64,000 nt of DNA from positions 62,001 to 126,000 of the forward strand of contig JAGXAN010000009.1 of assembly GCA_019075865.1 (NCBI GenBank), written 5' to 3'. Positions within the stretch are counted from its first letter, which is position 1. Each line of letters starts with the position of its first letter. Below the pieces are notes generated by a model. It made no database searches. It saw only the letters and a list, made by a program, of their open reading frames with translations, and had not been told where the DNA came from. The DNA is from Hyphomicrobiales bacterium (GTDB taxonomy: Bacteria > Pseudomonadota > Alphaproteobacteria > Rhizobiales > Beijerinckiaceae). Positions 1 to 64,000 of the stretch are shown one piece after another. The translations under genes were made by a program, and so were the position numbers.

Positions 1-841
1 GCACGCGGTGCTCGCGCCCCATTTGCAACAGCGCCAACAGGTCTTTTGGAAAACACGACCCACCAAATCCCGGCCCGGCATTGAGAAATTTGGGGCCGAT
101 ACGGCGATCAAGGCCGATGCCGCGCGCCACCTCCTGCACATTCGCACCGACGGATTCGCAAAGATCGGCCATCTCATTGATGAAGCCGATCTTGGTCGCC
201 AGAAAGGCATTGGCCGCATATTTGATCAATTCCGCCGTGCGGCGCGTCGTGAACAGCAATGGGGCCTGATTGAGATAAAGCGGCCGATAGACGGCTTCCA
301 TGATTTCGCGCGCCCGCGCATCCTGCGTGCCGATGACGATGCGATCCGGCAGCTTGAAATCGCGTATCGCCGCGCCCTCGCGCAAAAACTCAGGGTTGGA
401 AACCACCTCAAATTCCGCCTCCGGCCGCAACCCGCGAATGATCGCCTCAACCTGGTCACCCGTGCCAACCGGCACGGTGGATTTGGTGACGATCACCGTG
501 GGGCCGCGCAGCGCCGCTGCCACCTCGCGCGCCGCCGCAAAGACGTAACTGAGATCAGCGTGGCCATCGCCGCGCCGGGACGGTGTGCCCACAGCGATGA
601 ACACCACATCGGCGGCTTGCACGGCGGCAACCAGATCCAGACTGAAAGATAGCCGCTGCGCCGCGACATTACCTTGCACCAGAGCTTCAAGCCCCGGTTC
701 ATAAATGGGCATCTGCAAAGCCTGCAAGGCCCTAATGCGGGCGCCATCATGATCAACGCAAATAACACTGTGACCAAAATCGGCGAGACAGGCGCCGGAA
801 ACGAGGCCGACATATCCCGCGCCAACAATTGCAATTTGCAT
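1..841 (-). CDS. ugd: UDP-glucose 6-dehydrogenase, C-terminus cut off by window edge
   Basis: Oxidises UDP-glucose to UDP-glucuronate, a precursor of acidic surface polysaccharides, using two NAD+ in the cytoplasm. About 280 codons are present. The N-terminus MQIAIVGAGYVG is a Rossmann NAD-binding loop. The motif GFGGSCFPKD carries the catalytic cysteine at about residue 263, close to the window edge; the C-terminal UDP-binding part lies outside. The start is the ATG at 839-841 on the minus strand. The reading frame was obtained by translating the minus strand directly. Its neighbour is parB, 186 bp upstream and in the same direction. In many relatives other genes follow parB, so a sugar-nucleotide gene here may be the edge of a polysaccharide locus; that is inference. 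Confidence 0.93.
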   Translation of the reverse strand, partial: MQIAIVGAGYVGLVSGACLADFGHSVICVDHDGARIRALQALQMPIYEPGLEALVQGNVAAQRLSFSLDLVAAVQAADVVFIAVGTPSRRGDGHADLSYVFAAAREVAAALRGPTVIVTKSTVPVGTGDQVEAIIRGLRPEAEFEVVSNPEFLREGAAIRDFKLPDRIVIGTQDARAREIMEAVYRPLYLNQAPLLFTTRRTAELIKYAANAFLATKIGFINEMADLCESVGANVQEVARGIGLDRRIGPKFLNAGPGFGGSCFPKDLLALLQMGREHRV

Positions 842-1027
842 GGCAATCTCCCATTCGGAAAGCCACCCGCCGGGCGACGATACGAACAGGTCTAGCCGAT
901 TGACTTATCGCCTTTGCGACAGTTGAGCGTCAGCCATATGCAAGTTAGTTTCGTTAATGCAACGAAATTAGGATACAATTATATCAAGGGCTTGACGCCA
1001 AAATTGATCGATTTATGTCAGATGGCA
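842..1027. other. ugd upstream region with a perfect inverted repeat
   Basis: This 186-bp gap has no convincing gene. It should hold the promoter of the minus-strand dehydrogenase gene and the end of the parAB transcript. It contains the inverted repeat TTTCGTT-AATGC-AACGAAA at 949-967, extendable outward with wobble pairs. There is no T-run on either side, so an operator is more likely than a terminator. No known binding protein is recognised. Confidence 0.5.
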
Positions 1028-1918
1028 TCACGACTTCAGGCGATTGCACAAGGCATCGAGTTGCTCAAGGTTCTTGTAGCGGATCTTCACTTCGCCGCGT
1101 TCACCCCGATGATCAATGATCACAGTCAGACCCAAAATGCCGGACAGCACCGTCTCAAGATCACGTGTATCCGCATCCTTGCCGGGCTTGACCGCAGATT
1201 TTACCTCTATCGCGCCCTGATTCTCAGCCTGACTGGCTTCCAGCTGCGCAATCCGCTCGACATCCCGGACGGTCAAGCCTTGTTCGACGATTCGTTTCGC
1301 AACCGAATCTGAATCCCGTACGGAGAGCAGCGCCCGCGCATGACCGGCGGAAAGGCTACCATCGGCGACATAGCCGAGCGCCAGCGGCGATAATTTCAGC
1401 AAGCGCATCGTATTGGCAATATGGCTGCGGCTTTTTCCGATAACCTTGGCCAAATCCATCTGCGTATAGCCAAATTCCTCGCCAAGCTGGGCATAGCCCT
1501 GCGCTTCTTCCAGCGGATTGAGATCCGCCCGTTGGACGTTTTCAACGATGGCAATTTCGAGCGATTCCTTATCGCCCACTTCCAGCACCACAATCGGCAC
1601 GTCATGCAAGCCGGCCATTTGTGCGGCGCGCCAACGGCGCTCACCCGCAACAATTTCATAGGCATCGGCAAGGCGCGGAATACTACGCACGAGAATCGGT
1701 TGGATAATCCCCTTGTTGCGGATCGATTCGGCCAAATCCGACAGATCGCTCTCGGCAAAGGCCTTGCGCGGGTTGCGTGGGTTGGGGCGCACAAATTCAA
1801 CCGGCACACGCCGCGCGCCGCGCGCATTTTCCACCGCCACCGGCTCTGCCGCCGTATCCCCGATCAACGCAGCCAGCCCACGACCCAAACGCGGACGAAT
1901 TTCTTCAGCCATACTCAT
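1028..1918 (-). CDS. parB: chromosome-partitioning protein ParB
   Basis: CTP-dependent DNA clamp that loads at parS sites, spreads, and is pulled by ParA to segregate the origin. It has 296 residues. The nucleotide-binding ParB/Srx motif GERRWRAA is at residues 92-99 and the second box ENVQRADLNPLE at about 126-137; a helix-turn-helix follows, and a C-terminal dimerisation segment ends in NRLKS. The start may be ATG 1918 or ATG 1912; the second has better spacing from the upstream GAGAG. It lies 16 bp downstream of parA in the same operon. Candidate parS sites are at 3078 and 8821, which supports a chromosomal rather than plasmid role. Confidence 0.97.
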   Translation of the reverse strand: MSMAEEIRPRLGRGLAALIGDTAAEPVAVENARGARRVPVEFVRPNPRNPRKAFAESDLSDLAESIRNKGIIQPILVRSIPRLADAYEIVAGERRWRAAQMAGLHDVPIVVLEVGDKESLEIAIVENVQRADLNPLEEAQGYAQLGEEFGYTQMDLAKVIGKSRSHIANTMRLLKLSPLALGYVADGSLSAGHARALLSVRDSDSVAKRIVEQGLTVRDVERIAQLEASQAENQGAIEVKSAVKPGKDADTRDLETVLSGILGLTVIIDHRGERGEVKIRYKNLEQLDALCNRLKS

Positions 1919-1934
1919 CTCTCAATCTCCGCCA

Positions 1935-2756
1935 TCAGGCTACTTGCAGTTGGTTTTCGCGTCGAATGACCTCCGAAGCCAAGCGCAGATAAGCCTGACT
2001 GCCAACGCATTTCAAATCATACAATAACACCGGCTTGCCATGCGACGGTGCCTCGGAGACGCGCACATTGCGCGGAATCACCGTCTCATAAACTTTGTCA
2101 CCGAGGAACCCGCGCACATCGGCAACCACCTGCGAAGCCAGATTGTTGCGCGGATCAAACATCGTCAGCACAACCCCGTGAATCGTCAGCGCTGGGTTTA
2201 GCGAGCGCCGGACCTGATCCACGGTGGATAATAGCTGCGACAGCCCTTCCAGCGCGAAAAACTCGCACTGCAACGGCACCACCACCGAATCAGCCGCCGC
2301 CAAAGCATTGATGGTGAGAAGATTCAACGAGGGCGGGCAATCCACCAATACATAGGTAAACCCCTGATATGCCCCAACTTTCATCGCCTCAACCATTTCA
2401 TGCAGCGCTGCACGTAGCTTGAAGGGGCGATCCTTGTCGCCAGAGATTTCGAGCTCGACACCCAGCAGATCCAGCGTCGATGGCGCCACGCAAAGCCCCG
2501 GCACAGCGGTTTCCTGCACCACCGCCTGCAAGGTCTCCTGCCCGGTCATCACATCATAGGTCGAAAGCCGACGATTTTTGCGGTCAATCCCGAGCCCCGT
2601 CGAGGCATTGCCCTGCGGATCGAGATCGACGATCAACACACGCTCACCGATGGCCGCGAGCGCCGTGCCCAGATTGATAGCCGTCGTGGTTTTACCGACG
2701 CCGCCCTTTTGATTGGCTAGCACGAGAACCCGCATCATTGCGCTGGATATGACCAC
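1935..2756 (-). CDS. parA: chromosome-partitioning ATPase ParA
   Basis: Deviant Walker A ATPase (Soj/ParA type) that binds the nucleoid non-specifically and moves ParB-parS complexes. The deviant P-loop KGGVGKTT is at residues 17-24 of the longest version (273 aa); the VDLDPQGNAS and VDCPPSLN motifs are intact. The start is ambiguous: GTG at 2756 with an upstream GGGG, or the tandem ATGs at 2738 and 2735, which give the short N-terminus usual for the family. It sits 33 bp after rsmG and 16 bp before parB, in the conserved rsmG-parA-parB order. Confidence 0.96.
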   Translation of the reverse strand: MVISSAMMRVLVLANQKGGVGKTTTAINLGTALAAIGERVLIVDLDPQGNASTGLGIDRKNRRLSTYDVMTGQETLQAVVQETAVPGLCVAPSTLDLLGVELEISGDKDRPFKLRAALHEMVEAMKVGAYQGFTYVLVDCPPSLNLLTINALAAADSVVVPLQCEFFALEGLSQLLSTVDQVRRSLNPALTIHGVVLTMFDPRNNLASQVVADVRGFLGDKVYETVIPRNVRVSEAPSHGKPVLLYDLKCVGSQAYLRLASEVIRRENQLQVA

Positions 2757-2789
2757 GTCTGACCCCTGTTTTTGGAATGTTAGACCCGG

Positions 2790-3428
2790 TTACACCCCCT
2801 GCTTTGCCCGAATTTTTAGAATTCGCGCTTCGCTCAAAGTGAGACTGGGAACCTTCTCTATCGTGAATCTACTATCTATGGCGGTTCGGGTCAATTCGGC
2901 GTCAACATCTTGTCCCTTCAGAAATAGCCCGCAAGCACCTTTCAACAAGAATTGTTGCGAAAAGGCCAAAAGACGGTCTAAGGGCGCCAGCGCCCGCGCG
3001 CTGACGACATCCACCGAATCTGGCGGATTTTTCAAAAATTCCTCAATTCTTAGGTTGTGAACCACAAGATTCACGCCCGTTTCACGTGAAACATGCCGCA
3101 AAAAACCGCATTTGCGCTGGTCGCTTTCGACCAAATGCGTCACAGCCTGGGCATTATTGGCTCGCAAGATCGCCGCGACCACACCAGGCAACCCGGCCCC
3201 CGACCCAAAATCCAGCCAGACCTGAGCGGCACCAGCCAGTGGCACCAATTGCGCGCAATCGGCCACATGCCGCATCCATATCTGGTCGAGCGTTGAGGGC
3301 GCGATCAGATTGATAGTCTTTTGCCAGTGCCGCAAAATCTCGACGTAGACCGCAAGCTGCGCTTCTGCGTCCGCACCCCACAAGTGCAAAGCCCGCGCCC
3401 GCTCCCGATCCCCTTGTGCCCGCGCCAT
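2790..3428 (-). CDS. rsmG: 16S rRNA (guanine-N7) methyltransferase RsmG
   Basis: SAM-dependent methyltransferase (GidB) that makes m7G527 in 16S rRNA; its loss gives low-level streptomycin resistance in other bacteria. It has 212 residues from the ATG at 3428, just one base after the mnmG stop. An in-frame upstream start at 3497 would overlap mnmG by 68 bp and is unlikely. The SAM-binding motif WLDFGSGAGLPG and the acidic VESDQRK segment are visible. A parS-like palindrome lies inside the coding sequence at 3078-3093. Classic mnmG-rsmG-parA-parB order. Confidence 0.94.
   Translation of the reverse strand: MARAQGDRERARALHLWGADAEAQLAVYVEILRHWQKTINLIAPSTLDQIWMRHVADCAQLVPLAGAAQVWLDFGSGAGLPGVVAAILRANNAQAVTHLVESDQRKCGFLRHVSRETGVNLVVHNLRIEEFLKNPPDSVDVVSARALAPLDRLLAFSQQFLLKGACGLFLKGQDVDAELTRTAIDSRFTIEKVPSLTLSEARILKIRAKQGV
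3078..3093. promoter_or_regulatory. parS centromere site 1, inside rsmG
   Basis: CGTTTCACGTGAAACA matches the bacterial parS consensus TGTTTCACGTGAAACA at 15 of 16 positions, with the 14-bp palindromic core perfect. It is within the rsmG coding sequence, about 9 kb from the proposed origin and next to parA-parB. It should be the ParB loading site. Confidence 0.9.
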
Positions 3429-3429
3429 C

Positions 3430-5322
3430 TCAGGCAACCCGGCCCACGGCTCTGCCGCGACCACGCAGATTTGCATCCATTTGTCGCTGACGCACACCTG
3501 CCACCAGCAAGGCCAAGGCGGTGGGCGTCATCCCTTCAATGCGACCAGCTTGCGCGAGGGAGCCAGGGCGGGTTGCCTCTAATTTGGTGCACAATTCCGC
3601 CGAAAGCCCGCCCAATGACCGGTAATCCAAATCCAGGGGCAATTCAAACGCTTCGTCACGCGCCACCAATTCGCGTTCCTTTTCCTGACGCGCCAAATAT
3701 ACTGAATATTTCGCATCCGTTTCGATTAACAACCCCAACGCCGGGGGGATCGCCCGAAGCTCCGGCCAGACCTCGCCCAGCCGCTCCAGATCAATCGAGG
3801 GATAGGCCAACAGGTCAAGCGCGCTGCGCCGCAACCCGTCCTGATTGACCGGAAGCCCGACCCGCGCCGCCGCGCTGGACGTGAGCACCAGGTCCGCCAA
3901 CATCTTGCGGTGGGCATTCAGCGCGCGCGCCTTGGCCTCGAACGCGGCGCTGCGCTCAGCACCGATACAGCCAAGGCTTTGACCCAGACCGGTGAGCCGC
4001 GCGTCCGCATTATCAGCCCGCAGCAGCAGTCGAAACTCGGAGCGCGAGGTAAACATTCGATACGGCTCACTCACACCACGTGTCACCAGATCGTCGATCA
4101 TCACGCCGATATAGGACTGGGAGCGTTGCGCGATAAACGGCTTGGCACCCGAAGCCGCCAGCGCGGCATTCAGACCTGCGATCACCCCCTGCGCAGCGGC
4201 CTCCTCATATCCCGTGGTGCCGTTGATTTGCCCGGCCAGAAATAGCCCCGCAACCTTGTGCGTCTCCAGCGATGACTTGAGCGCGCGCGGATCGACATAA
4301 TCATATTCAATGGCATAGCCGTGCCGAAGAATTTTCGCCCGCTCCAACCCCGGCAGAGCCGCGATAAATGCCTCTTGCACCGCCGCCGGCAGCGAGGTGG
4401 AGATACCATTGGGGTAAATCGTCGGGTCATCCAGTCCTTCAGGCTCCAGAAAAATCTGGTGGCTGGCCTTCTCGGCAAAGCGGGTCACCTTGTCTTCAAT
4501 CGAGGGGCAATAGCGCGGCCCTACGCCACCAATCGCGCCAGTGCGCATCGGCGAGGCATGCAGATTGTCCCTGATGATCTGATGCGCTGCTTCATGGGTA
4601 TGGGTGATATGGCAATCGACCTGCTCGCGCGCGATGGCACCCGTCAGATAGGAAAACGGTTCGGGCACAGCGTCGCCCTTTTGCACGTCGAGCCCCGACC
4701 AATCAATGGTGCGACCATCAAGACGCGGCGGTGTCCCGGTTTTCAACCGTCCCAGCGGCAGCTCAAACGCTGCAAAACACGCCGCCAGTTTCTCCGCCGC
4801 TTTATCACCCACACGCCCGCCGGCCTGTCGTTGGTCGCCGATATGCATCATCCCCCGCAGGAATGTGCCAGTCGTAACCACAACCGAACCGGTAGCGAAT
4901 CGATCACCCGATGCAGTCAGTACCGCAACGACGCGGCCATAATTTGTCTCAATTTCAACGGCCTCGTCCTCGATGATCGAAAGCCCGGCAATTTCGCGCA
5001 GCGCAGCCTGCATCGCGTTGCGGTATAGCGCCCGATCCGCCTGCGCCCGTGGTCCGCGCACCGCCGGGCCCTTCGAGCGGTTGAGCACGCGAAACTGAAT
5101 CCCCGCTGCATCCGCAACCCGGCCCATCAATCCGTCGAGCGCATCGATCTCCCGAACCAGATGGCCCTTGCCAACCCCGCCAATGGCCGGGTTGCACGAC
5201 ATTTCACCCAGACTTGCAAAACGGTGGGTGATCAATGCCGTGCGCGCGCCCAGACGCGCCGAGGCCGCAGCCGCCTCGCAGCCCGCATGTCCCCCACCGA
5301 TCACGATCACGTCAAAATTCAT
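3430..5322 (-). CDS. mnmG: tRNA uridine-5-carboxymethylaminomethyl modification enzyme MnmG
   Basis: FAD-dependent partner of MnmE (GidA) that modifies the wobble uridine of several tRNAs. It has 630 residues, normal for the family. The N-terminal FAD dinucleotide fold is [14 protein letters not shown]; the conserved [20 protein letters not shown] segment follows, and the C-terminal MnmE-binding helical domain is present. Two ATGs are in tandem; the second (5322) gives the usual MNFDVIV start. It lies between mnmE (58-bp gap) and rsmG (1-bp gap), all on the minus strand, so the three are probably cotranscribed. Confidence 0.97.
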
Positions 5323-5380
5323 CATTTGCCTGCACCCACCGAACCCTGTGCGCCTTGCTCATACCTCAAGACCGCTGTCA

Positions 5381-6721
5381 TTATTTCCCGATGCAAAACC
5401 GCGAGAATATCTCGCCCAGCACTTCTTCCACATCTACCGCGCCAACGACCTGCGCCAAGGCTCTCGTGGCGATCTGCAAATCCTCACTTACCAATTCCAG
5501 CGCACCATTGGTTGGCATCCGCGAAACCCGGCGCAGCGCCTCGGCCCCGCGCTGGCAAGCCTCTACATGGCGCTGACGGGTTAATACACCACTTTCAGGT
5601 CGAGGCAGTTTCTCAATCACATAATTTGCCAGTTTCTGCAATAATGCCTCGACGCCTTCGCCGGTATGGGCAGACAGCGCCAGGTCATGAAACGTCTCGC
5701 GCCCCTCGATGGCAAGGTCGGCTTTGGTGCGCAAATGCCAATACGGCGCGCGTGACAATTGAGCGATTTCAGGCGGCACTTCCCCGCCTTCCCCCGCATC
5801 CAGCCACAGTACCAAGTCCGCAGTTCGTGCCCGGCGCTGCGCCCGCGCAACACCCTCCGCCTCAATCGAATCCTCGGTAATGCGCATACCGGCCGTATCC
5901 ACCAATAAAATCGGTACGCCATTCACTTCCAGTCGCACTTCCAGCACGTCACGGGTGGTGCCCGCCTGGGGTGACACAATGGCGACTTCACGCCCGGCAA
6001 GACGATTGAGCAAACTGGATTTCCCAACATTTGGCGGGCCCGCAATCACCACGATAAACCCTTCCCGCAAAATCTCGGCAGCCCCGGATTGGCGCAGCGC
6101 CACCTCCAGATCCGCCAAAACCGGGCCAACTTCAGCCTGAATCTGCCCCAGCAAGCCTGCCGGAACATCTTCCTCATCGCCAAAATCAATTTCTGCGGCC
6201 ACCAGCGCCTGCGCCCGCAACAGTTTCGCGCGCCACTCATGCACCCGCGCGCCTAATTGTCCCTCAAATTGCCCCACCGCCTGCCGACGCTGACGTTCCG
6301 TTTCCGAATCGATCATGTCGGCAAGGCCCTCGACCTGCGTCAGGTCCATTTTGCCATTGGCAAAAGCGCGCTGGGTAAATTCGCCGGGCTCTGCAGGCCG
6401 CAAGCCCCGCATTCGGCCGAGCGCTGCCAGCATGGCAGACAGAATCGCGCGGCCACCGTGCAGTTGAAATTCAACGCTGTCTTCGCCGGTGAAACTATGC
6501 GGGCCCGGAAACCACAAGACCAGACCCTCATCGATCACCAGGCCGCTATCGGGATCGCAAAATTTGCGCAACGCCGCCATGCGCGGCTTCACCCCTCTTC
6601 CCGTGAAAAGCTCAATCGCGACGCCAGCCGCTGGCCCCGAAACCCGCACCACTGCAATCGCCGCCCGGCCCACGCCTGTGGCTGGTGCAAAGATCGTATC
6701 GCCATTCACTTGCGCATTCAC
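5381..6721 (-). CDS. mnmE: tRNA modification GTPase MnmE
   Basis: GTPase that with MnmG installs cmnm5/nm5 groups on wobble uridines. The N-terminal formyl-THF-binding domain begins DTIFAPATG. The central G domain has the P-loop GPPNVGKSS, the TTRD switch and the DTAG motif. The C-terminus ends FCIGK, keeping the conserved cysteine. The start chosen is GTG 6721, because AAGGAGA lies 9 nt upstream of it and it gives the usual short N-terminus. An in-frame GTG at 6742 has no good ribosome binding site. Length is 446 aa. It is divergent from the YyaL-type gene at 6802. Confidence 0.96.
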
Positions 6722-6801
6722 CTGCGATTGTCTCCTTGACACGAGGGGTAAGCCTCAACCAAATCAGTTTGCCGGTTTGCACCGGCACAAGAGAGGTGAC
6801 C

Positions 6802-8820
<2,019 letters not shown>

Positions 8821-8823
<3 letters not shown>

Positions 8824-8836
8824 TTCACGTGAAACA
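8821..8836. promoter_or_regulatory. parS centromere site 2
   Basis: TGATTCACGTGAAACA matches the parS consensus TGTTTCACGTGAAACA at 15 of 16 positions. Its first three bases are the stop codon of the YyaL-type gene. It lies in the gap between this gene and rho, about 3.3 kb from the proposed origin. Confidence 0.82.
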
Positions 8837-8868
8837 TTCCCCCCGCAGGGGAAACACTTCGTCATAGC

Positions 8869-10137
8869 TCAGGTGTTCATCGACTCGAAGAAGCCGATAT
8901 TGCCTTTGGGAGTCTCGCGCAATTTGCCAAGCAAGAACTCGACGCCATCCACGGTCCCCATCGGGTTGAGGATACGGCGCAGCACGTACATCTTCTTGAG
9001 GATGTCGGGCGGAACCAGCAATTCTTCCTTGCGGGTGCCCGAGCGGGTAATGTCAATTGCCGGGAAGGTGCGCTTGTCGGCAATCTTGCGATCGAGAATG
9101 ATTTCGGAATTGCCCGTGCCCTTGAATTCTTCAAAGATCACTTCATCCATGCGCGAACCGGTATCAATCAGCGCCGTCGCAATAATGGTCAGCGACCCGC
9201 CTTCTTCAATGTTGCGCGCCGCACCAAAAAACCGCTTGGGACGCTGCAGGGCGTTGGCGTCAACACCGCCGGTGAGCACCTTGCCCGATGAGGGCACAAC
9301 CGTATTATAGGCGCGTCCCAACCGGGTGATCGAGTCGAGCAAGATCACGACATCACGGCCATGTTCGACCAGGCGCTTCGCCTTCTCAATGACCATTTCC
9401 GCAACTTGCACATGGCGCACCGCCGGTTCGTCAAATGTCGAGGATACAACTTCGCCCTTCACCGAGCGGCGCATATCGGTGACTTCTTCCGGGCGCTCAT
9501 CAATCAAAAGAACGATGAGATAGCATTCCGGATGATTGGCGGTTACCGACTGGGCGATATTTTGCAAGAGCACGGTCTTGCCGGTGCGCGGCGGCGCAAC
9601 AATCAGGGCGCGCTGGCCCATGCCAATCGGCGCAACAATATCAATGACACGCGACGACAAGTCCTTGCGGGTCGGATCTTCGATCTCCAGCTTCAGGCGC
9701 TTGTTCGGATAAAGTGGCGTCAGATTGTCGAAATGAACCTTGTGCCGGGTCTTTTCCGGATCTTCGAAATTGATGGTGTTGACCTTGAGCAAGGCAAAAT
9801 AGCGCTCGCCTTCCTTGGGGCCGCGAATTTGACCCTCGATGGTATCGCCCGTGCGCAATGCAAAACGACGGATCTGCGAGGGGGAAACATAAATATCGTC
9901 CGGCCCAGCCAGATAATTGGCATCCGGCGAGCGCAAAAATCCAAATCCATCCTGCAAAACTTCGACAACGCCTTCCCCGATAATATCAATTTCGCGGGCG
10001 GCGAGTTGCTTGAGAATGGCAAACATCAATTCCTGTTTGCGCAGCGTCGAGGCATTCTCCACCTCATGTTCTTCCGCAAACGCCAACAGCTCGGTTGGGG
10101 TCTTGGTTTTTAATTCTTTGAGTTTGATTTCCCGCAT
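8869..10137 (-). CDS. rho: transcription termination factor Rho
   Basis: Hexameric RNA-dependent ATPase and helicase that ends transcription at factor-dependent sites. It has 422 residues, the compact form with no inserted domain. The N-terminal helix bundle and the cold-shock-like RNA-binding domain ([18 protein letters not shown]) come first, then the RecA-like ATPase with P-loop APPRTGKT and the Q-loop/R-loop region. The start ATG 10137 gives the standard [10 protein letters not shown]. It lies 262 bp upstream-separated from hemJ, enough for a leader; rho is autoregulated in other bacteria. Its own message appears to end at the Rho-independent hairpin at 8788. Confidence 0.98.
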
Positions 10138-10399
10138 CGGGATATTTCCTTAAAGGCACGGCCAAAGCCGCAGAAGGGGGAGAAAATCGACAGGGCCGGG
10201 GAAAGGCTTGGCCCGCCGGAAATTGCATTTTTCGCGCTAGGCGGAAGGGTCAGAAAGGGCGACCCGCAAATACAATAAGGGAAGAATCATTCGATAACCG
10301 GAAAGTGCCGAGGTTGCAAGATAATTTACCGAGAGGCATCTGCGGCAAATCATCAGGGGCGGCAGGCCGGAATATTACCGGCCTGCCATGCCCCAGGCT
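10138..10399. other. rho leader and hemJ-rho gap with a strong hairpin
   Basis: 262 bp without a gene. It should hold the rho promoter and an untranslated leader. Near the hemJ end, GGCAGGCCGG (10361-10370) pairs perfectly with CCGGCCTGCC (10378-10387) around AATATTA, and flanking GGGGC/GCCCC pairs extend the stem. It may end the hemJ transcript, although no T-run follows on the minus strand. Nothing else is recognised. Confidence 0.55.
10361..10387 (-). terminator. hairpin after hemJ, possible terminator
   Basis: Perfect 10-bp GC-rich stem with a 7-nt loop, 12 bp beyond the hemJ stop. It lacks a U-tract, so it may be a pause site, an mRNA 3' end protector, or part of a Rho-dependent end. 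Confidence 0.45.
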
Positions 10400-10831
10400 T
10401 CATGAAAACGGCTTTACCACCACGAGTATGACGATAAAAATCATCAACACGGTCGGCACTTCATTCAACATACGATAGGTCTTGGCCGAATAAACATTTT
10501 CGTCCCGACCAAAGCGCTTTACCAGCGATGAAAAGAAGCCGTGGACACCTGACATGATCAAAACCAGAAGCAGCTTGGTATGGAACCAGGGTGCCAGAAA
10601 AAACCCGGCGCTCCAGGCCATGTAAAGCCCGGTTATCCAGGCCACTATCATGGCGGGGTTGATGATCAGCTTCAGCAATCGCCGCTCCATCACCTTAAAC
10701 GTCTCGGACATTTGCGAACCCTTGGGAGCCTCGCAATGATACACAAACAAACGCGGCAGATAGAGCATTCCGGCCATCCACGAAATATCCGCGAGGATAT
10801 GCAGCGCCTTGATCCAAAGATACCAATTCAT
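10400..10831 (-). CDS. hemJ: protoporphyrinogen IX oxidase HemJ
   Basis: Integral membrane enzyme that oxidises protoporphyrinogen IX to protoporphyrin IX, the penultimate step of haem synthesis. It has 143 residues with four hydrophobic segments. The conserved opening WIKALHILADISWMAGM with its histidine, followed by LYLPRLFVYH and the ERRLLKLIINPAM segment, is typical of this UPF0093 family. GGAAGGAAG precedes the ATG. It follows hemE by 15 bp on the minus strand, so two haem genes form an operon beside the origin. Confidence 0.93.
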   Translation of the reverse strand: MNWYLWIKALHILADISWMAGMLYLPRLFVYHCEAPKGSQMSETFKVMERRLLKLIINPAMIVAWITGLYMAWSAGFFLAPWFHTKLLLVLIMSGVHGFFSSLVKRFGRDENVYSAKTYRMLNEVPTVLMIFIVILVVVKPFS

Positions 10832-10846
10832 TCAGACTTCCTTCCA

Positions 10847-11881
10847 CTAATTACGATAAAGCCGCTTCATCAATTGCTCGACATGAGCAATCGGCGTCGG
10901 CGGCAAGATTCCATGTCCCAGATTGAAAATGTGCGGACGACCTGAGAAAGCTTCCAAAATCGTATCCACCGCCCGATCCAGCGCAGCCCCACCCGCGAGC
11001 AGCACCAATGGATCCAGATTGCCCTGGACCGCGATTTTTCCGTCAATTTGATCGCGCGCCCAATAAGGATCAACCGCCGTATCGAGCCCGATTGCCTCCG
11101 CGCCCAATGATGATGCCAGTTCGCCAATACGGCCACCCGCGCCGCGCGGAAACGCGATAACGGGCACAGTCGGATGCAATGCCTTGAGGCCTTGGATGAT
11201 TTGCTGCACCGGCACCACACACCAACGTTCAAACTCATGCTTGGGCAACACACCCGCCCAGGAATCAAATATCTGCACCGCCTCAATGCCCGCCTCTACC
11301 TGCCGCGACAGATAGACGATGGAAGCTTTCACCAAGCGATCAATCAAGGCCTGAAAGAAGACGGGATCCCGATAGGCCACCAACCGCGCCGGCGCTTGAT
11401 CGGGCGTACCATGTCCAGCAACCATATAACTTGCAACCGTCCACGGCGCACCGCAAAAGCCAATAAAGCCCGTTTGTGAGGGCAAAGACTTGCGCACGAG
11501 ATCAATCGTTTCAAAAACTGGATTGAGACGCGCCAAATCGACAGCCTCATGCAAGGCATTCAATTCGGTCATATTCTGCACCGGATCAAGCCTTGGCCCC
11601 TCGCCGGTTTCGAAACTGACCTTCTGGCCCAGCGCATCCGCGATCACCAGAATATCGCTGAACAGAATGGCCGCATCAAACCCGAACCGGCGGATTGGCT
11701 GTAGCGTCGCTTCAGCCGCCAGTTTTGGTGTGTAGCAAAAATCAATGAAGGAGGGGGCTGTGGCACGAATCTCGCGATATTCGCTCAAATATCGCCCCGC
11801 TTGCCGCATCAGCCAGACCGGTGGGCGTGATAAGGCTTTGCCCTGGAGCACTTGCAAAAGCCGTTTATCACTCATCATCAT
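10847..11881 (-). CDS. hemE: uroporphyrinogen decarboxylase HemE
   Basis: Decarboxylates the four acetate side chains of uroporphyrinogen III to coproporphyrinogen III. It has 344 residues. The family signature PPVWLMRQAGRYLSEYR near the N-terminus, the FSDILV segment and FCGAPWTVASYM are present. Three ATGs run in tandem after an AGAAGG ribosome binding site; the first is taken. Its 5' end abuts the origin, the arrangement known from Caulobacter and other alphaproteobacteria. The hemE promoter must therefore lie in or beside the AT-rich part of the origin. Confidence 0.97.
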   Translation of the reverse strand: MMMSDKRLLQVLQGKALSRPPVWLMRQAGRYLSEYREIRATAPSFIDFCYTPKLAAEATLQPIRRFGFDAAILFSDILVIADALGQKVSFETGEGPRLDPVQNMTELNALHEAVDLARLNPVFETIDLVRKSLPSQTGFIGFCGAPWTVASYMVAGHGTPDQAPARLVAYRDPVFFQALIDRLVKASIVYLSRQVEAGIEAVQIFDSWAGVLPKHEFERWCVVPVQQIIQGLKALHPTVPVIAFPRGAGGRIGELASSLGAEAIGLDTAVDPYWARDQIDGKIAVQGNLDPLVLLAGGAALDRAVDTILEAFSGRPHIFNLGHGILPPTPIAHVEQLMKRLYRN

Positions 11882-11888
11882 GTCACCT

Positions 11889-11937
11889 TCTAAAAAATAA
11901 AGAATCTTATATTCTTTTTTTCCTTATTTCATTTAGG
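11889..11937. other. AT-rich block, candidate unwinding element
   Basis: Long runs of A and T (for example TTCTTTTTTTCCTTATTTC) immediately upstream of hemE, at the opposite end from the strong DnaA boxes. It could be the DNA-unwinding element, the hemE promoter, or both. Confidence 0.55.
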
Positions 11938-12033
11938 GCACCTGAATACAATGGCCCATGCTTCACCTGTTTATGTCACCAGCTTATCCAGATTCATGAA
12001 AGCCGCGGATAATTTAATACCCATGTGGATGAA

Positions 12034-12048
12034 TTAACTTTTTGTTAA
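12034..12048. promoter_or_regulatory. CtrA-type binding site 1
   Basis: TTAA-CTTTTTG-TTAA, an exact TTAA-N7-TTAA match to the CtrA consensus, inside the origin. In Caulobacter, phosphorylated CtrA bound at such sites blocks initiation. Confidence 0.72.
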
Positions 12049-12068
12049 GGAATTCCAAGGCGAAGAAG

Positions 12069-12083
12069 TTAATTTTTGATTAA
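12069..12083. promoter_or_regulatory. CtrA-type binding site 2
   Basis: TTAA-TTTTTGA-TTAA, a second exact TTAA-N7-TTAA match, whose start is 35 bp from that of site 1. It lies just before the box TGGGGATAA at 12091. Confidence 0.72.
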
Positions 12084-12173
12084 AGGATTTTGGGGATAAG
12101 ATGTTATTCCCCACAATTCAAAAACAGCGTGTTCCGCGTGCCCCCAAAGACAAGCTGTGAATCAAAATCGCCT

Positions 12174-12234
12174 CATGTCCACACCTGTCCACAGGGCGTA
12201 AAAAACTGGATGCGCTTGTCCACACCTGTCCACA
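12174..12234 (+). repeat. two 18-bp direct repeats, each a double DnaA box
   Basis: tgtccacacctgtccaca occurs at 12176-12193 and again at 12217-12234, 41 bp apart. Each copy holds two TGTCCACA units 10 bp apart, so four same-facing boxes lie on one side of the helix. TTGTCCACA at 12216 is one base from the E. coli box TTATCCACA. This is the likely high-affinity DnaA cluster of the origin, 50-110 bp before ppsR. Confidence 0.72.
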
Positions 12235-12282
12235 AAACTGCCGACACGCTTTGAATAAGCTTGGTAAAGAAGGATCAATCCC

Positions 12283-13116
12283 TTGAGTCGCAACTACTTC
12301 CATCTGCATCTGGTCTCCGACTCAACCGGCGAAACCCTGATAGCCATCTCGCGCGCCGTTGCCGCCCAATATCAGGGTGTGTCCTCGATTGAGCATATCT
12401 ATCCCCTGATTCGCACCGAAGCGCAGATTGAGCGGGTCATTTCCGAAATTGAAGCCGCGCCCGGCATCATCCTGTTCACCATGGTCAACAATGAATTGGC
12501 GGATCGCCTGCAAACCGCCTGTCATGACCTGGGCAGCCCGTGCCTTTCGGTATTGCAGCCGATCTTGGGTCTTTTCCAGTCTTATCTGGGCACAGCATCG
12601 ACGCCACGGCCCGGCGCGCAGCATTTGCTGAATACCGAATATTTCCGCCGGATCGACGCGCTGAACTTCACCATGCTGCATGATGATGGCCAGCAATATG
12701 AAAATCTCGACAATGCCGATATTTTGTTGTTGGGCGTGAGCCGCACCTCCAAAACCCCAACCAGTATTTACCTCGCCAACCGTGGCTACAAAACAGCCAA
12801 CGTGCCGCTGGTGCCGGGGGTTGACCTGCCGTCTGGTCTCAATGGTCTGAAAAACCCGTTGATTGTTGGTCTTATCGCTTCGCCAGAGCGCATCATCCAG
12901 ATTCGGCAGAACCGGCTCCTGACCCTGAATGCGGATCAGGAAACGCCCTATGTGGATCGCGTCGCCGTCGCTGAGGAAATAGCCCATTCGCGGCGGCTGT
13001 TCGCAGAAAACGGCTGGCCGATGATTGACGTCACCCGCCGTTCGATTGAAGAAACCGCCGCTGCGATCATTGATCTTTACAGCACCCATCGTTTGAAATT
13101 CATGGCTCAATCTTGA
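12283..13116 (+). CDS. ppsR: pyruvate, phosphate dikinase regulatory protein (DUF299)
   Basis: Bifunctional kinase/pyrophosphorylase that switches pyruvate phosphate dikinase or PEP synthase off and on. It has 277 residues. The family opening [13 protein letters not shown] and the P-loop-like [20 protein letters not shown] are present. The start is TTG 12283 with AAGGA 8 nt upstream; no ATG fits. It is the conserved right-hand neighbour of the alphaproteobacterial origin (the RP001 gene of Rickettsia). It overlaps maf by 4 bp. Confidence 0.94.
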
Positions 13117-13745
13117 CGCTTGCCCCTGCCTCAACATTTTGGATCGCCGATCACCCGCTCGTGCTGGCCTCGCGCAGCAGCGCCCGCCGTGCACTTTTGC
13201 AGGGTGCCGGTCTCCAACCGATTTTGGCCTCCCCCGAGGTGGATGAACGCGCGCTGGAAGCTAAATTACTTTCCCAAAATCCAACTCCCGAAACTTTGGC
13301 GCGGCACCTCGCCCTGGCCAAGGCGCGCGCTGTGAGCGCCCGGTTCCCCGGCCATTGGGTGCTGGGTGCGGATCAGGTGATGAGTTTGGATGGCGCAATT
13401 TTCCATAAGCCGGTTGACCTTTCGACCGCCGCCCGGCAATTGCGCCAACTGGCGGGTAAAACCCATCACCTGCATGCGGCCGTCAGCCTGGTTCGTGATG
13501 GTCAGGAGGTCTTTGGTTCTTGCGACAAGGCAAGTCTGAGCATGCGTGCCCTGTCGGAACCCTTTCTAACCGCCTATCTCGCAATGGCCGGCGAGACGAT
13601 ATTGCAAAGCGTTGGTGGTTATCAACTGGAAGGCTTGGGCGTTCATTTGTTCGACGCAATATCGGGTGCCCATGATACGATATTGGGGCTGCCATTGCTG
13701 CCATTACTGGCGTTTTGGCGAAAGTCAGGTGCCTTGCTTCAGTGA
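13113..13745 (+). CDS. maf: Maf-family nucleotide pyrophosphatase
   Basis: Hydrolyses non-canonical or modified nucleoside triphosphates, house-cleaning, cytoplasm. It has 210 residues. [14 protein letters not shown] is the Maf signature near the N-terminus; [10 protein letters not shown] and the C-terminal [12 protein letters not shown] follow. The start TTG at 13113 overlaps the ppsR stop (TTGA), suggesting translational coupling. Such pairs are often annotated Maf/septum formation inhibitor. The gene aroE, which I remember as commonly next, is absent; coaE follows after 49 bp. Confidence 0.9.
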
Positions 13746-13794
13746 GGCCAGATGCCTTGCTCAACCGGGGCGAAGAATGGTGGAGGTTTCGTCC

Positions 13795-14388
13795 ATGCGC
13801 ATAATTGGCCTGACCGGCTCGATCGGCATGGGCAAAACCACAATTTCCAACCTGTTGCGCGGGTTTGGTATTGCCGTGCATGATTCAGACGCTGCCGTGC
13901 ACAAGCTCTACAAAGGCGAAGCCGTGCCCCTGGTCGAGGCCGCCTTTCCGGGCAGCACCGGCCCGGATGGCGTGGATCGCAACAAGCTTGCGGAGCAAGT
14001 GCTTGGCAAGCCGGAGGCTTTGACCCGGCTGGAAGCCATCATTCACCCGTTGGTGGCCCATGATCGCGACGCCTTTATTGCCGCCGCATGTAACCGCCAT
14101 GCCGATTGCTGCGTTCTCGATATTCCGCTGCTCTTTGAAACAGGCCAACAAGCCAAGGTCGATATAATTCTGGTGGTCAGTTCACCCTATGAAATCCAGC
14201 GCACACGCGTGCTGGAACGAAAAGGAATGACGCCGGAGCGCTTTGATAAGATTTTGGCCATGCAGACCCCGGATGCGGAAAAACGCCGACTGGCCCATTA
14301 TTGTGTGGATACCCGGAGGGAGCTGGCTTCCACCCGCGCGCAGCTTCTGCAATTTCTGAGAGCCATCGGCGTCGGCGTGGCAGAATAG
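13795..14388 (+). CDS. coaE: dephospho-CoA kinase
   Basis: Last step of coenzyme A synthesis, ATP-dependent phosphorylation of dephospho-CoA. It has 197 residues from ATG 13795 (MRIIGLTGSIGMGKTT); the frame is open upstream but the extra 61 codons show no homology. The P-loop GSIGMGKTT and the DIPLLFE motif are typical. It lies 9 bp before dnaQ. Confidence 0.94.
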   Translation: MRIIGLTGSIGMGKTTISNLLRGFGIAVHDSDAAVHKLYKGEAVPLVEAAFPGSTGPDGVDRNKLAEQVLGKPEALTRLEAIIHPLVAHDRDAFIAAACNRHADCCVLDIPLLFETGQQAKVDIILVVSSPYEIQRTRVLERKGMTPERFDKILAMQTPDAEKRRLAHYCVDTRRELASTRAQLLQFLRAIGVGVAE

Positions 14389-14397
14389 CAGGGTAAG

Positions 14398-15099
14398 ATG
14401 CGTGAGATTGTCCTTGATACCGAAACCACCGGCCTTGATCCGGCCAAAGGCGACCGGTTGGTCGAAATTGGTTGCGTGGAATTGTTGAATACTATCCCGA
14501 CCGGCAAGGAATATCACGTCTATATCAATCCGGAACGCGATATGCCGGAGGCGGCCTTCAACGTGCACGGCCTTTCACAGGCCTTCCTGAGTGACAAACC
14601 CAAATTTGCCGATGTTGCGACGGAGTTCCTCGAATTTATCGAGAATGCGCCGCTCATCATTCACAATGCAGAATTTGATATCCGCTTTCTCAATGCTGAA
14701 CTGGCGCGGGTGCAAAAGCCGGATCTGGAAATGCACCGCGTGATCGACACGCTGATGTTGGCGCGGCGCAAACATCCCGGCCAGTCCAACGGACTCGATG
14801 CTCTGTGCCAGCGCTATAACATCGACAATACCAAGCGCACCAAACATGGTGCCTTGATCGATTCCTACCTTCTGGCGGAAGTTTATGCCGAACTTACCGG
14901 CGGGCGTCAGACGGCCATGAGTCTGGATCAAAATGCCGCACGCAGAGGCTCAGTCAAAGCCCCGACCAAGCAGCGGCCAGAACCTTTCAAATGGGGGGCT
15001 TCAGCGGACGAGCAAAGCGCCCATGCCGGCTTCATAGCCGAAATGGGCGAGAAAGCGATCTGGACGCTATACGTCGATCAGGACAAGGCGCTGGGCTGA
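14398..15099 (+). CDS. dnaQ: DNA polymerase III epsilon subunit (proofreading exonuclease)
   Basis: 3'-5' exonuclease of the replicative polymerase. It has 233 residues. Exo I DTETTG at residues 7-12, Exo [12 protein letters not shown] and Exo [17 protein letters not shown] are all intact. The C-terminal tail after about residue 180 should contact the alpha subunit. Its last 22 bp overlap the 3' end of the convergent secB gene. Confidence 0.95.
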
Positions 15100-15563
15100 G
15101 GCGCTTGGCCAGCCGCCATGTTCTGGGCATAAAGGCCCTGGAAATCGATCGGGTCAATGTACAGGGGCGGGAAACCGCCATTGCGCACCGCTTCGGCGAT
15201 GATCTGCCGCGCAAACGGGAAAAGCAGGCGCGGGCATTCGATCATGACGACCGGGTGCATCTGCTCGGCCGGGATATTCTGCAAGCGAAATACGCCGGCA
15301 TAATCGAGCTCGAATTTGAACAAAAGGTCAGCGCCTTCGCCGGCCGAGCCTTCCAGTAGCAAGTTTACTTCAAAGTCATTTTCTGCCAATTGCTTGGCAT
15401 TCACATTAACTTGAATCGAAATGTTGGGGCTCTTTTCCTGCGGGCCGAGCGAGCGCGGGGCATTGGGGTTCTCGAAGGAGAAATCCTTGGTATATTGCAC
15501 CAACGCGTTCAATTGCGGAACCTGATCGGGTCCCTTGGCCCCATTTACGCTTGCATCGCTCAT
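15078..15563 (-). CDS. secB: protein-export chaperone SecB
   Basis: Tetrameric chaperone that keeps preproteins unfolded and hands them to SecA. It has 161 residues from ATG 15563, with GGAGATCAAGG upstream; a longer frame to 15620 exists but lacks homology. The conserved [10 protein letters not shown] near the N-terminus and [32 protein letters not shown] at the C-terminus are split here for brevity: [10 protein letters not shown] and [13 protein letters not shown]. It converges on dnaQ with a 22-bp overlap. Confidence 0.95.
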
Positions 15564-15713
15564 CCTTGATCTCCCATTTGTGCCGAAACTACCGAACGGG
15601 CGACCGCAACGAAGCAGCAACCGTTTTTCGAGTTGCGCGGTAACACGGAAACGGCACGCTCACAAGTAACGCGAGTGCGCCCCAAAATAAAAATGCAAGG
15701 GTGTGGCAGGCAA

Positions 15714-16163
15714 TCAGGGCCGGCGCGCCGAATTGTCCGGCCGCTCGACCGAATGCCAGTCCTCGGGGTTGAGCTCAATCACTTCATCGCGCTGCCTTGT
15801 TCGATTGTGCAAGCCGCCGCCAAAGTAGCGCGCCAGATATTGGCGCGCGGAAGGCGCGGTCAGGGCAAGGCCGACGATGTCCGATAAAAACCCTGGCAGG
15901 ATCATCAGGATCGCACCCAGCGCCGCCATCATGCCGTCCAGCATGTCGGTTTGCGGCATCGTGCCCTGGGCCATGGCCTGACGCAAGTTCTGCGCCGCGC
16001 CCTGCCCGAGCGCGCTGAGTTGGCGAAAGCCGAGGAAGCTGATCGCCAGGCCCAATACCAGCGCCCCGGTCCAGCCAATCCAATGCACCACGAGCATCAG
16101 CGCCAGAAATTCGGCAGCGAACCAGACGGCCATGATCGTGAACAGTCGGGGAGGACTACGCAT
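15714..16163 (-). CDS. fxsA: FxsA family membrane protein
   Basis: Small inner-membrane protein; in E. coli FxsA overproduction relieves phage T7 exclusion by the F plasmid, but its normal role is unclear. It has 149 residues with three hydrophobic segments (about 8-45 and 75-95). The start chosen is ATG 16163 with GAGG 5 nt upstream; ATG 16199 is an alternative. It sits beside secB, as in other Hyphomicrobiales. Confidence 0.85.
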   Translation of the reverse strand: MRSPPRLFTIMAVWFAAEFLALMLVVHWIGWTGALVLGLAISFLGFRQLSALGQGAAQNLRQAMAQGTMPQTDMLDGMMAALGAILMILPGFLSDIVGLALTAPSARQYLARYFGGGLHNRTRQRDEVIELNPEDWHSVERPDNSARRP

Positions 16164-16457
16164 ATAACCTCGCTTGGCATGGGCAAAAGCAGATCTCATA
16201 TCACATTCTCTTCAACAGTCGGATTCTTCGTCCTCCGCGCCCGTCTCCGTCCGGCTTGCGAACTGTAACGGCCAGTGCTAGCAAATGGTAGCGTTGAACG
16301 GCTGGCAGCAACTGCCAACCGTTCCTATATAATCACTCGTGGCAGAAATTAAATCGACGCCACGCAGACTTCATCTGGCGTGGCGCGGAATGACTTTTTG
16401 CCGTGCCAGCAGGAGACCGGTCGTTCCGGCCCTGTGCCAAACCGAGATTGATTTGCC
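16164..16457. other. divergent fxsA / Tim44 promoter region
   Basis: 294 bp between divergent genes. It should hold both promoters. No strong palindrome or RNA is recognised. Confidence 0.4.
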
Positions 16458-17150
16458 ATGAGCACACTGATTTTTGCCGCCATTGCCGCCTTCGTCCTGT
16501 GGAAGTTATGGACGGTATTGGGATACCGCACGGGCAATGAACGCCCGCCCGCCAACAGCTTCAACCCCTCCGCGCCAAGAGCTGGCGACAACACTGGCCA
16601 GCCCAACAACGTTGTGCGCCTGCCCGGTGCCGCCCCGGCGGATACCGGTTTGCCCGTGCCCGGCGACAAGTGGAAAGGCTTTGCCGAGCCTAACACACCC
16701 TTGGCCGCCGGACTGGACGCGATCGCGGCTAAGGATGCCAATTTTGCGGTCGCACCCTTCGTGAAAGGGGCAAAGGCAGCCTATGAAATGATCGTGACGG
16801 CCTTTGCCGCCGGCGACCGCAAGACCTTGCGCAATCTGCTTACCGATGACGTGTTTAACAGCTTCAACGCGGCCATCGATGCGCGCGAGGCCAGCAAACA
16901 GAACGTGCAATTGACCTTTGTATCCTTGGATAAGGCGGATATCGAAACGGCCGGCACGCAGGCGAGTGCCGCCTTTATCACTTTGCGTTATGCCTCCAAG
17001 ATCATCAGCGTGACCCGCAATGCCGAAGGTGCCGTAGTCGAGGGCAGCCCCGACACGGTCAATGATCATGTCGATGTGTGGACCTTTACACGCGACACCA
17101 ATTCGCGTGACCAGAACTGGCGTCTGGCCTCGACCTCGCCCGATCACTGA
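16458..17150 (+). CDS. Tim44-domain membrane-anchored protein
   Basis: 230 residues. An N-terminal transmembrane segment (STLIFAAIAAFVLWKLW) anchors a Tim44-like domain (about residues 80-230). The domain is related to the mitochondrial presequence translocase subunit; the bacterial role (TimA/Tim44-like) is poorly known. It lies 21 bp upstream of mltA in the same frame, in the common fxsA/secB-Tim44-mltA-smr block. Position next to secB suggests an envelope or export role, by inference. Confidence 0.87.
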   Translation: MSTLIFAAIAAFVLWKLWTVLGYRTGNERPPANSFNPSAPRAGDNTGQPNNVVRLPGAAPADTGLPVPGDKWKGFAEPNTPLAAGLDAIAAKDANFAVAPFVKGAKAAYEMIVTAFAAGDRKTLRNLLTDDVFNSFNAAIDAREASKQNVQLTFVSLDKADIETAGTQASAAFITLRYASKIISVTRNAEGAVVEGSPDTVNDHVDVWTFTRDTNSRDQNWRLASTSPDH

Positions 17151-17171
17151 TCGCCCAAGGGGAATGCGCCG

Positions 17172-18344
17172 ATGTTCTGGTCGCAGGCGGCCTATCTGGC
17201 GCTGGTAAAGCGTTTGAAACAGCAGGGTGCCGCCCTGCAACCCGTGCCCTATGACGATTTGGCGGGGTTTGCGGCGCAGGATCATCGCGATCTGGTGGCT
17301 GGCCTGCAAGCCCATTGCTTTGCCATTTCAGAGGCGCATCCGGCAACCCGCCCGGCGCAGCCAGCCGATGAAGCCTATGTCGGATTTTGTCGGGCTTTTG
17401 CGAAAGTTCCGCCGCCCGCGACCGCGCAAGCGGCGCAGCTCCTGCTGGAAAACCATTGGCAACCGTGCCGCATCCGCAACGGTGCGCCCGGCGACATGGG
17501 CCTGTTGACCGGTTATTATGAGCCAGAAGTTGAAGGCTCGCTGGTGCAAACCGCCGAGTTTGCCGCCCCGCTTTACGCCCGCCCGGCTGATCTTGTTACC
17601 TTCGCCCAGGGACAAACGCCCGCACATCTTGCCCCGCATTTGGCTGCCGCCCGCGCCCTGCTAAATGGCGAACTTGTGGCCTTTTTCACCCGCAGCGAAA
17701 TTGAATCCGCCGCCAGACAGAATTTGCAGCCGCTGATTTATGTGCGGGATCTGGTAGAGGCCTTCCTTATTCAAGTTCAGGGCTCCGCCCGCGTGCGCAC
17801 TAAAGATGGCGGCCTTTATCGCATTGGTTATGCGGGCAGAAATGGTCACCCCTACACGTCGATTGGCCGCATTCTTATTCAGCGCGGCGACATCCCCGAG
17901 GCCTCCATGTCCTTGGCCGGTCTCAAGCAATGGATCCGGGACGCCGGCCAGGAGCTGGGCGAGGCGGGCCATGAATTGATGCTCGCCAACCGCTCTTTTG
18001 TATTTTTCAGGCTTGAGACGGCTTTGTCGGCGCAGCAGGGGCCGATTGGCGCGGCGGGCCTGTCCTTGACCCCGCTGCAATCCATAGCTGTGGATCGGCA
18101 ATTATGGCTTTATGGTCTGCCATTCTGGATTGAATCGCAATTGCCGTGGCGCAGCAGCCAGGTTGAGCCGTTTTCGCGGTTGATGTTGGCACAAGATACC
18201 GGCTCCGCCATTTTGGGCCCGGCCCGCGCCGATATTTTCTTTGGCACCGGACTTGAAGCTGGCGCGCGTGCGGGGGATATTCGTCACCCGGCCCGATTCA
18301 CCGTCCTCTTGCCCAAACGTCAAGCCACACATGGCCCGCAATGA
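17172..18344 (+). CDS. mltA: membrane-bound lytic transglycosylase MltA
   Basis: Cleaves the MurNAc-GlcNAc bond of peptidoglycan to 1,6-anhydro muropeptides. It has 390 residues with the MltA domain (LLTGYYEPEVEGS, then IQVQGSARV, GRILIQRGDIP) and C-terminal 3D domain (LMLAQDTGSAILGPARADIFFG split as LMLAQDTGSAI and ARADIFFG) with the catalytic aspartate in QDTG. Odd: no signal peptide or lipobox can be seen; the frame is closed upstream by the Tim44 stop, so none can be added. AAGGGG precedes the ATG. It overlaps smr by 14 bp. Confidence 0.92.
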   Translation: MFWSQAAYLALVKRLKQQGAALQPVPYDDLAGFAAQDHRDLVAGLQAHCFAISEAHPATRPAQPADEAYVGFCRAFAKVPPPATAQAAQLLLENHWQPCRIRNGAPGDMGLLTGYYEPEVEGSLVQTAEFAAPLYARPADLVTFAQGQTPAHLAPHLAAARALLNGELVAFFTRSEIESAARQNLQPLIYVRDLVEAFLIQVQGSARVRTKDGGLYRIGYAGRNGHPYTSIGRILIQRGDIPEASMSLAGLKQWIRDAGQELGEAGHELMLANRSFVFFRLETALSAQQGPIGAAGLSLTPLQSIAVDRQLWLYGLPFWIESQLPWRSSQVEPFSRLMLAQDTGSAILGPARADIFFGTGLEAGARAGDIRHPARFTVLLPKRQATHGPQ

Positions 18345-18981
18345 TCCACCCCACCCCAAGCATCATCGCCGTTTGCGCGAGGATGAAATAGCGCTTTGGC
18401 GTGAAGTCGCGGCGCGAGTCATTCCCCGCCCAGGCAGTCTTTTGCCGGATTTGGCGGTGCCGTCGGATAAGCTGGCCAAGGGTCCCAAACCGCCGCCCAA
18501 AGCCAGCCCTGCGCCGATTACACGGCCAGCCACTGCCGCGCCCTATTTTCCACCACGCGCACCGCCAAAGAACGTGCAGATGCCATCGGCCAACGCGCTG
18601 GCACCGATGGAGCGACGCTTGAAGAAAAGGCTGCTGCGCGGCCAGACCGGCATTGATGCCACCATTGATCTGCATGGCATGGTGCAGGCGCAGGCTCATT
18701 CCGCCTTGCGCCAGTTCATTCACGCGGCCTTTGGTCGAGGTGATCGGCTGGTGCTGGTGGTAACCGGCAAAGGCCTGTCCAAGAGCCATGCCATGGCGGA
18801 TTTAGGCGATGATTTTCATGGGGTAGGGGTTCTGCGTCGCGTCGTGCCGCATTGGCTGCGCGCGCCGGATCTTCTGCCGATGATCGTGAGCCTGGAGCAG
18901 GCGGGCCAGCCGCACGGCGGATCGGGCGCGCTGATCGTGCATTTACGCCGTCGCGCCCGGATGGAATGGGACGACACTTGA
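18331..18981 (+). CDS. Smr/MutS2 C-terminal domain protein
   Basis: 216 residues from ATG 18331, overlapping mltA by 14 bp. The N-terminal half is basic and proline-rich, probably disordered. The C-terminal Smr domain has IDLHGMVQAQAHSALRQFI and the VVTGKG motif, typical of small MutS-related endonuclease domains. Small Smr proteins act on nucleic acids in other bacteria; the substrate here is unknown. It ends the Tim44-mltA-smr group. Confidence 0.88.
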   Translation: MARNDPPHPKHHRRLREDEIALWREVAARVIPRPGSLLPDLAVPSDKLAKGPKPPPKASPAPITRPATAAPYFPPRAPPKNVQMPSANALAPMERRLKKRLLRGQTGIDATIDLHGMVQAQAHSALRQFIHAAFGRGDRLVLVVTGKGLSKSHAMADLGDDFHGVGVLRRVVPHWLRAPDLLPMIVSLEQAGQPHGGSGALIVHLRRRARMEWDDT

Positions 18982-19065
18982 CGGCTTCGGCTGGCAATGC
19001 CACACCGCGCACGGCTTACCACTCCTGAGGTTTTGCCACCAAACCTGAAAGTCGAGATCAAAATC

Positions 19066-20067
19066 ATGCAGCCCAAATTTGATGTTTTGGCGATTGGAAA
19101 TGCCATTGTTGACGTCATCGCCCGCACGGACGAGGCGTTTTTGGCGCGCGAAAATCTGGCTAAAGGCTCCATGAGCCTGATTGACGAGGCCCGCGCCGAG
19201 CATCTTTTGCAGGCCATGGGGCCAACGGTGACACAATCTGGCGGCTCGGCTGCCAATACAGTGGTCGGTTTGGCAAGTTTTGGCTCGCGCACCGCCTATA
19301 TCGGAAAAGTCAGGGAAGATGTGCTGGGCCGCGCTTTTTCGGCCGATATTCGCAAGGCGGGCGTGCATTTTGGTACTGACGCGTCTGCGCATGGGCCCGC
19401 AACCGCGCGTTGCTTTGTTCTGGTCACGCCAGATGGTCAGCGCACCATGAACACTTATCTTGGCGCGTGTCAGAACCTCTCGCCTGACGATGTTGACGAG
19501 GCCACGGTTCGAGATTCCGGAATTGTCTATCTGGAAGGCTATCTTTGGGATCCACCAGAGGCCAAATTGGCGTTCACCAAGGCGGCAGATATTGCCCATG
19601 CCCACAATCGCCGGGTGGCGCTCACCCTTTCTGATTCGTTTTGCGTGGACCGTTACCGCGATGAATTTCTGGATCTGATGCGCCGCGACCGGGTCGACAT
19701 CGTTTTTGCCAATAGCAGCGAAATCCATTCGCTCTACCAGACCGCCGATTTTGCAACCGCGATCGACGCGCTTCGCCAGGAAAACCGGCTGGCGATCGTC
19801 ACCCGCAGCGAGCATGGCTGCATGGTCGTCACCAAGGAAGAGGTCCTGGAAGTCCCGGCCCATCCCATTGAGACCTTGTCGGATACGACAGGGGCCGGCG
19901 ATCTGTTTGCCGCTGGCTTCCTGCATGGGCTGGCGCAGGGCCGCACCCACGCCGATTGCGCGCGTCTGGGTGCCCTGGCGGCGTCTGAAATCATTCAGCA
20001 CATTGGTGCGCGTCCGCAAGCGCCGTTGCAGGAGCTTGCCAAGACCCACGGACTGGTCGCCGCTTAG
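19066..20067 (+). CDS. PfkB family sugar/nucleoside kinase (adenosine kinase-like)
   Basis: 333 residues from ATG 19066. It has the ribokinase fold with QSGGSAANTVVGLASFG near the N-terminus and the catalytic and anion-hole motif DTTGAGDLFAAGF near the C-terminus. The DVLAIGNAIVDVIA opening resembles the adenosine kinase-like subgroup common in Alphaproteobacteria; the substrate is not settled by sequence. It follows smr by 84 bp and converges on the cytochrome gene. Confidence 0.9.
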   Translation: MQPKFDVLAIGNAIVDVIARTDEAFLARENLAKGSMSLIDEARAEHLLQAMGPTVTQSGGSAANTVVGLASFGSRTAYIGKVREDVLGRAFSADIRKAGVHFGTDASAHGPATARCFVLVTPDGQRTMNTYLGACQNLSPDDVDEATVRDSGIVYLEGYLWDPPEAKLAFTKAADIAHAHNRRVALTLSDSFCVDRYRDEFLDLMRRDRVDIVFANSSEIHSLYQTADFATAIDALRQENRLAIVTRSEHGCMVVTKEEVLEVPAHPIETLSDTTGAGDLFAAGFLHGLAQGRTHADCARLGALAASEIIQHIGARPQAPLQELAKTHGLVAA

Positions 20068-20076
20068 CGGCCAGTC
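20051..20076. terminator. two-way hairpin between pfkB and the cytochrome gene
   Basis: GACTGGTCGC pairs with GCGGCCAGTC (10 bp with one T-G) around CGCTTA. It covers the pfkB stop codon and touches the stop of the convergent cytochrome gene. CTATTTGG follows on the plus strand. It probably serves both convergent genes. Confidence 0.5.
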
Positions 20077-20420
20077 TATTTGGTGCCGTAATTGGCCACG
20101 AGGTAATTGACGATGGCCGCAACGTCGGCCTTGTCAACGGGGGCCTTCATCACGTTGATCATTTTATTGACCTCCGCCGTCCATGTCGCCGCATTTAATT
20201 TTGGCTGCGTCTGGATCATTTCGGCCGAATGACAGGCGAGGCAATTATTGTTCACAGCGTCGGCACCTTCGCCTTTGAACTGGTGCAAGGGGTCCGGCAA
20301 ATCCACGCTGCTGGTTTTGAGAGTCAGTGTGGTTTGTGCCTGAACGGGAAGCGGAACCAGCCCAAGAGCCAGCGTTGCAAACAGGGCAGCGGCCCAGCGG
20401 CTATTTGAAAAAGATTGCAT
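20076..20420 (-). CDS. monohaem cytochrome c subunit, SorB-like
   Basis: 114 residues with a cleavable signal peptide (hydrophobic 10-25, VQAQ junction) and one haem-binding CLACH motif at about residue 60; a downstream Met (NVM) could be the axial ligand. It begins 11 bp after the sulfite dehydrogenase gene, so the pair looks like SorA-SorB, in which the cytochrome takes electrons from the molybdenum subunit in the periplasm. GAGAGG precedes the ATG. Confidence 0.85.
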   Translation of the reverse strand: MQSFSNSRWAAALFATLALGLVPLPVQAQTTLTLKTSSVDLPDPLHQFKGEGADAVNNNCLACHSAEMIQTQPKLNAATWTAEVNKMINVMKAPVDKADVAAIVNYLVANYGTK

Positions 20421-20431
20421 GTCGGCCTCTC

Positions 20432-21664
20432 TTAAGCTGCACTTATGGCGGTGGATTGGATGACATTGCGCATGAAACCGGCCGGATTCCAGTTTGTGGT
20501 CGGTGGTTGCACTTCGCCTGCGTCATTCGTGCAGCGCACCTGCAGGACATGATCGCCCGCTTTGGCAAATTTCACATTCGATTCCCAGCGCCGAAACGAA
20601 TATTTACCCTCTGACTTGCCAAGTTGGGTTGGTTTCCAGGTCTTGCCACCGTCCACCGACAATTCCACCATCTTGACGCCGGAAGCGCCACCAAAAGCCA
20701 TGCCGCGCACCAGATGGTTGATCCCTGTCTTCAATTTGGCCCCGGCGGTCACATTCGTGATGAAGGAGCGCGGCACCATCTTGTTGATGGGCACGAATTT
20801 GACGCCCGCCTCGCCCGGCTTCATGTCGGCGCGCGGCGTATCGGGAATGGTATAAGCGGTTGCCATCCAGAAATTGGTGTCCGGCTTGTCGAGAACCTCG
20901 ATATCGGACAGCATTTTTACCCAGTAAGTCGCATACCATCCCGGCACCACGACCCGTAGCGGGAAACCGTTGAGATGCGGCAATTGCTGGCCGTTCATGG
21001 CAAACGCGATCATGACCTCGCCATCCATGGCGTGTTCGACCGAAAGTGACTTCAGGAACGGCGGTGAACCGGGCAGAGACGGCTTTTCCAACCCTTGCAG
21101 GCGAATTTGCACCGACCCCGGCTTGATCCCGGCTTTCTTCAACACATCCGACATGCGCACGCCGGTCCAGCGGGCATTGCCCATAGCGCCGTCACCCCAT
21201 TCGCCACCGGCGACGCGGGGCATGAACAAGCCGCGCGAATTGCCTGAACATTGGTTGACCGCCGCCACCTCGACATGCGGAAGCGCCATGATTTCGTCGA
21301 GTGTCAGGGACACTTCCTTCTCGACATTGCCATGGATTTTCAACCGGAAAGTCGTCACGTCGATTTTGACGGGGATGTCGGCGTAATGCCAGCGCACGAA
21401 GAAGCGGTCATTGGGGGTAAATACACCCTTGTCAAAAACATCAAACGGCGTTTCCAGCAACGGCGCCCGCCACCGTTGCACGATCATCTCGCCCTTTTGC
21501 GGAAATGCGCTTGAGAGTTCGCGTGTGCGCGGCGCAGATGGCAGTGGCAGTTTGGTGGTTTGCGCCGCCATGCTACGGGTAGCGCTCAAGGTAAGGGCGC
21601 AGGTGCCGCTGGCCAATAAGGTTCGACGGCTGACGTGGGTTCCCTGGCGTTGTAATATCGGCAT
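20432..21664 (-). CDS. molybdopterin sulfite dehydrogenase, SorA-like
   Basis: Sulfite-oxidase family enzyme, periplasmic. 410 residues from ATG 21664, preceded by GGGAGG. A twin-arginine signal (SRRTLLASG) is near the N-terminus. The molybdopterin domain has NQCSGNSRG, the cysteine being the Mo ligand, and PGWYATYWVKML; the Mo-co dimerisation domain follows (VSVDGGKTW-like LSVDGGKTWKPT). It probably oxidises sulfite to sulfate and passes electrons to the 114-aa cytochrome. A LysR regulator is upstream in the same direction. Confidence 0.88.
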   Translation of the reverse strand: MPILQRQGTHVSRRTLLASGTCALTLSATRSMAAQTTKLPLPSAPRTRELSSAFPQKGEMIVQRWRAPLLETPFDVFDKGVFTPNDRFFVRWHYADIPVKIDVTTFRLKIHGNVEKEVSLTLDEIMALPHVEVAAVNQCSGNSRGLFMPRVAGGEWGDGAMGNARWTGVRMSDVLKKAGIKPGSVQIRLQGLEKPSLPGSPPFLKSLSVEHAMDGEVMIAFAMNGQQLPHLNGFPLRVVVPGWYATYWVKMLSDIEVLDKPDTNFWMATAYTIPDTPRADMKPGEAGVKFVPINKMVPRSFITNVTAGAKLKTGINHLVRGMAFGGASGVKMVELSVDGGKTWKPTQLGKSEGKYSFRRWESNVKFAKAGDHVLQVRCTNDAGEVQPPTTNWNPAGFMRNVIQSTAISAA

Positions 21665-21769
21665 TTTCAACCTCCCGTTCCATTTATATTCGTTGCATCT
21701 AATGGAACATAAATGCGGCGGTTGAACCACCGGGAAGCAAACGCAGGTACTAATCATTTAGTCGTATAT

Positions 21770-22654
21770 TCAGGCGCGCGATTGCACCACCTTCAGAAAA
21801 TCCTGGGCAGCTGGATTCAGTCCGCGCTCCTTGTGCCACAGGGCTTGGTAGCGGCGCTCGGGCAATTTGATGGGCAGCGCTTGCAACAATCCGGTCTCCA
21901 GACTCCCTGCAACCACGGAAGCGGATATGGCGGCTATGCCAGCGCCGGCCTCGACCGCCGCGCGCACCGCTTCATTGCTGGGCAATTCGAACCCGATCTG
22001 GAGATTTTCCAGCGCCAGACCGAATCCCTGCAAGGCCGCCTCCAGCACCGAGCGCGTGCCGGAGCCTTTTTCGCGCATCACAAAAGTTTCTTCGATCAGT
22101 TCGGCCGGGTCCAGAGTCGGCTTTTGCGCCAGCCGATGGTTGGGAGCAACCACCAGCATCAGTTGATCGCGGGCGACGACCTTTTGACTCAGGCTCGGAT
22201 GGTGCGCCTCGCCTTCGATAAACCCGATGCTGGCAGCGCCGTTCAGCACGCATTGCACCACATCCGCGCTATTGCCAACGCCGAGGCTGATTTCAACTTC
22301 CGGGCGCATGGCGCGAAACGCGACAAGGTGCCTTGGCAACCAGTAGCTGGCAATGGTCTGGCTCGCCTGCACCAATAAGGTGCCGCGCCGCAGCCCTACC
22401 AGTTCGGCCAGCATCGCTTCGGTCTGATCCACCCGTGCCAGCAGTTCCCGCGCTTCCGGCAACAGCATCCGCCCGGCCTCGTTTAACTCGATGCCGCGTC
22501 CGACGCGATGAAACAGGCGTGTTTGGTAGCGTCGTTCCAGATTGGCCAGCGACGCACTCACCGCCGATTGTGCCATATTCAGTGCCCGCGCCGCCTGCGT
22601 GACATGCAGGCGCTCCGCCACCGCAACAAATATGCGTAATTGTTCCAGGATCAT
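21770..22654 (-). CDS. LysR-type transcriptional regulator
   Basis: 294 residues. The N-terminal winged helix-turn-helix is LRIFVAVAERLHVTQAARALNMAQSAVSASLANLE in two parts: LRIFVAVAERLHVTQAAR and ALNMAQSAVSASLANLE. The substrate-binding domain follows from about residue 90. It most resembles the CysL/CbbR-like subgroup by eye. It lies 105 bp upstream of the sulfite dehydrogenase gene in the same direction, so it may control it; the ligand is unknown. Confidence 0.88.
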   Translation of the reverse strand: MILEQLRIFVAVAERLHVTQAARALNMAQSAVSASLANLERRYQTRLFHRVGRGIELNEAGRMLLPEARELLARVDQTEAMLAELVGLRRGTLLVQASQTIASYWLPRHLVAFRAMRPEVEISLGVGNSADVVQCVLNGAASIGFIEGEAHHPSLSQKVVARDQLMLVVAPNHRLAQKPTLDPAELIEETFVMREKGSGTRSVLEAALQGFGLALENLQIGFELPSNEAVRAAVEAGAGIAAISASVVAGSLETGLLQALPIKLPERRYQALWHKERGLNPAAQDFLKVVQSRA

Positions 22655-22738
22655 ACGGCGAGTATGGCCAGGAATAATCCATAAATCAAACAGATTGTTT
22701 CGAGGCTATCCATCACTCGTAACGATGGAACGAAGCGG

Positions 22739-23713
22739 TCACAATTTGCGCAGCGCGACCTGCTCGATGCGGTGATTGGCACCCTTGGTCAGAACGAGAT
22801 TGGCACGCGCTTTCGTGGGCAGAATATTTTCGTGCAGATTGGCAAGATTGATGCGCTCCCAAATGCTGACGGCGACCTGTTCGGCCTCGGTATCGCTCAA
22901 ATCAGCATAGCGTTTGAAAAACGATCGCGGGTCGCGGAATGCGGTTTGCCGAAGCCGCATGAAGCGCTCCACATACCAGCGCCGCAATATCGCGTCATCG
23001 GCATGGAGATAAACCGAAAAATCGAAGAAGTCTGAGACAAACGGCAAATCTTCGCCGCCGCGCCGTGGCTTGTTGGGCAGCAATACGTTCAAGCCTTCAA
23101 CAATCAGAATATCCGGGCGGTCCACGATGATCTTCTCACCCTTGACCACGTCATAAACCAGATGCGAGTAAACCGGAGCCTCGACATTGTGCCGGCCAGC
23201 CTTGACATCGGACAAAAATCGCAAGAGCGCCGCGCCGTCATAGCTTTCCGGAAAGCCCTTTTTCTCCATCAGGCCGTCACGCTCCAGAATCGCATTGGGA
23301 TGCAGAAAGCCGTCGGTAGTGACAAGGTCAACCTTCGGTGTGTTGGGCCAGCGCGACAGCAGGGCCCGCAATACGCGCGCGGTCGTTGACTTGCCCACCG
23401 CCACCGAGCCAGCAACGCCGATGATATAGGGCATTTTGCCATCTTCAGCGCTCAAAAAGCGTTGTGTTGCCTTAAACAGGCCCTGCGTGGCGGCGACATA
23501 AAGCGCAAACAGTCGCGACAGCGGCAGGTAGATCGCGATGACCTCTTCAATGGAAATCGGATCATTGACCGATTGGAGTTTGACAAGGTCATCCAGTGTC
23601 AGGGTCAAAGGCGTGTCGGCGCGCAAACTCGCCCATTCCGACCGGGTAAAATGCCGGTAGGGAGATGGCAGCAATTCGTTGGATAATGTATCGCCGCCTA
23701 CATTTTCGTTCAT
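22739..23713 (-). CDS. coaA: pantothenate kinase, type I
   Basis: First and regulated step of coenzyme A synthesis. It has 324 residues from ATG 23713; TTG 23734 is possible but lacks a good ribosome binding site. The P-loop [12 protein letters not shown], the DGFLHPN motif and EGLNVL are typical of bacterial CoaA. It lies at the end of the histidine gene cluster, 27 bp after hisE, as in many Hyphomicrobiales. Confidence 0.95.
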
Positions 23714-23740
23714 CCACCGCACTCTTTCTTGCAAAGCCCG

Positions 23741-24061
23741 CTAGTTCTTCCGGCTGGCCTTTTCTTCAATGCCCGACTGCGCCGTGCGTCTTTGCAATTC
23801 AACCATAACATCCTGCAAAGCAATGCCATTTGCTTGCAGCACGACTAACAGATGATACAAAACGTCCGCTGATTCCAAAATTATCGCCTTTTTGTCACTG
23901 CCCACGGCAGCAATCACCAGTTCGATCGCCTCTTCACCAAATTTCTTGGCGCATTTTTCAACGCCCGCATCCAGCAGGTTGCGGGTGTAGGAAGCATTGC
24001 GCACGCTGGTGGCGCGATCATCAATCAGATCAGCCAGGGACTGCAACGAAAAATCGGTCAT
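23741..24061 (-). CDS. hisE: phosphoribosyl-ATP pyrophosphatase
   Basis: Second step of histidine synthesis, removes pyrophosphate from PR-ATP. It has 106 residues with the MazG-like helical bundle: [16 protein letters not shown] and [12 protein letters not shown] carry the metal-binding acidic residues. It is a separate protein; hisI is not in the window. It overlaps hisF by 4 bp. Confidence 0.95.
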
Positions 24062-24843
24062 TGGGCAACCTCAATTGAATATCCATCCATCCGCATCGGA
24101 ATTTCTGCTTTCGCCATGACTTCCTTGGCTTGCTGAATCGAATATTCGCCAAAATGGAAAATCGATGCAGCGAGCACGGCGCTGGCGTGGCCCTGCGTCA
24201 CACCTTCAATCAGATGTTGCAAATTGCCAACCCCGCCCGAAGCAATCACCGGCACGCTCACCGCATCGGCAACCGCACGGGTCAATTCCACGTCAAAGCC
24301 GATCCGCGTGCCGTCACGATCCATCGAGGTCAGCAAAATCTCGCCTGCCCCAAGCGACACCACTTCGCGGGCATATTCAACCGCGTCGAGGCCGGTGGGA
24401 TTGCGCCCGCCATGTGTGAATATCTGCCATTGCCCCGGCCCGGTAGCCTTGGCATCAATAGCGACGACAATGCACTGGCTGCCAAATTTCTCGGCGGCCT
24501 GGCGCACCAATTGCCGATCCTTGACCGCAGCGGTCATGATCGAGGCTTTGTCGGCACCCGCCAGCAGCAATTGCCGGATATCCTCAATCGAGCGCACGCC
24601 GCCACCCACGGTTAGCGGCATGAAACAGGCAGCGGCGGTTCGCGCCACCACATCCAGCATGGTGCCGCGCGCTTCATGGCTGGCGGTGATATCCAAAAAG
24701 CACAATTCATCGGCACCGGCGCGGTCATAGGCCACCGCACATTCCACCGGGTCGCCCGCATCGCGCAGATCGACAAAATTGATACCCTTGACGACGCGCC
24801 CGTCCTTGACGTCCAGGCATGGAATTACCCGAGATTTAAGCAT
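24058..24843 (-). CDS. hisF: imidazole glycerol phosphate synthase, cyclase subunit
   Basis: Cyclises PRFAR with ammonia from HisH to IGP and AICAR. It has 261 residues, a TIM barrel. The family N-terminus [20 protein letters not shown], with catalytic aspartate 11, and the second catalytic aspartate near TSMDRDGT are intact. It overlaps hisA by 8 bp, giving tight coupling. Confidence 0.97.
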
Positions 24844-25582
24844 GCGCCTGTCTCCGCGCCGCCGAAATCATCGCCAGCGCCTTATGTGCGTCCAACCGGC
24901 CATCGTAGAGCGCCCGCCCGGTGATCGCGCCGGCCAAACGGGCGCAATCTTTTTGCAGCAGCCGGCGCACGTCATCGAGATTGGCAAGCCCGCCTGAGGC
25001 GATGACGGGTATGGTCATCGCATCCGCCAGCGCCAGGGTTGCTTCAATGTTGAGGCCCTTGAGCACACCGTCGCGGGCAATGTCCGTATAAATGATCGCG
25101 GCGACGCCAGCATCCTCGAAGCGCTTGCCAAGCTCGCTGGCGGTAATCTGGGCGGTGCGTGCCCATCCTTCCACCGCAACCAGTCCGTCCCGCGCATCAA
25201 TCCCAACCGCGACCCGCCCCGGATAAAGCCGGGACGCCTCGCGCACCAGATCCGGATCGCGCACTGCCGCGGTTCCGATGATCACGCGTGCCACGCCTTT
25301 TGCAAGCCAGCCCTCGATGGCGCGCATGTCGCGAATGCCGCCGCCCAGTTGCACCGGCATCTTGACGCGTTTCAGGATGCGATCAACCGCCTGCCCATTC
25401 ATTGACTTACCGGCAAAAGCGCCATCAAGATCAACCACATGCAGATATTCAAAGCCCTGCGTTTCAAAATCGCTGGCCTGCGCAGACGGGTCGGTGTTGA
25501 ATACCGTGGCCTGGGCCATGTCGCCATGGATCAACCGCACGCATTCACCTTCTTTGAGATCGATCGCAGGAAAAAGTATCAC
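24836..25582 (-). CDS. hisA: ProFAR isomerase
   Basis: Isomerises ProFAR to PRFAR, a TIM-barrel enzyme and homologue of HisF. It has 248 residues. The start chosen is GTG 25582, which gives the canonical [12 protein letters not shown] and has AGGTGG 5 nt upstream; it overlaps the hisH stop as GTGA. A GTG at 25591 is the longer alternative. The catalytic aspartates near AIDLKEG and YTDIARDG are present. Confidence 0.96.
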
Positions 25583-26229
25583 GGTTTCCACCTCAGGAAA
25601 TTGGCAATGAGCGCCAGTCCGAGTGTCTGGCTTTTTTCGGGATGAAATTGGGTGCCGACAATGTTGTCGCGGCCGACCAAAGCGGTGACCTCGCCGCCAT
25701 ATTGGGTCTGGGCAATGACATCGTTCAAGTCGCTGGCCGCCAATTGGTAGGAATGCACGAAATAGGCATGCAAACCGTTTTCGCCGGTGTGGATGCCGGC
25801 CAAAAGCGGATGCGGGCGCAACACGTCCAGCGTGTTCCAGCCCATATGCGGAATTTTGAGCATGGCGTCTTCGGGCTCTATCGCCACGACATCGCCACCA
25901 ATCCAGTTCAGGCCGGGTGTAATGATATGTTCAAGGCCCCGGCTGGCCATCAATTGCATGCCAACGCAAATGCCCAGAAATGGCACGCCTTTTTGCATGA
26001 CACATTCCTGCAACGTATCGACCATGCCCGGCACGGCCCGCAACCCGCGCGCGCAATCAGCAAAGGCGCCGACGCCGGGCAGCACGATCCGGCTCGCCTG
26101 ACGCACCTTTTCAGGGTCGGCGGTCACCAAAATCGGCGTGTTGCGGCCGCTTTCCAGCGCAGCCCGCTCAAACGCCTTCTGGGCGGAGTGCAGATTGCCC
26201 GAGCCATAATCGACAATGACGACGCTCAA
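25579..26229 (-). CDS. hisH: imidazole glycerol phosphate synthase, glutaminase subunit
   Basis: Class I glutamine amidotransferase that feeds ammonia to HisF. It has 216 residues. The nucleophile motif GICVGMQLM and the C-terminal HPEKSQ with the catalytic His-Glu are present; the opening is [13 protein letters not shown]. It overlaps the DUF2628 gene and hisA by 4 bp on either side. Confidence 0.96.
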
Positions 26230-26624
26230 CGCGGATTCTCCATGGATATTGGGCTGCTGGCCTGCGAAAAATAGCGGCGCTCGACCTCATCTTGATGCTT
26301 TCCTGCCACTACCCCGGCAAATTCAAATCCGCGGCGCAACAAACGGCCCTGCAACAGGCTGCTGGCTTCAATGCCCACATAAACCTGCAGCAGCGCGGCT
26401 GCCAAAAGGCTGTAGCCGATGGGAAGCGCGAAATGACGAGCGGCGACGGCCAGCAATGTCGTGGCCAGCATATATATCGCCAATTCGAGCCAAAGCCGCC
26501 GGAAAATCAGCCACAAGGGCGTGAACAGGGCAGCCGACCAGTAAAAACCGTCGCGCACGAACAGGGTATTGTCGGCAGCATCCGGCTGGTTGCCGGGTGG
26601 CACATGCACCGTGAAAATGGACAT
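26226..26624 (-). CDS. DUF2628 membrane protein
   Basis: 132 residues with about three membrane segments between residues 30 and 95. The start [11 protein letters not shown] and the [19 protein letters not shown] core are typical of DUF2628 proteins, which sit between hisB and hisH in many Hyphomicrobiales. Function unknown. It overlaps hisH by 4 bp and follows hisB by 23 bp. Confidence 0.85.
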
Positions 26625-26647
26625 TTTGCCCGCTCCAAATGGCTGAA

Positions 26648-27235
26648 CTACAAACTGCCCTTGGTCGAAGGGATTCGACCCGCCTGCGCCGGATCAATGG
26701 CAATGGCCTTGCGCAGGGCGCGCGCCAGTCCTTTGAAGCAGCTTTCGGCAATATGGTGATTATTCACGCCATACAGGGTTTCAACATGCAGCGTCAGCAG
26801 GGCATGGCTGGCAAAACCCTGAAAAAACTCACGCACCAGTTCGGTGTCAAATTCACCGATTTTGGGCTGCGAAAATGTTGAGCGGAACACCAGAAATGGC
26901 CGGCCGGAAAAGTCCAGCGCCACCCGCGTCAGAGTTTCGTCCATGGGCAGCAGCACATCGGCATAGCGGGTAATGCCCGCCATGTCGCCCAAAGCCTTGC
27001 GAAACGCCTCCCCCAGCGCAATGCCGGTGTCTTCGGTCGTGTGATGCATGTCGATGTGCAAATCGCCCTTGGCACGAACGCGCAAATCCACCATGCCGTG
27101 ACGCGCGATCTGCTCCAGCATATGGTCCAGAAACCCTATACCCGTCGAAATATCGGCCTGTCCGGAACCGTCCAGATTGAGATCTATCTCAATCTCGGTT
27201 TCTTTGGTTTTGCGGGAGATTTTTGCCTGGCGCAT
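26648..27235 (-). CDS. hisB: imidazole glycerol phosphate dehydratase
   Basis: Dehydrates IGP to imidazole acetol phosphate in histidine synthesis. It has 195 residues, the single-function form without the phosphatase domain. The manganese-binding repeats [28 protein letters not shown] and [17 protein letters not shown] are intact. First gene of the minus-strand his-coaA operon, divergent from hslV. Confidence 0.97.
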
Positions 27236-27395
27236 CTAATAACTCTTCGAATATCTAAACTTCCTGCTCTCTCTAGCAACTTGCCGCGTCAATTGCCACC
27301 CTTTCTCTTGCAACCCTTGTAACTTGGCCGCGCCAGCCATAAATGGCATGAACATTTGCTTTCCGATTTCCGCTTGAGAAATGAATTGAGTGATT
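27236..27395. other. divergent hisB / hslV promoter region
   Basis: 160 bp between divergent genes. It should hold both promoters. A candidate heat-shock promoter is noted separately. Confidence 0.45.
27316..27344 (+). promoter_or_regulatory. possible heat-shock (RpoH) promoter of hslVU
   Basis: CTTGTAA at 27316 and CCATAAAT at 27337, 14 bp apart, look like the -35 and -10 elements of RpoH promoters, about 50 bp before the hslV start. The match is imperfect and was judged by eye. Confidence 0.33.
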
Positions 27396-27965
27396 ATGCA
27401 ATCAGGCAACAGCGACCATCTTTGGCACGCCACGACGATTTTGATGGTGCGCAAGGGCAATGAAACGGTAATCGGCGGCGACGGCCAGGTCAGTCTGGGG
27501 GCCACAATCATCAAGGGCAACGCCAAAAAAGTCCGTCGTCTCGGCAAAGGTGACGTGATCGCCGGATTTGCCGGGGCGACCGCCGACGCCTTCACGCTTT
27601 TCGAGCGGCTGGAATTAAAGCTGGAGCAATATCCCGGACAGTTGACGCGGGCATGCGTCGAATTGGCGAAAGACTGGCGTACCGACCGCTATTTGCGCCG
27701 CCTGGAAGCGATGATGCTGGTGGCCGACAAATCCACCGGCCTTGTTCTGACCGGCACCGGCGATGTGCTGGAGCCCGAAGGCACCGCAGATGGTGCGGTG
27801 ATGGGCATTGGTTCGGGCGGTAATTACGCGCTGGCCGCTGCCCGCGCGTTGATGGATTCGCCCCATGATGCGCAAGCTATCGTGCGCCGTTCCATGGCAA
27901 TCGCGGCGGATATCTGCGTTTACACCAATCGCTCCGTGGTGATTGAATCCATTCAAAATTCTTGA
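27396..27965 (+). CDS. hslV: ATP-dependent protease subunit HslV
   Basis: Proteasome-like peptidase of the HslVU (ClpQY) heat-shock protease. It has 189 residues from ATG 27396; GTG 27390 is an in-frame alternative. The propeptide ends before the catalytic threonine in [25 protein letters not shown] is the second signature. It is 9 bp before hslU. Confidence 0.96.
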
Positions 27966-27974
27966 AAGCATGCA

Positions 27975-29282
27975 ATGACTGACCTCTCCCCCCGTGAGAT
28001 TGTATCCGAACTCGACCGCTTCATTGTGGGCCAGGGTGCCGCCAAGCGCGCGGTGGCCATTGCCTTGCGCAATCGCTGGCGTCGCCTGCGGCTGGAGGGA
28101 ACGATGCGTGAGGAAGTTCTCCCCAAGAACATTCTGATGATTGGCCCAACTGGTTGCGGCAAGACGGAAATATCCCGCCGCCTCGCCAAACTGGCCAATG
28201 CGCCGTTTTTGAAGATCGAGGCGACCAAATTCACCGAAGTTGGCTATGTCGGTCGCGACGTGGAACAGATCATCCGCGATTTATTGGAAATCGGCATTGC
28301 ACAGGTCAAGGAAGCCAAGCGCAAGAGCGTTGAGGCCAAGGCCCAACTTGCGGCGACCGAGCGGGTTCTTGATGCTCTGGTTGGGCCGGGCTCGGGTCCC
28401 GCGACCCGCGATTCGTTTCGCCGCAAGCTCAATGCCGGTGAACTCAACGACAAGGAAATTGAAATCGAGCTGAATGTCGCGCCCTCGCCCATTCCCATGA
28501 TTGAAATGCCGAATATGCCGGGTGCCTCGTTTGGCACCATGTCGATTGGCGATTGGTTTGGCCGCATGGGGACCAAGACCAAATCCCGCCGCATGACAGT
28601 TGCCGATGCGCACAAACCGTTGCTGGCCGAGGAAAGCGAGAAATTGCTCGATCAGGAAGAAGTGATCGCGCAGGCGATTCGCGAAGTCGAGAGCAATGGC
28701 ATCGTTTTCCTCGACGAAATTGACAAGATTTGCACGCGCGAAGGCCGAGGCAGCGGCGGTGATGTCTCGCGGGAAGGTGTGCAGCGCGATTTGCTGCCGC
28801 TGATCGAGGGCACGACGGTTGCCACCAAACATGGCGCGGTCAAAACCGATCACATTTTGTTCATCGCGTCCGGCGCGTTCCATGTTGCCAAGCCCTCGGA
28901 TCTTCTGCCCGAATTGCAGGGCCGTCTGCCAATCCGCGTCGAGCTTTCATCGCTGGGCGAGGATGATTTCCGGCGCATACTCACGGACACCGAAGCCAGC
29001 CTCATCAAGCAATATGTTGCTTTGCTGAAAACCGAGGGCGTCGATCTGGATTTTACCCCCGACGCGATTGCCGCGCTGGCGCGCATTGCGGTTCAGGTCA
29101 ATTCCAGCGTTGAAAATATCGGGGCCCGCCGCTTGCAGACGGTGATGGAGCGTGTGCTCGATGAAGTCAGCTTCAGCGCGCCGGATCGTAGCGGGCAGTC
29201 CGTGCGCATCGATGGTGATTTCGTTGAGAAAAACATCGGTGATCTGGCGCGAAATGCCGATTTGAGCCGTTTCATACTCTAG
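27975..29282 (+). CDS. hslU: ATP-dependent protease ATPase subunit HslU
   Basis: AAA+ unfoldase that feeds proteins to HslV. It has 435 residues. Walker [10 protein letters not shown], the pore motif GYVGRD, Walker [10 protein letters not shown] and the sensor regions are present; the I domain lies between about residues 110 and 240. Transcription ends at the hairpin at 29304. Confidence 0.97.
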
Positions 29283-29303
29283 CCCCACCCCGTAATCATG
29301 TCA

Positions 29304-29350
29304 GGCAGGGTGCCGCCATCATAAATTGCGGGGCCCTGCCGTTGCTTTTT
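29304..29350 (+). terminator. intrinsic terminator after hslVU
   Basis: GGCAGGG (29304) pairs with CCCTGCC (29334-29340); inner CCGC/GCGG pairs extend the stem. GTTGCTTTTT follows with five T at 29346-29350. Confidence 0.65.
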
Positions 29351-29427
29351 CGCGGCGCTTGCTTTAGCCCCTCGCAATCATCTTCCGCCTCGATCGTGCG
29401 GCCGAATTTACCGCGGAGCCTTGCCCC

Positions 29428-30462
29428 ATGCCCCCTTTTGCCCCTCTGGTCTTTTCTGGCGTGCAGCCAACCGGAAATCTGCATCTTGGCAATTATCTGG
29501 GGGCGATCAAACGCTTCGTCCAATTACAGGCGACCCACAATTGCATTTATTGCGTCGTTGACCTGCACGCGATCACGGTGCCGCAAAAGCCGGCCGAGCT
29601 CACCGCCCATATCCGCGAGGTCACAGCGGCTTTCATCGCCTGCGGCATTGATCCCAAAGCACATATTATTTTCAACCAGAGCCAGGTTTCGGCCCATGCG
29701 GAACTGGCTTTCATCCTCAATTGCACCGCCAGGTTGGGTTGGCTCAACCGGATGACCCAGTTCAAGGACAAGGCTGGCAAAGATCGCGAGAACGCCTCGG
29801 TCGGGCTCTACACCTATCCGGTGCTGATGGCGGCTGACATTTTGGTCTATCGCGCCACCCATGTTCCGGTGGGCGAGGACCAGAAGCAGCACCTCGAGCT
29901 TTCCCGCGACATCGCGCAAAAATTCAATCTCGATTTTGCGCCAACCATTGCCGAGAAGGGCTTTGGCGAGGCCTTCTTCCCCCTGCCGGAGCCGCTGATC
30001 CAGGGCCCTGCCACCCGCGTCATGAGCCTGCGGGAAGGCACCAAGAAAATGTCAAAGTCAGATGCCTCCGACAATTCCCGAATCAATCTCTCCGATAATG
30101 CCGACGTGATCGCGCAAAAATTCCGCCGCGCGCGAACCGATGCCGATGTACTGCCAACCGAGGTTGCGGGACTGGCCGGCCGACCGGAGGCGGACAATCT
30201 CGTCGGCATCTATGCGGCCTTGCAGGACACCGACAAGGCCAATGTCCTGCGCCAGTTTGGCAATGCCAATTTTGCAACCTTCAAGGCGGCGCTGGTCGAT
30301 TTGTCCGTAGCCAGGCTTGGGCCGATTGGTCACGAAATGCAGAAATTGCAGGCCGATCCTGGCTACATTGACTCGGTTCTGAAAGATGGCGCTGGCCGCG
30401 CCCGCGCCATAGCCAATGCCAATCTCGATGCCGTGAAGGACATTGTCGGTCTGCTTCGTTGA
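29428..30462 (+). CDS. trpS: tryptophanyl-tRNA synthetase
   Basis: Class I synthetase charging tRNA-Trp. It has 344 residues. The HIGH-type motif is [10 protein letters not shown] and the KMSKS loop [10 protein letters not shown] is intact. GGAG lies 10 nt before the ATG. It has its own promoter region downstream of the hslVU terminator. Confidence 0.97.
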
Positions 30463-30585
30463 GTTTCTGCAAAGTGCGACTTGCGGGCGGCAATGTTCTC
30501 GCCGCTTGCCATATCCAGTGCTGGGCCTTATCTTTCATGGGTGTTCACCCTGCTCCGGCCTTGAACCGGACGTTAGGAGATTAAA

Positions 30586-31143
30586 ATGTTTATCCAGACT
30601 GAAGCTACCCCCAACCCCGCCACGCTCAAGTTTTTGCCCGGCCGCCCGGTAATGGGGGAGGGCACGCTTGATATGCGGGACGCCAAGGCCGCACAGGATT
30701 CGCCCCTCGCCAGCGCGCTTTTTGCCATAGATGGCGTAAGCGCCGTGTTTTTTGGCGGTGATTTCATTGCCGTGACCAAATCTTCTGGCGAATGGCAGCA
30801 CCTCAAGCCGGCTATTCTGGGCGCGGTGATGGAACATTTCATGTCCGGCGCGCCGCTGGTTGCCGGATCCGACAATGCCAGCCCGGAAGCCGAAGAATTT
30901 TTTGCCAAGGAAGACGCCGAAACCGTCGCCACGATCAAGGAATTGCTCGAAACGCGCATTCGTCCTGCCGTGGCGGGCGATGGCGGTGACATCACTTTTC
31001 GGGGCTACAAGGATGGCACCGTCTATCTGGCCATGAAAGGCGCTTGCTCGGGTTGCCCTTCATCCACCGCCACCCTCAAGCACGGTATCCAGAATCTGTT
31101 CCGGCATTTCCTGCCGCAAGTGCAAACGGTCGAGCAGATCTAG
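30586..31143 (+). CDS. NifU-family iron-sulfur carrier, Nfu type
   Basis: 185 residues. The N-terminal Nfu domain ([18 protein letters not shown]) is typical of the alphaproteobacterial and mitochondrial NFU1-like proteins. The C-terminal NifU-like domain carries CSGCPSS, the Fe-S cysteines. It delivers 4Fe-4S clusters to target proteins. The TAGGAGATTAAA ribosome binding site is strong. It is followed by a nitroreductase. Confidence 0.93.
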
Positions 31144-31184
31144 TTTTTCGTTTTACCAATCCTTCAACCAAACATGAGGTTATC

Positions 31185-31772
31185 GTGTCCAAACTCCCTG
31201 TGCCTTCTTTGGAACAATTGTTTCTCAATGCCCGCACCCAGAATACCTGGCTGGCGCAAGACGTTCCCGATGCCATGCTGCACGAATTGGCGGACTTGCT
31301 CAAAATGGGCCCAACCAGCGCCAATTGCTCGCCAGCGCGCATTGTATTTGTGAAATCGAAGGCCGCCAAAGAGCGTCTGATCCCGCATCTTTCGGAGGGT
31401 AACCGCGCCAAGACCCAACAGGCTCCGGTGTGCGCCATTATTGGCTACGACACGGAATTTCACGAAAAGCTGCCCAAACTGTTCCCCCATGCCGATGCGC
31501 GTGCCTGGTTTGTTGGCAAGCCGGCCTTCATCGAGGCAACGGCATTCCGTAATTCCAGCCTTCAGGGCGCTTATCTCATTCTCGCCGCCCGCGCATTGGG
31601 GCTGGATACCGGGCCAATGTCGGGCTTTGACCCGGCGGGCGTGGAAAAAGAATTTTTCCCCGATGGCAAGATCAAGGTGAATTTCATGTGCAACCTTGGC
31701 TATGGCGACCCGAAGGGCGTCTTCGCCCGCAGCCCGCGTTTTGCTTTTGATGAATTCTGCCAGATCGCCTGA
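31185..31772 (+). CDS. RutE-like malonic semialdehyde reductase / nitroreductase
   Basis: 195 residues from GTG 31185, preceded by ATGAGG; no earlier start is convincing. It is an FMN-dependent nitroreductase-fold enzyme; [17 protein letters not shown] and [19 protein letters not shown] are typical of the RutE/HadB group, which reduces malonic semialdehyde to 3-hydroxypropionate. No rut genes are nearby, so a different substrate is possible. Confidence 0.88.
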
Positions 31773-31814
31773 AGGTTTCTTGTCAGTTTCGAATTTCGCG
31801 TCCATGTTGTGAAA

Positions 31815-32507
31815 ATGAAAATTTTAGCCATGGATACGGCGCAGGGGGCCACCGCCGTCTGCGTTTATGACAGCCAGACACGGACCGCCATCAGCCTCGA
31901 ATCGACCTTGATGCAGCGCGGCCATGCCGAAGCGCTGCTGCCGATGGTCGACCGGGTGATCGCCAATGTGCCGGGTGGTTTTTCGGCCATTGGCCGGGTG
32001 GCCGTTACCGTTGGCCCCGGTTCGTTTACCGGGATTCGCGTCGGCGTATCGGCGGCGCGCGCTTTTGGCCTCGCCTGCAATATCCCGGTCGTGGGCGTTT
32101 CAACGCTGGCAGCGCTGGCGTCCTCGCTGGTGGTGCCCAATGAGCGCGGCACCATTGCCGCTGCCATAGATGCGCGTCATGGCCAGATTTATCTGGCCAT
32201 TTATTCAGCCGCTGGTGCGCAGGTCCTCTCCCCCCGTATCGTGCCGGTGCGCGACGGCGCGCGGCTTTTGGGTTCGGATCGTGCCCGCCTCTGTGGTTCG
32301 GGCGCCCCAATGCTGGCAATCGAGGCCTGGAATCTCGGCCTTTCCGTGGATGTGGCCGGCGAATTGATCGCACCTGACATTGCGCTGGTGGCACGCCTCG
32401 GTTTGCTGGCAGACCCTGAACAGGCATTGCCAAGCCCGATGTACCTGAAGCCACCGGACGCCAAACTGCCGCAATCGGTTGTGCGCGCCCCCTCACCCTC
32501 TGCTTGA
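31815..32507 (+). CDS. tsaB: tRNA threonylcarbamoyladenosine protein TsaB
   Basis: Partner of TsaD and TsaE in making t6A37 in ANN-decoding tRNAs. It has 230 residues from ATG 31815; GTG 31809 is possible. The ASKHA fold opens ILAMDTAQGATAVCV, and the family signature VGPGSFTGIRVGVSAARAF is intact. It pairs with rimI 3 bp downstream, as in many bacteria. Confidence 0.94.
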   Translation: MKILAMDTAQGATAVCVYDSQTRTAISLESTLMQRGHAEALLPMVDRVIANVPGGFSAIGRVAVTVGPGSFTGIRVGVSAARAFGLACNIPVVGVSTLAALASSLVVPNERGTIAAAIDARHGQIYLAIYSAAGAQVLSPRIVPVRDGARLLGSDRARLCGSGAPMLAIEAWNLGLSVDVAGELIAPDIALVARLGLLADPEQALPSPMYLKPPDAKLPQSVVRAPSPSA

Positions 32508-32510
32508 GCC

Positions 32511-33011
32511 ATGACCGGCATTTATGGAAAACTTGCCTCGCTTTGGCGGCCCCGCCCGCCGGTGCTGCGCCCGAACCGCATCGGTGACGCCGCCGAATGC
32601 GCGCGCCTGCACCGCGAATCCTTCCGGCACGGGTGGAGCGTCGAGGATTTTCAACGCTTCTCGATCGACAAGCAGACCCTCGGCCATGTCGCGCACCCGC
32701 ACGGCCAGTCGTCATTGCATGGCGCGATTTTCTCACGCATGGCGGCCGATGAGGCCGAAATTCTCACCATTATGGTGGCTAAAGCTGCCCGTAATCAAGG
32801 CCTTGGCCGCCAGTTGCTGATGCGTCATCTGGCCGAATTGGCCAGCCTTGGCACCCATCATCTGTTTTTGGAAGTGGAAGCGGGTAACAAGCCGGCGCTG
32901 GCGCTCTATCAGCGCTTTTACTTTCGCCAGGTAGGCGAGCGCCCCGGTTATTACGCAGGTGCGGATGGCAAGAAATCCAGTGCCCTGCTGCTGCGCTGCG
33001 ATTTTCATTAG
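32511..33011 (+). CDS. rimI: ribosomal protein S18-alanine N-acetyltransferase
   Basis: GNAT-fold acetyltransferase; RimI acetylates the N-terminus of S18. It has 166 residues. The acetyl-CoA motif is ARNQGLGRQLLMRHL, followed by FLEVEAGNKPALALYQR FYF in two parts. It is in the tsaB-rimI pair. In my memory of many Hyphomicrobiales a Fur-family gene follows; here an 87-bp or longer gap leads directly to miaB. Confidence 0.9.
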   Translation: MTGIYGKLASLWRPRPPVLRPNRIGDAAECARLHRESFRHGWSVEDFQRFSIDKQTLGHVAHPHGQSSLHGAIFSRMAADEAEILTIMVAKAARNQGLGRQLLMRHLAELASLGTHHLFLEVEAGNKPALALYQRFYFRQVGERPGYYAGADGKKSSALLLRCDFH

Positions 33012-33161
33012 CGCCGATCACGCCATATCTGGTGGATTGGTGCCTTCAAAGGCGATTTGGACGCATAATCAGCGTTCCAACTTTGCCCAAAAGCGCTTAT
33101 GCTGGCACTGACACTTACCTCGTCTGGCCGGGAGCCTGTGAAGTTTGCGAAAAATGTGCCC

Positions 33162-34589
33162 ATGAAGATTACGAAATCCGCGTCCAGTCAGGATAAGACT
33201 TCGCTCAAGAAATTATACGTGAAGTCCTATGGCTGCCAGATGAACGCTTACGATGCCGCGCGCATGGCGGATGTGCTGGCACCGGAAGGGTTTGAGGAAA
33301 CCCGGCATATCGAAGATGCTGACCTGGTTGTGTTGAACACCTGCCATATCCGCGAGCGCGCTTCGGAGAAGGTGTTTTCAGAATTGGGTCTGGTGCGCAA
33401 GGTCAAGGAAGCGCGTGCCAGTCAGGGCCGTGAGACCATGATTGCGGTTGCCGGCTGCGTCGCGCAGGCGGAAGGCAAAGAGATTTTCCGGCGCAATCCA
33501 TCCGTGGATCTGGTGGTGGGCCCGCAAAGCTATCATCGCCTGCCGCAATTGCTGGCGCAGGCGCGCAGTCAGGGCCGCGCCATTGATACAGAATTTCCGG
33601 TTGAGGACAAATTCGCCCACCTGACCCCCGCCAGCTCTGCCCGCACCCGGGCGCGCGGCCTCTCCGCCTTCGTAACGGTGCAGGAAGGGTGCGACAAATT
33701 CTGCACCTTCTGTGTGGTGCCCTACACGCGCGGGGCAGAAATGTCGCGTTCCTATGAGCAAATTTCTGCCGAAGTCACCCGCTTGGTGCGCGATGGCGTG
33801 CGTGAAATCACGCTGCTGGGACAGAACGTCAACGCCTGGCATGGCCTTGATGCGAATGGTCAACCGGCGGGTCTGGCAGACTTGCTCTTCAGATTGTCAC
33901 AAATCGAGGGTATCGATCGGTTGCGTTACACCACGAGCCATCCCAACGACATGAACGACGCCTTGATCGCTGCGCATGGTCATTTGCCCAAACTGATGCC
34001 ATTTTTGCATTTGCCGGTTCAATCGGGTTCCGACCGCATTTTGGCGGCGATGAACCGCAACCATACGGTGCAGGACTATATCGATTCCATAGCCGCCATC
34101 CGCGCCGCGCGGCCCGATATTGCGCTTTCGTCGGATTTTATCGTCGGTTTTCCGGGCGAAACCGAGGCCGATTTCCAAAGCACGCTGGCCTTGATTGAGA
34201 AAATCGGCTTTGCCAGCACGTTCTTCTTCAAATATTCGCCGCGCCCCGGCACGCCCGGTGCAGATTTGACCGACCAGGTGCCCGAATCGGTCAAAGCGGA
34301 TCGGTTGGCGCGTCTGGCCGCCTTGGTTGAAGCGCAGCGACACGCCTTCAACGAATCGATGACCGGTCGCACAATGGACGTGCTCTTTGAGAAGGCCGGT
34401 CGCCATTCCGGGCAGATAGTCGGCAAGTCGCCCTATCTGCAACCGGTTCAGGTGGAAGCCGGCGCGGATTTGATTGGCACCGTCCAAAGCGTCGAAATTA
34501 CAGGTTGCAGCACCAATTCACTGTTTGGCCGGTTGGCCGGGCCGCAGCCCGGTTCTTCGGGCCAAAATATCATGGAGGAATGCGCTTGA
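33162..34589 (+). CDS. miaB: tRNA-2-methylthio-N6-dimethylallyladenosine synthase
   Basis: Radical SAM methylthiotransferase acting on i6A37. It has 475 residues from ATG 33162; GTG 33138 is an alternative. The N-terminal UPF0004 domain has YGCQMN and [14 protein letters not shown] with cluster-binding cysteines; the radical SAM motif is [16 protein letters not shown]; a TRAM domain lies at the C-terminus. It overlaps phoH by 10 bp or less. Confidence 0.96.
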
Positions 34590-35656
34590 AGCCATCCGAT
34601 ACCTACGTCGCCCCGCGTCCTGCCGCCAAAGTCTCCACGGTTCGAAAGAATACGGTGCCAGAGACCGCCGACAGCCCACCCCAGACAGAGTTGACGCTGG
34701 CATTTCAGGATAATCGGCTGGCTTCGCTGGTATTTGGCCAATATGACCAGTTTTTGGCGCGGGTGGAGCGTCGGCTTGCGGTTCGCGCCAACGCCAATGG
34801 CAACCATGTCACCCTGAAAGGCTCGCCGGAAGCCTGCGAACAGGCGCGCAAAACCCTTGAAAATCTCTATGCCCGGGTTGGCAAAGGCCAAACCCTGAGC
34901 CTTGGCGATGTTGATGGTGCGCTGGAAGAAAGCGCCCTGCAGGGCAGCCTGTTTCCCAAGGATAGCCAGACCCCGCGTTCCGGTTTCGCGCAAATTGCCA
35001 CCCGCAAGCGCGGCCCGGTAAAGGCACGCAACGCCGCGCAGGACCATTATTTGCAGGAATTGCGCCGCCACGAACTGGTATTTGCCGAAGGCCCGGCGGG
35101 CACCGGCAAGACCTGGCTGGCGGTCGGCTATGCCGTATCGTTGCTTGAGCAGGGCCTCGTGGAGCGCCTTGTATTGTCGCGTCCGGCGGTGGAAGCAGGC
35201 GAGCGGCTGGGATTTCTGCCCGGCGATATGCGCGAAAAGGTGGACCCATACCTGCGCCCGATTTATGATGCCTTGCAGGATTTCATGGAGGCCCGCCTCG
35301 TCGAGCGCGGTATGCAGACGGGCATGATCGAAGTGGCACCGCTTGCGTTTATGCGCGGGCGCACGCTTTCCAACGCCGTGATCCTGTTGGATGAAGCGCA
35401 GAACACGACGTCGATGCAGATGAAGATGTTTTTGACAAGGTTGGGTGAAGGCTCGCGCATGATCATCACTGGTGATCCGAGCCAGACTGATTTGCCGAGC
35501 GGTCAGCGTTCGGGCCTGGTCGAGGCGGTTGCGCTGCTCAAAGGGGTGGAGGGCGTTGGCCATGTGGCATTCAGCCAGGCCGATGTCGTGCGTCATGATC
35601 TTGTGCGCCGTATCGTTGCGGCCTACGAATCCGTATCCCATCCAGGGAGCCGTTGA
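34580..35656 (+). CDS. phoH: PhoH-like ATPase
   Basis: PhoH-family ATPase with an N-terminal KH-like region; probably RNA-related, given its constant pairing with ybeY. It has 358 residues from ATG 34580. TTG 34586 is a serious alternative: GGAGGA (34574-34579) has ideal spacing for it, and TTGA would overlap the miaB stop. The P-loop [22 protein letters not shown] and [10 protein letters not shown] are intact. Confidence 0.94.
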
Positions 35657-35664
35657 GGTCGGCC

Positions 35665-36153
35665 ATGGCACTTGAAATTGACGTGCTGTTGGAAAGCCCG
35701 GCATGGGAGCAATGGCCGGAGGCGCAAGCCGTCGTGCATGGTGCCGTTGTGGCGGCCGTGCGCCATTGCCGCAAGCGCTACCGCGCTGGCAGTGAAGTCT
35801 GCGTGATGCTGTGTGATGACGCCACCATCAAGGATCTGAACCGCGCATGGCGCGGTAAGGACCAGGCAACCAACGTATTGTCCTTTCCGGCCGCGGCAAT
35901 GCCGGGCCAGCCACGCCATCTGGGTGATATAGCCATCGCATTTGAGACGCTGAAGAAGGAGGCAGAGTCGGAAGAAAAGGCGCTGGCCGACCATTGCACC
36001 CATCTCGTGGTGCACGGCTTTTTGCATCTGCTGGGCTATGATCACGAAACACCGGTAGAGGCCGAAATTATGGAGGCGCAGGAGCGTGCCATTCTGGCAG
36101 GGCTTGGTATTGCCGATCCCTATCTGGCAGGTGAATTGGTGCATCCCTCATGA
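35665..36153 (+). CDS. ybeY: endoribonuclease YbeY
   Basis: Single-strand-specific metalloribonuclease for 16S rRNA maturation and ribosome quality control. It has 162 residues from ATG 35665 with GAGG 6 nt upstream; TTG 35653 overlapping the phoH stop is an alternative. The zinc motif HGFLHLLGYDHE (His-x3-His-x5-His) is intact. It overlaps corC by 4 bp (ATGA). Confidence 0.95.
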   Translation: MALEIDVLLESPAWEQWPEAQAVVHGAVVAAVRHCRKRYRAGSEVCVMLCDDATIKDLNRAWRGKDQATNVLSFPAAAMPGQPRHLGDIAIAFETLKKEAESEEKALADHCTHLVVHGFLHLLGYDHETPVEAEIMEAQERAILAGLGIADPYLAGELVHPS

Positions 36154-37202
36154 GTTCTGAACCTCCAAATCCGTCGCAACCGCCCAAGCCGGGGCTGATG
36201 GAGCGCCTGCGGGAGCTTCTGGGCATGGGGGCACCCTCGATTCGCGACGATATTGAAGACGCGCTCGACGATCAGTCGACCCTGAGCGATTTTTCCCCCC
36301 AGGAACGCGTCATGCTCAAAAACGTGCTCGGCCTGCATGAAGTGCGGGTCGCCGACGTTATGGTGCCGCGCGCCGATATTATCGCGGTGGCGATGGATTC
36401 GACGCTGGTTGAGGTTCTGGCCACTTTCCGCACCGCCGGCCATTCGCGCTTGCCCGTGCATGGCGAAACCCTCGATGACCCGCGCGGCATGGTGCATATC
36501 CGCGATTTCGTTGATTATATTGCTGCTGCCACCGAAGCTGCGACCGGCCCGCGCCGCCGCAAGGCGGGGGGCGCTCATTCCGACATTGCCAATATTGCAA
36601 GCCTCGGTGGCCTCGATCTCACTTTGCCGCTGTCGGCTGCCAATATTCTGCGACCGGTGTTGTTTGTGCCCCCCTCCATGCCGGCGCTGGATCTTCTGGT
36701 GAAGATGCAGGCCATGCGCACCCATATGGCGCTGGTGATCGACGAATATGGGGGTACCGATGGCCTCGCCTCGATTGAGGACATTGTGGAAGTTATTGTC
36801 GGCGACATTGAAGACGAGCATGACGAGGTCGAAGGCGCAACGGTCAGCCGTCTCAACGATGGCAGTTATCTGGCCGATGCCCGCGCCGGACTGGAAGAGG
36901 TCTCCCGCATCACGGAACTGCCCATGCAGGAATGGAGCGATCTTGAGGATGTGGATACGCTGGGCGGCCATATCACCACGCTGGCGGGCCGCGTGCCGCT
37001 GCGCGGCGAGATCATCCGCGCCGAGAATGGAATCGAATTTGAGATTCTCGATGCCGACCCGCGCCGGTTGAAAAAAATCAAAATTCGCCTGCCGCAAAAG
37101 CAGCCGGATTCAGACACGTCCACCAAAGGTGCCGCATCCGGCCCGGTATCTGCCGAGCCGACTGGAAATCCACCCGCCGACACTTCTGGCTCCGCACCGT
37201 AA
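36150..37202 (+). CDS. corC: CorC/HlyC family CBS-domain transporter-associated protein
   Basis: 350 residues. Two CBS domains (about 70-130 and 160-220; the second has HMALVIDEYGGTDGLASIEDIVEVIVG in two parts: HMALVIDEYGGTDGLA and SIEDIVEVIVG) and a C-terminal transporter-associated CorC_HlyC domain (about 235-315). No membrane segments. CorC is linked to Mg/Co efflux in enterics; in alphaproteobacteria the role is unclear. The start ATG overlaps ybeY as ATGA. Conserved block phoH-ybeY-corC-lnt. Confidence 0.92.
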   Translation: MSSEPPNPSQPPKPGLMERLRELLGMGAPSIRDDIEDALDDQSTLSDFSPQERVMLKNVLGLHEVRVADVMVPRADIIAVAMDSTLVEVLATFRTAGHSRLPVHGETLDDPRGMVHIRDFVDYIAAATEAATGPRRRKAGGAHSDIANIASLGGLDLTLPLSAANILRPVLFVPPSMPALDLLVKMQAMRTHMALVIDEYGGTDGLASIEDIVEVIVGDIEDEHDEVEGATVSRLNDGSYLADARAGLEEVSRITELPMQEWSDLEDVDTLGGHITTLAGRVPLRGEIIRAENGIEFEILDADPRRLKKIKIRLPQKQPDSDTSTKGAASGPVSAEPTGNPPADTSGSAP

Positions 37203-37287
37203 ACACAAACTAGGCCGATTTCGCATTTGGCCGGCAGATGGCTAAGCTGCGATTCGTTGATTCGCAGCCATTGTCCCGGAAATATCC

Positions 37288-38898
37288 ATGTTTGGTCCCG
37301 TTATGCTCACCTTTGCCCAAAGGATCATGCTGGCTGAAGGGTGGCAACGCGCCGCCATAGCCTTTGTCAGTGGAGCGATTGGCGCTTTGGCGCTGGCGCC
37401 GATCAATTTTTTCCCCGCTTTTATTGTGCCGATGGTGGTTTCGGTCTGGTTGATTGACGGGTGCGGCGAAAGCCGGCCGGGGCGTGATGCCCGTGCCGGT
37501 ATCACTAATGGCCTGCTGTCTGCCGCCATGGCAGGCTGGTGGCTTGGGTTTGGATATTTTGTCGCCGGGCTCTGGTGGCTCGGCGCGGCTTTTCTGGTGC
37601 GGCCTGAATTTGCCTGGGCACTGCCGCTCGGCGTGCTGGGGCTGCCCGCCGGTCTCGCGTTTTTCACCGCATTCGGCTTTGCTTTTGCGCGGCTGATCTG
37701 GTTGCCCGGCAATGGCCGGCTTTTGTCTCTGGCCAGCGGCCTCGCCTTGTCCGAGTGGCTGCGCGGCCATTTGTTCACAGGCTTTCCCTGGAATGATTTT
37801 GGCATGGTGCTGGGTGGCAATCTTGCGCTTTCGCAGGTGGCATCGATCATCGGGCTCTACGGCCTGACCAGTCTCGCAATTGCCATTTTTGCCAGCCCGG
37901 CGGTTTTGATTGATGGCACGCCCGCCAGCAAAAGGGCGGTTTTGCTTGCCTTGACGGCGCTCGCCAGTCTTGCGGTTTTTGGTTTGGTGCGTCTCTCGGG
38001 AGGGCCGGTGCCAACCTTGGCGAAAACCAATCTGCGCATCATGCAACCCAATCTCGTCGATGACGAAAAATTCAGCGCCACTTCGCGCGAGAAACTCATC
38101 AGCGATTATCTCGCCCTTTCCGATACTGCCACCTCGCCCCAGCACAGCGGCATTGCAGATGCGACCGATCTAATTTGGCCGGAATCGGCTTTCCCCTTCA
38201 TTCTTTCGCGCGATGCCGGGGCGCTGGCGCGCATTGGCTCTGCTTTGCCGCCCACCACCACCTTGATCACGGGTGCCGCGCGCCTTGGCGAGGGCCGCGT
38301 GCCACCGGTCTATAATTCGATGCAGGTGATTTCCCATAATGGCGCGATTCTGGATAGCTACGACAAAGTGCATCTGGTACCCTTTGGTGAATATATCCCG
38401 TTTGCCGGGCTTCTCGACCGTCTCGGGTTACATCAGTTCACGCTGAGCTCGTTTCAAGCGGGCGATCATCGCGGTGTGCTGCACGTGCCGGGCCTGCCGC
38501 CGGTCGCGCCGCTGATCTGCTATGAGGCGATTTTTTCCGGCGAGGTAATGCCCGCTTTGCCTGCGGGCACAGCGCGGCCCGGCCTGATGCTGAACGTCAC
38601 CGATGATTCATGGTTCGGGCACACGCCCGGCCCCGCGCAGCACTTCTATCAGGCACGATTGCGTGCAGTGGAGGAGGGGTTACCACTTATCCGTGCAGCC
38701 GATGGCGGGATTTCTGCGATTATTGATCCTTATGGCCGGATAATGGAATCGCTTCCTCTAGGTGAGACAGGTGTTCTTGACGGAAAGGTACCCGAAGCAA
38801 TTGCTGAGACGCCTTTTGGGAAGCATCCGCTTTGGGGCCCCTTAACCATCTGGATTGTCTTTCTTTTTTCAACTATTTTCTTAAAATACCGCATTTGA
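37288..38898 (+). CDS. lnt: apolipoprotein N-acyltransferase
   Basis: Inner-membrane enzyme adding the third acyl chain to lipoproteins. It has 536 residues. Six to seven hydrophobic segments fill the first 220 residues, followed by a periplasmic nitrilase-fold domain: the Glu-Lys-Cys triad lies in WPESAFPF, YDKVHLVPFGEYIPF and LICYEAIF; a last transmembrane helix ends the protein. 85 bp after corC. Confidence 0.95.
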   Translation: MFGPVMLTFAQRIMLAEGWQRAAIAFVSGAIGALALAPINFFPAFIVPMVVSVWLIDGCGESRPGRDARAGITNGLLSAAMAGWWLGFGYFVAGLWWLGAAFLVRPEFAWALPLGVLGLPAGLAFFTAFGFAFARLIWLPGNGRLLSLASGLALSEWLRGHLFTGFPWNDFGMVLGGNLALSQVASIIGLYGLTSLAIAIFASPAVLIDGTPASKRAVLLALTALASLAVFGLVRLSGGPVPTLAKTNLRIMQPNLVDDEKFSATSREKLISDYLALSDTATSPQHSGIADATDLIWPESAFPFILSRDAGALARIGSALPPTTTLITGAARLGEGRVPPVYNSMQVISHNGAILDSYDKVHLVPFGEYIPFAGLLDRLGLHQFTLSSFQAGDHRGVLHVPGLPPVAPLICYEAIFSGEVMPALPAGTARPGLMLNVTDDSWFGHTPGPAQHFYQARLRAVEEGLPLIRAADGGISAIIDPYGRIMESLPLGETGVLDGKVPEAIAETPFGKHPLWGPLTIWIVFLFSTIFLKYRI

Positions 38899-38990
38899 CT
38901 TTAGGGAAAATTATATTCAAAAGGATAGTATGCCATTGTTCCTCATGGAAAATGCACGTATAAAGTGCGTTTCCTTGGGTCAAGGACACT

Positions 38991-39012
38991 TCTGCGAACC
39001 TCGTTTCGCAGA
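38991..39012. promoter_or_regulatory. palindrome upstream of the XRE regulator
   Basis: TCTGCGAA and TTCGCAGA, perfect 8-bp arms 6 bp apart, 27 bp before the GTG start of the XRE gene. It could be an autoregulatory operator or an mRNA hairpin. It shares GCGAA/TTCGC half-sites with repeats before metK. Confidence 0.5.
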
Positions 39013-39038
39013 GGGCATGGATATCCGGAGAGATATAA

Positions 39039-39446
39039 GTGACAAAAACACCAGACCCTATTGATCAATATGTTGGAAGTCGTGTTCGATTACGGCGACT
39101 GCTCCTCGGCCTTAGCCAGGAGAAATTGGGTGACGCACTGGGGCTCACGTTTCAGCAGGTTCAGAAATACGAAAAGGGCACCAACCGAATTGGCGCCAGC
39201 CGCCTTCAGCAAATTTCAATTTTCCTGAACGTAACGCCGGCCTATTTTTTTGAGGGCATGCAGTCTGCAGCCCAAACCGCTGCCACCGGTATGGAAGAAG
39301 GAAGCGCGCCGGCCTTTGAGCCAGACCCAATTTCCACAGCTGAAAGTGTTCAATTGCACAAAGCCTTTGCACGCATTCGTGATCCGAAGATTCGCAAGCG
39401 GATCATTGACTTGGTTCATGCGCTTGCAGAGGAAACATTGGGCTGA
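39039..39446 (+). CDS. XRE-family transcriptional regulator
   Basis: 135 residues. The Cro/C1 helix-turn-helix covers residues 15-70 (RLRRLLLGLSQEKLGDALGL, then TFQQVQKYEKGTNRI). The C-terminal 60 residues are mostly helical with no known domain. The start is GTG 39039, with GGAGAG 7-12 nt upstream. Location between lnt and metK is conserved in Hyphomicrobiales. Palindromes sit on both sides of it, so autoregulation and control of metK are plausible inferences. Confidence 0.88.
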   Translation: MTKTPDPIDQYVGSRVRLRRLLLGLSQEKLGDALGLTFQQVQKYEKGTNRIGASRLQQISIFLNVTPAYFFEGMQSAAQTAATGMEEGSAPAFEPDPISTAESVQLHKAFARIRDPKIRKRIIDLVHALAEETLG

Positions 39447-39627
39447 GGCGATTTGCCGTCCCTGAATGGACGTTGACCTCGTTCGCTTAAACGAACGTAT
39501 TCGCGAAAAACGCTTGACATAACGAACGCGCACGTTAATCAGCGAGTCCAGTCGCCGACGGACTCAACCTGTCTTCTATCGTGATGGATTGAACCTGAGG
39601 GGCGATATGGACCCGTTAGGAGAAATT
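39447..39627. other. metK upstream region: repeats, promoter and leader hairpin
   Basis: 181 bp. Contains CGTTCG-cttaaa-CGAACG (39480-39497), TTCGCGAA (39500-39507), a TTGACA -35-like hexamer at 39514, and a hairpin at 39544-39565 (GAGTCC/GGACTC with inner GTC/GAC). The ribosome binding site AGGAGA precedes ATG 39628. I could not match the leader to any SAM riboswitch class. Confidence 0.6.
39480..39507. promoter_or_regulatory. operator-like inverted repeats before metK
   Basis: CGTTCG-cttaaa-CGAACG, perfect 6-bp arms, is followed by the palindrome TTCGCGAA. They sit 7-34 bp upstream of the TTGACA hexamer. The TTCGC half-site recurs in the palindrome before the XRE gene. Confidence 0.5.
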
Positions 39628-40818
39628 ATGATCCGCCCCCATTATCTGTTCACCAGTGAATCCGTGTCCGAAGGCCATCCGGATAAAGTGTGCGACCGGA
39701 TTTCTGACGAAATCGTCGATCTTTACTTTCGCGAAGGTGCGAAGGCGGGCCTTGACCCCTACCAGATTCGCGTTGCCTGTGAGACGCTGGCCACCACCAA
39801 CCGCCTTGTGATTGCCGGCGAAGTGCGCGGCCCGGCGCTGTCGCAGGAGAAAATCATCGAAACCGCCCGCGAAGCCGTTCGCGACATTGGTTACGAGCAG
39901 GATGGTTTCCACTGGAAGAACGCCGACGTGGAAGTGCTTTTGCACGCGCAGTCGGCGGATATTGCCCAGGGCGTGGATGCTGCCGGCAACAAGGATGAAG
40001 GCGCTGGCGATCAGGGCATCATGTTTGGCTATGCCTGCCGTGAAACCCCGGAACTTATGCCAGCCCCCATTCACTACGCCCACAAGATCTTGCATTCGAT
40101 TTCGCAGGCGCGTCGCGCCGGTGTTGAGAAGCACCTCGGGCCCGATGCCAAAAGCCAGGTTACGGTTCGTTACGAGAACGGCAAGCCGGTTGGCGTCACC
40201 CAGATCGTTGTCTCCCATCAGCATCGTGAGGAAAACCTCAGCTCTGCTGATATTGCCGACATCATCAAGCCTTACGCGATCAAGGCGCTACCCGAAGGCT
40301 GGATCAACAAGGAAACCGTCTGGCACATCAACCCAACTGGCAAGTTCTTCATCGGCGGCCCCGATGGCGATGCCGGCCTCACCGGGCGCAAGATCATCGT
40401 CGACACTTACGGCGGTGCCGCGCCACATGGCGGCGGAGCTTTCTCGGGCAAGGACCCGACCAAGGTTGACCGCTCGGCGGCCTATGCCGCCCGCTATCTG
40501 GCCAAGAATGTCGTTGCCGCCGGCCTCGCCGACCGCTGCACCCTGCAATTGTCCTATGCCATTGGCGTCGTCGAGCCGTTGTCGATCTATGTCGATCTGC
40601 ACGACACCGGCAATGTCGACCCCGACAAGCTTGAGGTGGTGCTGATGGATGCCATGCGCCTGTCGCCACGCGGCATTCGTGAGCATCTGCACTTGAACCG
40701 TCCCATCTATGCCCGCACCTCCGCTTACGGCCATTTTGGTCGCGAACCGGATGCAGATGGCGGTTTTTCGTGGGAAGCCACCGACATTGCAGCAAAGCTG
40801 AAGGCGCATTTTGCCTAA
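39628..40818 (+). CDS. metK: S-adenosylmethionine synthase
   Basis: Makes SAM from methionine and ATP. It has 396 residues from ATG 39628, with AGGAGA 5 nt upstream; the frame extends upstream without homology. The N-terminus [19 protein letters not shown], the GAGDQG ATP site and the [16 protein letters not shown] metal site are intact. It overlaps trmB by 8 bp. Confidence 0.98.
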
Positions 40819-41524
40819 AAATGATCCACTTCCGCCGCCCGTCAATACATTGCACGGGCGGCGCAAGGGCAAAAAGCTGCGCAGCTTCCAGCACAGCCTC
40901 ATGCAGGATTTGTTGCCAAAACTGTCGGTGGACGTCAGTCAACCGATCGCGGCCCCGTGTGCATTGTTTGCAGACAAGCCGGGCGAACTCTGGCTGGAAA
41001 TTGGCTTTGGCGGTGGTGAACATCTGGCTGCCAATGCCTCGCAACATCCGCAAGTTGGCTTTTTTGGCTGCGAACCTTTCGAAAATGGCATTGCCAAATT
41101 GCTGGCGCAGATCGACGAAAATCAGCTCGGCAATATCCGCCTGCTGAAGGATGACGCGGGACGGTTGCTTGATGCTTTGCCAGCGGCCTCGCTGGCGCGC
41201 GTATATATCCTTTATCCAGACCCCTGGCCCAAGCGTCGCCAGCGCAAACGCCGCTTCATCAGCGATGCCATGCTGCAGCGCCTTGCCCGGGTCATGCAAC
41301 CTGGGGCGCAATTGCGTTTTGCCACCGATATTGATGATTATGCTGGCTGGGTGTTGCAGCGCGTGCTTCGCAGCCCTGATTTCGTCTGGCCGGTTACCAA
41401 CGCCCGTGACTGGCTGGTGCCTTGGCCCAATTGGCCCGGCACCCGCTACGAGCAAAAGGCTTTGGCTGCAGGTCGCCACCCGGTCTATCTGACCTTCACC
41501 CGCGATCAAGCGGCCAAGGCTTGA
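40811..41524 (+). CDS. trmB: tRNA (guanine-N7) methyltransferase TrmB
   Basis: Makes m7G46 in tRNA. It has 237 residues. The SAM motif [11 protein letters not shown] and the catalytic [15 protein letters not shown] are typical. The start is TTG 40811, overlapping the metK stop, with AAGG upstream; no ATG fits the N-terminus. The metK-trmB order is common in the group. Confidence 0.95.
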
Positions 41525-41556
41525 CGCGACGGGCAGAGATCGACTGTCGCCTTGCT

Positions 41557-42318
41557 TCAGCCAAAATGATGCAGCCGCGCGCCATGGGTTTTGAGCCAGG
41601 CTTCGGCTTTCTGCCATTCGGGCGATAATTCGGCGGCAAGTTTCCAGAAACGCGCTGAATGATCCATGTGCACGAGATGCGCCACCTCATGGGCGGCCAG
41701 ATAATCCAGCACATAGGCGGGTGCCATAATCAGACGCCACGAAAAATTGAGGGACCCGCGCGACGAGCAGGATCCCCAGCGGCTGCGGGTATCGCGCAGC
41801 GTTATTTTTTTCACCGGCTTGCCAATCTGGCCGGCATGGTGGGCAACCGCCGCATGCAGGTCACGTTTGGCCTCGGTTTTGAGATAATCGCCGATGCGGC
41901 GGCTGATATGGGCTGGCTCACCGCACACACACAAGGCCAGGCCGGCCTCGTTGTCACCTTTGGCCGCCGCTTCCACCCACACCGCTTTGCGGGCTTTGGG
42001 CCGGTGCTCGATGCGATGGGCAATACCGCGCACCGGGATGATCGCGCCTTGCGCAAACGGGGTGCGCTCGGGCAGTTTTTTCAGGCGCATTTCCATCCAG
42101 CCCACATGCCGATGGGCAAAATCGACTGCGCTGGCCAGGGAGCAGCGCGCTGGCATGGTCAGGATGATCGCCCCACTCGCATTGCTCAGCCGCAGTGTCA
42201 GCCGCTTTGCCCGCTCCGAGCGCCGCAATGTCACCCGGCACGGCTCTCCCGCGACCATAAGCTCTATATGGTCGGGCCGAACGGCAGGTGAGGAATGTCG
42301 CGATTGAAAACCGAACAT
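41557..42318 (-). CDS. YgjP-like M48 metallopeptidase domain protein (DUF45)
   Basis: 253 residues from ATG 42318; GTG 42324 is an alternative. The zinc site HEVAHLVHMDHS (HExxH plus downstream His) and TLRDTRSRWGSCSSRG, NFSWRLIMAP are the signatures of the DUF45/YgjP family. Probably cytoplasmic; no signal peptide. Substrate unknown. It converges on trmB. Confidence 0.89.
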   Translation of the reverse strand: MFGFQSRHSSPAVRPDHIELMVAGEPCRVTLRRSERAKRLTLRLSNASGAIILTMPARCSLASAVDFAHRHVGWMEMRLKKLPERTPFAQGAIIPVRGIAHRIEHRPKARKAVWVEAAAKGDNEAGLALCVCGEPAHISRRIGDYLKTEAKRDLHAAVAHHAGQIGKPVKKITLRDTRSRWGSCSSRGSLNFSWRLIMAPAYVLDYLAAHEVAHLVHMDHSARFWKLAAELSPEWQKAEAWLKTHGARLHHFG

Positions 42319-42380
42319 AACCACAGATTACAGCAAATCAGACCAAATGGAATCGCCAACGGCAATCACGAGGCCCAAAA

Positions 42381-43682
42381 TCAGGCGACCACTTCCAGAC
42401 GCTTCTTCGGGGCCTTGCTGCCACGCATATCATGCTCGATATTGGCGATGAAGTCATTGATGCGTGGCGCGATCTCAGCCCGGAAACGAGAGCCATTGAA
42501 TACGCCGTAATGGCCAACGCCCATTTGCAGGTAATGGGTCTTGTGCTTGGCCGGGATATTCGGGCACAGCGTATGGGCGGCATAAGTTTGACCAACGCCG
42601 GAAATATCGTCCTTTTCGCCCTCGACCGTCATCAGGCCGCAGCGACGAATGGCCTTGGTGTCCACCTTGTGGTCACGATGCATCATCGTGCCTTTGGGCA
42701 GGCTATGGTCGACAAAAACCGTCGCTACCGTTTGCAGGTAATATTCGGCGGTCAGATCCATCACGGCCAGATATTCGTCGTAAAATTCGCGATGCTTTTC
42801 GGCCATATCGCCGTCGCCTTTGACCAGATGCTGGAACATTTCCTTGTGGGCGTCGACATGACGGTCGTAATTCATCGCCATGAAGCCGGACAATTGCATG
42901 TAGCCGGGGTAAACCGCCCGGCCCATACCAGGTTGCGGGAAGGGCACGCTCTGGATGCAATTCTCGCGGAACCAGTTGGTGCCGCGCTCCTGCGCCAAAG
43001 TATTGACGGCGGTTGGGCTTTCGCGCGTGTCGATTGGCCCGCCCATCAATGTCATGGAGATCGGCCCGGCCATATCGCCTTCCGCTTCCATGCGGGCAAC
43101 AGCGGCGAGCAGGGGAACGGACGGCTGGCATACGCCCAGCGTGTGCAGGCCAACGCCCGAACCATCCTTGTTGAGCTCATGGCAAATTTCGATCAGATAA
43201 TCGATATAATCATCCAGATCGAAAGACCCTACCGCCAGCGGCACGCTGCGGGCATCGGCCCAATCGGTGATGTAAACTTCGTAATGGGGCAAAAAGGCCT
43301 CGACCGTCCCGCGCAGCAATGTGGCGTAATGGCCGGATAATGGCGCAACGATCAGCAATTTGGGTTGCTTGACGGGATGGGCAGCCAAATCACGCTTGAA
43401 ATGGATCAGCGAGCAGAAGGGTGCGCTCCAGACGATTTCTTCGCTGACCGCCACTCGGGCGCCTTCAATCAGGGTGGTATCGAGGCCAAAATGTGGTTTG
43501 CCATAACGGCGTGTCATCCGCTCGAACATTTCGGCGCTTGCCGCGAGGCGCTTGCCAATGTGGGTTTGCCCAAAAGGATTGGCCGGGTTTTTCAAAACGC
43601 CGCTTGTCAGTTCGGACCACGCCCGCGCAGGTGCCAAAGACATCAGCGTCATTTCATACATATGATACGAGAATCGATTCAT
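42381..43682 (-). CDS. phaZ: intracellular polyhydroxyalkanoate depolymerase
   Basis: Mobilises stored polyhydroxybutyrate. It has 433 residues. HYATLLRGTVEAFLPHYEVYITDW in two parts (HYATLLRGTVEAFL, PHYEVYITDWADAR) and the unusual cysteine nucleophile region HTLGVCQPSVPLLAAVA mark the PhaZ1-type intracellular enzyme, with C-terminal GVGHYGVFNGSRF carrying the histidine. No signal peptide. Shares a divergent promoter region with regB. No synthase gene (phaC) in the window. Confidence 0.94.
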   Translation of the reverse strand: MNRFSYHMYEMTLMSLAPARAWSELTSGVLKNPANPFGQTHIGKRLAASAEMFERMTRRYGKPHFGLDTTLIEGARVAVSEEIVWSAPFCSLIHFKRDLAAHPVKQPKLLIVAPLSGHYATLLRGTVEAFLPHYEVYITDWADARSVPLAVGSFDLDDYIDYLIEICHELNKDGSGVGLHTLGVCQPSVPLLAAVARMEAEGDMAGPISMTLMGGPIDTRESPTAVNTLAQERGTNWFRENCIQSVPFPQPGMGRAVYPGYMQLSGFMAMNYDRHVDAHKEMFQHLVKGDGDMAEKHREFYDEYLAVMDLTAEYYLQTVATVFVDHSLPKGTMMHRDHKVDTKAIRRCGLMTVEGEKDDISGVGQTYAAHTLCPNIPAKHKTHYLQMGVGHYGVFNGSRFRAEIAPRINDFIANIEHDMRGSKAPKKRLEVVA

Positions 43683-43948
43683 GCCGCACCGCCAATTCTA
43701 ACTGGTTCGCACTCTGTGCCCGACTAAGCTGCAGCGCAGCAAAATCGGTCGATCTGTTGCGCGCTGCACAATAGTATCCATCTAAACCTACAAAGCAATA
43801 AACCTATTTGACTAAAATCCCTTAAAAGTGCTGCATATTGTTCGCTTGATGACAAATATGTCACAAATATCTATAAAATACGTGAAATATCAATGCACTC
43901 CATTTTTCCACCCCCACTTTGCAATGCTGCCGCTATGAGTTGCCGATC
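43683..43948. promoter_or_regulatory. AT-rich divergent phaZ / regB region
   Basis: 266 bp, much richer in A and T than its neighbours. It contains TGACA-AATA-TGTCA at 43850-43863, overlapping an FNR-like half-site TTGAT (43847). It should hold both promoters. An oxygen-responsive or redox-responsive regulator could act here; inferred only. Confidence 0.45.
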
Positions 43949-45277
43949 ATGAGCATATCCCCCACCGACAGCATTGATCTTGGCCGACATGCGCGGCGAC
44001 TTCGCGTCGATACTCTGGTGCGACTGCGTTGGCTCGCCATTGCCGGTCAAGCGGTGGGCGTCATTCTCGTGCATTTTGTCTTTGGCTTCAGGCTGCCATT
44101 GTGGCCTTGCGCTCTCGTGGTCACTGCATCGGCTTGGCTGAACATGGGTCTGCGGCTGCGGTTGCCGGTCAATCATCGTCTGGCAGACAAGCCGGCTGCT
44201 GCCTTGCTGGCTTTTGACATCGTCCAGCTATCGGCGCTCCTGTTCCTGACAGGCGGTCTCGACAATCCTTTTGCCTTGCTGTTCCTCGCTCCGGTCATGA
44301 TATCGGCAGTATCACTGCCGGTGCGCTTCACGGTCTACCTGGGTGTTCTGGCAATATTTTCAACGAGCTTGCTCGCAATTTACCATTTACCGCTGCCCTG
44401 GTTTGATGGTGACAGTTTCCACCAGCCGGTACTCTATATTGCCGGAATCTGGGCAGCGATTGCGCTGGGTACGGCCTTCATCGGCGTCTATGCCTCGCGG
44501 GTCGCTGAAGAAGCGCGCCGCCTTTCGGATGCCCTTGCGGCCACCGAGCTGATCCTGGCGCGAGAGCAACATCTCACCCAACTCGACGGGCTGGCAGCCG
44601 CGGCGGCTCATGAACTGGGCACGCCGCTTGCCACCATCACGCTGGTCGTGCGCGAACTCGCTGAACGCGTTGCCGAATCCGATCCGCTGCGAGAGGATGT
44701 CACCCTGCTCGGGCAGGAAGTGGCGCGCTGCCGCTTGATTTTGGGCAAGCTCGCTTCGCTCAACAACGGCCCAAATGGCGTGCTCGACCAGATGCGTCTC
44801 ACCCATTTGATGGAGGATGTTGTCACCCCGCAGCGCGATTTTGGCATTGAAATCCTGGTCACCCATCGTGGGTTTGGCGATGAACCCATCTGCGAGCGCA
44901 ATCCGGGCATGATTTATGGTCTCGGCAATCTCATCGAAAATGCCATTGATTTTGCCAAATCGAAAGTGGTCATCGCCGCCGAATGGAGCCCCAAGGTCGT
45001 CGTGCTGCGCATCAGCGATGATGGCCCCGGGTTTGCGCCTGAAGTGTTGAGCCGTCTCGGCGAGCCCTATGTCACAACACGCGCCAACCGCAAGGCCAAA
45101 ACCGAGGAATCTTCGGGTTTGGGGCTGGGTCTGTTCATCGCCAAAACGCTGCTTGAGCGCTCCGGTGCCAGCGTCGTTCCGGCCAATGCCCCCTATCCGG
45201 AGACCGGCGCCATCATCACCATTCGCTGGTTGCGGTCGACTTTTGAGCGCAGGCGCAACGACCCGGGCATGGATTGA
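43949..45277 (+). CDS. regB: redox-sensing histidine kinase RegB (PrrB/ActS)
   Basis: Membrane sensor kinase that responds to the ubiquinone pool and redox state. It has 442 residues from ATG 43949. About six transmembrane segments fill residues 25-190; GGLDNPFALLF matches the quinone-binding heptapeptide region. The H-box is AAAHELGTPLATI. The redox-active cysteine is retained in EVARCRLILGKL. N, G1 and G2 boxes (LIENAIDFA, DDGPGF, GLGLGLFIAK) are intact. It precedes regA by 100 bp. Confidence 0.94.
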   Translation: MSISPTDSIDLGRHARRLRVDTLVRLRWLAIAGQAVGVILVHFVFGFRLPLWPCALVVTASAWLNMGLRLRLPVNHRLADKPAAALLAFDIVQLSALLFLTGGLDNPFALLFLAPVMISAVSLPVRFTVYLGVLAIFSTSLLAIYHLPLPWFDGDSFHQPVLYIAGIWAAIALGTAFIGVYASRVAEEARRLSDALAATELILAREQHLTQLDGLAAAAAHELGTPLATITLVVRELAERVAESDPLREDVTLLGQEVARCRLILGKLASLNNGPNGVLDQMRLTHLMEDVVTPQRDFGIEILVTHRGFGDEPICERNPGMIYGLGNLIENAIDFAKSKVVIAAEWSPKVVVLRISDDGPGFAPEVLSRLGEPYVTTRANRKAKTEESSGLGLGLFIAKTLLERSGASVVPANAPYPETGAIITIRWLRSTFERRRNDPGMD

Positions 45278-45377
45278 GAAACACCGGGGTTCAAGCCCGA
45301 AAAATCAGGCGTTTGAAATTCTGGCGGGGCTGCTATATTCGTTATGTATTGAGTTTGAAACGGATTGGAACGCCACC

Positions 45378-45965
45378 ATGGACGCCAACGCCCAACCCCC
45401 CAAGAGCCTTAGCCACTTTCTGGATGATCATCCGGAAATCACCGACCGGACCTTGCTGTTGGTAGATGACGACAAACCCTTCCTTTCCCGCCTGCAAAGG
45501 GCGATGGAGGCGCGCGGTTTCAGCGTAACCTCTGCCGATTCGGTTGCGGGCGGTCTCGCGGCCATTGCCGCGCATCCACCGGCATTTGCGGTGATCGACA
45601 TGCGAATGGGCGACGGTAATGGCCTCGATGTCATCACCCAGCTCAAAATTCAGCGCCCGGACGCGCGCGGCATCATTCTCACCGGCTACGGCAATATCGT
45701 TACCGCCGTCAACGCCGTCAAACTCGGCGCGTTCGATTATCTGGCCAAGCCCGCCGATGCCGATGAAATTCTGGGGGCTTTGATGGCTACTGGTCACGAC
45801 AAGAGCGGGCTGCCGGAAACACCCATGTCTGCGGATCGTGTCCGCTGGGAGCATATCCAGCGCGTCTATGAATTATGCGGACGCAATGTCTCTGAAACTG
45901 CGCGACAGCTCAACATGCATCGTCGCACCCTGCAACGCATTCTGGCAAAACGCGCCCCGCGCTGA
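45378..45965 (+). CDS. regA: response regulator RegA (PrrA/ActR)
   Basis: Phospho-activated regulator of respiration, carbon and nitrogen metabolism in Alphaproteobacteria. It has 195 residues from ATG 45378. The receiver domain has [10 protein letters not shown], the phospho-acceptor in VIDMRMGDG, and LAKPADADE; the Fis-type helix-turn-helix at the C-terminus is [20 protein letters not shown]. The longer open frame upstream overlaps regB and is not used. ureE follows 10 bp later. Confidence 0.95.
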
Positions 45966-45975
45966 TTGGACGAAA

Positions 45976-46629
45976 ATGAATCAGCCTGCCAATGAAACAA
46001 TCGTGCCGCGTGCTTTGCGGGTTGCGGCTGCCGGTTCCTGGAACGGGGCCGCAGATGACAGCATTCTGCTCGATTTTGAAGGCCGCCATCGCCGCCGGAT
46101 CCGGATGACAGCCATCGCCGGCACCGAATTTCTGCTGGATCTGCCGCAAGTGGTGGCGCTTCGTCATGGCGATGTCCTGATGCTGGAAGACGGCCGCAAG
46201 ATTGAAGTGGTCGCCAGCCCCGAACCCCTGACTGAAATTCGGGCGCAAACGCCGCAAGCGCTGACCCGCCTCGCCTGGCACATTGGCAATCGCCATCTGG
46301 CGGTCCAGATCATGCCGCGCGCCCTGCGCATCCGCGCGGATCGGGTGATTGATGAAATGCTGGCGGGCCTGGGTGCCCGGCTGCTTCCGATCGAAGCGCC
46401 ATTTGACCCCGAAGGCGGTGCCTATGCCGAAACCGAAGCGGCGGCCCATTCGGCGCACGAACATCATGCCCACCACGATCATGGACATCACGGTCACCCC
46501 CATGATCATGCGAGCCACGACCATTCTGGCCATGATCACGCAAAACATGATCACGGCCACCATGGGCATAACCACCATGACCACGACCACGATGCTTCAA
46601 CCTGTGATGATCCCAGTCACCACCATTGA
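45976..46629 (+). CDS. ureE: urease accessory nickel metallochaperone UreE, His-rich tail
   Basis: Delivers nickel to the UreABC-UreDFG complex. It has 217 residues from ATG 45976. The N-terminal UreE domain (about 10-75) and the C-terminal nickel-binding domain with RHGDVLML and [11 protein letters not shown] are present. The last 60 residues are almost all His, Asp, Gly and Ala in repeats ([14 protein letters not shown]), a nickel store. Odd: no other urease gene is near, and it follows regA at 10 bp, probably cotranscribed. Confidence 0.92.
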
Positions 46630-46641
46630 TGCGCTTTGGTT

Positions 46642-47382
46642 TTAACGGGTTTGCGCGGCGATCATATAATTGACATCGCAATCTTGTGACGCCCGCCAAG
46701 CGTCGCGAACCGGAGAATAGACCACGCCGGTCCGGTCCAGAACCTTCAGGCCGGCCTTGCGCAATGGCCGCGTCAATTCCTCAGGCGTGACGAACTGCGA
46801 CCAGTTGTGCGTGCCGCGCGGCACCCAGCGCAATACATATTCGGCCCCCACAATCGCCAGTGCGAAGCTTTTCATCGTCCGGTTCAGCGTCGCCGCAAAC
46901 AGCATGCCGCCGGGGCGAACCAGCGCCGCAGCCTCCGCCAGAAATTGCGGCACATCGGCGACGTGTTCCACCACTTCCATTGCCAGAACCACGTCAAATT
47001 TGGCACCCTTCTGCACAAGGTCCTTCGATGTCACCGCCTTATACTGGATGCCAAGGCTGGATTTCGCCGCATGCGCCCGCGCAATTTCGATATTGCCGGG
47101 GCCCGGATCAATGCCGGTGACATCCGCGCCAAGGCGCGCCATTGGCTCGCATAAAATGCCGCCCCCGCAGCCGATATCCAGAAGGCTCAACCCTTGCAAC
47201 GGCAGGCCCGCTTCGGCCAATTGCGGGAAATGCGCGTGGCAATGATCCCGTATGTAGGCGATCCGAACCGGATTGAGCTTGTGCAACTGCGCCATTGGCC
47301 CGCGGTCACTCCACCATTCGGCACCCAGCTTCTCAAAGCGGGCTACGTCCTGCGGGTCAATCGTCGTGTTTTCGCCTGTCAT
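46642..47382 (-). CDS. ubiG: ubiquinone biosynthesis O-methyltransferase
   Basis: Methylates two hydroxyl groups during ubiquinone synthesis. It has 246 residues from ATG 47382; the frame runs on upstream without homology. VARFEKLGAEWWSDRGPM is the UbiG N-terminus and LLDIGCGGGILCEPMA the SAM motif; RGTHNWSQFVTPEEL is the family C-terminal signature. It converges on ureE and is divergent from cysQ. Confidence 0.95.
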   Translation of the reverse strand: MTGENTTIDPQDVARFEKLGAEWWSDRGPMAQLHKLNPVRIAYIRDHCHAHFPQLAEAGLPLQGLSLLDIGCGGGILCEPMARLGADVTGIDPGPGNIEIARAHAAKSSLGIQYKAVTSKDLVQKGAKFDVVLAMEVVEHVADVPQFLAEAAALVRPGGMLFAATLNRTMKSFALAIVGAEYVLRWVPRGTHNWSQFVTPEELTRPLRKAGLKVLDRTGVVYSPVRDAWRASQDCDVNYMIAAQTR

Positions 47383-47566
47383 GGATCTGGGTTCCCGAAT
47401 TGGCGCTATCCATAGCCTGATTTTTGCCAAATATCCAATATCACCCCTGCAATATTGCAGGGCCAAACCGATTGGGCTTGAATTTGGGTTCAATCAAGCG
47501 CATATGCGTCCAGCTTCAACATTAGATGGCGCACATGCGTTTCCATTTCAAACTGGTTTTGCCGAA

Positions 47567-48379
47567 ATGATCAGTCCGAAATCTCGTGACGATCTGGCCC
47601 GGCAATTTGCTGGCCTCGCGGTCAGCGCCGGCGCGCTGATCATGAAAATCTACGAAAGCAGTTTCGAGGTGCGCTTCAAGACCGACAATAGTCCGGTCTG
47701 CAATGCCGACGAAATGGCTGAAGCGCTGATTTTGCGGCAATTGCCAAGCATTCTCCCGGACGTGCCGGTTGTCGCGGAGGAAGCCAGCGCCCGTGGTCTC
47801 ACGCCCCGCTGCGGTGAGAGCTTCCTGTTGGTGGACCCCTTGGATGGCACCCGCGAATTTTTGGCCCACAACGGTGAATTCACCGTCAATATAGCCCTGA
47901 TCGAGGCCGGCCGGCCGGTGGCGGGTGCGATTTATGCGCCAGCCCTCGAAAAGCTCTGGTTTGGCGGTCATTCGGCCTTTTCCTGCACGGTCGCGCCTGG
48001 TCAGCCGCTCCCGGCGCTGGCCCAATGCCAGGCGTTGCACACCCGTCATGCCCCCAAAGCGGGATTGACAGCACTCGCCAGCCGTTCGCATTGCAACGCC
48101 GAAACCCAGGCCTTTTTGGCCAGACTGCCGATCCTGGAGAAAAACGATGCCGGGTCGTCGTTGAAGTTTTGTCGCCTGGCGGAGGGTCAGGCGGATGTCT
48201 ATCCGCGGTTTTCGCCAACGATGGAATGGGATACGGCGGCGGGAGACGCCATTTTGCAGGCGGCTGGCGGCGTGGTTCTGGATGCAAACGGTACGCCGCT
48301 ACATTATGGCAAGGGTACCAATCATTTCAAGAACGACAGTTTTATCGCCTGGGGCGACCCGGCGCGCGCCCTGCACTGA
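47567..48379 (+). CDS. cysQ: 3'(2'),5'-bisphosphate nucleotidase, CysQ-like
   Basis: Inositol monophosphatase family; CysQ removes the 3'-phosphate of PAP formed in sulfate assimilation. It has 270 residues from ATG 47567; the long frame upstream to 47273 is not used. Metal-binding motifs are VAEEAS, DPLDGTREFL and EWDTAAGDAILQAAGG. NDSFIAWG at the end is usual for CysQ. An inositol phosphatase activity cannot be excluded. Confidence 0.9.
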   Translation: MISPKSRDDLARQFAGLAVSAGALIMKIYESSFEVRFKTDNSPVCNADEMAEALILRQLPSILPDVPVVAEEASARGLTPRCGESFLLVDPLDGTREFLAHNGEFTVNIALIEAGRPVAGAIYAPALEKLWFGGHSAFSCTVAPGQPLPALAQCQALHTRHAPKAGLTALASRSHCNAETQAFLARLPILEKNDAGSSLKFCRLAEGQADVYPRFSPTMEWDTAAGDAILQAAGGVVLDANGTPLHYGKGTNHFKNDSFIAWGDPARALH

Positions 48380-48576
48380 AATCGTATATTCCTGCAATAT
48401 CCATAATTTGTTAACCACAAGGTCGCACATTTGTTGCGATTGATGACACGTGTGATGGCTGGCCATGGCCTCGCCATGACGTCGCCACCTTTGCCCGCCA
48501 GTTTGGCACTTCCGGCCAATAAGCGGTGCGATTCGGGAAAATTGGCGACGGCGCACATTCAACCTTGGGGTATCCT
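48380..48576. other. gap before the DUF1134 gene
   Basis: 197 bp with no gene. It includes a near-palindrome around GGCCATGGCC (48455-48477) and should hold the DUF1134 promoter. Nothing else is recognised. Confidence 0.35.
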
Positions 48577-49158
48577 ATGCAATCCATTACCCGCAGAAAG
48601 CTGGTTTCCGCATTGGCAAGCGCGGCTATGCCATTGGCCTTTGCAAAACCGGCGCTGGCCCGTGAAGAACAGCCAAAGCAATTTTCCACCGACGAACTGA
48701 TCGACAATGGCCACCGCTTTTTTGGCACCATTTCGCGGGGGTTGGCCGAAGGCATTCAGACTGCCGTGTCGCGCTGGGGCCATCCCAATGCCTATATACT
48801 GGGCCAGGAAGCTTCCGGTGCCTTTGTTGGCGGGTTGCGTTATGGCGAAGGCAAAATGTACACCCGCAATGCCGGTGACCGGCACATTTACTGGCAAGGC
48901 CCGACCATTGGCATCGATGCGGGTGGCGACGGTGATCGCACGATGATGCTGATCTATAATCTGCCGCGTGTCAGTGCGATTTATCGCCGGTTTGGCGGTG
49001 TTGACGGCTCAGCCTATATTGTCGGCGGCTTCGGCTTTACGGCGCTTGAGCACGACCACGTGGTTGCCGTGCCCATCCGCTCTGGTGTTGGCCTGCGTCT
49101 GGGCGTCAATCTTGGCTATCTGAAATTTACGCCGCAAGCGACCTGGAATCCATTCTAA
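48577..49158 (+). CDS. DUF1134 exported protein
   Basis: 193 residues from ATG 48577. An N-terminal twin-arginine-like signal (ITRRKLVSALASAAM, then AFAKPALA cleavage) is followed by the DUF1134 domain (RGLAEGIQTAVSRWGHPNAYILGQE in two parts: RGLAEGIQTAVSRWG, HPNAYILGQE) covering the rest. This family is widespread and nearly confined to Proteobacteria, and its function is unknown. Envelope location is inferred. Confidence 0.88.
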   Translation: MQSITRRKLVSALASAAMPLAFAKPALAREEQPKQFSTDELIDNGHRFFGTISRGLAEGIQTAVSRWGHPNAYILGQEASGAFVGGLRYGEGKMYTRNAGDRHIYWQGPTIGIDAGGDGDRTMMLIYNLPRVSAIYRRFGGVDGSAYIVGGFGFTALEHDHVVAVPIRSGVGLRLGVNLGYLKFTPQATWNPF

Positions 49159-49218
49159 CCGCCTTTGCGCAATGCCCACTTGCATTTGTCGTGCATTTCC
49201 CGCATAGACGCTGCATCA

Positions 49219-49258
49219 AACCTGCCCGGCTGATTAAGGGCTGCCGTGGCGGGTTTTT
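49219..49258 (+). terminator. intrinsic terminator or attenuator before rpmI
   Basis: AACCTGCC (49219-49226) pairs with GGCGGGTT (49248-49255), with inner CGGC/GCCG, and five T run at 49254-49258. It ends DUF1134 transcription or attenuates the downstream operon. Confidence 0.6.
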
Positions 49259-49308
49259 CGCTCATTCTGAGACGAACGGGGGTTTTACCCCTGCATTATA
49301 AACCGCGA

Positions 49309-49322
49309 GGCGCGAGAGCGCC
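49309..49322 (+). promoter_or_regulatory. GNRA-loop hairpin at the rpmI ribosome binding site
   Basis: GGCGC-GAGA-GCGCC, perfect 5-bp stem with a GAGA tetraloop, ends 6 bp before the GGAGAGAG ribosome binding site. A candidate translational operator for L20; not proven. Confidence 0.4.
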
Positions 49323-49340
49323 CCAAGTGGAGAGAGCCAA

Positions 49341-49541
49341 ATGCCCAAGTTGAAAACCAAGTCAGGCGCCAAAAAGCGCTTCAAAATCACTGGCACCGGT
49401 AAGGTCGTTTATGCACAGGCCGGCAAGCGCCATGGCATGATCAAGCGCACCAAGAAAGCAATTCGGAATCTGCGCGGCACCAACATCCTGTTCAAGACGG
49501 ATGGTGAGAACATCAAGAAGTATTTCCTGCCCAACGGCTGA
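49341..49541 (+). CDS. rpmI: 50S ribosomal protein L35
   Basis: 66 residues, highly basic, with the typical [20 protein letters not shown] opening. GGAGAGAG precedes the ATG. First gene of rpmI-rplT, 51 bp before rplT. Confidence 0.98.
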
Positions 49542-49592
49542 AAACTTCGCGCAATTATCTGAATTTTATCATCTTTTCTGGAGTTAACGATC

Positions 49593-49973
49593 ATGGCACG
49601 TGTCAAACGCGGTGTAACATCGCATGCCAAGCATAAAAAGACCCTCAACGCAGCCAAAGGCTTTTACGGCCGGCGCAAGAATACCATCCGCGCCGCCAAG
49701 GCAGCCGTCGACAAAGCGATGCAATATGCAACGCGCGACCGCAAGGCCAAGAAGCGCACCATTCGCTCCTTGTGGATTCAGCGTTTGAACGCTGCCGTGC
49801 GTGAGCAGGGCCTCACCTACAGCCGGTTCATCAATGGTTTGGATCTGGCCGGCATCGAATTGGATCGCAAGGTGCTTGCGGATATGGCCGTTCGTGAACC
49901 CGAAGCCTTCAAGGCCGTGGTCGAAAAGGCCAAATCGGCATTGCCGGCTGCGCCGGTGGCCAAAGCCGCCTGA
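49593..49973 (+). CDS. rplT: 50S ribosomal protein L20
   Basis: 126 residues; N-terminal basic helix [21 protein letters not shown] and the globular half ending KAVVEKAK. L20 nucleates 50S assembly and in other bacteria represses its own operon. GGAG lies 10 nt before the ATG. It ends at the intrinsic terminator at 50000. Confidence 0.98.
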
Positions 49974-49999
49974 TTATTCAGCGCGCTTCTACGTCAATC

Positions 50000-50025
50000 A
50001 GCCCGCTAGCGATAGCGGGCTTTTT
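50000..50025 (+). terminator. intrinsic terminator after rplT
   Basis: AGCCCGCTA-GCGA-TAGCGGGCT, perfect 9-bp stem with four-base loop, followed by TTTT. About 27 bp after the rplT stop. It could also attenuate pheS. Confidence 0.85.
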
Positions 50026-50129
50026 GCTGTCGATGCCCATCTTGGCAATGCTGGCGTTCGCTCCAGTCTAATCTCGACATTTTGGAACGATCGTGGCAAA
50101 AGCCGATCACCTTCATTTTGTGAGACAGC

Positions 50130-51212
50130 ATGTCCGATCTTATCGCTTTAGAAACAGAATCGCTTAAGGCCATTGCCGCAGCAGCGGATGAGGCAGCGCT
50201 GGAAAATGTCCGCGTCAACGCCCTTGGCAAAAAAGGCACGATTTCCGCGCTGCTGTCGACATTGGGCAAGATGTCGCCCGATGAGCGCAAGGCCGAGGGA
50301 GCCAAGATCAACCTTTTGAAAGAGCATGTCACCGAGGCATTGGTGCAGCGCAAGGCCGTATTGAAGAACATGGCGCTGGAGCACCGTCTCAAGAGCGAAA
50401 CCATCGATATTTCGCTGCCCCCGCGCGATTCGAGCCTTACCACAGGCCGCGTGCACCCGATCAGCCAGGTCATGGATGAATTGACCACCATTTTCGCCGA
50501 TATGGGCTTTTCGATCGCCGAAGGCCCGGATGTCGAGACCGATGATTTCAATTTTACCCGTTTGAACTTTCCGCCCGGCCACCCGGCGCGCGAGATGCAC
50601 GACACGTTTTTCTTCAATCCGGCAGCCGACGGCACCCGCAAATTGTTGCGCACGCATACCTCCCCCGTGCAGGTGCGCACCATGTTGTCGCAAAAGCCGC
50701 CGATCCGGGTGATTTGCCCGGGCCGAACCTATCGCTGCGACTCCGACCAGACCCATACCCCGATGTTTCATCAGGTCGAGGGCCTCGTGATCGAAAAAGG
50801 CGCGCATCTGGGGCATCTGAAATGGATTTTGCAGGAATTCTGCAAGGCGTTTTTTGAAGTGCCGTCGGTCAACATGCAGTTTCGTCCCAGCTTCTTTCCC
50901 TTCACCGAACCGTCAGTGGAGGTGGATATTCAATGCTCGCGCAAAGGCGGGGAAATTCGCTTTGGCGAAGGCACCGACTGGCTGGAGATTTTGGGTTGCG
51001 GCATGGTGCACCCCAATGTGTTGCGCAATTGCGGGCTGGACCCGGAAGAATATACCGGCTTTGCCTGGGGCATGGGCATCGACCGTCTCGCCATGCTGAA
51101 ATATGGCATTTCCGACCTTCGCCAGATGTTTGAAGGTGACGTGCGCTGGCTGTCGCATTACGGCTTCAAACCGCTCGAAACCCCGACGCTGGCCGGCGGA
51201 TTATCGGGCTAA
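50130..51212 (+). CDS. pheS: phenylalanyl-tRNA synthetase alpha chain
   Basis: Catalytic subunit of the heterotetrameric PheRS. It has 360 residues. The N-terminal coiled-coil arm (to about 100) and class II motifs ([19 protein letters not shown] in part, [29 protein letters not shown]) are intact. It lies 49 bp before pheT. rplT-pheS-pheT order is ancient. Confidence 0.98.
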
Positions 51213-51261
51213 ACCGGGCGAATGTGATCACATTTAAATTGAACCTAGATAGAAACAATCG

Positions 51262-53688
51262 ATGAAACTCACCCTCTCCTGGCTCAAAGAGCATCTTGAT
51301 ACCCATGCTTCCCTGGAGCAGATCACTGACCGGCTGACCAAGATCGGCCTGGAGGTCGAGGGCATCGAAGATCCCGCCCTCAAGCTTCAGGGCTTTGGCA
51401 TTGCCTATGTGGTTTCCGCCGAAAAGCACCCCAATGCTGACAAGCTGCGGGTGTGCATGGTCGATGACGGCTCGGGCAAGCCGGTGCAGGTCGTGTGCGG
51501 CGCGCCCAATGCCCGCGCTGGCATGAAGAGCGTGTTTTCGCCCGCCGGCACTTTCATTCCGGGCAAGAATATCACCTTGGCCAAAGGCGTCATTCGCGGC
51601 GTTGAGTCCAACGGCATGTTGTGCTCCGCCGCCGAGCTCGAACTCTCCAATGACCACGATGGCATTATCGACTTGCCAGCGGACGCGCCGGTGGGCATGG
51701 CCTATGGACAATATCTGGGCCTGAATGACCCGGTGATTGACATAAATCTTACCCCGAACCGGCCCGATGCCGCCGGGATTTACGGCATTGCCCGCGATTT
51801 GGAGGCTGCCGGTATCGGCACTTTGAAATCCAGCCCCATTGCGGACATCCCGGGCACCTATCCTTGCCCGACGCAGGTGGAATTGTTGGGGGAAGCCAGC
51901 GACTGCCCCAAATTCGTGTTGCGGCAGGTGCGCGGGGTCAAAAACGGCCCTTCACCCGAATGGTTGCAGAAGCAGTTGAAATCGATTGGCTTGCGCCCGA
52001 TCAATGCGCTGGTCGATATCACCAATTTCATGACATTTGACCGCGCCCGTCCATTGCATGTTTTTGATGCGGACAAAGTGCAGGGCGCGCTGCGCGTTCG
52101 GTCTGCACAGGCGGATGAGACGCTGGTGGCGCTGGATGGCAAGACCTACACGCTGGAAGCTGGCATGATCGTCATCTGCGATGAAAACGGCCCCGAATCG
52201 ATCGCTGGTGTCATGGGCGGCGAAGCCTCGGGCTGCGATGAAAACACGGTCAATGTCCTGATCGAGAGCGCCTTGTGGGACCCGGCCAAGATCGCCCGCA
52301 CCGGCCGCCGGCTGGGGATCAATTCGGATGCCCGTTACCGCTTCGAGCGTGGCGTTGACCCGGCATTTTGTGAAGCCGGGGCACAAATGGCGACCGCGAT
52401 GGTGCTGGAATTTTGTGGAGGCGAAGCCTCCCAACTGGAAATCGCTGTCCCGGCTGCCGCCAAACCGGCTATGCCGCTGACGCTGGATTTTCCTTTTTCC
52501 GAAGTCAAGCGCCTGACGGGTCTCAATCTGGCGGTGGATGAAATGTGCGGCACCCTCACGGCGCTGGGCTTTGGCGTTGCGGCGCGTGACGCCGAACATG
52601 CTTTGGTCACGGTGCCATCCTGGCGGCCCGACATTGAGGGCAAGGCGGATATCGTTGAGGAAATCCTGCGCATTGCCGGACTTGATCGGGTGCAGCCGCA
52701 GCCGCTGCCCCGGTTGCAAGACGGCGTGCCAACGCCCGTTTTGACCCTGCTGCAAAAGCGCAAGCGCACCGCCCAGCGCGCACTGGCCAGCCTTGGCCTG
52801 ATCGAAGCGGTCACCTGGTCGTTCGTTTCGCAGCCACAGGCCGCCTTGTTTGGCGGCGGTGATGCTTCGCTCGCGCTTGCCAACCCGATTGCCGCCGATC
52901 TGTCGGACATGCGGCCGAGCTTGCTGCCGGGCCTGCTGATGGCGGTGCAGCGCAACAGCGATCGCGGCCTCGGCGATGTCGCGCTGTTTGAAGTGGGACA
53001 GATTTTCCGCAGTGACGACGAAAAGGGCCAGAAGCTGAATGCCGCGGCCCTGCGCAAAGGCGAAGCCAAATCCCGCGGCACCGGTCGCCATTGGTCGGAA
53101 AAGGCGCAGAATGTCGATTTTTATGACGCCAAGGCCGATGCCCTGAGCCTCTTGGCGGCGCTCAATATCCCGGCGGCATCGGTGCAGATTGTCGCCGGAG
53201 GCCCGGCCTGGTTCCATCCGGGGCGCAGCGCCACCTTGCAATTCGGCCCCAAGAACATTGTTGGTGCCGTGGGGGAACTGCATCCTTTGGTGCTGGAAGC
53301 TTTTGGTGCCAATGGCCCGGTCGTCGCCTTTGAATTGACGCTGGATGATCTGCCTGCCCCCAAGCTGAAGGCCACCCGGGCCAAGCCCAAACTGGTTATG
53401 GCCGATCTGATGCCGTTGGAGCGTGATTTTGCTTTTGTTGTGGATCGAGCCACCGCCGCCGGTGACATTATTAAGGCGGCGCAGAACGCGGAGCGCCAGA
53501 TTATAACCAAAGTGACACTGTTTGATGTTTATGAAGGCACCGGGATTGCAGCGGACAAGAAATCCATCGCCATTGCGGTGACGATGCAACCACGCGACAA
53601 GACAATGACCGACGGCGAAATCGAGGCGCTTAGCGGCTTGATCGTGGCGGAGGTCACCAAAAAGACCGGGGCAGTGCTGCGCGGCTGA
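51262..53688 (+). CDS. pheT: phenylalanyl-tRNA synthetase beta chain
   Basis: 808 residues. tRNA-binding domain (about 40-150), B3/B4 editing domain (about 200-400), B5 domains, the class II-like core and the C-terminal FDX-ACB anticodon-binding domain (last 95 residues). MKLTLSWLKEHLDT opening. Normal length. It precedes lptB by 38 bp. Confidence 0.97.
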   Translation: MKLTLSWLKEHLDTHASLEQITDRLTKIGLEVEGIEDPALKLQGFGIAYVVSAEKHPNADKLRVCMVDDGSGKPVQVVCGAPNARAGMKSVFSPAGTFIPGKNITLAKGVIRGVESNGMLCSAAELELSNDHDGIIDLPADAPVGMAYGQYLGLNDPVIDINLTPNRPDAAGIYGIARDLEAAGIGTLKSSPIADIPGTYPCPTQVELLGEASDCPKFVLRQVRGVKNGPSPEWLQKQLKSIGLRPINALVDITNFMTFDRARPLHVFDADKVQGALRVRSAQADETLVALDGKTYTLEAGMIVICDENGPESIAGVMGGEASGCDENTVNVLIESALWDPAKIARTGRRLGINSDARYRFERGVDPAFCEAGAQMATAMVLEFCGGEASQLEIAVPAAAKPAMPLTLDFPFSEVKRLTGLNLAVDEMCGTLTALGFGVAARDAEHALVTVPSWRPDIEGKADIVEEILRIAGLDRVQPQPLPRLQDGVPTPVLTLLQKRKRTAQRALASLGLIEAVTWSFVSQPQAALFGGGDASLALANPIAADLSDMRPSLLPGLLMAVQRNSDRGLGDVALFEVGQIFRSDDEKGQKLNAAALRKGEAKSRGTGRHWSEKAQNVDFYDAKADALSLLAALNIPAASVQIVAGGPAWFHPGRSATLQFGPKNIVGAVGELHPLVLEAFGANGPVVAFELTLDDLPAPKLKATRAKPKLVMADLMPLERDFAFVVDRATAAGDIIKAAQNAERQIITKVTLFDVYEGTGIAADKKSIAIAVTMQPRDKTMTDGEIEALSGLIVAEVTKKTGAVLRG

Positions 53689-53726
53689 GACTTGTAAATG
53701 CAAGCCGTTTCAGGCATGAGCTTGGA

Positions 53727-54704
53727 ATGGGGTTGACGGTGATTGCGGATAGGAAAGTCGCGGTTCTGTTGATGAAAACGCAAAAGCCAGATAGCAAGAT
53801 GACCAGCCTGATGTCGAAGGCCTTTGGCCGGTTTCGCAGCAGCGCGCCTTTGGCACCGGCCGCCGCCGGCCCAACCGTAGCCCATGATGCCGCCTTCCTC
53901 GTTTCCCGTGATCTCATGCCGCGTGACCTTGCCGCTGAAATAGCCGAAAATGCCCAAGCCGAGCCGCTCAGTGTGGATGATGACGGCATATTGGGCGCCT
54001 ATAATTTAGGCAAGACCTATGGCCAGCGTCAGGTGGTCAAGGATGTCAGCCTTACCGTGCGCCAAGGTGAGGCGGTCGGCCTGCTCGGGCCTAATGGTGC
54101 GGGCAAGACAACAGTTTTTTACATGATCAGCGGACTGGTGAAGCCCGACAAGGGCTTGATCACGCTGGATGGCAACAACGTTACACCCTTGCCCATGTAT
54201 CGGCGGGCGCGTCTTGGCATTGGCTATCTGCCGCAGGAGGCTTCGATTTTTCGCGGTCTCAGCGTCGAGGACAATATCCGCGCCGTGTTGGAAGTTGCGG
54301 TGGCCGACCGTGATCGGCGCGAGCATCTGCTGGAATCCCTTCTTGAGGAATTTGACATCAAGCGCCTGCGCAAATCGCCGTCGATCGCCCTGTCTGGCGG
54401 CGAACGTCGGCGCTGCGAAATTGCCAGAGCGCTGGCGGGCCAGCCTTCGTTCATGTTGCTCGACGAACCTTTCGCCGGCATTGATCCGATTGCGGTGGGT
54501 GACATTCAGGCATTGGTTCGGCAATTGACCACACGCGGCATCGGCGTCCTGATCACCGATCACAATGTGCGTGAGACTTTGGGTTTGATCGACCGGGCCT
54601 ATATCATCCATTCTGGCCATGTTCTCACCGAGGGGACAGCCGAAAGCGTTATCGCCGACAAGGATGTCCGCCGCTACTATCTGGGCGACGATTTCCGCAT
54701 GTAA
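53727..54704 (+). CDS. lptB: LPS export ABC transporter ATPase
   Basis: Energises LPS transport from the inner membrane with LptF and LptG. It has 325 residues; the ABC domain starts at about residue 90 (LGKTYGQRQVV), so an unusual N-terminal extension of about 85 residues remains (several in-frame ATGs at 53772, 53799). Walker A GPNGAGKTT, signature LSGGERRRCEIARAL, Walker B FMLLDEPFAGID are intact. lptC/lptA are not upstream as they commonly are; pheT is. Confidence 0.93.
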   Translation: MGLTVIADRKVAVLLMKTQKPDSKMTSLMSKAFGRFRSSAPLAPAAAGPTVAHDAAFLVSRDLMPRDLAAEIAENAQAEPLSVDDDGILGAYNLGKTYGQRQVVKDVSLTVRQGEAVGLLGPNGAGKTTVFYMISGLVKPDKGLITLDGNNVTPLPMYRRARLGIGYLPQEASIFRGLSVEDNIRAVLEVAVADRDRREHLLESLLEEFDIKRLRKSPSIALSGGERRRCEIARALAGQPSFMLLDEPFAGIDPIAVGDIQALVRQLTTRGIGVLITDHNVRETLGLIDRAYIIHSGHVLTEGTAESVIADKDVRRYYLGDDFRM

Positions 54705-54843
54705 CCCCGACCATCAACCTCAACCTCGCAATCTTAACCTTGGCGCGGGACGGTTTGATTTCTGTCTGGCGTCACGGCCAAAGATCGGCTAAGCAAGAAA
54801 CGGGCCGTTCTTGATGCGGCACTTTGTTGCGTGGGTTTGTTCA

Positions 54844-56445
54844 ATGTCGCTTTCTCCCCGGCTTGTCATGCGACAGGGGCAGTCGTTGGTTATGACGCCG
54901 CAGCTTTTGCAGGCGATCAAGCTGCTGCAATTTTCCAGCGCGGAATTGTCGACATTCATCGACAGCGAATTGGAGCGAAATCCGCTTCTGGAGCGGATGG
55001 ATATGCAGGAAGCGCCGTTTGTGGCCGAGCCTGCGGCCGCAAGCGACCAGATTCGCGATGGCGATTGGGCTTCCGATACCATCGAGATGGACCCCTCGCG
55101 CCTTGCCCAAAACCTTGGCACCGGTGCCGACAATGCCTTTGAGGCCGATGCGTCCACGCCCGCGATGGGTGCCGATGCGCAGGCGGTTTCCGACCACGGC
55201 TATATTTCCGCGCAATCATGGAGCGGCACCAGCCACGCGGGCGGGGCCGAAACGCCGGATCTTGAGGCCTATGTCGCCGCCCCGGTTTCCCTGCGCGACC
55301 ATTTGAATGCCCAGCTTTGCATCAGTCTTGCCCATCCGACCGATTTGCTGATCGGGCAGATGCTGGTCGATGCCGTCGATGACGCTGGCTATATTTATGA
55401 GCCGCTGGAGGAGATAGCCACGCGGCTCGGCGTGCCTCTGGCGCGGGTCGATCGCATTTTGCATCTCATTCAGTCCCTTGACCCGGTCGGGGTAGGGGCC
55501 CGCAACCTGGCTGAATGCCTGTCACTGCAATTGGCCGAGAAAAATCATCTCGATCCCGCCATGCAGGTTTTGATTGCCAATCTGCCCCTGCTGGCCAAGC
55601 GCGATTTTGCGGCTTTGCGCAAGTTATGTGGCGTGGATGAGGAAGACCTTAAGGACATGATCGCCGAAGTGCGCCACCTCGATCCAAAGCCAGGGCGAGC
55701 CTTTGTATCCACGCCCGTGCAACCGGTTGTGCCGGACGTTTATGTCAGCGCCGCCAGCGACGGGACATGGCATGTCGAATTAAACTCCAACGCCTTGCCG
55801 AGGTTGCTGGTCAATCAGTCTTACGCGGCGCGGGTGGCGCGCAAAGGCGGCAATGAGACCGACAAGGCCTTTGTGACCAATTGTCTGCAAACCGCCAATT
55901 GGCTTACCAAAAGCCTCGAACAGCGCGCCAAGACGATTTTGAAGGTGTCGAGTGAGATTGTCCGCCAGCAGGATGCGTTTTTCGCGCAGGGCGTCGAGTA
56001 TTTGCGGCCCCTGAACCTCAAGACGGTTGCCGCCGCCATTGCCATGCACGAATCGACCGTATCCCGCGTGACGGCCAATAAATATATGGCAACGCCGCGT
56101 GGCATGTTTGAGCTGAAATATTTCTTTTCGGCTGCCATTGACGCCCATGGCCAGGGCGAAGCGCATTCGGCGGAAGCTGTGCGCTACAAAGTGCGCCAGA
56201 TGATTCAGGGCGAGAGCGCCGACAATGTGCTCTCCGATGATGCGATTGTCTCGCTGTTGCAGGAAGCGGGAATCGGCATCGCCCGGCGCACGGTCGCCAA
56301 ATACCGCGAGAGCCTGCACATTCCTTCGTCGGCCGAGCGCCGACGTGAGAAGCGCGCGATGGAAACTTCCCAGCGCACCGGCCCCGCGATATATTCGGGC
56401 AATGGTTCCGGCCCCGCCACCCGCGCCACGTTGCGGGACGCCTGA
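54844..56445 (+). CDS. rpoN: RNA polymerase sigma-54 factor
   Basis: Alternative sigma for -24/-12 promoters, dependent on activator ATPases. It has 533 residues from ATG 54844. Region I is glutamine- and leucine-rich (LVMTPQLLQAIKLLQFS), the core-binding domain is central, and the C-terminal RpoN box ARRTVAKYRE is intact. A helix-turn-helix precedes the box (HESTVSRVTANKYMATPRG). lptB-rpoN order is normal; hpf and ptsN do not follow. Confidence 0.96.
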   Translation: MSLSPRLVMRQGQSLVMTPQLLQAIKLLQFSSAELSTFIDSELERNPLLERMDMQEAPFVAEPAAASDQIRDGDWASDTIEMDPSRLAQNLGTGADNAFEADASTPAMGADAQAVSDHGYISAQSWSGTSHAGGAETPDLEAYVAAPVSLRDHLNAQLCISLAHPTDLLIGQMLVDAVDDAGYIYEPLEEIATRLGVPLARVDRILHLIQSLDPVGVGARNLAECLSLQLAEKNHLDPAMQVLIANLPLLAKRDFAALRKLCGVDEEDLKDMIAEVRHLDPKPGRAFVSTPVQPVVPDVYVSAASDGTWHVELNSNALPRLLVNQSYAARVARKGGNETDKAFVTNCLQTANWLTKSLEQRAKTILKVSSEIVRQQDAFFAQGVEYLRPLNLKTVAAAIAMHESTVSRVTANKYMATPRGMFELKYFFSAAIDAHGQGEAHSAEAVRYKVRQMIQGESADNVLSDDAIVSLLQEAGIGIARRTVAKYRESLHIPSSAERRREKRAMETSQRTGPAIYSGNGSGPATRATLRDA

Positions 56446-56490
56446 AAATGTCGCTTCGCCAGTCCCGGTGCTCGGGGTAAGGATTTGAAA

Positions 56491-58365
56491 ATGCCCAATG
56501 TCTCGCGCCGCCAGTTGCTTCAGTCCGGTGCCGGTCTGCTGGGGGGAGCGGCCATGGCCCGCTCGTCGCTCGCCTGGGGCGCAATGCCCCCCGGTTGGAC
56601 GCAGACCTATGGACTCTCCACCTTCGGCGAACTGGCCGAGCCCGAGGATTTCAAGGCCTTCGCCTATGTCAATCCGGACGCGCCCAAAGGTGGCACGCTG
56701 GCCATCCAGATCACTTCGACGCAAGGCAATCAGGCCTTCGACACCTTTGATACGCTCAACATATACGTACTCAAGGGCAATGGTGCCGCCGGCATGGACG
56801 CCACCTATGATTCGCTGATGACCGGCTCCGCCGACGAGCCCACCTCCGCCTATGGCCTGATCGCCCGCGCGGTTCAGATTTCTGCCGACAAGCTCACCTA
56901 TCGGTTTTTGTTGCGCCCCGAAGCGCGCTTTCACGATGACAGCAAGCTCACGGCCGAGGATGTGGCTTTCTCCCTGAACATCCTGAAAACCAAAGGCCAT
57001 CCCGCCTATCGCATCATGCTCGACAAAATGGTCTCTGCCGAGGCGGACCCTGACGGCGCCGTGGTCGTGAAACTGGCCAAAGAGCGCAGCCGGGATTTGC
57101 ATCTGGTGGTATCCGGAATGCCAGTCTTTTCGAAGGATTATTGGCAGGGCCGCGACTTCGAGGCCGCAACCCAGGAGCCGCCGCTTGGCTCCGGCCCTTA
57201 CCGGTTTTTGCGGATGAACCCCGGCACCAGCATTGAATTTGCACGAGTCGCCGATTATTGGGCGAAGGATTTGCCAGTCAATCGCGGGCAAAACAATTTC
57301 GATGTCATTCGCTATGAATATTATCGCGAGCAGGTTGCCGGGTTTGAGGCTTTCAAGGCAGGCAAGTTGAATTACCACGAAGAATTCAGCTCCAAGGTCT
57401 GGAACACCGGCTATGATTTCCCGGCGCTGGTTCAGGGGCGCGTCAAGAGGGAAAGGGTGCATTCCGGCCGCCCGATTCCGACGCAAGGCTGGTACTTCAA
57501 CACGCGTCGCGCCAAATTTGCCGATCCGCGCGTGCGTGAAGCCATTGGAATGCTGTTCGATTTTGAATGGACCAACAAGAACATCATGTTTTCCGCCTAC
57601 AAGCGCCTCGTCTCCCTGTTTCAAAATCAGCCGATGATGGCCACCGGTAAACCCGGCCCGCAGGAATTGGCGCTGCTGGAGCCGTTTCGCGACAAACTTT
57701 CACCGCTGGTGTTCGAGGACGCCTATTTACCGCCAGTTTCGGACGGATCCGGCTCGGATCGCAACTGGCTGCGCCAGGCCAATGACATGTTGCTGGCCGC
57801 CGGGTGCAAGCGTCGGGGCGCGGCTTTGCTGGACCCGCAGGGACAGCCCTTTACCATCGAGTTTCTGGAATCTTCGGATGCACTGCAACCCCATACCCAG
57901 CCCTTTGAGGCCAACCTTCGCCGTCTGGGCATAGCCGCCATCAGCCGCATCGTCGATTCGTCGCAATATCAGATGCGCGTCAACAAATTCGACTTTGATG
58001 TCATCACCGTAGCCGTGGGTAGCACGACAACGCCCGGCGATGAATTGCGCAATTCGCTGGGTTCCAAAACCGCCGACACGCCGGGCTCGCGCAATTATTC
58101 TGGCATCAAGGATGTCGTAATCGACGCTTTGGTGGATCGCATCAGCCATGCCGCCAGCCGCGATGAGTTGAATGTGGCGGCGCGTGCGCTCGACCGGGTC
58201 TATCGGGTTGGGCATTTTTGGGTGCCGATGTGGTACCGCGACAATGCGCTACTGGCGTTTTGGGATGAGTTTGACCGCCCACAGCGCCAGCCGACCTATG
58301 ACACCGGTGCTCCCGGAACCTGGTGGCATGATTCGGAAAAAGCCCAAAAAGCTGGCATCCCCTAA
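56491..58365 (+). CDS. oligopeptide ABC transporter substrate-binding protein (YejA-like)
   Basis: 624 residues from ATG 56491; TTG 56485 lies too close to its upstream AAGG. It has a twin-arginine-like signal (SRRQLLQSGAG) and an SBP_bac_5 (family 5) fold. GPYRFLRMNPGTSIEFARV and NTRRAKFADPRVREAIGMLFDFEW (in part) are typical of the YejA group, which brings oligopeptides or microcins. No permease or ATPase genes are beside it. Confidence 0.9.
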   Translation: MPNVSRRQLLQSGAGLLGGAAMARSSLAWGAMPPGWTQTYGLSTFGELAEPEDFKAFAYVNPDAPKGGTLAIQITSTQGNQAFDTFDTLNIYVLKGNGAAGMDATYDSLMTGSADEPTSAYGLIARAVQISADKLTYRFLLRPEARFHDDSKLTAEDVAFSLNILKTKGHPAYRIMLDKMVSAEADPDGAVVVKLAKERSRDLHLVVSGMPVFSKDYWQGRDFEAATQEPPLGSGPYRFLRMNPGTSIEFARVADYWAKDLPVNRGQNNFDVIRYEYYREQVAGFEAFKAGKLNYHEEFSSKVWNTGYDFPALVQGRVKRERVHSGRPIPTQGWYFNTRRAKFADPRVREAIGMLFDFEWTNKNIMFSAYKRLVSLFQNQPMMATGKPGPQELALLEPFRDKLSPLVFEDAYLPPVSDGSGSDRNWLRQANDMLLAAGCKRRGAALLDPQGQPFTIEFLESSDALQPHTQPFEANLRRLGIAAISRIVDSSQYQMRVNKFDFDVITVAVGSTTTPGDELRNSLGSKTADTPGSRNYSGIKDVVIDALVDRISHAASRDELNVAARALDRVYRVGHFWVPMWYRDNALLAFWDEFDRPQRQPTYDTGAPGTWWHDSEKAQKAGIP

Positions 58366-58535
58366 GCTTCTCCAGCCGATATGGGTGGCAGCGGCACGCC
58401 TTGGCATGTCGATTGCCCATCATGTCGCCATGAACTCGGCCCGCCCATGATCCATTGGTGGCATTAACTACTGAAACCAGTGCGATTTTTCAGTAAATTC
58501 ATGAATTTTCAATTCTCGTTGTGCACATTGCGGGC
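58366..58535. other. gap before the DUF4011 helicase gene
   Basis: 170 bp without a gene. The AT-rich part (58470-58515) before the start may hold its promoter. There is no clear hairpin or ribosome binding site. Confidence 0.4.
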
Positions 58536-61500
58536 ATGACTCAAAAACTGCCCCGTTCGCCCCAGCCGCAATCCGACAGCATTGAAATGTTCGCGCAAGT
58601 TGCCGGGCGTTTGAGTTTGGCGTTTCAGCAATACAATATTGCGCCGATCTCGCAGATCGAACTGGTCAATGGTTCAGATGAAGACATCAACGACATTACC
58701 ATTACGATAACCTCCAAGCCATTGTTTTTGCACAAAAAGACATTTCGCTTCGAGCAAATCAAAAAAGGCGAGAGCCGGGTATTGAGCCCTGTGCCGGTTG
58801 ATCTGGATGCTTCGTTCCTGAGTGCGGTCACGGGCGAAGTCGCTGGCAAGATCAATATTGTGGCGCGTGCAGGCAAGGGTGAAATCGCGGCTTGTGAAAT
58901 ATTCTGTCACCTTGTGCCGCCGATGGATTGGCCGGGGCTGACAGGCGGGCCGGAGTTGATCGCCGGCTTTGTGCGGCCCAATGACCCCGCCGTGGCTGGC
59001 ATTTTGCGCAATGCTTCGGAAAAATTGCAGCAGTCCGGACGCTCGCCGGTGCTGGATGGTTATCAATCCCACAACAAGGGCCGCACTTGGGAATTGGCGG
59101 AAGCGATCTTTGCGGCCCTCGGTGATGAGAATCTGGTGCTGTCTTTGCCCCGTCCCGATTTCGTGCGCGATGGGCAACCGGTGCGCCCGCCCAGCGAATT
59201 GCTGGCACAAAAGACCGCTGACAGCCTGGAACTGGTGCTGTTTCTGGCGGCCTGCCTGGAGCAGGCCGGGCTCGATCCATTGGTTGGGTTCAACGACGGC
59301 CATGTCTTTTGCGGCCTTTGGCTGTCGCCGGGGGACCCGTCCTTCCGGCTGGTTGCCACGGCGCAGAGCCTGCGCCCGCGCATCACCAATCATGATCTCA
59401 TCCTGATTGAGACAACCATGATCACGGCCGTGCCAAAAGTGCGTTTTCGCACCGCCGCCGCCAAGGCCGCCATCATGATTGCGGAAAGCGTCGAGGCGCC
59501 GCTGGATGTCGTCGTCAATATTCGCGAGGCGCGCTATCGCGACATCACCCCGCAAGATGGCACCCTGCCGGCCCCCAGCGAGGCAGCGCGTGCGGTGAAG
59601 GAGAAGATTGTCAAGGAAAAGGCCGCCCCTGCCCCGGAGAGCAAGATTGCCGAGAAAAACAGCCGCCTTGACAAGTGGCGGCGGCAATTGGTCGATCCTG
59701 TTGCCAATAATCCGCTGCTTAATTTCAAGATGGACAAGCGCGCCGTTTCGTTGATCTGTGAAGATCCCCAGCGTCTGGAAATGGAATTGGCGCGCGGTGA
59801 AAAATTCCGCCTGTTGCCCAAGCCCAGGCTCGCGCCGGTTGCCGCCGAAGCGGACATTGATTATGCGGCGCTGGAGGCTGATGATGCCGCCGCGCGCCAG
59901 CACGCGGTGGATGCGCTGCAACGGGGCGAAATCCACGCCCATCTCAGTGACGAAGCTTTGCAGGAGCGGCTGCCGGAAATCTATGCGCAATCGCGCGAGG
60001 CCTTTGACCAAGGGCAGGGCAACAGCCTGCATCTGGCAATCGGCTTTGTGTCCTGGCGTGCGCAACCCAAGGCAGCGGCACAAAAAGCGCCACTGATCCT
60101 GATGCCCATCGATCTGGAGCGCCGCTCGGTTCGATCCGGTTTCCGGTTGGTTCGCTATGGCGAAGACGCGCGCATCAACCCGGCGCTGCTGCATATGTTG
60201 CGCCGCGATTTTGGCCTTGAGCTGGAAGATTTTGAGGACGAGTTTGTCAGCAATGCCGAAGGTTTGAACATTGCAGGCATATATGCGGCCATGCGCAAAG
60301 ATCTGGCTGGCCTCAAGCAGGCCAAGCTCACCGAAGAAATTGTGCTCGCAAATGTGTCGTGCAGCCGGTTCCTGATCTGGCGCGACGCGGTTGAGCGCAG
60401 CAAGAGCGTGCGCACCAACGCGGTCGTCGCCCATTTGCTGGAAAAGAACGATCAGGATTATTCCAACGGCACGCCATTGCCTGACCCGCGCAAACTCGAT
60501 GCCGAGATTGAGCCCAGCAATTTGTGGATTCCATTGGCGGCTGATGCCGCCCAGACAGCGGCCGTGGTGGCCGCCGCTTATGGACGTGATTTTATCGTCA
60601 ACGGCCCGCCCGGAACCGGCGTGAGCCAGACCATTGCCAACATGATCGTCCAGCTTTTGGGCGACGGCAAATCGGTAATGTTCGTGTCGCGCAAGGCCAG
60701 CGCGCTGGCTTCGGTGCACCAGCGGCTCGGTGCGATCGGCATTGGCGCCTTCTGCTTGCGGATCGATGGCCATCATGGTCAGAAAGATTCCGTGCTGGCC
60801 CAAATGAAAGCTGCATGGGAAACCCGCGCGACGGAAGTGCCCAAAGATTGGTACGTCGCCACCTCCGACATCAAGCGCTTGCGTGAAAAATTGAACGGCG
60901 TCGCTTCCGTGTTGCACCGGCCGCATCGCAATGGCATGAGCGTGAATGATGCTGTCAGCCTTGTCATGCGGCAGAAATCGGTGCTGCCGGGGCTGGAACT
61001 CGCATTTGAAGCGGGCACGGCGCACGATGGCGACGATATGCGCCGGTTGCGTGGCCGCTGCCGCGAAATGCAGACGGCACTGGAGAGCATCGGCTCACCC
61101 GATGACAGTTGTTTCAACCAGATCGGCCGCCAGCAATGGTCGCCGCTTTGGCAAAAGGCCCTGCTGGACGCCATTGTCGATTTTGACGAGAGCGCGCAGG
61201 TGCTGGAAAATACCGGTGCGCAAGCCGCCGCCCTTTTCGATGCGCCCGCCAGTTCCCACCCCAAGCGCATTGCCCGTCTGTTGACGCTGTTCGGCCAGGC
61301 GATCATGCCAAAGGCGCGCCTCGCGGCACCGCTGCTGCGCGAGGATCATGCGCGCATTCACGACGCTTATTTCAAGTGGTCGGGCCTGCGCACACAATAT
61401 TCGATGGCCAGTGCCACGCTCGCCCGCAAATACCGCGATGGCGTGTTTGAGCTCAATTTGGTGCAGTTGATGGATGATTGGCGTAAAGCCAGCGGCAAAT

Positions 61501-64000
61501 TGCTGCTTTCAGCCAAGCACAAGCGCCGTATTTGTGACGTGCTGTCGAGCTTTACCGATACGCCGGTCACCGATGATGCCGGCACAGAGATTGCGCGGCT
61601 CATTGATCTGAAAGCCTTGCGCCAGCAGGCCAGCAGCTATGACGCGATTTTGTCCAGCATTTGCACCGGTTGGTCCGGTTTCAATTCCAGCAGCGACGAG
61701 ATCGAAAGTCTGCTGGCTTGGGAAACCGCGACCCGTACCCATGCCAAAAACCTCGCGGATGCCGATTATCCGGTGAGTTACTGGCTGGATCGTGTGTTGT
61801 ACGCCCTCAATGCCAGCGCTGGCGAAGCGGATTCGACCGGGTTGCTTCGCAACGCCGTCTCGTGCCTTTACCACGATTACAGGGCTTTCACGCAAGCCCA
61901 TAAAGCCTTGGTCGAATTGGCCGAAACCCGCGACGAGTGGTTGGGTCTGGCGCAGGATGAAAACTGGTTGCTGGGCGCACGTCAAATGGTGGCCGATTGG
62001 CATCACGCCAGCGATGATCTTCAACGCTGGTGCCAGTGGCGCGCAGTGGCGGAGGCAGCAAGCGCCGCCGGGCTTTCGCCTTTGGTCGGCGCGTTGCAAA
62101 ACGGCCGCATCTGCGCCGATGAAGTGACCAATATGTTCGAACTCGCCTATGCGCGCGGCTGGGTCATGCAAATTGTTGACCGCGAACCCCTGCTGCGCAG
62201 CTTTGTCGCCGAGCAGCATGAGGACGCCATCATGCGGTATCAAAGGCTGGATGATCGCGTCGCGGAATTGGCGCGGCAGGTGGTGGCGGGGCGTTTGTCG
62301 GGCGAAATTCCATCACGGGCCAGCGCCGCCAAAGTGCCCGAATTTGCGTTGCTGGCCAGCGAGATCGAAAAACAGTCCGGCCAAATGCCACTGCGCGAAT
62401 TGTTTGCGCAAATTCCCAACGCCTTGGCCCGGCTTGCACCATGTCTCATGACCAGCCCTGAAGCCATCGCCCGCCTGTTGCCGCGCGAGGGGCGCAGCTT
62501 TGATGTGGTGATCTTTGACGAGGCCTCGCAACTGACCATGGGCGAATCGCTTGGGGCATTGTCGCGGGCTTCGCAGGTGATCGTGCTGGGCGATGATCAG
62601 CAATTGCCGCCGGTCTGCGCAGCTCAGCAAGACGCCGACCATCAGCCGGATGAAAACGACGAAGGCGTCACCAGTCTTTTGCAGGAATGCCTTGCCGGGC
62701 ATTTGCCGGTTATCAACCTGCGCAACCATTACCGCAGCGCGAATGAGCGTGTTTTTGCCTTCGCCAATCGGCATTTCTACAACCATGAATTGGCGACTTT
62801 TCCGCCTAATTCCCGCCAACAGAGCGGTTTGCAATGGCTGGAAGCGACGCGGGGACAGGAGAGCGCCGGGGTCAACCGCGCCGAAGCGGAAGCTTTGGTG
62901 GCCCATCTCATCGGGCTGTTGAGCGACCCTGATTTTGTCAGCCTCGGCCAATCGATCGGTGTGGTTACTTTCACGCCAGCGCAAAAGATGTTGATCGAGC
63001 GCCTTCTGGAAAAGGAACGCCACGCATTTCCGGGGCTGGAAGCCTTTTTTGGTGACGATGTCTGCGAGCCGGTGTTCGTCAAGGACGTGCAGAATGCACA
63101 AGGTGAGGTGCGTGACATCATCTTCCTGTCCACGGTGTTTGCCCGGGATGCGAGCGGCGATGCGCCCGGCGATCTCGGTTGCCTGAGCGGGGTTTATGGC
63201 AGCCAGTACCTGAACGTCGCCGTCTCGCGCGCGCGTCGGCAAATGATTGTCGTCAGCTCGCTGAAACCGGCGGATCTCAAGGACATGGAAGCACCGGCCG
63301 CCGCCTTGCTCGCAGCCTTCTTGCAAGAAGCGCAAGCCCAACCGGTCGATGCCTATCTTGCCAACCAACTCGAGCTGGCTGATTCGGATCGTGCCTTTGA
63401 AGATATCGTACAAAAGGCACTCGAAGCAAAGGGCTGGCTGGTGCATCCGCGCCTTGGTGATTCGCATCAGCGCGTCTCGCTCGCCATCGTTCATCCCGAT
63501 CAGCCGGGCGAATATCTGGCTGGCATTGATTGCGACAGCGTGCGTTTTGCGGCGACCAGCAATGCCCGGCAGCGCGACCATTTACGGGCGCTGACCATGC
63601 GCGAACGTGGCTGGAACCTGCACCGGGTGTGGGCTCCCGACTGGTGGATCAACGCCGATCGCGCCCTCGCTCGACTGCATGGCCAGCTTGAACATGATCT
63701 GGCCGAATCGCGTCTGCCACCCGAAGAGCGCAAGAAGGCCCATGTGGAGCCACGCCCGCATGCAGAAGCCATGAAACTGGTGATGGATGAAGAGCCCGTG
63801 GCAATCTCGCCAATGCCCGCTTCGGCCATGGTTGATGCGGCGCGCGGCGAGGAAAGCCGCGTCTTGGCAGAGGTCAAGTCTGCCGCCCCGGTGGCTGCGG
63901 AGCAGACCCGTTATCAGGTGGCCGATTTTGCCGAAATTGGCATTGTCATCAACCGCGCCGCCTTTTACGAACCGGGCTACCTGCCTGTGCTGCGTGCGAT
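58536..64000 (+). CDS. large DUF4011-type superfamily 1 helicase with degenerate Walker A, C-terminus outside window
   Basis: At least 1,821 codons, open to the window end; frame checked by translation at many points. Start is ATG 58536. Order: an N-terminal module (about 1-370), DUF4011 with LDKWRRQLVDP and NPLLNF (about 378), helicase core, an MTES_1575-like nuclease domain (about 1,625-1,730), then the start of a DUF3320-like tail. Helicase motifs kept: IFDEASQ (D1328), GDDQQLPPV, NHYRSANE, LNVAVSRARRQ. Walker A reads GPPGTGVSQT: valine 696 replaces the lysine. Nuclease positions also deviate (S1648, IDCD at about 1,664-1,667). Function unknown; family members occur in defence or DNA repair contexts. 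It may be a non-hydrolysing pseudo-helicase. Confidence 0.85.
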   Translation, partial: MTQKLPRSPQPQSDSIEMFAQVAGRLSLAFQQYNIAPISQIELVNGSDEDINDITITITSKPLFLHKKTFRFEQIKKGESRVLSPVPVDLDASFLSAVTGEVAGKINIVARAGKGEIAACEIFCHLVPPMDWPGLTGGPELIAGFVRPNDPAVAGILRNASEKLQQSGRSPVLDGYQSHNKGRTWELAEAIFAALGDENLVLSLPRPDFVRDGQPVRPPSELLAQKTADSLELVLFLAACLEQAGLDPLVGFNDGHVFCGLWLSPGDPSFRLVATAQSLRPRITNHDLILIETTMITAVPKVRFRTAAAKAAIMIAESVEAPLDVVVNIREARYRDITPQDGTLPAPSEAARAVKEKIVKEKAAPAPESKIAEKNSRLDKWRRQLVDPVANNPLLNFKMDKRAVSLICEDPQRLEMELARGEKFRLLPKPRLAPVAAEADIDYAALEADDAAARQHAVDALQRGEIHAHLSDEALQERLPEIYAQSREAFDQGQGNSLHLAIGFVSWRAQPKAAAQKAPLILMPIDLERRSVRSGFRLVRYGEDARINPALLHMLRRDFGLELEDFEDEFVSNAEGLNIAGIYAAMRKDLAGLKQAKLTEEIVLANVSCSRFLIWRDAVERSKSVRTNAVVAHLLEKNDQDYSNGTPLPDPRKLDAEIEPSNLWIPLAADAAQTAAVVAAAYGRDFIVNGPPGTGVSQTIANMIVQLLGDGKSVMFVSRKASALASVHQRLGAIGIGAFCLRIDGHHGQKDSVLAQMKAAWETRATEVPKDWYVATSDIKRLREKLNGVASVLHRPHRNGMSVNDAVSLVMRQKSVLPGLELAFEAGTAHDGDDMRRLRGRCREMQTALESIGSPDDSCFNQIGRQQWSPLWQKALLDAIVDFDESAQVLENTGAQAAALFDAPASSHPKRIARLLTLFGQAIMPKARLAAPLLREDHARIHDAYFKWSGLRTQYSMASATLARKYRDGVFELNLVQLMDDWRKASGKLLLSAKHKRRICDVLSSFTDTPVTDDAGTEIARLIDLKALRQQASSYDAILSSICTGWSGFNSSSDEIESLLAWETATRTHAKNLADADYPVSYWLDRVLYALNASAGEADSTGLLRNAVSCLYHDYRAFTQAHKALVELAETRDEWLGLAQDENWLLGARQMVADWHHASDDLQRWCQWRAVAEAASAAGLSPLVGALQNGRICADEVTNMFELAYARGWVMQIVDREPLLRSFVAEQHEDAIMRYQRLDDRVAELARQVVAGRLSGEIPSRASAAKVPEFALLASEIEKQSGQMPLRELFAQIPNALARLAPCLMTSPEAIARLLPREGRSFDVVIFDEASQLTMGESLGALSRASQVIVLGDDQQLPPVCAAQQDADHQPDENDEGVTSLLQECLAGHLPVINLRNHYRSANERVFAFANRHFYNHELATFPPNSRQQSGLQWLEATRGQESAGVNRAEAEALVAHLIGLLSDPDFVSLGQSIGVVTFTPAQKMLIERLLEKERHAFPGLEAFFGDDVCEPVFVKDVQNAQGEVRDIIFLSTVFARDASGDAPGDLGCLSGVYGSQYLNVAVSRARRQMIVVSSLKPADLKDMEAPAAALLAAFLQEAQAQPVDAYLANQLELADSDRAFEDIVQKALEAKGWLVHPRLGDSHQRVSLAIVHPDQPGEYLAGIDCDSVRFAATSNARQRDHLRALTMRERGWNLHRVWAPDWWINADRALARLHGQLEHDLAESRLPPEERKKAHVEPRPHAEAMKLVMDEEPVAISPMPASAMVDAARGEESRVLAEVKSAAPVAAEQTRYQVADFAEIGIVINRAAFYEPGYLPVLRA

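Follow-up and report, generated by a model that had tools for sequence, protein, structure and literature searches.

Near the end of the window, by which we mean the whole 64,000-nucleotide stretch of DNA that was analysed, we found a gene for a large protein in which a key residue is lost from each of three enzyme parts; the full length of the protein is kept, and probably also its shape. The lineage to which it belongs is derived from the ProA anti-phage family, is fast-evolving and has so far been found in one genus only. These results suggest either the conversion of a weapon into a protein without enzymatic activity or its slow loss. Judging from sequence, we give a probability of about 58% to the reading that the protein represents a disarmed ProA lineage, maintained without catalysis to bind nucleic acids as a sensor, scaffold or regulator. 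The observations in support are the substitutions, the retention of the predicted fold, the presence of the gene in all the genomes of the genus examined and the purifying selection seen in the sister lineage. The family itself is known, but to our knowledge no lineage has been described in which all three active sites are altered.

The features of the gene are given in Table 1. The full gene (L003:2522-8422, contig C13 of the genome to which the window belongs) extends 421 bases beyond the window and encodes 1,966 amino acids; it is the single DUF4011 match in that genome. Its base composition by codon position resembled that of five neighbouring genes. The sequence-only reading had concluded from the open frame that the gene is kept and not decaying. 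The frame was confirmed over all 1,966 codons, whereas decay of the window copy is still to be weighed as a rival. Rfam and tRNA scans of the window gave no match.

Table 1 Features of the ProA-like gene in the window. Residues are numbered from the GTG at 58521, which makes the P-loop valine V701; numbered from the ATG at 58536, the same residue is V696.
Feature	Position in window	Residues	Strand	Basis or remark
ProA-like gene	58521..64000, truncated by window end		+	complete gene has 1,966 codons, stop L003:8422
Alternative ATG start	58536		+	in-frame GTG upstream at 58521
Ig-like beta domain	58557..58922	13-134	+	predicted model and VIA-align, Z ~10-11
Transglutaminase-like domain	58923..59555	~135-345	+	weak Pfam matches in relatives, PMC3710099; boundary inferred
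C235S, presumed nucleophile lost	59223..59225	235	+	codon AGC; His261, Glu297 retained
DUF4011	59688..60200	390-560	+	Pfam PF13195, 121.2 bits
P-loop GPPGTGVS	60603..60626	695-702	+	sequence read
K701V (V696 from ATG)	60621..60623	701	+	codon GTG; comparison with relatives
Motif II DEASQ, intact	62517..62531		+	sequence read
Second RecA-like helicase domain, AAA_12	62670..63260	1384-1580	+	Pfam PF13087, 58.3 bits; Upf1-like fold
E1530V, motif V (QGxExD)	63108..63110	1530	+	comparison with relatives
Vsr-like nuclease domain MTES_1575	63396..63686	1626-1722	+	Pfam PF18741, 79.1 bits (cut-off 38.2)
D1653S in nuclease	63477..63479	1653	+	codon TCG; comparison with relatives
E1670D in nuclease	63528..63530	1670	+	comparison with relatives
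H1677A in nuclease	63549..63551	1677	+	comparison with relatives
DUF3320 start, cut by window end	63960..64000	1814-1862	+	Pfam PF11784, 62.2 bits

The model of the N-terminal 345 residues shows an Ig-like domain and, after it, a second, mixed domain (mean pLDDT 88). The VIA-align matches of the Ig-like part were beta domains of transglutaminases and also of unrelated proteins. In the helicase part, Pfam recognised the C-terminal portion of AAA_11 in addition to AAA_12, that is, fragments of two SF1 domains. The model of the core (residues 640-1740) had a mean pLDDT of 87, and Foldseek matched it best to Aquarius (E 2.5e-11), Upf1 (1.4e-10) and Dna2 (4.7e-10), with Senataxin also matched. The TM-scores of these matches were low (0.2-0.3 of the model, at most 0.38 of the target), because the alignment spans just part of the model. 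Pfam and Foldseek together place two RecA-like domains with an Upf1-like fold in the window protein. The confidence of the models may be flattered, because the alignments used for folding were dominated by canonical relatives.

The frame reads NGPPGTGVSQT at the P-loop, and the replacement of the Walker A lysine by valine, as originally read from the GTG codon at 60621-60623, proved to be real. Conversion of AAA or AAG to GTG takes at least two base changes, so that a single-base error is unlikely. Lysine occupied this position in all 100 of the other distinct relatives, as well as in the three rows of the sister lineage described below. Valine was thus not common among orthologues; among the rows read, it occurred solely in the window protein. 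Valine as a feature of the family or of the branch was rejected, since the sister lineage has the lysine together with an altered first P-loop glycine. Lysine in all orthologues, combined with lysine at this codon in the raw reads, had been named in advance as an outcome that would count against the substitution; all relatives read do carry lysine, and a sequencing error is nevertheless unlikely because independent losses occur elsewhere in the protein. A second, functional P-loop, which had been named as the other such outcome, was not present anywhere in the whole protein. Relatives with a P-loop lacking the lysine were also sought in viral contigs with one exact pattern, and none matched.

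The claim that the other helicase motifs are intact held in part. Motif II (DEASQ) and HYRS stood, whereas motifs V and III did not. Motif V (QGxExD) reads QGEVRD in the window protein, the glutamate being present in 99 of the 100 others, and motif III (GDPxQLPPT) reads GDDQQLPPV. The protein retains GPPGTG, Ser702, the Asp-Glu pair of motif II (D1333, E1334), the HYRS arginine of motif IV and R1570 of motif VI. Hence, by the marks of an SF1B (Upf1-like) helicase, the motif II Asp-Glu and the motif VI arginine are there and the Walker A lysine is gone. The SF1B helicases Upf1, Aquarius and Dna2 have a canonical P-loop.

The change was also not confined to the helicase, which the sequence-only reading had not anticipated: the loss of the lysine stands, but key residues are gone from all three enzymatic domains. 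In the transglutaminase-like domain, residue 235 was cysteine in 89 of 94 readable relatives and is serine in the window protein; with His261 and Glu297 retained, the Cys-His-acid triad is incomplete. In the N-terminal model, a helix begins at residue 235 and a strand at residue 261, and residue 297 comes after a strand, which we take to be the layout expected of a Cys-His-acid site. Weak Pfam transglutaminase matches were found among the 70 members of the alignment (DUF553 in 33, Transglut_core in 15), and none in the window protein. In the nuclease domain, the aspartate at 1653, present in all 100 other relatives, is serine here; the invariant residue is therefore missing. Glutamate at 1670 and histidine at 1677 were found in 76 and 74 of the 100 others, respectively, and are aspartate and alanine in the window protein. 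These two losses are less telling than that of Asp1653, because about a quarter of the relatives also lack the glutamate or the histidine. Both residues are often replaced in rows from Bacillota and Bacteroidota (L066, L068, L069, L072, L075, L077, L086, L092 and others). The glutamate is missing from 24 of the 100 relatives. On reading, most of the rows without these residues came from these two phyla; their helicase motifs and nuclease aspartate are retained, and they are perhaps another branch with an altered nuclease.

The 100 other relatives are the 104 distinct rows minus the window protein and the three sister rows; one of the searches kept the best 80 of at least 473 relatives. Three identical rows were left out, as were L034, L038 and L098 (no open frame longer than 1,550 amino acids), L069 (its longest frame is not the match) and L107 (on the same contig as L018); the five loci named all have the lysine and the aspartate. 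Eleven places matched in the family search and seven in the order search stand outside the counts. Loci L165-L175, read separately, showed the P-loop lysine in 11 of 11 cases and the nuclease aspartate in 10 of 10 readable cases; among them, L172, L174 and L175 duplicate counted loci.

The closest described family is the equivalog NF058533 of NCBIfam, anti-phage protein ProA, to which the window protein scored 1480.5 bits, just below the cut-off of 1500. The order of domains is the same (residues 33-1938 against profile positions 2-1898 of 1903), and the difference lies in the key residues, which are changed in all three enzymatic domains (C235S, K701V, E1530V and D1653S). The canonical proteins L007, L009 and L018 scored 1924-2101 bits, and the sister lineage 1207 and 1208 bits. 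The PADLOC candidate PDC-S37, for which the library gives no description, matched residues 380-1957 with 873.5 bits; the state of the active sites lies outside that model. Hhe, another DUF4011 anti-phage protein (NCBIfam NF042953, PADLOC Hhe), matched best over residues 1100-1725, the C-terminal part of the helicase and the nuclease, but its 489.7 bits fell far below the cut-off of 2000 bits. Sequence profiles of Upf1, Sen1, Smubp-2 and Dna2 matched the helicase, and the core fold resembled Upf1, Aquarius and Dna2 by Foldseek. We found no account of the ProA protein or of a disarmed member of the family among the papers listed, most subscription papers lying outside the search. PMC3710099 describes MTES_1575-type proteins as composed of a transglutaminase, an SF1 helicase, a Vsr-type nuclease and a winged-helix (DUF3320) domain, a set of parts that agrees with the window protein, in which the transglutaminase-like domain is putative. 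The paper also gives an MTES_1575-type protein a HEPN domain called active, whereas the window protein had no HEPN match at E 0.01.

The other three genomes of the genus (G001, G002 and G003) encode proteins that share 36-39% identity with the window protein in the stretches that match. Within this sister lineage, the G001 and G002 proteins are 88% identical, and the two pieces from G003 are 75% and 62% identical to that from G001. Their active sites are altered in another way. In the triad of the first domain, Cys is replaced by Ala, His by Met and Glu by Asp (two readable rows). All three rows have the P-loop TPPGTGKS, in which the first glycine is replaced (G695T) and the lysine is retained, as well as Q1361E in motif III, and in the nuclease Glu is replaced by Ile and His by Glu with the aspartate retained. 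Since the sister lineage has the P-loop lysine and the nuclease aspartate, it is only in the window copy that the sequence points to a dead motor. The G003 copy consists of two overlapping frames (L028:11436-17215) with a frame change near 12833-12944, which is either genuine or an assembly error; that assembly is 73% complete in about 510 contigs. G002 has a second, fully canonical ProA, L018 (G002:C10:20191-26085, 2089 bits), besides its altered copy L005.

The proposal that the protein belongs to a separate branch of the family was borne out, for it formed a clade with the sister lineage of the same genus with an SH-aLRT of 100 in three trees. With the root assumed to be outside, this clade was joined with a support of 99 by the nearest outgroup, genus g346 of another family of the order (L169-L171, three genomes, 41-43% identical to the window protein). 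All three active sites are intact in the three g346 loci. From the shared node, the branches were 0.33-0.39 for g346, 1.61 for the window protein and about 2.3 for the sister rows, an acceleration of four- to sevenfold over g346. A long-branch artefact was considered for the grouping of the window protein with the sister lineage, and leave-one-out trees were run. Without g346, the window protein alone went to the canonical clade of the family, and the sister lineage alone was unplaced (an open fork, with the root drawn on its own branch); with g346, the sister lineage alone adjoined g346 (98/96). The grouping is thus well supported, not beyond doubt, both branches being long.

The departures from the family were then counted at 199 near-invariant columns, defined in 78 canonical rows. 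The window protein departed at 54 of the 199 and the sister rows at 62-70 (62 of 183 readable columns for L008), compared with 1-18 of 200-217 columns for 18 control rows left out in 11 groups. The departures of the window protein occurred in all domains, for example at 14 of 36 columns in DUF4011 and 14 of 46 in RecA2, a spread that fits general relaxation as well as re-use. Comparison of the window protein with the sister row L006 gave 33 columns changed in both against 18.7 expected, with 7 identical departures, and 109 of the 199 columns retained in common.

A dN/dS comparison, suggested together with the original observation, indicated purifying selection in the sister lineage; the figure covers the sister pair, the window copy having no close relative in the collections searched (best identity 41-43%). 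By Nei-Gojobori counts, dN/dS between G001 and G002 was 0.110 overall, and by region 0.128 in the N-terminal domains, 0.032 in the P-loop region and 0.077 in the nuclease. Five canonical pairs gave 0.123-0.163 overall. Against the longer G003 frame, the overall values were 0.127 for G001 and 0.159 for G002, and some regions gave 0.068-0.159 between G001 and G003. Since the sister values are like those of the canonical pairs, the altered lineage is as constrained as the canonical ones.

From the residues lost, the window copy would lack a motor driven by ATP, chemistry of the protease or transferase type and the cutting of DNA, and would be retained as a non-catalytic binder. It may bind ATP without hydrolysing it, as the sequence-only reading proposed. 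The parts suited to binding are those that remain: both RecA-like folds, motifs II, IV and VI, and DUF3320. The helicase frame, which would bind nucleic acids, and the C-terminal DUF3320 region may accordingly be the parts through which the protein works, and not as an effector but as a sensor, scaffold or regulator. Because the cysteine and the nuclease glutamate and histidine are changed in both lineages and the motor changes differ, the effector sites were likely lost first and the motor later. The motor would then have been free to change, with the lysine lost in one lineage and the P-loop glycine and motif III glutamine altered in the other. The two lineages have different replacement residues, however, which makes parallel loss just as possible. 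A wider proposal, which we make tentatively and regard as rather doubtful, is that one genus converted an anti-phage machine into a protein without enzymatic activity that all its members keep for a new role, possibly in housekeeping or regulation. In this view the disarming was sequential and ended with the loss of the lysine. Pseudoenzymes are well known in signalling. If the disarmed-binder reading is true, an immune machine can find a new use after its chemistry is gone, every catalytic centre being altered in a lineage under purifying selection. The natural series of canonical g346, sister lineage and window protein would allow the three parts of ProA (protease-like, motor and nuclease) to be told apart in their roles. 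The case also cautions against inferring an active defence system from profile scores alone.

Other explanations were weighed against this one. Defence genes are often lost, and the window copy might be decaying: after loss of the defence role in the lineage, it would be drifting, its frame still unbroken. The changes at near-invariant columns across all domains, the window branch of 1.61 against 0.33-0.39 for g346 and the broken frame of the G003 copy all fit such decay. However, 1,966 codons remain open with a codon-position composition like that of five neighbours, the equally altered sister lineage is under strong purifying selection, and the gene is found in every genome of the genus examined. 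The sharing of kept and of changed columns between the window protein and L006 also argues against decay, shared ancestry explaining part of it. We regard decay as unlikely, yet as the main rival. An error of sequencing or assembly is practically negligible as an explanation and was rejected: the data come from one assembly, but the codon differs by two bases, many further independent odd residues lie in an unbroken frame of 5.9 kb, and the codon-position base composition is like that of the neighbours.

Enzymes are often regulated by relatives that have lost activity, and towards an active ProA the protein could be a dominant-negative partner, a decoy or a regulator, its dead sites binding the same targets. 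The coexistence of altered L005 and canonical L018 in G002 is consistent with this. However, the window genome has a single DUF4011 gene and neither G001 nor G003 shows a canonical copy (G003 being 73% complete), so that a live partner of the ProA family is not generally present; we consider this reading improbable. Still less credible is a working ATPase or helicase with an unusual P-loop, in which another residue has taken over the role of the lysine. The retention of GPPGTG, Ser702, the motif II Asp-Glu, HYRS and the motif VI arginine would suit such an enzyme, but the lysine is present in 100 of 100 relatives, the motif V glutamate is also lost and the chain has no other P-loop.

Regarding distribution, the gene was found in all four genomes examined from the genus (E 0.001) and in 39 of 397 from the family, the four of the genus included (E 1e-100). 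For the order the count was 17 of 297 (E 1e-150, with the sister protein as the query), and for the class 7 of 385 (E 1e-150). The last three tallies are lower bounds from even samples of larger groups, with at most two candidates scored per genome, and include whichever members of the genus were drawn.

In the window, the gene lies between genes for a solute-binding protein and a penicillin-binding protein, beside dnaN-recF-gyrB. The sister copies lie between acetyl-CoA synthetase-like and amidase-like genes (names from reading the proteins, without a profile call), and the ProA-like gene is absent from the amidase locus of the window genome. A common location as proof of vertical descent was rejected, as the two loci differ; the different places indicate that transfer or relocation happened. 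Identities between the window genome and G001 were 68% for the penicillin-binding protein, 64% for the solute-binding protein, 63% for RpoN, 74% for DnaN, 60% for RecF and 84% for GyrB, higher than that between the ProA-like proteins. The rpoN and solute-binding-protein genes (window 53727-58365) adjoin dnaN-recF-gyrB (L003:8481-15708) in the window genome; in G001 and G002 the two groups are on separate contigs with other neighbours. The rpoN and dnaN-recF-gyrB regions have thus been rearranged, with the ProA-like gene at the junction.

Distant relatives were also observed on mobile elements. Plasmid searches gave 312 records with matches (E up to 1e-50), 229 of them from Klebsiella and 196 of the 312 predicted to be conjugative. 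Furthermore, a relative with 26% identity over 96% of the query lies at MT836269.1:5508-11270 and takes up half of this 11.4-kb record, which is named Bacteriophage sp. and comes from human faecal samples.
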